Shown piece after piece: positions 1-32,614 of a stretch of DNA of 32,614 bases. Position 1 is the stretch's first letter; each line of letters starts with the position of its first letter. Source of the DNA: Bacillota bacterium (GTDB lineage Bacteria > Bacillota_I > Bacilli_A > RFN20 > CAG-826); the NCBI GenBank assembly GCA_030537155.1, contig JAUNOH010000001.1, positions 1-32,614 of the forward strand, written 5' to 3'. The notes under the pieces were generated by a model. That model ran no database searches and was not told the DNA's origin. It saw only the letters and a program-made list of their open reading frames with translations. Both the position numbers and the translations under genes were made by a program.

Positions 1-806
<806 letters not shown>

Positions 807-955
807 AGTTGATCTAGTTCATTATTATTCTGGTTTTATTTTTACTTGATTCTAAAGAATCGACGTTAAGTGTTTGTTGTCTATCTGTTTAGTTTTCAAA
901 GATCAGTAGCACGTTTCCTAGCTCTCGCTAAGGGTCTCCCCTTCGAAGCGTGCTG
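807..955 (-). other. 16S rRNA transcribed leader with boxA-like motif and structured three-way element
   Basis: Between the promoter and the 16S gene the leader carries a boxA-like motif at 886-905 (reads TGATCTTTGAAAACTAAACA on minus), which is typical of Firmicutes rRNA leaders and spacers and linked to rRNA antitermination and processing. A perfect 14-base palindrome lies at 848-861. Positions 908-913 pair with 949-954, enclosing two hairpins with GAGA tetraloops (919-930 and 930-943). The pairings are read directly from the sequence. The antitermination or processing role is known for such leaders in general and inferred here. Confidence 0.7.
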
Positions 956-959
956 GAAT

Positions 960-1012
960 AGTTTATTCATCCGGGTTGGCCCTGTCAACGAGTTTTTTAT
1001 TAATTTTTTAAC
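960..1012 (-). promoter_or_regulatory. rrn promoter P2 with UP element
   Basis: On the minus strand a perfect -35 TTGACA (983-988) is separated by 17 bases from -10 TAAACT (960-965). Immediately upstream of the -35 is a 17-base A/T-only tract (about 994-1010), in the place where a UP element that binds the RNA polymerase alpha subunit would sit. It is flanked by an 8-base inverted repeat (AACGAGTT/AACTCGTT). Transcription would begin near 953 at the foot of the structured leader. This is the best promoter match in the window, which fits an rRNA operon. Confidence 0.8.
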
Positions 1013-1129
1013 TCGTTTTTCAGGTCCCGTTTTAAAACCGCTTTTATTCGAATCCGTCTATGTTTTTAGGCGGAATAGGAATGCGGTTTCACCTCCTTGC
1101 GTCCCTATTCCTTGGCGCAAGTGATACTT

Positions 1130-1157
1130 ATTATAGTCAGCCCGTTCCGGAGAGCAA
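1130..1157 (-). promoter_or_regulatory. possible upstream rrn promoter P1
   Basis: A perfect TATAAT lies at 1130-1135 on minus, with a weak -35 (TTGCTC, 1152-1157) 16 bases upstream. Tandem promoters are usual for rRNA operons. Between P1 and P2 the sequence has an inverted repeat (GGAATAGG/CCTATTCC) around a strong Shine-Dalgarno-like AAGGAGGTG that precedes no credible reading frame. I see no gene from 807 to 1294. Confidence 0.5.
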
Positions 1158-1253
1158 GAGGGAGTTGTCAATAATCGCGACAAAATTTCCGAGCCCCTCA
1201 AAACAGGCCTTTATAAGGCCAGTTTCATACGCGCGCACGTATATATAAAGGAA

Positions 1254-1281
1254 AGGCGCCCCGAAGGACGCCTCATCTTTT
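1254..1281. terminator. bidirectional terminator after superoxide reductase gene
   Basis: The inverted repeat 1254-1273 (AGGCGCC..GGACGCCT with a CGAA or TTCG loop) has a T-rich tail on both strands: 1274-1281 on plus, and TTTTCCTTT on minus. It ends the transcript of the gene that stops at 1295 and insulates the rRNA promoter region. Confidence 0.8.
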
Positions 1282-1294
1282 TTTGGTTATCGGA

Positions 1295-1669
1295 TTATTT
1301 GCCGGCCCAGAGCCCGTGGATGTTGCAATAGGCTAGGGCCTGGATGACCTCTTCCCCTTCCACTAGGGCGAAATCGGCATGCGGGGCCTCGCCGGGCTTG
1401 AGGTATTTGATGGAGATTCCATGATTGGTCTCCAGGGCGATCCATTCGATGTAATGGGCCTCGAGCATCGGGTGGTTGACCTCCCCGACGTTGACGTGGA
1501 CGAGGTTGCCCTCTTTGCTTAGCACCGGGATATGCTTCTCCCCGGCCCCCTCATGGGTGTTGGGGATCAATTCGGTGAGGGGCTTCCCGCAGCAATGAAG
1601 GTCGCATTTATCCTTCACCAGCTCCAGGGTTAGGTTGTTGCAGTCTTGGCATTTGAGTATTCTGGCCAT
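1295..1669 (-). CDS. dfx: desulfoferrodoxin, superoxide reductase (2Fe type)
   Basis: The 124-residue protein reduces superoxide to hydrogen peroxide in the cytoplasm without making oxygen, a typical defence of anaerobes. The N-terminal desulforedoxin-like centre I has its four cysteines (C7, C10, C26, C27). The catalytic centre II has the E-K-H-x-P motif near residue 45, H-P-M-x-x-x-H-Y-I near 66-74, and C-N-x-H-G-L-W near the C-terminus, which supply the four histidines and one cysteine for iron. Its length matches the two-iron class. A good AAGGAG lies 10 bases before the ATG. It follows the glycosyltransferase gene by 29 bases and is probably co-transcribed with it. Confidence 0.95.
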   Translation of the reverse strand: MARILKCQDCNNLTLELVKDKCDLHCCGKPLTELIPNTHEGAGEKHIPVLSKEGNLVHVNVGEVNHPMLEAHYIEWIALETNHGISIKYLKPGEAPHADFALVEGEEVIQALAYCNIHGLWAGK

Positions 1670-1698
1670 TTTCGTTTTTCTCCTTAACGTTTACCCAA

Positions 1699-2646
1699 TT
1701 ATACACCGGTGGGGAAATCGTGCTTGATGCACGCTTCGAGGAGCCCCCCAAATAAGGGATCATCCACCGGGATCGGGGTTTTGCTCCTCAATAGCCTTAG
1801 GGCCCGCTTTATCTTTTTGGCCTCCTCCTTGCCGAGCCCGCCCTTTTTGGAGACGGATAAATCATATAGGAGGGAGAAGTAACTACGTAGGTAAGATCCC
1901 CTGACGGCCTTCAGGATCCTTTCATCCCCCAATATATCCGCGTAATGCCGGATCGAGAGGAAGGCCAATAAGTGCTCTAAGGCCCTTTCCGGATGGGGAT
2001 GGTTGGTCAATGAATCATCCGCGGTCTGCTTGTTGTAGTGATAGAGGGCATCGTTGAAGCGAAAAATGGAATCGGCCCTGCTCAAACAGCAGAATAGGAA
2101 TGGCGCATCCTCGAAATATGGGATGTTGATGTAGGGGGTGCCCAAAAGTATCTCCTTCTTGAAGGCCTTATTCCAGAGATACCCCCGCATGTAGACATCG
2201 CCTAGAAGCGACTTGATGGCCTGATATTTATCGAGTTTCCTCGAAGGCAGGCGGAGGAAGCTTTTCTTGCTGACCCCCTCGTCCCGGTCGAAATAAAAGG
2301 AGAAATCCAAAATGTCGGCCCCGGATGTCTTGAAGGCCTCTAGTATCTTCTTGGAGAAGTCGTCCTCCAAAAAGTCATCGGCATCCGCGAAGGCCACGTA
2401 TTCGCCGCCCGAATTGAGGATCCCCACCAAGCGGGAGGCCATCACGCCCAAGCGCGATCTGTTGACGAATAGTTTATGGCCATTTTCCTCACAAAACCCC
2501 CGCAGAATCGACTCCGAATCGTCGCTGGAGGGATCGAGGACGAAAACGGCCTCCACCTTTGGTGATTGCCTTTCGATGGAGGCGAATAACTTGCTTAGAT
2601 GACCGCCCGAATTGTAACAGGGGATGATGAGGCTCAGTTTTGCCAT
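1699..2646 (-). CDS. family 2 glycosyltransferase
   Basis: This is a GT-A fold glycosyltransferase of about 315 residues, probably adding a sugar to a cell-surface polymer or lipid; the acceptor cannot be told. The N-terminus has the usual SLIIPCYN beta-strand start, a VFVLDPSSDDS nucleotide-sugar segment near residue 40 and a D-A-D-D (DxD-type) metal site near 90. No membrane helix is obvious at the C-terminus. I place the start at the ATG at 2646 rather than the in-frame ATG at 2652. The -10 box at 2655-2660 leaves 8 bases before 2646, matching other genes here that appear leaderless, and there is no Shine-Dalgarno for either start. It precedes dfx. Confidence 0.85.
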   Translation of the reverse strand: MAKLSLIIPCYNSGGHLSKLFASIERQSPKVEAVFVLDPSSDDSESILRGFCEENGHKLFVNRSRLGVMASRLVGILNSGGEYVAFADADDFLEDDFSKKILEAFKTSGADILDFSFYFDRDEGVSKKSFLRLPSRKLDKYQAIKSLLGDVYMRGYLWNKAFKKEILLGTPYINIPYFEDAPFLFCCLSRADSIFRFNDALYHYNKQTADDSLTNHPHPERALEHLLAFLSIRHYADILGDERILKAVRGSYLRSYFSLLYDLSVSKKGGLGKEEAKKIKRALRLLRSKTPIPVDDPLFGGLLEACIKHDFPTGV

Positions 2647-2654
2647 GCCCATAT

Positions 2655-2660
2655 ATTATA
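2655..2660 (-). promoter_or_regulatory. -10 box of glycosyltransferase gene (leaderless type)
   Basis: A perfect TATAAT on minus lies 8 bases before the preferred ATG. No convincing -35 is present. Transcription would start at or just before the start codon, as proposed for uvrA, rapZ and others in this window. Confidence 0.5.
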
Positions 2661-2690
2661 AAAGGAAAAGGCCCGCTTCCAGCAGGCCTT
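2661..2690 (-). terminator. terminator of pgk-tpiA-Bax-inhibitor-like operon
   Basis: On minus, the 9-base stem AAGGCCTGC/GCGGGCCTT (2668-2676 with 2682-2690, one G-U pair) is followed by TTTTCCTTTT. It lies 18 bases past the stop of the membrane protein gene. Confidence 0.85.
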
Positions 2691-2708
2691 CTGATTTGTC
2701 GTATTCCC

Positions 2709-3515
2709 TCAGTTGTTGCTGTTTTTGGCAACGGCCAGGATGTAGATCACGCGCATCAGAATCACGATGAAGTCGACATACATCACGTAGGCGCAATAGA
2801 GGATGACGTTGGGGTTATCGCTGGCCCTGGTGAGGATCTTGCGGATGTTATAAGCATCCACGGCGACCATCAGGATCATCAACACGCAGATCAGGCCATA
2901 CATGGCCAGCTCGGTGATGATATAGGTCGTGGCCAAAGCCTCGGAGGAGAAGCCGGTGAGGGCGAAGGCGATGAAGACGAAGAGGGCGAAGGCCATCAGC
3001 ATCAGCACCAAGGCCAAACCGACGTAGGCGATGGGATTGAGGTTGACCTTCGAGAAGTAGCCGATGGCGAACATGATCAGGAACACCGCGGCGGTCAATA
3101 GGAAGGCCTCGCCGATCGTCCAGGGGTCGATGCCGCCCAGCATGAAGCAGGAGAATAGGGCACCCATCAATATGCAGTAGATGACATAGGGCACCCAGAT
3201 CGACTTTTTGCCGCGGATGGCCATGAAGTTGATGACGAAGCCATCGATCAATAGGCCGACGCCCGAGACGATGATGATGGCCACATAGGTCATCAGGGTC
3301 TGCTCGAGGATGGCCTCGTTATCGAGGTTGCCGTTGATGACCCTGTCGAAGAGGAAGCCGAGGGCGAAGGCCACGATGGCGGTGATGAGGAGGCCGATGC
3401 CCATATAGCCAAAGGCTATGGCGGTGGCCTTGGAGGTCGTTATCTCCCTTTTCCCTTTGGGGGAATCGACCTCGACGGTGCCGGTGGCCTCGTTATAGGA
3501 ATAAATCGTGCTCAT
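2709..3515 (-). CDS. Bax inhibitor-1/YccA family membrane protein
   Basis: The 268-residue integral membrane protein has a soluble N-terminus of about 25 residues and seven hydrophobic segments, as usual for the BI-1 (TMBIM/YccA) family. Family members include calcium-leak channels and, in bacteria, YccA, which interacts with FtsH. The role here is unknown. Its start overlaps the tpiA stop by 4 bases (ATGA), so it is translationally coupled to tpiA and belongs to the glycolytic operon. It is followed by a clear terminator. The family call rests on the overall helix pattern and the acidic/aromatic C-terminal helix, not on a search. Confidence 0.75.
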   Translation of the reverse strand: MSTIYSYNEATGTVEVDSPKGKREITTSKATAIAFGYMGIGLLITAIVAFALGFLFDRVINGNLDNEAILEQTLMTYVAIIIVSGVGLLIDGFVINFMAIRGKKSIWVPYVIYCILMGALFSCFMLGGIDPWTIGEAFLLTAAVFLIMFAIGYFSKVNLNPIAYVGLALVLMLMAFALFVFIAFALTGFSSEALATTYIITELAMYGLICVLMILMVAVDAYNIRKILTRASDNPNVILYCAYVMYVDFIVILMRVIYILAVAKNSNN

Positions 3516-4270
3516 TTGACTAAGTTCTCCACTAATCCTTTGAAGGAGTCGGGTTCGAGGGAGGCTCCGCCGACGAGGGCGCCGTCGATGTCCTCCTGCG
3601 ACACGTATTCGGCGATGTTATTGGGTTTGACCGAGCCGCCATAGAGGATGCGGATATCCATGGCCGCCACCCCGAAGGACTCTTTCAAAGTCCTCCTGAT
3701 GAAGCCGATGGTATCCTCGGCGATCTCCTTGGAGGCCGACTTGCCGGTGCCGATGGCCCAGATGGGCTCATAGGCGATGACGACTTTCTTGGCTTCCTCG
3801 GGGGTTAATCCCTCCAAGCCGACGCGGATCTGCTCGGCGACGAAGGGCTTGGTCTCGCCTTTTTCATAGGTCTCGAGGCTCTCGCCACAGCAATAGACCG
3901 GGGTGACGCCAGAGGCTAGCATTGCCTTGATCTTGGCGTTGCAGGCCTTGGAGGTCTCGCCGTTATACTCACGCCTTTCGGAGTGGCCGATGATGACCCA
4001 GTCGACGCCGACGGCTTTCAGCATCGGGATCGAGACTTCGCCGGTATAGGCGCCATGGTCGTGCTCGGAGCAGTTTTGGGCCGAGACAATGAGACCTTCG
4101 GGCTTGTTGGCCACGACACTCTCGAGGCAGACGAAGGTGGGGGCAACGCCGATGTCGACGTTATGGGCGATGGCGTAGGAGACGACTTCCCTAGCATCGA
4201 GGCAGAATTGCTTGGCCTCAGCCGGGGTTTTGTTCATCTTCCAGTTGCCCAGAAGCAGTTTCTTTCTCAT
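3512..4270 (-). CDS. tpiA: triosephosphate isomerase
   Basis: This 252-residue cytoplasmic enzyme interconverts dihydroxyacetone phosphate and glyceraldehyde 3-phosphate. The catalytic residues are in place: N9 and K11 in NWKMNK, H96 in IIGHSERR, E168 in AYEPIWAIGTG, and the phosphate-binding GGSVKPNN near the end. The start is the ATG at 4270, which gives the conserved N-terminus; an upstream start at 4309 would lie inside pgk. Only 4 bases separate it from the pgk stop, so it is co-transcribed with pgk. No strong Shine-Dalgarno is visible. Confidence 0.97.
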   Translation of the reverse strand: MRKKLLLGNWKMNKTPAEAKQFCLDAREVVSYAIAHNVDIGVAPTFVCLESVVANKPEGLIVSAQNCSEHDHGAYTGEVSIPMLKAVGVDWVIIGHSERREYNGETSKACNAKIKAMLASGVTPVYCCGESLETYEKGETKPFVAEQIRVGLEGLTPEEAKKVVIAYEPIWAIGTGKSASKEIAEDTIGFIRRTLKESFGVAAMDIRILYGGSVKPNNIAEYVSQEDIDGALVGGASLEPDSFKGLVENLVK

Positions 4271-4274
4271 CGAT

Positions 4275-5498
<1,224 letters not shown>

Positions 5499-5537
5499 TG
5501 TTTTCTTTTTCTCCTTAAAAACTTGCAGGCTAAGTTT

Positions 5538-5554
5538 ACACCTAAAAGAGGTGT
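5538..5554 (-). promoter_or_regulatory. inverted repeat in pgk promoter region
   Basis: The dyad ACACCT-N5-AGGTGT lies 40 bases before the pgk start and just upstream of a TAAACT that could be the -10 box. It could be an operator or a 5' leader hairpin. No protein can be assigned. Confidence 0.4.
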
Positions 5555-5582
5555 AGCGGGAAATTAATGGCGTAAGCGTAAG

Positions 5583-5607
5583 AAAAAGCGCAGCCAAGCG
5601 GCTGCGC
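5583..5607 (-). terminator. gapA terminator
   Basis: The perfect 8-base stem GCGCAGCC/GGCTGCGC (5588-5595 with 5600-5607, loop GCTT on minus) is followed on minus by TTTTTCTT. It sits 21 bases after the gapA stop. Confidence 0.95.
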
Positions 5608-5628
5608 CTGTTTCTATTTTCTCGCGGA

Positions 5629-6663
5629 TTATAACTCGGCGAAGTATTTGATGGTGCGGACCATCTGAGAAGTGTAGGAGTTCTCGTTGTCGTACCAAGC
5701 GACGGTCTGGACCTGGAAGAGGCCATCGGCGATCTTGGTGACCATGGTCTGGGTGCCATCGTAGAGGGAGCCGAAGGTGATGCCGACGATGTCGCCGGAG
5801 ACGAGCTCCTCTTCGGTATAACCGAAGGAGGCATTGCCGGAAGCGGCCTTCTTCATGACTTCGTTGACCTTCTTGGCGTCGAGCTCATCGGCCTTGACGA
5901 CGGAAACCAAGATGGTGGTCGAGCCGGTGGGGACGGGGACGCGCTGGGCGGAGCCGATCAGCTTGCCATTGAGCTCGGGGATGACGAGGCCGATGGCTTT
6001 GGCGGCGCCGGTGGAGTTCGGGACGATGTTGACGGCGGCGGCACGGGCGCGGCGGAGATCGCCTTTGCGGTGCGGGCCATCGAGAACCATCTGGTCACCG
6101 GTGTAGGCGTGGACGGTGGTCATGATGCCGGATTGGATCGGGAAGGCGTCGTTGAGGGCCTTGGCCATCGGGGCGAGGCAGTTGGTGGTGCAGCTGGCGG
6201 CCGAGATGATCTGGTCTTCTTTGGTGAGGGTCTTCTCGTTGACGGAATAGACGATGGTCTTCAAATCCTTGCCGGCCGGGGCGGAGATGACGACCTTCTT
6301 GGCGCCGGCGTTGATGTGGGCCATGGATTTTTCCTTGGAGGTGTAGAAGCCGGTGCACTCTAAGACGACGTCGACGTCAAGGGCCTTCCAGGGGCAGTTG
6401 TTGGCGTCTTTCTCGGCATAGATGCGGATCTTCTTACCGCCAACGGCGATCCAGCCTTCGGCGGCTCCGTCCTCGGAGCAGGTGACCTCAGCGGCGCGGG
6501 CATAACGGCCCTGGGCGCTGTCATACTTCAATAGGTGGGCCAGCATCTTGGGGCTGGTGAGGTCGTTGATGGCGACGATTTCGTAGCCTTCGGCGTCGAA
6601 CATCTGGCGGAAAGCGAGCCTGCCGATGCGGCCGAAGCCATTGATTGCAACTTTAACTGACAT
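5629..6663 (-). CDS. gapA: glyceraldehyde-3-phosphate dehydrogenase (NAD type)
   Basis: This 344-residue enzyme oxidises glyceraldehyde 3-phosphate to 1,3-bisphosphoglycerate. The Rossmann motif INGFGRIGR starts at residue 7, and aspartate 34 (INDL) points to NAD over NADP. The catalytic cysteine C158 is in SCTTNC and its histidine partner H185 in TVHAYTGD. I chose the ATG at 6663 because AGGAGG lies 9 bases upstream; a TTG at 6669 would be only 3 bases from it. It has its own promoter with two dyads and its own terminator. The small XRE regulator gene lies directly upstream. Confidence 0.97.
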
Positions 6664-6695
6664 TAACAATGTCCTCCTAAATTTATTGCGGGAAT

Positions 6696-6730
6696 ATTAT
6701 ACAAACTTCGTTTGCCCATTTTAAAGTGGG
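6696..6730 (-). promoter_or_regulatory. gapA promoter with two adjacent dyads
   Basis: The -10 TATAAT is at 6696-6701 on minus. Touching it upstream is CAAAC-N3-GTTTG (6702-6714), and touching that is a 16-base palindrome, CCCA-N-TTTAAA-N-TGGG (6715-6730), which would cover the -35 region, where no good hexamer is visible. Adjacent dyads over a promoter suggest binding of one or two dimeric regulators. They do not match the CcpA or Rex consensus sequences I know. Confidence 0.55.
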
Positions 6731-6739
6731 TTGGCTCAT

Positions 6740-6988
6740 TTAGTTGTCTATGAGCTGTTTTATCTCCACCACTCCTCGGAAAAGTTCCTCCAAAGTCACC
6801 CCCAAGGCGGATGCGATCTTCGATAAAGAGGCCACGGAGGGGTTCCTCCGCCCGTGCTCGAGGTCGGAGAGATAACTCTTTGAAAGGCCGGAATCGATGG
6901 ATAGATCGAGCTGGGAGATCCCCCGCTCCTTCCGGAGGTAGGTGATCCTTTTGCCCAATTGCGATAGAAGCCTCAATTCATCAGCCAT
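6740..6988 (-). CDS. small XRE-family transcriptional regulator
   Basis: The 82-residue protein is almost entirely one Cro/CI-type helix-turn-helix domain (residues about 8-68: LGKRITYLRKERGISQ, SGLSKSYLSDLEHGRRNPS, LSKIASALGVTLEEL) plus a short C-terminal tail. It has no ligand or dimerisation domain beyond the HTH. Its start overlaps the whiA stop by 8 bases, with AGGAG 13 bases upstream inside whiA, so it is translated with whiA. It sits just upstream of the gapA promoter, so control of gapA is possible but unproven. Confidence 0.85.
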   Translation of the reverse strand: MADELRLLSQLGKRITYLRKERGISQLDLSIDSGLSKSYLSDLEHGRRNPSVASLSKIASALGVTLEELFRGVVEIKQLIDN

Positions 6989-7934
6989 GGTGTTTCAGAT
7001 ACTCCTGGTGCAGGTGGCGGAATAGGTGGTTGACGTTGCTCTTGCTGACCGTGGAGGCCAGCTCCTCCGACAATAGCCTCGCCAATTCATCCAGGGAGGC
7101 ATCGGGATGCTCGAGCCGTAGCTTCATCAACGAACGGAGCTTGAGGTTGGGGATATTCTCCAATCCGACGTTATCACGGAAGTATTCGATCTCCTCCAAT
7201 TGCCTTTGGCTGGCCTTGATGGTCTTGGCCATATTCGCCGAGTCGATGTTATAGAGGCGATTATCGAGGTTTTGGAAATCCCTGTCGACCCGGATGTTCT
7301 CAAACTTCAGGCAGGATTCATAAGCACCCATATAGGCCAATAACTCCGAAATCTCGTCGCTCCGCTTCAGATAGACGATGTGGCGGTTCCTTCTCTTGGC
7401 CAGCTTGGCGGAAAACCTCCCGCCCTTGGTTTTGCCCAAAAGCTTGGCGAACCATTTGGCGTAGTTTTCATCCTGAAAGCTGAACTCGAGGTGGTAATTG
7501 CTCGTCTTGGGGTCATTGACCGAGCCCGAGCAAAGGAAGGCCCCGGCCAGATAGGCGGCCGTCAATTCGTCGTTGATGACCGCGTTTTTGGGGACCTTGT
7601 AGGCAAAGAAATCGACCTCGAGGTCACCGAGAAGGTAATCGGCCTCATCGATTAAGACGTGGTATTTGACGCCCTTCCTGGCCCCGATGCCCTTGGTGTA
7701 GGCGAAATGGACGTTCACCCCATAGAGGGAACTGATGTAGGAATATAGGGCCTTGGCCGTGGTGGCCGATTCGCTGGAAAGCTCTATCTCCTCCTTGCCG
7801 CCGGAAATCCTAAGACCGCCGTTGATCTTTAGGAACGCCGAAAGGATGGAGCGTTTGCACTCATCGCTCCAATCTTTCCGGGCAATCTCTTCTTTGACCC
7901 CGTAGGCGAAGGAGGCTTTGACTACCGGCATCAA
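6981..7934 (-). CDS. whiA: WhiA family DNA-binding protein
   Basis: The 317-residue protein matches WhiA. It has an N-terminal domain related to LAGLIDADG homing endonucleases (about residues 1-220, with AAYLAGAFLCSGSVNDP near residue 125) and a C-terminal helix-turn-helix (about 225-310, ending in SKSNVNHLFRHL). WhiA is a sporulation regulator in Streptomyces and affects cell division in Bacillus; the role in this lineage is unknown. The start overlaps the rapZ stop by 4 bases (ATGA). The order rapZ-whiA is conserved in Gram-positives, but the yvcK gene normally between them is absent. Confidence 0.92.
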   Translation of the reverse strand: MMPVVKASFAYGVKEEIARKDWSDECKRSILSAFLKINGGLRISGGKEEIELSSESATTAKALYSYISSLYGVNVHFAYTKGIGARKGVKYHVLIDEADYLLGDLEVDFFAYKVPKNAVINDELTAAYLAGAFLCSGSVNDPKTSNYHLEFSFQDENYAKWFAKLLGKTKGGRFSAKLAKRRNRHIVYLKRSDEISELLAYMGAYESCLKFENIRVDRDFQNLDNRLYNIDSANMAKTIKASQRQLEEIEYFRDNVGLENIPNLKLRSLMKLRLEHPDASLDELARLLSEELASTVSKSNVNHLFRHLHQEYLKHHG

Positions 7935-8770
7935 TCGCTGTCTCTATTGAGGTTGCGGTGAACCACAACGCACTCGTATTTGTTCTTGTATTCCTCGAAC
8001 AGTTTGTTGACGAAATAGACCGAACGGTGCTGGCCGCCGGTGCAACCGACGTAGATGCTCAATGAGCCCTTATGGTCCCTGGCGGATTCGCTCAGGTAGA
8101 AATCGAGGTAATGCACCATCTCCTTGAAGACGAGGTGGGCGGTCGGCTTGGCTTCGAGGAAGTCGATGACCGGCTGATCGTTTCCGTTTAGATCGGATAA
8201 CTCCTTCTCCCAGAAGGGATTGGGGACAATCCTGGTGTCGAAGATGATGTCGGCATCCTCGGGGACGCCGTATTTGTAGCCAAAGGAGGATAGCAAGACC
8301 TTGACCTTGCCGGTATCCTGCCCCACCAAAAGGAAGAGCATCCTGCGTAAATCCGAGGCGGCCAAGCCGGAGGTGTCGATGACCTGATCGGCTAAGGGGC
8401 GGGCCTCCTGATAGTATTCGATGTCGCGCTCGATGGCGTCTTCTAAGGAAAGGCCGACCATCTCAAAGGGGTGGTTATGCCTGGTGAGCCTGAAACGGGT
8501 CAATAGCTCCTTCTTCGAGCAATATAGCAGCAAAACGTCGATCTCGGCCTTGCCGGTGGCTTTGGCGGCCTCGATGACTTCCTTGGCCTCGTCGATGGGG
8601 ACGACCAACACTTCTTTATCGGCCTTCGCAGAGGCGAAATAGTCCATGTAGGTCGGGATGATGGAGGCCGGAATGGCCTCGACGACACGGAAGCCCTGCT
8701 CCTCCAAAACGCGGGCGGCGGTAGACTTCCCGGATCCGGACAGGCCGGAGATGATCAAAAGTTCTTTCAT
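7931..8770 (-). CDS. rapZ: RapZ/YvcJ family nucleotide-binding protein
   Basis: The 279-residue protein has the RapZ (YvcJ) layout. The N-terminal P-loop is GLSGSGKS (residues 9-16), and the C-terminal domain carries the family signature GCTGGQHRSVYFV near residue 245. In E. coli RapZ controls glucosamine-6-phosphate synthase through small RNAs; in Bacillus YvcJ hydrolyses GTP and has other effects. The exact role here is not known. There is no Shine-Dalgarno; a TATAAT ends 9 bases before the ATG. It starts the rapZ-whiA-XRE operon. Confidence 0.93.
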   Translation of the reverse strand: MKELLIISGLSGSGKSTAARVLEEQGFRVVEAIPASIIPTYMDYFASAKADKEVLVVPIDEAKEVIEAAKATGKAEIDVLLLYCSKKELLTRFRLTRHNHPFEMVGLSLEDAIERDIEYYQEARPLADQVIDTSGLAASDLRRMLFLLVGQDTGKVKVLLSSFGYKYGVPEDADIIFDTRIVPNPFWEKELSDLNGNDQPVIDFLEAKPTAHLVFKEMVHYLDFYLSESARDHKGSLSIYVGCTGGQHRSVYFVNKLFEEYKNKYECVVVHRNLNRDSD

Positions 8771-8779
8771 AGTGGATTT

Positions 8780-8785
8780 ATTATA
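8780..8785 (-). promoter_or_regulatory. -10 box of rapZ operon (leaderless type)
   Basis: A perfect TATAAT lies 9 bases before the rapZ ATG, with no Shine-Dalgarno between and no clear -35. The transcript would start at or within about 3 bases of the start codon. Confidence 0.55.
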
Positions 8786-8829
8786 ACTTCAAAAAGCCAT
8801 AATTCCCCCACTTAATATGTCTTTTATCC

Positions 8830-8869
8830 AAAAGGCCTCCCCCGCCTATACGGTTATGCACCGGCGGGG
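8830..8869 (-). terminator. likely terminator of small peptide gene 1
   Basis: On minus, CCCCGCC (8863-8869) pairs with GGCGGGG (8840-8846) and is followed by AGGCCTTTTGG. The same layout, GC stem then AGGCCTTTTGG, recurs at 9211-9249 after the second peptide gene. The T-tract is short, so this is moderate evidence. Confidence 0.5.
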
Positions 8870-8892
8870 TGCCATTTGTCCGCGGGGTGTGC

Positions 8893-8946
8893 TAAGATGT
8901 CGGTGTGCTTGTGGCGCTAGCCCTGACGGACTAACGCCCTTTTTTT
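8893..8946 (+). ncRNA. predicted short antisense RNA 1 (antitoxin candidate)
   Basis: A TGnTAAGAT extended -10 (hexamer 8893-8898) would start a plus-strand RNA near 8905. A strong hairpin (GGCGCTAGCCC, 8913-8923, with GGACTAACGCC, 8928-8938) and seven T residues (8940-8946) end it at the stop codon of the opposing peptide gene. The RNA would be only about 42 bases, nearly all hairpin, and fully complementary to the peptide mRNA 3' region. Convergent 3'-overlapping antisense RNAs are the rule in Fst/par and TxpA/RatA type I systems. No -35 is visible. Confidence 0.5.
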
Positions 8947-9055
8947 ATTCGTCGTCGGTCTTACGCAGGCCTCTTACGAACCCAAGGACAGCCATTATGG
9001 CGAGCAGCAGTTCCGCAATTGCAGAGATCAGCTCGGCCAATCCGGCGAGATCCAT
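8945..9055 (-). CDS. small hydrophobic peptide 1 (type I toxin candidate)
   Basis: The 36-residue peptide starts MDLAGLAELISAIAELLL, stays hydrophobic to about residue 27, then has a basic stretch (R28, R31, K32) and an acidic end (DDE). One membrane helix with a charged tail is typical of type I toxins such as Fst and TxpA, although I see no direct sequence identity to them. It shares 20 of 36 residues with the copy at 9332-9442. In the block A7-L16 all four nucleotide differences are silent, which supports coding. An AAGGGGGT lies 6 bases before the ATG. It is opposed at its 3' end by a predicted antisense RNA. Confidence 0.6.
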   Translation of the reverse strand: MDLAGLAELISAIAELLLAIMAVLGFVRGLRKTDDE

Positions 9056-9118
9056 TTATGGACCCCCTTTCCTCCCCCGTTCCCCGCGGTGGCTTGGCGG
9101 CCGTTTTGGTGGTGACAT
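9056..9118 (-). CDS. possible 20-codon leader frame before peptide 1
   Basis: An ATG at 9118, with GGAGG 9 bases upstream, opens a 20-codon frame (begins MSPPKRPP, rich in P, R, G) whose TAA directly abuts the ATG of peptide 1 in the same frame. Such a frame could couple translation to the peptide start. The composition may simply reflect the GC-rich leader, and the second unit has its leader frame in a different phase. Confidence 0.3.
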   Translation of the reverse strand: MSPPKRPPSHRGERGRKGGP

Positions 9119-9154
9119 ACGAATATGCCTCCACCATAAGGTAGACGCGGAAAC

Positions 9155-9182
9155 CGGAAAAGCGTCGAAACTCGTGGAAAAA
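9155..9182. promoter_or_regulatory. conserved noncoding block of unit 1
   Basis: About 28 bases, almost identical to 9546-9573, lie upstream of peptide gene 1. On minus the block holds a TTTYGACG element resembling a -35, so it may be the toxin promoter or 5' leader. A good -10 at the right distance is not obvious. Confidence 0.35.
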
Positions 9183-9210
9183 GTTTTGGGCGATTGCGAC
9201 GGCATTCACC

Positions 9211-9249
9211 AAAAGGCCTCCCCGCCCCCCTCCCGGGGAGAAAGCGGGG
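9211..9249 (-). terminator. likely terminator of small peptide gene 2
   Basis: CCCCGC (9244-9249 on minus) pairs with GCGGGG (9220-9225), with an inner CTCC/GGAG hairpin, followed on minus by AGGCCTTTTGG. It is the equivalent of 8830-8869. Confidence 0.5.
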
Positions 9250-9272
9250 TCGCTCCGACCCGCGGGGTGTGC

Positions 9273-9327
9273 TAGAATGTAGGCGTTGGGTTGGACGCTA
9301 ACCCCTTATGGGGCGCGTCCTTTTTTT
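9273..9327 (+). ncRNA. predicted short antisense RNA 2 (antitoxin candidate)
   Basis: The extended -10 TGCTAGAAT (hexamer 9273-9278, five of six to consensus) would start an RNA near 9285. A hairpin (GGACGC..CCCC, TTAT loop, GGGG..GCGTCC, 9293-9320) and T7 (9321-9327) end it 4 bases before the peptide 2 stop codon. Compared with unit 1, both the promoter core and the function of the hairpin are kept while the hairpin sequence differs completely, as expected if each RNA must match only its own target. Confidence 0.5.
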
Positions 9328-9331
9328 GCGG

Positions 9332-9442
9332 TTATTCGCCCTTCCGCTTCTTAAGGCGGGCGAGCGACCCAACCAGGTAGACGATGGCGAGTATTAGCTC
9401 CGCAATGGCGGAGATCAGCTCGGCCACGTCTCCGAGGTCCAT
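9332..9442 (-). CDS. small hydrophobic peptide 2 (type I toxin candidate)
   Basis: The 36-residue peptide begins MDLGDVAELISAIAEL, has one hydrophobic segment to about residue 27 and a basic tail (R29, K31, K32, R33, K34). It is the paralogue of the peptide at 8945-9055, with exactly the same length. AGGGAG lies 6 bases before the ATG. The start codon sits in the loop of a short hairpin (GUCC/GGAC on the mRNA), which could limit translation until the leader is opened. A membrane-acting toxin is inferred from size, hydropathy and the opposed RNA; no function is proven. Confidence 0.6.
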   Translation of the reverse strand: MDLGDVAELISAIAELILAIVYLVGSLARLKKRKGE

Positions 9443-9509
9443 GTGGACTCCCTTCCCCCGGGCCCCGCGGGGGCCGTGGCGGTTTGGCGAGGATTCCCAT
9501 TATCGTCAT
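9351..9509 (-). CDS. possible overlapping leader frame of peptide 2 (mok-like)
   Basis: An ATG at 9509 with AGGAG 7 bases upstream opens a 52-codon frame that runs through the GC-rich leader and overlaps most of peptide gene 2 in another phase. The peptide would start MTIMGILAKPPRPP and be arginine- and proline-rich. The layout resembles mok overlapping hok, where reading of the leader frame is needed for toxin translation. In unit 1 the same phase is also open to 8961 but lacks a good ribosome binding site. The frame may be a by-product of base composition. Confidence 0.3.
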   Translation of the reverse strand: MTIMGILAKPPRPPRGPGEGSPHGPRRRGRADLRHCGANTRHRLPGWVARPP

Positions 9510-9545
9510 AACAGTTCTCCTCTACCTATAGATGGAGGCTTGAAA

Positions 9546-9573
9546 CGGAAAAGCGTCAAAATTCGTGGAAAAA
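9546..9573. promoter_or_regulatory. conserved noncoding block of unit 2
   Basis: This is the counterpart of 9155-9182. On minus it contains TTTTGACGCTTTTCCG, with TTGACG as a possible -35 for the peptide 2 transcript. It lies between the trxB terminator and the leader. Confidence 0.35.
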
Positions 9574-9602
9574 ATAAAAACGCCGGGTTGCTCACCCGAC
9601 GT
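9571..9602 (-). terminator. terminator of uvrA-lgt-trxB operon
   Basis: On minus, ACGTCGGG/CCCGGCGT (9595-9602 with 9580-9587) is followed by TTTTTATTTTTT. It lies just past the trxB stop and separates trxB from the peptide units. Confidence 0.9.
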
Positions 9603-9609
9603 TTGGTTT

Positions 9610-10530
9610 TCAGTTTTCCTTCTTCCGGAGGGAATGGATGTAACTTACCGCGCTGGTCGCGGCAATCGCCCCGTCACTCGCGGCCGTGACGACCTGGCGG
9701 AGTTTCTTCTTCACGCAGTCTCCGGCCCCGTATAAACCCGGGACGTCGGTCTCCATGTTCTCGTTGCAGATCAGGAAGCCCCTATCGAGGCTCACGCCGG
9801 TATTCGCGAGGAACTCGCTGGAGGAACGCTCCCCAAACAGGGGGAAGACGCCGGATAAGGGATATTCCTTCTCCTCGCCGTTTTCCTTAACTAGCAACCC
9901 ACTCACCAACTTCTCGCCCTTGATGGCCAAGGGGGTGGCTTGATGGAAGCTGACGTTGGAGAAGCTCTTCAGGGTATCCATATGGCTCTCGGCCGCCTCG
10001 ATCTCCTTCTCGTGGACGAAATAAAGGTGATTGACCAAGCCCGCCAGGTAGATGGCCTCCTGGACGGCCTGATCCTTATAGCCGATGACGGCGGCATCCT
10101 TCCCTTTGAAGAAGTTCCCATCGCAGGTCGCGCAATAGGAGACGCCGCGGCCGTTGAACTCCTTCTCCCCGGGAAGGCCGGATAGCTTATTCTGGGTCCC
10201 GGTGGCCACGATGACGGATTTGGCCTCGATCTGATCCATGTCGGTGGTCAATAAGAAGCTCCCATCTTCCTGGCGGAGGATGGATAAGACGTTCCCATAT
10301 TCGTAATTGACCCCAAAGGAGGAGGCGTGCTCAAAAAGTTTCCCGGCCAATTCCATCCCGGAAATCGGCCCGAAACCGGCGTAGTTATCGATCTGGTGGA
10401 TATTCAACAGCTTTCCGCCCGGCGCCCCCTTATCGAGAAGGAGGCAATCGCGGTTGCTCCGCTTTAAATAGATGGCCGCGGATATCCCGGCCACCCCGGC
10501 CCCGATGATGGCCACTTCAGTTTTCTTCAT
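9610..10530 (-). CDS. trxB: thioredoxin reductase (FAD, NADPH-type fold)
   Basis: The 306-residue flavoprotein matches bacterial thioredoxin reductase. It has an N-terminal FAD motif GAGVAGIS (about residues 9-16), the redox pair CATC followed by DG (near residue 130), and the C-terminal FAD motif YGAGDCVKK near 275. It would pass electrons to thioredoxin in the cytoplasm. The second nucleotide motif (VIGYKDQAVQEA) departs from the usual GGGxSA, so the electron donor (NADPH or, as in some anaerobes, ferredoxin or another donor) should be left open. The start at 10530 has GAGGAAG 7 bases upstream and overlaps the lgt end by 14 bases. Confidence 0.88.
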   Translation of the reverse strand: MKKTEVAIIGAGVAGISAAIYLKRSNRDCLLLDKGAPGGKLLNIHQIDNYAGFGPISGMELAGKLFEHASSFGVNYEYGNVLSILRQEDGSFLLTTDMDQIEAKSVIVATGTQNKLSGLPGEKEFNGRGVSYCATCDGNFFKGKDAAVIGYKDQAVQEAIYLAGLVNHLYFVHEKEIEAAESHMDTLKSFSNVSFHQATPLAIKGEKLVSGLLVKENGEEKEYPLSGVFPLFGERSSSEFLANTGVSLDRGFLICNENMETDVPGLYGAGDCVKKKLRQVVTAASDGAIAATSAVSYIHSLRKKEN

Positions 10531-11884
10531 GTTTGTCTTCCTCGTAGGTATAGATATTAGCTTCCTCGGGGGAGTCAGTCTTCTCGGACGCTTTAAGCTT
10601 ATGCGGGAACTCCGGCTCATAGGCCGGCTTCCCCTTCTTTTTCTTCCAGTAGTCGAATAGGCGGATGATGACCATCCAAAGGATGCCCATCACCACGTAT
10701 AAGGCCGACCAGATGATCGACCAGTTGCCGTCATTCCCCATATTGAAGGAGGAGTCCCTCAAAGGTTCCAATATGAAGCGGATCACCCCATACCAGATGA
10801 GGTAGCAGCCCAGCATATCGCCATAATGGAGGTATTTCTTAAAGAGGTTCCTCACCCCATACCAAATCAGGAAATAACCGGCCACATTCAAGATCCCCTC
10901 GACGAGGAATAATGGCACCCTGTAGGCCCCGTCGATATACATGTTCTGGGCCAGCCAATAAGGCAGGAAGGAAAGGCTATCCACCGAGGAGCCATAAACC
11001 TCCTGGTTGAAGAAGTTGCCCCATCTTCCGACGGCCTGGGCCAATAGGATTCCGGGGATGACCATGTCGATGGCGAATCTACCGCCGATTTTGGGATGCC
11101 TCCAATGGAACCAGAGGGCCCCGCAGACGATGCCGGCGATGGCCCCGCCGAGGATGGTTAAACCACCCTCCCAGATGGCGAAGATGCAGGTCCAATCGCC
11201 CTTGGCCACCCTCGAGGCGAACTCCAAGTCCCAGTTACCGATGACATAGCCGATCCTGGCCCCGATGATGCCCGAGGGGAAGCCGACCAATAAAGTCGAA
11301 TCCAATAGGCCGTGCTCGCCGCTATATTGATACATCCTATGATCGGCCAGCTCATAGGCCAATAGGGCCCCGAGGACGATGAGGATGCCGTAGAAGGCGA
11401 TGTGGAGGTTGCCCAAGGAAATCGAGCTCATCAAAGGATAGGAGAAATAATCGGATCTCGATATCCCCTCGGCCGTCAGCAAAAACCCCAAGACGGCCAC
11501 CGCCGCCCCGGCGTATAAGCCGATATGTGCGCATCTCCCCTGCTTCTTATCCAAATCGGGTTTGTAGAAATGGAAGGCGAAGCCATAGGCAAAGCAGCCC
11601 ATCCCCAAAAACCAGAAGAAGGAGAAAATCGCCGATAAGGCGGGGATGCCGCCCTCAAGGTAGGTGTGGCCCTCCCCATCCCGCGGCCAATAAAGGGCCG
11701 AGAGAATCAAAAACAAGCCGCCGACGGCTAAGCCGATTAAGGAAGCCAATCCGTAATATAAATCGGCCTTGGGGATGAGTTTCTCCCCCTTCCTGACTTT
11801 GACGTTTTGATAAATCAAATAGCCAATCGCGCAGGCGGAGACGAGGCTTAGCACCAAGCCGATGATCAAAAATCCGATGTCCAT
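10517..11884 (-). CDS. lgt: prolipoprotein diacylglyceryl transferase with N-terminal membrane extension
   Basis: The enzyme attaches diacylglycerol from phosphatidylglycerol to the lipobox cysteine of lipoproteins in the membrane. The family signature GRWGNFFNQEVYG lies near residues 284-296, with GGLTILGGAIAG before it. At 455 residues it is far longer than the usual 260-300. About 155 residues with four or so hydrophobic segments precede the normal start of the family (HIAFYGILI), and a charged cytoplasmic tail of about 45 residues follows. GGAG lies 9 bases before the ATG within uvrA, 9 bases from the uvrA stop. At least two lipoprotein genes in this window would be substrates. Confidence 0.9.
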   Translation of the reverse strand: MDIGFLIIGLVLSLVSACAIGYLIYQNVKVRKGEKLIPKADLYYGLASLIGLAVGGLFLILSALYWPRDGEGHTYLEGGIPALSAIFSFFWFLGMGCFAYGFAFHFYKPDLDKKQGRCAHIGLYAGAAVAVLGFLLTAEGISRSDYFSYPLMSSISLGNLHIAFYGILIVLGALLAYELADHRMYQYSGEHGLLDSTLLVGFPSGIIGARIGYVIGNWDLEFASRVAKGDWTCIFAIWEGGLTILGGAIAGIVCGALWFHWRHPKIGGRFAIDMVIPGILLAQAVGRWGNFFNQEVYGSSVDSLSFLPYWLAQNMYIDGAYRVPLFLVEGILNVAGYFLIWYGVRNLFKKYLHYGDMLGCYLIWYGVIRFILEPLRDSSFNMGNDGNWSIIWSALYVVMGILWMVIIRLFDYWKKKKGKPAYEPEFPHKLKASEKTDSPEEANIYTYEEDKHEEN

Positions 11885-11893
11885 TATTCTATG

Positions 11894-14761
11894 TTACTCC
11901 ACTTGTCCTTTGCTTTTCGCCTCTTTCAAGACGGGGCCTAGATATTGCCCGGTATAGGAGCCCTCGACCTCCGAGACCTCCTCTGGCGTCCCGCTGGCGA
12001 TTATCTTGCCACCGCGATATCCACCCAAAGGCCCGAGGTCGATGATCCAGTCGGCCACCTTGATGAGATCGAGGTTATGCTCGATGACCAGGACCGTGTC
12101 CCCGTGGTCGACGATGGCCTGAAGGACTTTGATGAGCCTATTGACGTCATCGCTATGTAAGCCGGTGGTCGGCTCATCCAAGACGTAAAGCGTCTTCCCG
12201 GTGGGGCGTTTTTGAAGCTCAGTGGCGAGCTTTATCCTCTGGGCCTCGCCACCCGATAGCTCGGTGGCCGGCTGACCCAGTTTGATGTAGCCCAATCCAA
12301 CATCATTCAAAATCTTTATCTTGTTATAAATCGCCGGCCTCGAGGAGAAGAAGTCCAAAGCCTCCTCCACCCTCATCTCGAGGACGTCGTGGATGTTCTT
12401 GCCCTTATATTCGCAAAGTAATGTCTCGTCGTTATAACGCTTGCCGTTACATTCATCGCAGGTGACGTAGACGTCGGGGAGGAAAGACATCGGGATCCTG
12501 GTGACCCCGGCCCCCTGGCATTTCTCGCAGCGTCCCCCCTTCACGTTGAAGGAGAATCGCCCTTTGTCGTAGCCCCTGGCCCTGGCCTCATCGGTCTCGG
12601 CGAAAAGCGCCCGGATGTCATCGAAGACGCCGGTGTAGGTGGCGGGGTTGCTCCTTGGCGTCCTCCCGATCGGCTCCTGGGTGATGTTGACGAGTTTGTT
12701 GATGTTATTCAGTCCATGGAGGGCCTTATATTCCCCGGGGTCGACTTTGGCCCCATTCAGATTCTTCTGGATGGCCTTGACCAGGGTCTCGTTGATGAGG
12801 GTGCTTTTGCCGGAACCGGAAACGCCGGTGACCAAAATAAGTTTCCCCAACGGGATTTTGACGGATACGTTTTGGAGGTTGTGGCATTTGGCCCCCACTA
12901 ATTCGAGGCATTTGCCGTTCCCCTTTCTCCTAGATTTGGGGACGGGGATATATTTTTTGCCGGATAAATAGGCCCCGGTTATCGATTCGGGGCAATTGAT
13001 GACGTCCTCGAGGCTCCCCTCGGCCACCACTTTTCCCCCGTGGATCCCGGCCCCCGGCCCGACGTCGACCAAATAGTCGGCCTGGCGCATCGTCTCCTCG
13101 TCGTGCTCGACGACGATGAGGGTGTTGCCCAAATCACGCATCTCCTTGAGGGTGGCGATGAGCTTGTCGTTATCCTTTTGGTGCAAGCCGATCGAGGGCT
13201 CGTCCAGGACGTATAAAACCCCGGATAGCCTGGAGCCGATCTGGGTGGCCAGCCTGATCCTTTGGGCCTCGCCGCCGGAAAGCGTCATGGCGTAACGCGA
13301 TAAGGAAAGATAATCCAAGCCGACGTCGACTAAGAAACGGGCCCGGTTCTCTAGCTCTTTTAACACCATATCGGCGATCGCATGCTCATTGGGGGTGCAA
13401 TGCTCGCCCACGGATTTGACCCAGTCGAGGTATTTATCCAAAGAAAGCGAGGTGGCCTCATAGATATTCAGTCCCCCGACCTTCACCGACAAGGCGGCCT
13501 CGTTTAGCCTGGCCCCATGGCAGCTTTCGCAGACCGTGTCCTTCATGAAGGATTCGTAGTATTGGGACATCCATTCCGAGGTCGTCTCGCGGTAGAGCCT
13601 TTCGATCCTCGTCTTGACCCCCTCGATGTAGCCATGGTGGTTCATCTTGTTGCCCTTGGAGGAGGTGATGGTGTAATGGAGGATGTCCGGGGAGCCTTTT
13701 AAGACGATGGATTTCCGCTTTTTGTCCAGCTTCTCCCAGGGGATGTCCTCGCTGATTTTGTAGGTGTCCAAAAGCAATTTGAACTCCTGCCACTCGATGT
13801 TGGGGGTGTGGATGATGTTGCTGAAGTAACGGAGGCACCCCTGCCCGATGCTAAGGCTCGGATCCGGGACCAATAATTCCTCCGCGCATTCCCGCTTGAT
13901 GCCAAGGCCATGGCAGTCCGGGCAATAACCCAGGGGGGCGTTGAAGGAAAATAGGCGCGGCTCCAATTTGGGGATGGCGAAACCGCATTCCGGGCAGGAA
14001 TGATGTTGGGACAATAGCCTCTCGCCCTTTTCGGAGAGGATAATCAAAAAGCCATGACTCCAATCCAGAGCCAATTCGACGTCCTCGTTCACCCTCGAAC
14101 GGAGGCCATCCTTAATCACCAGCCTATCGATGACGATGTCGACGTCGTGCCGGGTGTTTTTCTCTAACGGCTCGCATTCGGATAACAGCTTTATCTCCCC
14201 GTCGACCCTGACGCGGACGAAACCCTCCTTCGTCAGTTTTTCGAAGACGTCTTTTTGGGTGCCCTTCTCGTGCCTGACGATGGGGGATAGTATCTGGATT
14301 TTCTCGCCCTGCTCATGCTCGAGGATGGCGTCGGTCATCGCCACCGGGGAGTAGCTATGGATCTCACCGTGCCCATTCTTGCAATAAGGCACCCCGATCC
14401 GGGCGTAGAGAAGACGCATGTAATCATAAATCTCGGTGACGGTCCCGACGGTCGAACGCGGGTTGTGGGATCCGGATTTCTGATCGATGGAAATGGCCGG
14501 GGAAAGTCCCTCGATGGAGTCGACGTCCGGTTTCTCCAGCCCACCCAAAAACTGACGGGCATAGGCCGATAAACTCTCCACGTAACGCCTTCTGCCCTCG
14601 CTATAGATGGTGTCGAAGGCCAAAGTCGTCTTGCCGGAACCCGATAAGCCGGTGAAGACGGTCAGGGAGCCCTTGGGTATCGAAACCCCGGCGTTTTTGA
14701 GGTTATTTTCCCTCGCCCCTTTGACGATTATCCAATCTTTCGAATTCTTAGTATCAGCCAT
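11894..14761 (-). CDS. uvrA: excinuclease ABC subunit A
   Basis: This 955-residue ATPase finds DNA damage with UvrB in nucleotide excision repair. Both ABC cassettes are complete: Walker A GLSGSGKT (38-45) and GVSGSGKS (near 645), with LSGGEAQRI signatures near 495 and 835. The zinc modules are present (CPECGF..CPDCHG near 255-285; CEKCQGAGV..CDECNGKRY near 740-765). Its length is normal. No Shine-Dalgarno precedes the ATG; a TATAAT ends 10 bases upstream, so the mRNA may be leaderless. It begins the uvrA-lgt-trxB operon and diverges from tRNA-Pro. Confidence 0.98.
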   Translation of the reverse strand: MADTKNSKDWIIVKGARENNLKNAGVSIPKGSLTVFTGLSGSGKTTLAFDTIYSEGRRRYVESLSAYARQFLGGLEKPDVDSIEGLSPAISIDQKSGSHNPRSTVGTVTEIYDYMRLLYARIGVPYCKNGHGEIHSYSPVAMTDAILEHEQGEKIQILSPIVRHEKGTQKDVFEKLTKEGFVRVRVDGEIKLLSECEPLEKNTRHDVDIVIDRLVIKDGLRSRVNEDVELALDWSHGFLIILSEKGERLLSQHHSCPECGFAIPKLEPRLFSFNAPLGYCPDCHGLGIKRECAEELLVPDPSLSIGQGCLRYFSNIIHTPNIEWQEFKLLLDTYKISEDIPWEKLDKKRKSIVLKGSPDILHYTITSSKGNKMNHHGYIEGVKTRIERLYRETTSEWMSQYYESFMKDTVCESCHGARLNEAALSVKVGGLNIYEATSLSLDKYLDWVKSVGEHCTPNEHAIADMVLKELENRARFLVDVGLDYLSLSRYAMTLSGGEAQRIRLATQIGSRLSGVLYVLDEPSIGLHQKDNDKLIATLKEMRDLGNTLIVVEHDEETMRQADYLVDVGPGAGIHGGKVVAEGSLEDVINCPESITGAYLSGKKYIPVPKSRRKGNGKCLELVGAKCHNLQNVSVKIPLGKLILVTGVSGSGKSTLINETLVKAIQKNLNGAKVDPGEYKALHGLNNINKLVNITQEPIGRTPRSNPATYTGVFDDIRALFAETDEARARGYDKGRFSFNVKGGRCEKCQGAGVTRIPMSFLPDVYVTCDECNGKRYNDETLLCEYKGKNIHDVLEMRVEEALDFFSSRPAIYNKIKILNDVGLGYIKLGQPATELSGGEAQRIKLATELQKRPTGKTLYVLDEPTTGLHSDDVNRLIKVLQAIVDHGDTVLVIEHNLDLIKVADWIIDLGPLGGYRGGKIIASGTPEEVSEVEGSYTGQYLGPVLKEAKSKGQVE

Positions 14762-14771
14762 ATCGAAACTG

Positions 14772-14801
14772 ATTATAGTTTCGCCATTCAGTCTAGTCCA
14801 A
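14772..14801 (-). promoter_or_regulatory. uvrA promoter (leaderless type)
   Basis: -10 TATAAT (14772-14777) and -35 TTGGAC (14796-14801) are spaced by 18 bases on minus. The start codon begins 10 bases after the -10, leaving no room for a leader. I see no LexA/SOS box. Confidence 0.6.
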
Positions 14802-14845
14802 GGTTAAGCCCTTTATCTTTTGCTGGAAACCAAGGTGCAGTTGGG

Positions 14846-14851
14846 TATAAT
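14846..14851 (+). promoter_or_regulatory. -10 box of tRNA-Pro
   Basis: A perfect TATAAT lies 9 bases before the mature tRNA 5' end. The -35 is weak (CTGGAA at 14823-14828). The RNA would have almost no 5' extension. Confidence 0.6.
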
Positions 14852-14860
14852 AGTTCGAGC

Positions 14861-14937
14861 CGGGACGTAGCACAGCTTGGTAGTGCGCTACCTTGGGGTG
14901 GTAGAGGTCACGGGTTCGAATCCCGTCGTTCCGACCA
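14861..14937 (+). tRNA. tRNA-Pro (anticodon GGG)
   Basis: This is a full cloverleaf of 77 bases with encoded CCA. The acceptor stem CGGGACG/CGTTCCG has one G-U pair. The D arm is GCAC/GTGC, the anticodon stem CTACC/GGTAG with loop TTGGGGT, and the T arm ACGGG-TTCGAAT-CCCGT. The anticodon GGG reads CCC and CCU. It stands alone between divergent uvrA and the accessory island. Confidence 0.97.
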
Positions 14938-14951
14938 GTTGAACAAATGAG

Positions 14952-14980
14952 TCCTGATGCCTAGGCGTCGGGATTTTTTT
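14952..14980 (+). terminator. tRNA-Pro terminator
   Basis: The stem TCCTGATG/CGTCGGGA with a CCTAGG loop (14952-14973) is followed by T7, 15 bases past the tRNA. Confidence 0.9.
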
Positions 14981-15012
14981 GTTTCCGTGCCATCGTGATG
15001 TTTCCGGGGAGT

Positions 15013-16326
15013 TTAAAAGAACATCGAATAATAAATCGGCATGCACACGATTTTTCCATTAGAGGAAACAATTCGGTCGTTGCTCAGCACATAGCCAAAA
15101 TCGATGTGGTAATTCTGATTGCCGACCAATTTGGGCAATGCCCTGAAATTATGGAAATCCCGTCCGGATTTTATTTCCAGAGGGACAATCGAAAGGGAAT
15201 CGTAGTCATCGATAAGGAAATCGACTTCCCCGACTTTTTTGCTGTCGAAATAGAACAGTTGGTGGCCGTGGGCCTGCAGTTCTTGGGCAACCACGGTTTC
15301 GTAGACTCCGCCCAAGTTGACTCCTCTTTTATCGCTCAAAACCGCCATCACATTGCTTTTGTATAAGGAATTCGTAAGCAGTCCGACGTCATTCATGTAA
15401 AGCTTTATCAGGTTTTTGTGGCTGGATGCCGTCAAAGGAAATTTCGGCTCGCTGACCGCCTGGGTCCCCAAGGCGATGCCGGAGGAGAGCAAATAATCAA
15501 ATTCGTCCGCGTATTTTTGGAATCGGGCGTCGTTGATATCCTCGATGCTCTTGAATTGGATCCTCTTCACTTTGTTGTCGATGTTGGATGGCAGCATCTC
15601 ATAAATACGGCCTATCTTCAATTTGTTTTCGAAATCGTATTTGGAGGCGTCGTCTTTGTAATAGGCGATGGTCTCCTGGTGAATCTCCCTGACCGAAACC
15701 ATGTTCCGCGATTCCAGATATTCGTTGATGGCCGCCGGCAATCCGCCCAACAGCAAATACATCTTGAATAAAGACAGTATCCTTTCATGGAGGGCTTCGT
15801 CTAAAGAGCTCTTTTCTTGGAAACGTTCCCGCATAAAATCTATGACTTCCTTAGAAACGTTGTTCGCCAGCAAAAACTCCTCAAAATCGAGGGGATACAT
15901 TTTGACTTCCCTTATGGAACCCATCGGAATAAGGGTGCTCTTCTTTAAGGCAAGGCCCAATTGGGAACCGCTGCAGATGTATTTAAATCGATTGTCTTCC
16001 GAAAGAGGTTTAAGAAGGGTCAGCAAGTCCGGATATTCCTGAATCTCGTCCAAAAAAATAAGAGTCGATGCCGGATCTTTGGTTTGCTCGCCAAAATAAG
16101 CTCCGAGGACCAAATAAAACGATTCAATGGAATTTACTTTGCCAAAAACGCCGTCTCCGGCTTTGTCGTTGGCCAAGTTGATTTCGACAAAATTCCGATA
16201 ATGTCGTTTGCCAACTTCCCTGATTATGTACGTTTTACCGACTTGGCGGGCCCCATCGATGCACAAAATTCGTTTTGAGTCGTGCGTCAAATACTCGTCG
16301 ATGAATGAAGAAATCTTTCGATACAT
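15013..16326 (-). CDS. AAA ATPase with DUF4143/PD-(D/E)XK-like C-terminus (1)
   Basis: The 437-residue protein belongs to the widespread COG1373-type ATPases of unknown function. Walker A is GARQVGKT (25-32) and Walker B LIFLDEIQ near 90; CSGSQLG near 118 fits a sensor motif. The C-terminal part has EVDFLI near 362 and PLEIKSG near 378, the core pattern of a PD-(D/E)XK nuclease-like fold. Some relatives sit near mobile elements or defence genes, but no activity is established. No Shine-Dalgarno is seen. Its promoter is covered by three phased direct repeats. Another, diverged member is at 24306-25598. Base composition is AT-richer than uvrA, in keeping with an accessory gene. Confidence 0.85.
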   Translation of the reverse strand: MYRKISSFIDEYLTHDSKRILCIDGARQVGKTYIIREVGKRHYRNFVEINLANDKAGDGVFGKVNSIESFYLVLGAYFGEQTKDPASTLIFLDEIQEYPDLLTLLKPLSEDNRFKYICSGSQLGLALKKSTLIPMGSIREVKMYPLDFEEFLLANNVSKEVIDFMRERFQEKSSLDEALHERILSLFKMYLLLGGLPAAINEYLESRNMVSVREIHQETIAYYKDDASKYDFENKLKIGRIYEMLPSNIDNKVKRIQFKSIEDINDARFQKYADEFDYLLSSGIALGTQAVSEPKFPLTASSHKNLIKLYMNDVGLLTNSLYKSNVMAVLSDKRGVNLGGVYETVVAQELQAHGHQLFYFDSKKVGEVDFLIDDYDSLSIVPLEIKSGRDFHNFRALPKLVGNQNYHIDFGYVLSNDRIVSSNGKIVCMPIYYSMFF

Positions 16327-16331
16327 ACTGC

Positions 16332-16415
16332 TTTTTCCCGGTTTTCCATAAAGAGTATAGGGTAATTTTCACGGTTTTCCAATATTTTTGGGCATTGTTT
16401 TTCACGGTTTTCCAA
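16332..16415 (-). promoter_or_regulatory. promoter with three 33-bp-phased direct repeats (ATPase 1)
   Basis: The core CGGTTTTCCA (plus reading) occurs at 16339-16348, 16372-16381 and 16405-16414, exactly 33 bases apart each time, within longer repeats of about 16 bases (TTTTCACGGTTTTCCA). The promoter is -35 TTGGAA (16377-16382), 17 bases, -10 TATACT (16354-16359). Repeat 2 overlaps the -35 and spacer, repeat 1 follows the -10 and repeat 3 lies upstream. This is a good candidate operator array on one face of the helix. Confidence 0.65.
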
Positions 16416-16434
16416 AAATAGGCGTTTGCGGAAC

Positions 16435-16575
16435 TGTACTGGTAACCTAAAAGTAGACACACCTCACCATAAAGTAGACATGCTTCCCTAAATGGGGAGG
16501 CATGCGATAATCGATCCGTAAGGCAAAGGAGGCAGATATGTACCACACGGAAGCCGAGAAGATAGACATAGGGGG
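16435..16575 (+). mobile_element. insertion sequence left-end remnant
   Basis: An end-like TGTACTGG at 16435 is followed by two subterminal repeats AAAGTAGACA (16450-16459 and 16471-16480). A Shine-Dalgarno AAGGAGG then precedes an ATG at 16538 that opens MYHTEAEKID before a stop at once (GGG-stop). This looks like the start of a transposase gene that was cut off. The inner junction with the lipoprotein gene lies somewhere around 16550-16590. The IS family cannot be named with confidence; TGT ends with such repeats are seen in several DDE families (IS3/IS21/IS481-like). Confidence 0.5.
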
Positions 16576-17394
16576 AGGATAGTTCCTCCCCGTTCAGGTC
16601 CTGGGCAAACCAATAAAGGATCTTCTGGGTGTATTCGGAGAGGAAATAGCCAAATTCGGCGTCTTTTTTATATATCCTCTGCCAGGCCGCCAAAGAATAG
16701 GGGTAAATGACGTCGCCCGAGGACGTGGCTATGTAGCCGGAGGCCAATCGGACGATGGAGGGGGCGGTCACATAGAGGTTCCCCTCACCATCCTTGACGT
16801 GGGCGTTCCCATTCACATAGGTGGTGTTGAAGGCGGCGTCCATCGACCCGAAGGTCAAATCATCGATCTCCTCGTCATAGCCCTCGCAGGCCGCCTCAAA
16901 GGAGGCATAGGCCAAACCATACGAGCCATATTGCATGCTGAGTCCATAGCTCTCCGCTTCGTAGTTGGTGTAAATGCGGTAATCGGAGGTGTCGTGGCCG
17001 ATGAAATAAGTTTCCTTCCCGTTCGACTCTATCTCGTATCCCCCGTTTAGGGAGGAGCTCTCGCTGTTTTGATATTCGCGGACGGCAACCCGATTTTTAT
17101 AGAGGGTCAGGGTCTCACTATTGGAGATTTTGCTATATCCCCCATATCCGCCATAGGCCTCCCCATAGAGGGCTCCTTCGTCGCTCTCGATGGTGGACTC
17201 TAGGCTATAGGAAGGAGATTGCTCCGATTCGCGGAGGCCTCGACCAGAATATTCTCATACTCCTTGTGGCCGATCGTGACGCCATCGGGGTTAGTGAAGT
17301 CTTCGAACGTTATGCTTTGGGTGCCGTTTCCGTTACAGCCGAAAAGGCAGAAGGCGGATGCGCCCACGATGAGCAAACTCAGTTTTTTATCCAT
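16575..17394 (-). pseudogene. broken lipoprotein gene (frameshift and 3' truncation)
   Basis: An ATG at 17394 with a purine-rich ribosome site starts a lipoprotein signal: MDKKLSLLIVGASAFCLFGC, lipobox cysteine at residue 20. The frame reaches a stop near 17200. About 10 codons before that, near 17215-17230, the coding continues in another frame (ESEQSPSYSLESTIESDEG, then tyrosine- and glycine-rich sequence) down to about 16575, where it runs into the IS remnant. So there is one frameshift and a lost C-terminus. The protein was a secreted lipoprotein of at least 270 residues with no recognised domain. A frame starting at 16936 is only an internal part of this gene. Confidence 0.65.
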
Positions 17395-17690
17395 AAACGT
17401 CCCTTTCCTTTTGCGATGAATATCTCATTATGCCAGTTATCCGCTTTTGGGAAAGCTTTTAAAAATCTCTCCAAGTAGCCACGGACAGGTTAATTCTAAG
17501 ATACAAATAGAGGGCAGACGCTGAACCAAACTATACTCTGCATAAGGACTCCCTTCATTGCTATGGGAGTTATTTTGGGAATATGCAAAGCTCGACCCTT
17601 TCTCTTCGGGGCTTAAATCCCGAAATTATTGTTTATTCCCCCCAGCAAATGTTGTCTTTCAGCATTTACTGTGGCAAATCGACATAAAAA
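17395..17690. other. intergenic, small hairpins, no gene seen
   Basis: The lipoprotein promoter may be CATAAT preceded by TG near 17430-17440 on minus. Two hairpins are visible: ACTCCC..GGGAGT (about 17547-17570), followed on plus by TATTTT, and TTCGGG..CCCGAA (about 17604-17624). A plus-strand TATACT lies shortly before the first hairpin. No open frame of note is present. Confidence 0.4.
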
Positions 17691-18023
17691 TTACCAAGAG
17701 CTAAGAATTTCCTTCAAGGCCGGCATATCTTTTGTAAGGACTTCGTAGATCACTCCAAAATCAACATTCCCATAATCATGAACGATTCTGTTTCTCAGAC
17801 CAAAAAGCATACCCCACGGCACATCTTTACGCTGTTGCCTAAATTCCTCCGAAAGTTTCTTCGAGCTTTCAGAAATCTGAATCATCCTAAACATCATCGA
17901 ATCCATAAGCATTTCGTTACGCTCAAGAGCTTCGATTGAGACACCTTTCATCTGCTTTTCGATGTATTCGACGTCTTTCCTTATTTTTGCCAAAAAATAG
18001 TTATCGCCCTTGGTGTTATCCAT
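17691..18023 (-). CDS. hepT: HepT-like HEPN ribonuclease toxin
   Basis: The 110-residue all-helical protein fits the HepT (DUF86) toxin of type VII toxin-antitoxin systems. The active-site motif R-x4-H-x-Y is present as RNRIVHDY (R77, H82, Y84). In characterised pairs R and H cleave RNA and the tyrosine is the residue AMPylated by the partner MntA. The start overlaps the mntA stop by 8 bases, so antitoxin is made first. It looks intact. The surrounding DNA is AT-richer than the core genes, consistent with transfer. Confidence 0.88.
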   Translation of the reverse strand: MDNTKGDNYFLAKIRKDVEYIEKQMKGVSIEALERNEMLMDSMMFRMIQISESSKKLSEEFRQQRKDVPWGMLFGLRNRIVHDYGNVDFGVIYEVLTKDMPALKEILSSW

Positions 18024-18489
18024 ATATTTTGATCCCGTCTTTTAGAATCTCTTTCGTCAACTCAAGATTGCCTTTTAGCTGATTTATATCCAAGCCATCC
18101 ACCTTTTTGTGAAGGGCCTCCCGCAATTCTTCTATAAGCCCAAAAAATCTTAGGCCCTTTATTTCCGAACAGATAAGCAAATCCACGTCGCTTTCAGGCG
18201 TGGCCTTGTTTTTGGCATAAGACCCGAAAAGATAGCAGAAATCAACGTCATATTTTTTCAAAATTGGTTCTGAGATGGCTTTTATGTCTTTAAGCTCAAG
18301 GAGTCCGTGCTCCTCATCCAGCGGATATGTAGTCTTAATGAGATCAATTAGATATTTATATTTCAATGTCCCGACCTTATTCGCATCGTTCTCATAACTT
18401 TTATAGGAACGAAGCGAAATACCGGCGAGCTCGGCCGCTTCTTTTTGAGTCAGCTTATTCTCGGTTCTGATTTGCTTCAGCGCTTCCAT
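18016..18489 (-). CDS. mntA: MntA-like nucleotidyltransferase antitoxin fused to XRE helix-turn-helix
   Basis: The 157-residue protein has an N-terminal Cro/CI-type DNA-binding domain (residues about 1-55: NKLTQKEAAELAGISLRSYKSYE) and a C-terminal minimal nucleotidyltransferase domain with G-S-x10-D-x-D (G89, S90, D101, D103). MntA enzymes neutralise HepT by adding AMP to its tyrosine. The start is the ATG at 18489: an in-frame ATG at 18510 overlaps the -10 box and cannot be in the mRNA. AAGGTG, part of a promoter repeat, serves as ribosome site. The fused HTH suggests self-repression through the repeats upstream. Confidence 0.88.
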   Translation of the reverse strand: MEALKQIRTENKLTQKEAAELAGISLRSYKSYENDANKVGTLKYKYLIDLIKTTYPLDEEHGLLELKDIKAISEPILKKYDVDFCYLFGSYAKNKATPESDVDLLICSEIKGLRFFGLIEELREALHKKVDGLDINQLKGNLELTKEILKDGIKIYG

Positions 18490-18563
18490 TTTTTGCACCT
18501 TCGCAAACATTATAGTGCAATTTTTGCACCTTTCAAATAATTAATGGGCAATTTTTGCACCTT
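18489..18563 (-). promoter_or_regulatory. mntA-hepT promoter with three 31-bp-phased repeats
   Basis: The promoter is -35 TTGAAA (18531-18536), 16 bases, -10 TATAAT (18509-18514). The repeat TTTTTGCACCTT (plus reading) occurs at 18490-18501, 18521-18532 and 18552-18563, exactly 31 bases apart. The middle copy extends to a 15-base dyad GTGCAA-TTT-TTGCAC lying in the spacer. The copy nearest the gene overlaps the ribosome binding site. This is the expected place for autoregulation by the HTH-bearing antitoxin. Confidence 0.7.
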
Positions 18564-18607
18564 ATGTTTTTGCTTTGGTGCAGACCTGTTTCTAGCGGGC
18601 CCACGCA

Positions 18608-18634
18608 ATCAAAAGCCCATCATCTCGACGGGCT
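18608..18634 (-). terminator. terminator of EndA-type nuclease gene
   Basis: On minus, AGCCCGTC/GATGGGCT (18627-18634 with 18614-18621, loop GAGAT, one G-U pair) is followed by TTTGATT, 12 bases past the stop. Confidence 0.75.
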
Positions 18635-18645
18635 CTGTTGAACTG

Positions 18646-20244
18646 TTATCCCCAGATCTGGGTGGCGAAGTTCGGATAGTCGATGAAGGGGTTGCGGTTA
18701 CCCTGGTAGTAGCAGGCCACGTCGTTTAGGGTCTGCTCCAATTCGTCGACCGGGTCGAGGGTGTTCCATTCAAGGAGCATCTCCCAGGCCGCCGATTCGC
18801 TCGCGCAATTGACGACGGAGGTGACGGAGAGATTACCGACGTAGCTATTGCTCTCGCCGCCAAAGGCATTCCCGTAATGGAGGTAGACGTAGAAGATGAT
18901 CCTGGCCACGTTGCCCTTGACGTTATCGAAGGGCTCGAAGGTGGAGGTGTTGTAGTAACCGTAATTCGTGGTGGTCACACCGCTTCCGCCCTGCACCTCG
19001 CCATAGGGCTTATTGCCACGGGAGGAGTTATAGCTGGCCTTCGTCGGACGGAGGTGGAGCATATCCGATCCCCCACCGGTGGTGCTGTTATCCGTATCGG
19101 CCCACAATCCAGCCGATAACGACTGGCACCAAACGTGCTCACGGTTGTAATAGGAGCCGTCCCAAGTCGCGTCATAGCTCTCGTGGGAATAGAAGTCGAT
19201 GAGGTTGCCGGGATTGGAGGCATCGCCATCGGTCGCCCCAAAGGTATAACGGATCTCACCATAGGTCGTGTAGTAGCTATGGGTGTCGATCATGAGGTTG
19301 TGGAGGCTCAACCCCAAGGTGTCCCCGGTCGCGGAGGTGTCGATGGTTTTGTAGTATTCGCCTAAATCGACGTCCGGATAATCGACTTGGGAGGAGGAGC
19401 TCGATGAACTCGAGGAGCTACTCTGTGAGGAGGATGATGAGCTTGAGGGGGTGACCGGTGAGCTGCCGGAAATGGTTAAGACGACGCCGACAAAGCTCAC
19501 GCGGGCGCCTTTGACGTCGTTGCCGAAACTCAGATAAGTGCTGCTGCCGCTGAAGCCGTCGATGTAGTAGGCATCATCTAAGGAGGAGACATCGGGAACC
19601 GAGTCGGAGGAAGGCACGGAATAACTGACGGTTTCCAAGGCGTCGGAGGAGACGCTTAACTTGGCAGCCGTGCTGTTATAGGCGTAGGCATAGACGTAGG
19701 CCTCCACGATGTTGAGGGCATCGAATTTAAAGGTAAGGGTCCCGAGGTTATTCGAGGAGCCGATCCTCACCGCGGTGGTTGAATCGGCGACATACGATGT
19801 CGCATGCTCAATCTCGGTCAAGGTGATGTTGGTGAGGGTGACCGCGCTTTCAAATTGGGTGGACGAGGAGGTGTATTTCTCGCTCCCGAACATTATCGAG
19901 GCCTGATAGGTGGACGAGGTGTCGGAGGAAGAGCTATTAACCACCGAGGAAGAGCTGGCGGCAGAGCTATTGCTACTGCTGCTGGCTTGGGTGGAGCTGG
20001 TGGCGGCTGAACTGGAACTGCTATTAGCCTGGGAGGAAGAAGATATTCCCGCGGAGGAAGAAGAGGGAGTCGAAGAACTCGATGAGGCTTCGGATTGGCT
20101 GCTCTCGCTTACGGATGAGCTAACCGGTTCCGAGGATTGGGATGACTCACTGGATGAAGACGAACTCGATGAGTTCGCCGCAGCGCAGGCGCCAAGGGAA
20201 AAACCCAGCCCGATCGCCAACAAAAGTGACAGTTTCTTTTTCAT
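18646..20244 (-). CDS. secreted lipoprotein nuclease, endonuclease I (EndA/NucM) family
   Basis: The 532-residue lipoprotein is predicted to be anchored outside the cell. It has a signal with lipobox LGAC (C20), a serine-rich linker (about 24-110), a beta-rich domain of unknown type (about 112-262), a second poly-serine linker (about 265-288) and a C-terminal nuclease domain (about 300-532). The beta-beta-alpha metal motif is seen in NREHVW (E369, H370), then DMLHLRP, N-x-x-R-GNKPYGE, VKGNVARI and the end QGNRNPFIDYP, all typical of endonuclease I. It would degrade external DNA for nutrients. There is no Shine-Dalgarno; TATACT ends 6 bases before the ATG. Confidence 0.9.
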   Translation of the reverse strand: MKKKLSLLLAIGLGFSLGACAAANSSSSSSSSESSQSSEPVSSSVSESSQSEASSSSSTPSSSSAGISSSSQANSSSSSAATSSTQASSSSNSSAASSSSVVNSSSSDTSSTYQASIMFGSEKYTSSSTQFESAVTLTNITLTEIEHATSYVADSTTAVRIGSSNNLGTLTFKFDALNIVEAYVYAYAYNSTAAKLSVSSDALETVSYSVPSSDSVPDVSSLDDAYYIDGFSGSSTYLSFGNDVKGARVSFVGVVLTISGSSPVTPSSSSSSSQSSSSSSSSSSSQVDYPDVDLGEYYKTIDTSATGDTLGLSLHNLMIDTHSYYTTYGEIRYTFGATDGDASNPGNLIDFYSHESYDATWDGSYYNREHVWCQSLSAGLWADTDNSTTGGGSDMLHLRPTKASYNSSRGNKPYGEVQGGSGVTTTNYGYYNTSTFEPFDNVKGNVARIIFYVYLHYGNAFGGESNSYVGNLSVTSVVNCASESAAWEMLLEWNTLDPVDELEQTLNDVACYYQGNRNPFIDYPNFATQIWG

Positions 20245-20250
20245 GGAAAA

Positions 20251-20256
20251 AGTATA
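20251..20256 (-). promoter_or_regulatory. -10 box of EndA-type nuclease gene (leaderless type)
   Basis: TATACT lies 6 bases before the ATG with no ribosome binding site, so transcription would start at the start codon. No strong -35 is seen. Confidence 0.5.
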
Positions 20257-20286
20257 AATGAGAAGGGAACGTTAAGAAAGTTTACA

Positions 20287-20318
20287 TAAAAAGAAAGCGC
20301 CACCAGTCGCGGTGGCGC
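20287..20318 (-). terminator. terminator of pyruvate:ferredoxin oxidoreductase gene
   Basis: A perfect 8-base stem GCGCCACC/GGTGGCGC (20311-20318 with 20297-20304) is followed on minus by TTTCTTTTT, 13 bases past the stop. Confidence 0.95.
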
Positions 20319-20330
20319 CTTGCTTTTAGC

Positions 20331-23300
20331 TTATTTACCGAACTTCTGAACGTCCTGCCAACGGCTCTTGGCGAGGGCTTCGCACTTGCTCAGCAATTCC
20401 TCGGCGTGCTCGGGGTTGACAACCGGGAGCATCGAGAAGCGGGTCTCGTGCATGATGAAGTCACGGAACTTGGTGTAGTCGGGCTCGGGTTTGGAGTCGA
20501 GGGTCAGCTTCTTCTCCTCCTCCAGCCTCGGGTCGTAACGGAAGCAGTTGAAGTATCCACATTCGACCGCAGCCTTCTCCTCCTTGATGGAGTTGACCAA
20601 GCCGCCCTTGATGTGCTGCTCGGCGCAGGGGCAGTAGCAGATGACCAAGGAGGGGCCGTTGTAGCTTTCGGCCTCTTTCAACGCCTTGATGGCGGCCGCC
20701 GGGTTGGCGCCCAAGGCGATCTGGGCGACGTAGACGTGCTTATAGGCCATGGCCATCAGGGCCAAATTCTTCTTGGCTTCCTTCTTTCCGGAGGCGGTGA
20801 ATTTGTTGATGGAGCCGGTCTGGCTGGACTTGGAGGCCTGGCCGCCGGTATTGGAGTAGACCTCGGTGTCGAGGACTAAGACGTTGACGTCGGCTTCGTT
20901 GGCCAAGACGTGGTCTAAGCCGCCATAACCGATATCGTAGCTCCAGCCATCGCCGCCCACGATCCAGACGGACTTGTCGACGAGGTCACGCTCATAGTTG
21001 AGGACCTCCTTGACGCCGGAATCCTTGCTGGCTTTGACTAATTCGACGAGCTTGCCGACGATGCCTTTGACGTAATCGCGCTCCTTGATATGGGCGAGAT
21101 AATCGTCGATGACGGCTTCGAGTTCGGGCTCGACCTTGCCCTTGGCATCCGCCAAGATGGCGGAGATGCGGGCGAGCTTCTGATCGGTGGCGATCCTCAT
21201 GCCGAAGCCATATTCGGCGTTATCCTCGAATAAGGAGTTGGCCCAGGCCGGACCATCCTTGCCGTTGTCGTTGACAAAGGGGGTTAACGGGGTCGAGCCG
21301 CAATAGATCGAGGAGCAGCCGGTGGCGTTGGCCACGAGCATATCCTTGCCGAAGAGCTGGGAGACGAGCCTGTAATAGGGGGCTTCGCCGCAGCCGGCGC
21401 AGGCACCGGAGACTTCCATGTAGGGTTTCTTGAATCCGACGCCTTTGACGGTGGACTCCAAGGCGGCGGGTAGCTGCCCCTTCTTCTCGGAGCAGAACTT
21501 ATAGAGGTAATCGGCGCCTTCCTGCTGATCGAACTGCCCCTTGGCATCGACCATCTTGAGGGCGAATTTGGCGGGATCGGGCTGCTCGCCTTTGGCGGCG
21601 GCGGTCCTAAGGGCGCCTTGGTTGGCCATACATTCGGCCACGCAGAGTCCGCAGCCGATACAGTTCATCGTCGAGACCTGGATGCGGAATTTAAGGGTCT
21701 TATCGGCAGTCCCCAAAGCCGGTTTGGTGGCGGCTTTGACGATCTCGGGGGCGTTTTCCAATTCGGCGTCGTTAATCAGATACGGCCTGATGGTGGCGTG
21801 GGGGCAGACGAAGGCGCACTGGTTGCACTGGATGCAGGCCGCCGGATTCCAGACGGGAACCCTGTCGGCGATGGCCCTCTTCTGGCGGAAGGTGATGTTG
21901 GCGTTCATCGTGCCATCCTGGAGTTCGTATTTGTGGAACTCGCTGGTGGGGAGCTCGTCCCCATCGAGGCGGTCGATGGTGCCGACGTATTCGTCGAAGT
22001 AGGTGTCGCCGGTGTCGGCCTTGATGACCTTGTTGACCGGGAGCTTGACCCATTCGGGATCGACCGGGACCTTCCTCAGGCCCTGGGCGCCCTTGTCGAT
22101 GGCGTCGTAGTTTTTCTCGACGACGTCCATGCCCTTCTTCTCGTAGGTCTTTTTGGCCAGTTTCTTCATCCAGAGCTCGGCCTCCTTATAGGGGAGGATC
22201 TGCGGGTTGAGGTAGAAGAAGGCGGCCTGGAGGGTCGTGTTGGTGTGACGGCCCATGCCGGCCTCTAAGGCCAGCTTATTGGCGTCGATGACGTAGAAGT
22301 TGACTTCCTTCTCGGCCAATAGGTGCTTCATCCTATTCGGCATGGCCTTGACGAGGGCCTCGTCGTCCATATTGGTGTTGAGCAGGAAGGTGCCGCCCTT
22401 TTTCAGGTTGGCGATCATGTCGAAGTTGAAGATATAGGTATCCAGCGAGCAGGAGATGAAGTCGGCGTTTTTGACGTAGTATTCGCTGTGGATCGGGGAT
22501 TTGCCGAAGCGGAGGTGGCTCCTGGTGGTGCCGCCGGCCTTCCTGGAGTCATATTGGAAGTAGGCCTGGGCGTATTGTCCGGTCGCGTCGCCGATGATCT
22601 TGATGGAGCTCTTGTTGGCCGAAACCGTACCATCGCTACCCAAGCCATAGAAGAGGCAGGAGGTGTAGTCGTGGTCGATGTGCCAGCTGGTGTCGACGGG
22701 GATGGAGAGGTTAGTCACATCATCCTTGATGCCGACGGTGAAGCCGGTCCAGTTGTGCTCGTCGTTTAAGAAGTCATAGACGGCCTTGATGCAATAGGGC
22801 TGGGTATCCTTGCTGGATAAGCCATAACGTCCGCCGATGACCTTGATGTCGGAACGCCCCTCCAAAGCGAGGGCGCCCACCACATCGAGGTATAGGGGCT
22901 CGCCGAGGGAACCGTGTTCCTTGGTGCGGTCTAAGACGGCGATCTTCTTGCAGGTAGCCGGGATGGCCTTGGAAAGCAAGGAGGAGACGAAGGGGCGGTA
23001 GAGGTGGACCTTGACCAAGCCGACCTTCTCGCCGGCTTTGTTGAGGGCGTCCACCACTTCCCCGGCCGTCTCATTGACCGAGCCCATGGCCACGATGACG
23101 CGCTCGGCGTTGGGGCAGCCATAGTAGACGAAGGGGGCGTATTCACGGCCGGTTAAGCGGCTGGCCTCGGCGAAATACTTCTCCGCCACCGGGACGATGT
23201 CGCGGTAATGGGAGTTTTGGGCCTCGACGCCCTGGAAGTAGATGTCATCATTCTCCGCGCCGCCCCTGGTGACCGCGTGGGTATGGGGGTTGAGAGCGCG

Positions 23301-23924
23301 AGACCTGAATAGTTCGACTTTGTCCATCGGCAGGAGCTTCTTCCACTCCTCCTTGTCGACGAATTCGACGTTCTGGACTTCGTGGGAGGTCCTAAAGCCA
23401 TCGAAGAAATGTAAGACCGGGGTGCCGGCGTCGATGGCCAATAAGTGGGCCACCGGGGTGAGGTCGGCGATCTCCTGCACCGAGTTGGAGCAGATCATGG
23501 TGATGCCGGTCTGACGGACGGCATATACGTCTTGGTGGTCACCGAAGATTGAGAGAGCGCGGGAAGCCAACGAACGGGCGGCCACGTGCATGACCGCGGG
23601 AAGAAGCTCGCCACACCACTTGTAGATGTTCGGGATCATCAATAAAAGTCCCTGGCTAGCCGTGTAGGTGGTGGCTAGTGAGCCGCCCTGCAAAGCGCCA
23701 TGGACGGCGCCCGAGGCACCGGCCTCGGACTGCATCTCGACGACCTTGACGGGGGCGCCGAAGAAGTTTTTGTCGCCGCGGGCGGCATAGACGTCGACGT
23801 TCTCCGCCATCGGGGATGAGGGGGTGATTGGGAAAATCGCCGCCACTTCGGTGAAGTAATAACTCTCCATCGCGACCGCGGTGTTGCCGTCGACCGAATG
23901 GAATTCCTTTTTGATTTCAGCCAT
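20331..23924 (-). CDS. nifJ: pyruvate:ferredoxin (flavodoxin) oxidoreductase, single chain
   Basis: The 1197-residue enzyme oxidises pyruvate to acetyl-CoA and CO2 while reducing ferredoxin, the key step of anaerobic fermentation. Its domains are in the usual order: N-terminal domains I-II and the CoA-binding gamma domain (1-620), an EKR-like segment, two [4Fe-4S] sites of CxxCxxCxxxC type (CIQCNQCAFVCP near 698; CIGCGLCVAEC near 756), and a C-terminal TPP domain with the ACAGCGE cluster cysteines (near 842), GDGWSYDIGYGG and LDTEVYSNTGGQ. The length is normal. AAGGAG lies 12 bases before the ATG. It is a one-gene operon with its own promoter and terminator. Confidence 0.97.
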   Translation of the reverse strand: MAEIKKEFHSVDGNTAVAMESYYFTEVAAIFPITPSSPMAENVDVYAARGDKNFFGAPVKVVEMQSEAGASGAVHGALQGGSLATTYTASQGLLLMIPNIYKWCGELLPAVMHVAARSLASRALSIFGDHQDVYAVRQTGITMICSNSVQEIADLTPVAHLLAIDAGTPVLHFFDGFRTSHEVQNVEFVDKEEWKKLLPMDKVELFRSRALNPHTHAVTRGGAENDDIYFQGVEAQNSHYRDIVPVAEKYFAEASRLTGREYAPFVYYGCPNAERVIVAMGSVNETAGEVVDALNKAGEKVGLVKVHLYRPFVSSLLSKAIPATCKKIAVLDRTKEHGSLGEPLYLDVVGALALEGRSDIKVIGGRYGLSSKDTQPYCIKAVYDFLNDEHNWTGFTVGIKDDVTNLSIPVDTSWHIDHDYTSCLFYGLGSDGTVSANKSSIKIIGDATGQYAQAYFQYDSRKAGGTTRSHLRFGKSPIHSEYYVKNADFISCSLDTYIFNFDMIANLKKGGTFLLNTNMDDEALVKAMPNRMKHLLAEKEVNFYVIDANKLALEAGMGRHTNTTLQAAFFYLNPQILPYKEAELWMKKLAKKTYEKKGMDVVEKNYDAIDKGAQGLRKVPVDPEWVKLPVNKVIKADTGDTYFDEYVGTIDRLDGDELPTSEFHKYELQDGTMNANITFRQKRAIADRVPVWNPAACIQCNQCAFVCPHATIRPYLINDAELENAPEIVKAATKPALGTADKTLKFRIQVSTMNCIGCGLCVAECMANQGALRTAAAKGEQPDPAKFALKMVDAKGQFDQQEGADYLYKFCSEKKGQLPAALESTVKGVGFKKPYMEVSGACAGCGEAPYYRLVSQLFGKDMLVANATGCSSIYCGSTPLTPFVNDNGKDGPAWANSLFEDNAEYGFGMRIATDQKLARISAILADAKGKVEPELEAVIDDYLAHIKERDYVKGIVGKLVELVKASKDSGVKEVLNYERDLVDKSVWIVGGDGWSYDIGYGGLDHVLANEADVNVLVLDTEVYSNTGGQASKSSQTGSINKFTASGKKEAKKNLALMAMAYKHVYVAQIALGANPAAAIKALKEAESYNGPSLVICYCPCAEQHIKGGLVNSIKEEKAAVECGYFNCFRYDPRLEEEKKLTLDSKPEPDYTKFRDFIMHETRFSMLPVVNPEHAEELLSKCEALAKSRWQDVQKFGK

Positions 23925-23952
23925 TTGTTATGAAATCTCCTTAACTTTGTTA

Positions 23953-23981
23953 AGTATAGCCCCTTTGGTTTTGTGGCTCAA
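23953..23981 (-). promoter_or_regulatory. nifJ promoter
   Basis: -35 TTGAGC (23976-23981), a 17-base spacer and -10 TATACT (23953-23958) lie on minus, followed by a leader of about 20 bases with AAGGAG. This is a standard housekeeping-type promoter. Confidence 0.75.
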
Positions 23982-24183
23982 TTGAGGGGTGAGAAAAAGT
24001 GCGCATGGCATAATTGGCGGTTTAACGAAAAACATTTAGACCCCAAATTTGCAAAAACATCGTTAACATCGAATGAATTTTATTCCAATTCCCAAAACTT
24101 CAATTTTTTTAGACTTTTGGGAATGGGGATCGCCTCTGACTTGCTGAAATAGATGGGGTTCTATATAAGGGTTTCGATTACGT
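23982..24183. other. intergenic between nifJ and ATPase 2, long inverted repeat
   Basis: The 10-base perfect inverted repeat ATTCCCAAAA/TTTTGGGAAT (24088-24097 and 24115-24124) encloses 17 AT-rich bases. No tail of T residues makes it a clear terminator in either direction. No reading frame is seen. Confidence 0.4.
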
Positions 24184-24291
24184 TTATTCCGGAAAAACAT
24201 AGCATGCTAACGAAATCAGGAATATACGCTAGCCAATTAACGCCGAACGTCATATACTTATTCCGGAAAAACATAGCATGCTAACGAAATC
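24184..24291 (+). repeat. two exact 34-bp direct repeats upstream of ATPase 2
   Basis: Identical 34-base copies (24184-24217 and 24258-24291) start 74 bases apart. Each contains the palindromes TTCCGGAA and TAGCATGCTA. The second copy runs almost into the Shine-Dalgarno GGAGG (24293-24297). A TATACT (24253-24258) lies between the copies, so the repeats flank the promoter. They are probably operator sites for ATPase 2. Confidence 0.75.
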
Positions 24292-24305
24292 CGGAGGACA
24301 AAATA

Positions 24306-25598
24306 ATGGAAACGATTAAGCGGGATTACTACCTCAACCAGTTGATCAACAAAAGGGGCAACGGTTTAGTCAAAGTCATAACCGGAGTCCGCCGGTGCGG
24401 CAAAAGCTTCCTCTTATTCAATCTGTATCGCGATTATCTGCTCTCCTCTGGGGTTGAGGAAGACGACATCATCACCTTGTCGTTGGACGAAAACCGAAAC
24501 ATCCAATATAGGGATGTCGATAAACTTTCCGAATTCATCTATTCGAAAATCAAAGACGAGAAGATGCATTATCTGTTGCTCGACGAAGCCCAATTCGCGA
24601 TTAAGGAGGAAGAGCTTAAGGCAAATGAGCCAATCCGCCTATATGGCCTGCTAAACGAGTTGATGCACAAAGGCAACATCGACATTTACATAACGGGGAG
24701 CAATTCGAGATTCCTATCTTCCGACATCCTCACCGAATTCCGCGGACGGAGCGATAACGTCAACGTCCACCCGCTCTCATTCTCGGAATTCATGAGCGCA
24801 TACGAAGGAAACGAGGTCACCGGCTATCAGGAATACTCCGTCTATGGCGGGTTGCCCATGATCCTCCAAAGAAAATCCCCTCAGGAGAAATCAAATTATC
24901 TGAAATCGCTTTTTGATACCGTTTATATCAGGGACATCATAGAAAGACACGGCCTTAGGGAGGATGCCCTCGTTATAGATACGCTGACCGACATCCTTGC
25001 CTCTTCGATAGGCTCGCTCAGCAATCCGAGCAAACTAGCCAAAACCTTTAAATCCAACCAAATCAAGGCAGACGATAAAACCATCGCCTCCTACATAAAA
25101 TATCTGGAGGACTCCTTCCTGATCCATGAGGTAAAAAGATATGACGTGAAGGGGAAAAAATACATCTCAACCCCAAACAAATATTATTTCGAAGACATAG
25201 GGCTACGAAATGCCAGGCTCAATTTCCGGCAACTGGAGCCCACCCACGCCATGGAAAACATCATCTATAACGAGTTGCTCATCCGCGGCTTCGATGTGGA
25301 CGTCGGCCAGGTGAATCAGTATTCGCGGGACGCGGACAAGAAACAGGTAGTCAAAAAACTCGAAGTGGACTTTGTCTGCAATCTCGGCGATGTAAGGTAT
25401 TATATCCAATCCGCTTTCGCCATACCCAATCAGGACAAAATGAGGCAGGAGCAGCTTTCCCTGGACAAAATCAACGACAATTTCAAAAAGATCTTGGTGG
25501 TGGGTGATCCCTTGACCCCAACCCATTACGACGAGAAGGGCTATCTGATCACCAACATCTACGATTTCCTTTTAAAGAAAGACATCTTGGGGCTTTGA
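24306..25598 (+). CDS. AAA ATPase with DUF4143/PD-(D/E)XK-like C-terminus (2)
   Basis: The 430-residue protein is of the same broad COG1373-type family as the one at 15013-16326, but clearly diverged. Walker A is GVRRCGKS (27-34) and Walker B LLLDEAQ near 95, with ITGSNSR near 131. The C-terminal nuclease-like core is LEVDFVCN near 354 and YYIQSAF near 364. Function is unknown. It is the only plus-strand protein gene I accept in the window. It has a good GGAGG 8 bases before the ATG and two long direct repeats across its promoter. The lower GC and odd orientation suggest acquisition. Confidence 0.88.
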   Translation: METIKRDYYLNQLINKRGNGLVKVITGVRRCGKSFLLFNLYRDYLLSSGVEEDDIITLSLDENRNIQYRDVDKLSEFIYSKIKDEKMHYLLLDEAQFAIKEEELKANEPIRLYGLLNELMHKGNIDIYITGSNSRFLSSDILTEFRGRSDNVNVHPLSFSEFMSAYEGNEVTGYQEYSVYGGLPMILQRKSPQEKSNYLKSLFDTVYIRDIIERHGLREDALVIDTLTDILASSIGSLSNPSKLAKTFKSNQIKADDKTIASYIKYLEDSFLIHEVKRYDVKGKKYISTPNKYYFEDIGLRNARLNFRQLEPTHAMENIIYNELLIRGFDVDVGQVNQYSRDADKKQVVKKLEVDFVCNLGDVRYYIQSAFAIPNQDKMRQEQLSLDKINDNFKKILVVGDPLTPTHYDEKGYLITNIYDFLLKKDILGL

Positions 25599-25600
25599 GG

Positions 25601-25627
25601 AAAGAAAACGGCCGCATCCCTGCGGTC
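25601..25627 (-). terminator. terminator of small basic protein gene
   Basis: GACCGCA/TGCGGCC (25621-25627 with 25610-25616, loop GGGA) is followed on minus by GTTTTCTTT. It overlaps the stop codon and lies between two convergent genes. Confidence 0.75.
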
Positions 25628-26093
25628 ATTTATTCGTCTTCTTGCCTTTTTTGCGTTTGCCCTTCTTCTTGGGCTTTCTGGCGTTTACTTCGGCCTCGAC
25701 CAGCTTTTGGAGAATCTTAAGATCCTCGTCGGATAAGACGGTGGAAACCTGAACCAATCCACCGATATTGGTAAACTTCTTGGAGACGAAATCCCCGATT
25801 GACGAATACTCTCCCATCGCCTTCTGGGTGACCACCACCCTCTTGGGCTTTTCCTCATGCTCGGGGCCGTGTTCGGGGGCGATGTATTCCTCCATGGCCG
25901 GGAGAAGGTCGACGGTGTTGATGCTCTCGTCCAATCTGATCATCGGCTCAAAATAAACCAAGGCGTCATCGATGACGTCGGGATATAGCCCCATGAGCCT
26001 GGAAAGGTTGGCCACCGGCAGGTATTTGCGTTTGCTTTTCTTGATTTCGGTGACGATTTTCCGGATGAAGGTTTTGGTTGGTTTGGCCGCCAT
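25626..26093 (-). CDS. hypothetical protein with lysine-rich tail
   Basis: The 155-residue soluble protein is not recognised. The first 75 residues look helical (KTFIRKIVTEIKKSKRKYLP, then a YPDVIDDALVYFEPM segment) and could form a small winged-helix-like unit. The last 17 residues are almost all K, G and R, as in tails that bind nucleic acid. TATAAT (26103-26108) ends 9 bases before the ATG; AAAGGGA nearly touches the ATG, so a leaderless or very short leader is likely. It converges on ATPase 2. A nucleic-acid role is inference only. Confidence 0.7.
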   Translation of the reverse strand: MAAKPTKTFIRKIVTEIKKSKRKYLPVANLSRLMGLYPDVIDDALVYFEPMIRLDESINTVDLLPAMEEYIAPEHGPEHEEKPKRVVVTQKAMGEYSSIGDFVSKKFTNIGGLVQVSTVLSDEDLKILQKLVEAEVNARKPKKKGKRKKGKKTNK

Positions 26094-26285
26094 GTCCCTT
26101 TAATTATATAAACCGCTCAAAATAATGGCACCCAAGAATTCGCTCTCGAACATCCCCCATCCATGCCCAAAGTTGGGGGGAAACGGCCATGAATCAAACC
26201 GCACAAAAAAAAGAAAAGTCCCCGTTTCCGCACTTATTGCTAATTATCGTTACAGTCGTTTTATTCGTAGCGAAACGCTTATGCC

Positions 26286-27113
26286 TTAGTCTTTTTCGTT
26301 ATTTTCCAGCAAAAGCTTGGAATCGCTCCGTTCCAATACCCTTAGTTGCGACCTCGCCATGGCGTTTAGCTGCAACAGCCTTTCCCTTTGGGGCAGCTTC
26401 TGCTCAATCAATATGGCGTTATAGCTTTCCATGTTCGCGATGACAAGGAGCTGATGGATGGAGGCGTAGTCGCGCATGTTCCCCTTCTTTTCAGGGTTCA
26501 GCTTCCTCCACTGCCCGGCCGTCATGCCGAACAGGGCGACGTTGAGCAGATCGGCCTCGTCCGCATAGACGAACCTCAGCTGCTCCTCGGTCAGGGTAGG
26601 GACGATGTTCTCCTTGATGGCGTCGGTATGGATGCGGTAGTTGACCTTGGCCAGCTCGCGCTTGGAATCCCATTCTAGTCCCTTGGCCTCTTCCGCCTTT
26701 AGGCGCTGGAACTCTTTTATTAAATAGAGCTCGAATTCCACCGAAATCCAGCTCGCGAACTTGAAGGCGATGTCCTTGTGGGCATACGTCCCACCATAAC
26801 GCCCCGTACTGGAAATAAGCCCAATCGCCCCGGTTTTTTCTATCCAATCCTGCGCGGTCAAGACAAAGGAATTTTCTCCTGCTTGGCTTCTAATGTTACC
26901 AAATTCGGTTACATTAAAATCGGGGTTGTTCAAGCTTTCCCAGAGACCGAGATACTGAATGGTGGAAATCGTTCTTAGCCAATGGGCGATGACGAGGCCC
27001 GTATGCTTCGGGTTCTTCGCTTTCGCCATATCCGTAATGCAAATATAATCTTCCCCGTTTGCCTTTTTATAGCGGATCCCAAATCCCTGCACTTCAACTT
27101 CTTTATTAGTCAT
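26286..27113 (-). CDS. KilA-N domain protein
   Basis: The 275-residue protein has an N-terminal KilA-N domain (about residues 10-145: YICITDMAKAKN, then TGRYGGTYAHKDIAFKFASW and EFELYLIKEFQRLK), a DNA-binding module common in phages, large DNA viruses and bacterial accessory regions. The C-terminal part is helical and unknown, with AGQWRKLNPEKKGNMRDYAS. A TATAAT (27165-27170) lies 51 bases upstream and an AGGGG 5 bases before the ATG. Its role, whether regulator or defence-linked, cannot be told from sequence. No phage structural genes are nearby. Confidence 0.85.
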   Translation of the reverse strand: MTNKEVEVQGFGIRYKKANGEDYICITDMAKAKNPKHTGLVIAHWLRTISTIQYLGLWESLNNPDFNVTEFGNIRSQAGENSFVLTAQDWIEKTGAIGLISSTGRYGGTYAHKDIAFKFASWISVEFELYLIKEFQRLKAEEAKGLEWDSKRELAKVNYRIHTDAIKENIVPTLTEEQLRFVYADEADLLNVALFGMTAGQWRKLNPEKKGNMRDYASIHQLLVIANMESYNAILIEQKLPQRERLLQLNAMARSQLRVLERSDSKLLLENNEKD

Positions 27114-27164
27114 ATAAACCCCTAGAGACCAAGCCCCTCGCCAATCTCGATTCTTTCTAAAATA

Positions 27165-27170
27165 ATTATA
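27165..27170 (-). promoter_or_regulatory. -10 box of KilA-N gene
   Basis: A perfect TATAAT on minus, without a clear -35, gives a leader of about 45 bases. Confidence 0.45.
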
Positions 27171-27286
27171 CTTGGCCTAATGCCGATGGAGGCCCATCTT
27201 GAAAGGCAGTCTCAGCAACGAGCGATTGCCTCAAAGGACTCGCATTCATGCCCTTTGAAAAACGAAGATAAACCACCCGAATATCT

Positions 27287-27360
27287 GGCCCATCCATAAT
27301 TGCAGGAAAGTTTCTAAGTCACTGAAAACGTATCGTTTTTTAGATGGGCCTATCGTTTTT
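27287..27360. other. structured intergenic element
   Basis: GGCCCATC (27287-27294) and GATGGGCC (27343-27350) are perfect inverted repeats around 48 bases that contain an inner hairpin AAAACG-TAT-CGTTTT (27325-27339). TATCGTTTTT is directly repeated at 27331-27340 and 27351-27360. It lies upstream of the KilA-N -10 box, between it and the tRNA-Lys terminator. It could be a small structured RNA or an operator region. No gene is seen in 27114-27486. Confidence 0.4.
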
Positions 27361-27435
27361 GAGTTCCCCTTGACCATAAGTCGGGAATCCCCCCAATCCG
27401 CAGGGAAAAAAGGTCGTAAAAGCCCTACTTTTCAC

Positions 27436-27473
27436 AAAAAAAGGCTTGATACGTTGTTTCGTTGTATCAAACC
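27436..27473 (-). terminator. tRNA-Lys terminator
   Basis: GGTTTGATAC/GTATCAAGCC (27464-27473 with 27443-27452, one G-U pair, 11-base loop) is followed on minus by T7. It lies 13 bases past the tRNA end. Confidence 0.9.
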
Positions 27474-27486
27474 TGTTCTTTCAATA

Positions 27487-27562
<76 letters not shown>

Positions 27563-27637
27563 ATCCGCGCCTCAAAAGCGCTTGCCTATTCTATAACCTC
27601 ACTTTTTTGCTTTCAACAAAAAACGGCGATGAGGGGG

Positions 27638-28687
27638 CTAATCTTTGTAGACGTTTTTGAAATCGATGGGCTTTTTCTCGCCGGCGATGCCCAAAAGGCT
27701 TATCTCCTCGTAGGAATGATAAAGCTGGTTATAGGTCAGATCGACCTCATATAGCCCCAGCATGTAATCCGGTAACCCCTGCCGCTTCTTGGAGAAAGCC
27801 ATCAACGAGAAGGAGATGATGAAGGGTATCCCGAAGGTGAATAGCCCCAAGACCATCTCCCCGAAGAAGAAGATGGACCACCGGGCCAGATAACGCGGTC
27901 CTGTACAAGATAGTAGCCTTGAATCCGCCAAGCCGATCCGATAGCACCACTTCCCGATCGTCATGCGGCCGCGCCGGAAGAAGAAGGTTGGCAGTAGATA
28001 GACCAAGAAACCCGATAACAGATAGGCGATCGGCACCTCGATGGCGAATAGCATAATCGACTCAAACCTGATGATGTCCAGATACTCCGGGATCAGGGTG
28101 ACGATATAGCCCAAGGCGTGTTCATCGACGTAGGTCGTATAGAAGGAGGAGAAATAAGTCGAGGCCGCCGAATTGCCCAAGGCCACATAGAGGGAATTTT
28201 GGGTCATGGTGATCATATCCCCCTGCTCATCGAGTTCGAAGTAATGGTAGGTCACCCCGTTAAGCTCATAGGTGCTATCGAGGCAATATGAGTAATAATC
28301 CTCACTCACGGTCTCTTGGGCGCCCGAGATGGCGATCCCCTGCTCCTCCAACTCGCCGAGGTAGGAGATGAAGGTATTTATCCCCGACTGGGTCTCGACG
28401 CATTTGACGTAGGGGGTATATTCGCTATACGAATTCAAATAGCTCACCAAGTCCAAAACCGTGGATTCGGTCTCCCGATATAAACCAGAATCGAGCCTGA
28501 TCTCCACTAACCTGTTTTCCTTCTCAGAGTAACCTGGGACGTTTATGACCACGAGCCTGACCAACAAAAAGGTTCCCAAAAAGGCCAGGACGAACAGCAA
28601 AAAGTCGATCAGGTTGGCGAAGATGCGGCGATGAAACCGCGCCATCTGGTATTCGACTTTCTTTTCCTTGAGGATCTCTTCGCTCAT
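27638..28687 (-). CDS. RDD-family membrane protein 2
   Basis: The 349-residue membrane protein has an RDD-type N-terminus (RFHRRIFANLIDFLLF, near residue 18) and helix 1 (about 26-48). A large extracytoplasmic insert (about 50-200) rich in Y, S, E and T follows, then two or more helices with RRGRMTIGKWCYRIGL and YLARW, as in RDD proteins, and a cytoplasmic end. RDD proteins are of varied or unknown function; some act as ion antiporters. The ATG overlaps the upstream RDD gene stop by 4 bases. The two proteins probably form a pair or heteromer. Confidence 0.78.
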   Translation of the reverse strand: MSEEILKEKKVEYQMARFHRRIFANLIDFLLFVLAFLGTFLLVRLVVINVPGYSEKENRLVEIRLDSGLYRETESTVLDLVSYLNSYSEYTPYVKCVETQSGINTFISYLGELEEQGIAISGAQETVSEDYYSYCLDSTYELNGVTYHYFELDEQGDMITMTQNSLYVALGNSAASTYFSSFYTTYVDEHALGYIVTLIPEYLDIIRFESIMLFAIEVPIAYLLSGFLVYLLPTFFFRRGRMTIGKWCYRIGLADSRLLSCTGPRYLARWSIFFFGEMVLGLFTFGIPFIISFSLMAFSKKRQGLPDYMLGLYEVDLTYNQLYHSYEEISLLGIAGEKKPIDFKNVYKD

Positions 28688-29808
28688 ACTTCGTATCCCT
28701 TCGCGCGGTATATCTGCTCCATCGTCTCCTCGTCGACGACGACCGAGAAGCTCAATCTATCGCTAAGCGTCCTCCCATAGGGGTCGGCGGCAAAGAATAT
28801 GGTCGAGACCAATATTAATCCCAAAGACACCAAGGAGAGGATGAATAGGACCGAGAGGGAGAATAGGTAGTTGAAGGAGATGGAGACGATGGGGATGAAC
28901 ATCAGACTCGCGGCATCGAAGGCCATCCCATACACCAATTGGACGGGGATCTGACGCTTTTTCAGCAAGATGAGCTTTGAGGAATCTAGCCTGGTATAAC
29001 GCAAAGCCAGCATGCTCAAAGTCTTCCGATCTTTGTTTAGAAGAGGGAACAACCCATGGACGATGAAGACACCCAGAAGGTATGAAACCATGCTGCAGCC
29101 GATCAATAAGGCGTCGTAGTTGGATAGATAGGCGTTCACAGCGTTCTGCATCTCTACATAGGATATCCCAGCATAGGTCAGGTCGTTTTTTTGGATGGAG
29201 GTTAGCATCTCGCTATAGAAACGGAGGAAGAAATCGTTTTGAAAGCTCGAATAATAACTCTCCCCCGCTTCGGTTAACGAGTCGCCGGGGGTGAATAGAG
29301 CCGAGAAGTAGTTCTTATAGCTGTTTTTCAAAACCGGGGTCGATCCAGTTAAGTCAAAGAAGGAGGTCTTCGAATCCAAATCGGCGAATAGGCCAAGGTA
29401 GGTTTCCTCATCACCCTCAATGTCGAGGTAATAATGGGCGAACACCTCATAGGATTGGGAGGAATCGTCCACCACATAATATTCAACGAATCTCTCGCAG
29501 GTGTATTCGAGGTTGGCGGAGTAATAGTAAATGGTCGTCTGGGACGAATCCTGGTCATATAAAAGCAGGGAATTCCCGTATAAAACCGAGTCCCTGGCGT
29601 TCGCGTCTTCCACGTATTGGGTCTCCTGAGCCTCCATGTTGAAGATCAAATCGCCCAAGGGGCAAACGGCTAAGGCATAGAGGGTTATCCCGAAAATAAA
29701 CACCAAAAAGAAGTCAGCCAAAAAAAGCAGAGCCCTTCTGCTCTTCTTTAGGGGGTAGATGTTTACAACCTTGGGCTCTTCTTTTTTAGCGACGTCGTAA
29801 TCCAGCAT
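28684..29808 (-). CDS. RDD-like membrane protein 1
   Basis: The 374-residue protein has the same layout as its downstream partner. A basic N-terminus (KKSRRALLFLADFFLVF) leads into helix 1 (about 26-52), followed by an extracytoplasmic region of about 175 residues with many Y, S and D, then three to four helices (about 232-340). The RDD signature itself is weak here, so this is a distant member recognised mainly by its partner. TM1 and the large insert are topology calls by eye. GATAAT ends 10 bases before the ATG and there is no Shine-Dalgarno. Confidence 0.7.
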   Translation of the reverse strand: MLDYDVAKKEEPKVVNIYPLKKSRRALLFLADFFLVFIFGITLYALAVCPLGDLIFNMEAQETQYVEDANARDSVLYGNSLLLYDQDSSQTTIYYYSANLEYTCERFVEYYVVDDSSQSYEVFAHYYLDIEGDEETYLGLFADLDSKTSFFDLTGSTPVLKNSYKNYFSALFTPGDSLTEAGESYYSSFQNDFFLRFYSEMLTSIQKNDLTYAGISYVEMQNAVNAYLSNYDALLIGCSMVSYLLGVFIVHGLFPLLNKDRKTLSMLALRYTRLDSSKLILLKKRQIPVQLVYGMAFDAASLMFIPIVSISFNYLFSLSVLFILSLVSLGLILVSTIFFAADPYGRTLSDRLSFSVVVDEETMEQIYRAKGYEV

Positions 29809-29818
29809 ATGAATAAAT

Positions 29819-29841
29819 ATTATCTACAAAACTATGTTTTG
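29819..29841 (-). promoter_or_regulatory. RDD operon -10 box and adjacent dyad
   Basis: -10 GATAAT (29819-29824) lies 10 bases before the ATG. Two bases upstream is a 15-base dyad CAAAAC-N3-GTTTTG (29827-29841). The dyad resembles CAAAC-N3-GTTTG beside the gapA -10 in place and sequence. Confidence 0.45.
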
Positions 29842-29884
29842 GCGAAATAGCGACAAATATTGTGCAGCGTTGTTGAGGTATTGA

Positions 29885-29916
29885 GGCAAAAGAAAAGGCC
29901 CCTCCGGAGAGGGGCC
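29885..29916 (-). terminator. terminator of Ig-like surface protein gene
   Basis: The perfect stem GGCCCCTC/GAGGGGCC (29909-29916 with 29897-29904, loop TCCG on minus) is followed on minus by TTTTCTTTTGCC, 18 bases past the stop. Confidence 0.95.
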
Positions 29917-29934
29917 GATGTGGAATGGGGATGA

Positions 29935-32553
29935 TTACTCAGCGGGAACGTACTCAATGGTGATGGTGTTGAGACGAACCTGGGCGGAGGTAGAGAAGGA
30001 GACGCTGGATAAGGAGCCAGAAACCGTAGCGGTAGCAACGGTATCACTGGAAGTCACCGTAACGCCATCGGTCCAGGTCGAGCCGGCAAGGGCAGAAGCA
30101 TAGCTTGAGCTCTCGCAAGTGACCACAACGCCACTGATGGTTCCGGAGGAAATGGCGATCGTAAACGAAGCGCCTTGATAAACCCTTAAATGATCGGAGT
30201 CAGTCAAGCGAAGAGCGTTGCCTGTGCCTTTGTTTAAAGTGAAGGTGGCAATTCCGGAGCTGTAGGTGGCAACAGTAGAATCGGAAGCATCGGCAGTAAA
30301 TGAGGTAGCCGCAATAGCAAATTCAGCGGACTTAACGTTGCTGCTAGGATCAACAACCTTCACGTCAACAGTAGCCGAATAACCTTCGGCATTGGTCACG
30401 GTGATGGTGGCGGTACCGGCGGCAACGCCAGTGACGGTGCCGTCAGTGCCAACGGTGGCAATGGCAGTGTCAGAAGAGGCGTAGGTATAGCCAGTCTTGG
30501 CTCCACCGTCGGTGGTGACACTCACGGTGGTGGTAGCGCCAATGTTGATTTCGCTGGCGGCGGCGCTTACGGCCAAGTCGCTGCCGGTGGGGGCAGTAGA
30601 CAAGGCGGTGGCGGAGACTAAGCTGACGCCGAGGAAGCTGTTGTAGAAGCCAGTGACATAGAAGGTGGCGGTATACCAAGTCTCAGCCTCTAAGGTGACA
30701 TAGTCGGAGCTATACCTTAAGCCCTCGAGTTGGATGCCTCCAAACAGGTTGAAGACCGGGTAGTTGCCGGTAGAGACACAGTACACATCAGCGGTGTAGA
30801 GTCCATTGGCAGCAACAGCGCCTCCGGAGAGCGAGCTGTATAGCGACTGGGCGGTAGCTTCAGTCAACTTAGTGGCAGTCGTGGCAGTAACGCTGGAGGT
30901 GGTGCTGGAGTAGAAACTCGGGACAAACCTCAGATACCAGTTCCTGGTGCTCGATTTCTCAACGGTACCAGTGATATCGACGACATCGCCGACATCAACA
31001 TCGGCATCGGATTCATAGACGAGGAAGCCGGCGGTACCATCATCGATGAGGTAGCCACCATAGGTCTTCTGCATGACTTTGCCAACGATACGGTATTCGC
31101 CTTCAGAGGCGATTTCGGAAAGTTTGCTGACGCCGATCATCTGGTTGACGGTCACAACGATGGTCTGGGAGACGCCATCGACGGTAACGGTCACATTCGC
31201 GGTGCCGGCGGCGACCGGGGTGATGGTCACGACGCCATCGGCATAGCTGGCGGTGGCAATAGCCTCAGCATCAGAAGCGACGGTCGGAGTAGAGCTATTG
31301 GGAGAATAGTAGTCAACATCGACGGTGATCGGGCTGACGGTTCCACCAGCGGTCTCGGGGAGATAGGCGGTCTCGGCATAGGATTCAAGCTGGATGATCG
31401 CGGTGGTCGGGGTGACCTCAGTCAGCTTGGTGATGCAAATCTGGCAGTATCCGCCGCTGGAAGAGCTGTAGCCAGCGAAGTAGCCTTCGATCTCATAGAC
31501 TTTGCCGGTCTCGATGGAGTCGGCATAGCTGTTGGAGACGGTCTCGATGGCGACGCCGGCATAACCAGCGAGGTTAAGGGTGGTATAAGAACCGGCCAAG
31601 CCAGCGATGGAGGTCCACTTCACCTTGGTGGAGGTGGTAGCCTTGACCAAGGTAGCCTCGGCGTTGGAGGGGGTGAGCTCAGTGATGGCATAGCCCTCTT
31701 TTTCCTCCTGCGGGACGATGGTGGTGTCGATGATCGGGGTGATGGTCGAGGAGGATCCGAACTCATAGAGGTTATGGTACTGAGTGACGGAGCCGGAAAC
31801 CTTGACGTAGTCGCCGACTGAGAGGCCGTGACCGGACTTGTAGGTCCAGCCGACGCCGGTGCCATCATCGAAGAAGAAGCCGGACGAATAGCTGGCGACG
31901 ACTTTGCCGCGGGCGATGTAGGTGCCGGCAGCCTTGATGTCACCGCAGTTGGTGTAGCTGACGGCGCTTTCGGCAACGGTCAGGGTATAGCTCGAATAGA
32001 TCGGGTAATCACCATCGACGGTACCGGTGATGGTGACGGAGCCAGCTTTGACGCCGGTGACGACGCCAGCTTTGCTGACGGTGGCGATAGTGGTATCGCT
32101 GGAGGTCCAGATCAGGCTGGAGGGGGTCAGGGTGCTGGTGTTGGCGGCTAAGCCAAAGGAGACGGTTCCGCCAACGACGACGACGTCATCGGAAGGAAGG
32201 ATATAGGCGGAGGTGTAAACGACGAGGTCGAGGGTGGTCTTGACATCGCCATAGGCAACGGTGATGGTGGCTTCGCCAACACCAACCGGCGAAAGCATAC
32301 GGCCGGCGACGGAGACGACGCTGGTGTTGCTGGAGGTGATGGTCAAGGCACCGCTATTGAGGGCGGACTGGATGTTGATGGCGGGATCGGTGACGATGGT
32401 CATCGAGCGGTCGTCGCCACCCACGTGCCATTCGGCCTGTAGGGCTTCAGCATTGCTGATTGTGATGCTTGTGACTGTAACCTGTGAGCTGCTTGAGGCG
32501 GCTGAGCTTGAGCTGCTGGATGAGCTGCTTGATGGCGGGATCGGTGACGATGG
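29935..32553 (-). CDS. large surface protein with Ig-like (BIG2) and OB-fold-like domains, 5' end missing
   Basis: At least 872 codons are open; the true N-terminus lies past the contig end or a frame break at 32554. The visible part begins with a poly-serine linker (as in the EndA-type lipoprotein), then repeated BIG2-type Ig-like modules (IATVSKAGVVTGVKAGSVTI; IATVGTDGTVTGVAAGTATI), alternating with two OB-fold-like segments (GKVVASYSSGFFFDDGTG; GKVMQKTYGGYLIDDGTAGF) and a C-terminal beta domain. It would be exported and anchored at the surface, presumably as a lipoprotein. No LPxTG or catalytic motif is seen. OB-like segments of this kind occur in secreted nucleases, so DNA or carbohydrate binding is possible. 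A GTG at 32424 is only an internal codon. Confidence 0.75.
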   Translation of the reverse strand, partial: PSSPIPPSSSSSSSSSSAASSSSQVTVTSITISNAEALQAEWHVGGDDRSMTIVTDPAINIQSALNSGALTITSSNTSVVSVAGRMLSPVGVGEATITVAYGDVKTTLDLVVYTSAYILPSDDVVVVGGTVSFGLAANTSTLTPSSLIWTSSDTTIATVSKAGVVTGVKAGSVTITGTVDGDYPIYSSYTLTVAESAVSYTNCGDIKAAGTYIARGKVVASYSSGFFFDDGTGVGWTYKSGHGLSVGDYVKVSGSVTQYHNLYEFGSSSTITPIIDTTIVPQEEKEGYAITELTPSNAEATLVKATTSTKVKWTSIAGLAGSYTTLNLAGYAGVAIETVSNSYADSIETGKVYEIEGYFAGYSSSSGGYCQICITKLTEVTPTTAIIQLESYAETAYLPETAGGTVSPITVDVDYYSPNSSTPTVASDAEAIATASYADGVVTITPVAAGTANVTVTVDGVSQTIVVTVNQMIGVSKLSEIASEGEYRIVGKVMQKTYGGYLIDDGTAGFLVYESDADVDVGDVVDITGTVEKSSTRNWYLRFVPSFYSSTTSSVTATTATKLTEATAQSLYSSLSGGAVAANGLYTADVYCVSTGNYPVFNLFGGIQLEGLRYSSDYVTLEAETWYTATFYVTGFYNSFLGVSLVSATALSTAPTGSDLAVSAAASEINIGATTTVSVTTDGGAKTGYTYASSDTAIATVGTDGTVTGVAAGTATITVTNAEGYSATVDVKVVDPSSNVKSAEFAIAATSFTADASDSTVATYSSGIATFTLNKGTGNALRLTDSDHLRVYQGASFTIAISSGTISGVVVTCESSSYASALAGSTWTDGVTVTSSDTVATATVSGSLSSVSFSTSAQVRLNTITIEYVPAE

Positions 32554-32613
32554 TCATCGAGCGGTCGTCGCCACACACGTGCCATTCGGCCTGTAGGGCT
32601 TCAGCATTGCTGA
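32375..32613 (-). repeat. 85-bp direct repeat at contig end
   Basis: 32375-32459 and 32529-32613 are identical but for one base (ccaccca versus ccacaca). They start 154 bases apart, which is not a multiple of three, so the outer copy is out of frame with the gene and puts a stop at 32554. Either a real frame-shifting duplication or an assembly error at a repeat that ended the contig would explain this. Confidence 0.85.
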
Positions 32614-32614
32614 G

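Follow-up and report, generated by a model that had tools for sequence, protein, structure and literature searches.

A 33-bp-spaced repeat array across the promoter of a DUF4143 (PDC-S01) ATPase gene, recurring with private motifs in the related genes, as a probable binding array of the ATPase itself

Archaeal Orc1/Cdc6 proteins, which join an AAA+ domain to a winged helix, have their cognate origin boxes beside their own gene, and plasmid Rep proteins, which carry a winged helix, have cognate iterons beside theirs. MalT boxes are phased direct repeats bound by MalT, which activates other operons through one motif. The ATPases described here are comparable to Orc1/Cdc6 in combining an AAA+ core with a possible winged helix, and to Rep in the latter, with putative cognate repeats placed by the own gene as in both; they differ in occurring in many copies per genome and in having a nuclease-like domain. 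MalT, a STAND-type ATPase whose assembly is driven by ATP (PMC4381067) and takes place on repeated sites, may be a further likeness; the present case differs from it by a separate motif for every gene lineage and by the location of the array at the own promoter. Promoter binding is also reported for mycobacterial IniR, whose AAA+ domain has been compared with SSO1545 (PMC5760070); according to the same source, this protein is longer (818 aa), has other C-terminal domains and acts on iniBAC, not on an array of its own. PDC-S01 is presented in a 2026 survey as a fusion of an ATPase with a PD-(D/E)XK member and is ranked there fourth in frequency among prokaryotic defences, experimental validation being stated as pending for most PDCs (PMC12988326). 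Promoter arrays are not mentioned for PDC-S01 in the accessible portions of that survey and of PMC13356809, and the literature searched, with preprints and most subscription papers outside its scope, contained no description of arrays of DUF4143/PDC-S01 ATPases. The arrays would be a variant of known autoregulated operator arrays, their scale, private motifs and fixed pitch being the new traits.

The window, as the whole analysed stretch of 32,614 nucleotides from a Bacillota genome is called here, contains a DUF4143 ATPase gene on the minus strand. Upstream of it, three 17-bp copies of a direct repeat follow each other on the minus strand in exact 33-bp steps, across its promoter:

15013..16326, minus strand: DUF4143 / AAA_14 ATPase gene, 437 aa, PADLOC PDC-S01 (Pfam and PADLOC profiles)
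16333..16349, minus strand: array copy 3 (innermost), ATGGAAAACCGGGAAAA, with two changes against the other copies
16354..16359, minus strand: -10 hexamer TATACT (promoter scan), after a 17-bp spacer from the -35
16366..16382, minus strand: array copy 2, TTGGAAAACCGTGAAAA; the -35 hexamer makes up its first six bases
16377..16382, minus strand: -35 hexamer TTGGAA (promoter scan)
16399..16415, minus strand: array copy 1 (outermost), TTGGAAAACCGTGAAAA

An earlier, sequence-only reading of this DNA had described three direct repeats at this spacing; all three cores CGGTTTTCCA were indeed found mismatch-free, at 16339, 16372 and 16405. In register, the copies form 24-nt families starting at 16332, 16365 and 16398, with spacings of 33 and 33. 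The promoter scan returned, on the minus strand, the same two hexamers that had been named by that reading. Copy 3 lies between the -10 and the start codon, over the transcription start expected from the -10. The claim that all copies lie on one face of the DNA stands only approximately: with 10.5 bp to a turn, the equal spacing of 33 bp corresponds to about 3.14 turns, which leaves each copy about 50 degrees round the helix from the one before.

A single core means little, because about 2.7 chance occurrences of the 10-mer with one mismatch are expected in the window. The spaced pair has no second occurrence in the 1.33-Mb genome (reversed control: 0), and among 392 genomes of the phylum it was matched in this genome alone. 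The 17-mer, at up to two mismatches, occurs in the own genome at the three array copies and at one lone site (C8:119332), which by our own reading lies within the first codons of another gene. Over positions 14800-17700, Rfam matched a tRNA-Pro and no other known structured RNA, and none of the seven window proteins searched against Pfam was a Cas protein.

The ATPase matches the Pfam families AAA_14 (87.8 bits, cut-off 27) and DUF4143 (81.6 bits, cut-off 28.1), in both cases above the curated cut-off, and the PADLOC PDC-S01 profile PDLC04792 (E = 1.2e-163, residues 1-437). By this full-length match it belongs to PADLOC's PDC-S01, a single-gene candidate defence of DUF4143 / COG1373 ATPases, and is a candidate phage-defence ATPase, the defence role being a database assignment. 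NCBIfam gave no family for it, and no solved structure was found by sequence search at E up to 1. In its AlphaFold model (mean pLDDT 88.8, pTM 0.89), a predicted AAA+ core is followed by a helical part, then by a segment with the topology of a winged helix, and at the C-terminus by an alpha/beta domain:

15862..16326, minus strand: AAA+ core, residues 1-155 (alignment and AlphaFold model)
15631..15861, minus strand: helical region, residues 156-232 (AlphaFold model)
15391..15630, minus strand: winged-helix-like segment, residues 233-312 (model topology H235-250, H259-262, H273-282, E285-291, E307-311)
15016..15390, minus strand: PD-(D/E)XK-like nuclease domain, residues 313-437 (alignment, model and fold matches)

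Walker A GARQxGK and DEIQ are invariant in 30/30 aligned homologues, and so are the PD-(D/E)XK residues E343, E367/D369 and E384-x-K386. The solved structures nearest to the model are archaeal PABY2304 (2qen; Z 16.7, rmsd 4.7, 272 aligned) and SSO1545 (2fna; Z 15.6, rmsd 4.6, 272 aligned), both matching model residues 1-322; these proteins are shorter (350 and 352 residues), and the alignment stops before the nuclease domain. They head the list of fold matches together with CED-4 and plant NLRs, followed by AAA+ proteins of the ORC type; the matches include Cdc6/Orc1 in complex with origin DNA. The last 206 residues (232-437), modelled apart (pLDDT 86.5), gave matches of middling Z to Can1 (6sce; Z 7.6, rmsd 3.9, 125 aligned) and further to the nucleases Can2, McrC and Hjc (Z 5.4). 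On residues and fold, the C-terminal domain is a predicted nuclease of the PD-(D/E)XK-like type. Residues 233-312 may be winged-helix-like, by their H-H-H-E-E topology and by weak structure matches, the Foldseek rows being limited to MarR-type proteins with E about 0.5-1. The remark of the sequence-only reading that the ATPase has no visible DNA-binding domain does not hold well against this predicted topology and the PD-(D/E)XK-like domain next to it.

Homologous loci (56, with 27-64% identity and one fragment at 49%, from Bacilli, Clostridia, Bacteroidales, Spirochaetales and others) were analyzed by taking the best self-match of the upstream 220 bp at lags of 18-60. The test was performed on 53 of them: L037 and L072 were left out for a missing start and L077 as a fragment, and the identical L029 and L030 were both retained. 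The best lag was 31-34 in 53/53, with at least 12/14 matches in 51, and 128 other ORF upstreams from the same loci showed no preferred lag. A search upstream of other DUF4143 ATPase genes, which had been suggested as a check, is hence positive: the related loci have repeats. After clustering 140 loci (53 + 66 + 21) at 70% protein identity, a strong 31-34 bp array (at least 12/14) is present in 68/79 lineages, versus 1/128 control gene upstreams.

Homologues occur in 30/31 genomes of the window's genus; 66 of 69 fetched loci were used, three being dropped for a short upstream region, and 55/66 reach 12/14, 54 of these 55 at lag 32-34. Among plasmid and phage records, 81 had a match and 12 loci were fetched, nine of which have a best lag of 32-33; in L084, the tenth, a 33-bp pair can be made out by eye, and L086 and L093 show no array. 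Array hosts in this sample include Acinetobacter, Vibrio, Glaesserella, Criblamydia, Segatella and Collinsella. In viral contigs, 13/25 loci (25 of 26 used) show lag 32-33 with at least 12/14 matches. All together the arrays are spread over Bacillota, Bacteroidota, Actinomycetota, Pseudomonadota and Chlamydiota. L029 and L030 come from separate contigs of a single metagenome-assembled genome and agree in every one of the 6311 bases compared, including the flanks. This points to a contig present in duplicate or to duplication of a large stretch; with identical flanks, the pair gave no evidence of a mobile unit.

A third copy, where present (60/147 tests, on loci with at least 13/14), is 0.87 identical in the core and 0.47 in the spacer; the core being kept and the spacer diverged, the copies look like binding sites and not like a recent duplication. 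Neutral tandem duplication would produce copies in register, as observed, but it is refuted by the diverged spacers between conserved cores and by the recurrence of the same spacing on unrelated motifs (in the 68/79 lineages), and its weight is negligible. The strict step of 32-33 bp, without alternatives of 21 or 42 bp, suggests for the 33-bp subtype more than an alignment of sites along one helix side, namely a protein lattice with a fixed pitch.

Motif and protein similarity were compared over 115/132 loci (array at least 12/14, protein longer than 380 aa). The motif diversifies together with the protein: orthologues share a motif (L109-L112 with L130; L131-L133; L116 with L117), and paralogues have different motifs, even within one genome. 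Mean motif similarity is 0.70 for proteins more than 80% identical, 0.54 at 60-80%, 0.37 at 45-60% and 0.28-0.31, the background value, below 45% (Mantel p = 0.002, 499 permutations). The paralogues L137 and L154, 63% identical and from the same genome (G387), have unlike motifs with a GTGTA end in common, and judged by this pair the motif seems bipartite, one half being variable and the other constant. In a per-column specificity scan, 24 of the top 30 columns fell in the winged-helix or C-terminal parts and 2 in the AAA part, a hint only, as the scan has no null model.

Where tested, the arrays are restricted to ATPase promoters. The Lachnospiraceae-type motif pair is present in 13/15 genomes tested, and all its 20 places, compared with the ATPase locus ranges, are ATPase promoters. 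In the own genome, the nearest matches to three motifs, those of the window ATPase, L016 and L017, sit in their own arrays: the L017 motif, at up to 2 mismatches, is confined to its array, and the L016 motif has its 0-1 mismatch sites solely in its own, plus seven scattered sites with 2 mismatches. For paralogues of one genome with less than 45% identity, a test for cross-talk avoidance showed no difference (0.298 for 69 pairs versus 0.295 for 1479 pairs); same-genome pairs above 45% are three only. A search of viral contigs with two strict array patterns, for arrays as phage targets, gave 0 matches, a weak result, as mismatches were disallowed.

These data bear on the identity of the reader. 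Operators usually serve separate repressors, and a separate host regulator binding the repeats would be the ordinary case; here, however, the motif differs between paralogues of one genome and such a reader would need to change with each gene, which makes this explanation highly improbable. As the motif is private to each lineage and gene, its reader must change with the gene, and the ATPase is the obvious candidate; co-diversification with every ATPase seems beyond the reach of any other protein. The sequence-only reading had suggested that the binding protein might be the ATPase itself, a proposal supported by the lag of 31-34 in 53/53 loci and by the motif changing with the protein, binding itself being what we infer from them.

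The explanation proposed here, to which we assign a probability of roughly two in three, is that the ATPase binds its own array in the form of an oligomer with a constant step and regulates the promoter of its gene, here probably as a repressor. The repeats would be the private recognition array of the ATPase downstream; the protein, with its AAA+ core and its winged-helix-like and PD-(D/E)XK-like parts, would bind each copy and oligomerise along the DNA, one unit per 32-33 bp. The bound oligomer would most likely repress the window gene, because the array overlies the -35 and the region between transcription start and start codon, and a potentially harmful nuclease would so be kept at a low level. 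A repeat sequence of its own for each lineage would keep the circuits of many paralogues (18 DUF4143 genes in this genome) from crossing.

The position of the copies relative to the promoter bears on the direction of control. In the window clade (L022-L029, L031 and L036; the duplicate L030 left out) the -35 hexamer lies within a copy, 17 bp before the -10, in 10/10 loci. Of the 99 loci tested in all, a sample without the Bacteroidota type and a few more, 47 have copies that overlap a promoter hexamer, fewer than the 59 expected by random placement, so that hexamer cover is no general rule. Many loci of the Lachnospiraceae type have their array upstream of the -35, an arrangement that would also suit an activator. 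The ATPase could then bind its own array and activate the promoter, in the manner of MalT, or switch with its nucleotide state; the array just upstream of the -35 in many loci, the absence of hexamer overlap above random and the STAND-type proteins among the fold relatives are in keeping with this. In the window and its closest relatives, however, copies occupy the -35 and the interval from the -10 to the start codon, where a bound protein normally blocks transcription, and we consider activation or such a switch unlikely.

One family array has seven copies, beyond the need of a simple operator. This, together with the invariant nuclease residues (30/30) and the standing of PDC-S01 as a candidate defence family of ATPases with a nuclease-like domain, would fit an array that serves as a parking or self-recognition site of an inactive nuclease, which would be set free or given a new target once a phage interferes with DNA or transcription, transcription control being secondary. 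Since the arrays sit at the promoter, and defence and array-controlled nuclease action are purely hypothetical here, we judge this quite unlikely.

The surroundings of the array include two further features:

14861..14937, plus strand: tRNA-Pro (ggg), by the 3' end of the ATPase gene
16434..16587, no strand assigned: relic of an IS3-family element end, outside the array and with its tip at about 16435

The tRNA-Pro gene lies 76 bp from the end of the ATPase gene. In many genomes of the genus uvrA and tRNA-Pro are neighbours, and, as 0 of 29 uvrA/tRNA loci from other genomes have a homologue of the window ATPase inside the fetched stretch, the latter looks like an accessory gene at the uvrA/tRNA-Pro site. 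G270 and G387 do have a homologue next to the tRNA match, but the uvrA match is several kilobases away from it. Upstream of the window ATPase, at 17691-18510, there is a pair of HepT-like and HTH-nucleotidyltransferase genes, likely a toxin-antitoxin system. A KilA-N domain protein, of a kind common in phages, is encoded at 26286-27113, near the second ATPase of the window.

The IS3-family tip was found at 26 places in 31 genomes of the genus, 14 of which are directly upstream of an ATPase, with the tip towards the array and 108-230 bp before the start codon. A second IS3-like tip was found at 6 places in 30 Clostridia-type genomes, 6/6 upstream of an ATPase, and the orientation is the same in all 20 ATPase-side tips (tip loci include L253-L282). 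A rough chance estimate gives about 0.02 of the 26 tips (about 140 ATPases, 250 bp each, in about 47.7 Mb); independent events are fewer than the counts, because some tips are orthologous (L137/L141; L096 and the orthologue of a split gene). Tips at outer array edges often lack the rest of the element. Eight examined tips have transposase matches inside: six are not upstream of a found ATPase (L251, L257, L262, L264, L266, L271), and two, which are short remnants, are (L258, L268). At L248 (G387:C3:242600-244600) the ATPase gene is split, with the array and the IS3 tip still upstream.

The tips at the outer edge of arrays, always in one orientation, could mean that the repeats are themselves transposon ends or landing sites. 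But most arrays have no tip, the loose tip pattern being found in 8/66 genus and 3/52 related upstreams, array sequences differ next to one and the same tip, and the fuller IS3-family copy on contig C30, complete with its transposase, has no 33-bp array. The array as part of the IS3-family element, or of an adjacent mobile element as the sequence-only reading had considered, is rejected on this copy; the transposon reading of the array itself is largely excluded and improbable. The association of tips with arrays may be due to insertion targeted by an array-bound AAA+ protein, this being one reading among others, which include selection and one-ended mobilisation.

The own genome has 18 DUF4143 genes; direct repeats of at least 15/16 lie upstream of 11 of them, versus 5/128 controls. 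The remaining seven (L003, L004, L005, L011, L014, L019, L020) show no clear upstream repeats, so that the rule holds for subtypes and not for all DUF4143 proteins. Array layout goes with subtype. The 33-bp layout is found in L009 (the window ATPase), L016 and L017, which are the three genes retrieved by searching the own genome with the window ATPase at E 1e-20; repeats at 23 bp or its double are found in L006 and L007, with a second pair seen by eye in L008; long repeat pairs, 67-75 bp apart, are found in L010, L012, L013 and L015, and the three of these that were tested (L010, L012, L015) are of the PDLC04787 type. L012 is the second DUF4143 ATPase of the window:

24184..24221, plus strand: first 38-nt repeat upstream of the second ATPase
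24258..24295, plus strand: second 38-nt repeat, 74 bp on and 97% identical
24306..25598, plus strand: second DUF4143 ATPase, another PDC-S01 subtype (Pfam and PADLOC profiles)

The divergent ATPase genes L008 and L018 have a common intergenic 33-bp array, GGAAAAGTGTAATTTT, which may belong to either; L018 has additional 44-bp repeats.

A bolder view, which we hold to be rather unlikely, is that PDC-S01 ATPases are a large set of mutually insulated DNA readers, each lineage reading its own array with a rigid step of 32-33 bp (23 bp, or paired long repeats 67-75 bp apart, in other subtypes), in which an array-bound AAA+ filament would restrain the nuclease domain while sensing the condition of the cell's DNA or transcription, and would also serve as a landing beacon for IS3-family transposons, comparably to TnsC and IstB.

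The results point to a feature that is family-wide in an abundant protein family with an otherwise unexplained role, and the changing motifs suggest that each protein may read its own private DNA address. For each of many PDC-S01 genes, the array offers a ready-made DNA substrate that can be read off the genome. If the proposed explanation is true, the family would supply from nature a large number of orthogonal DNA-binding ATPases whose sites are known, from which a recognition code could be worked out, and the spacing of each subtype (23, 32-33 or 67-75 bp) would report the geometry of its protein lattice.
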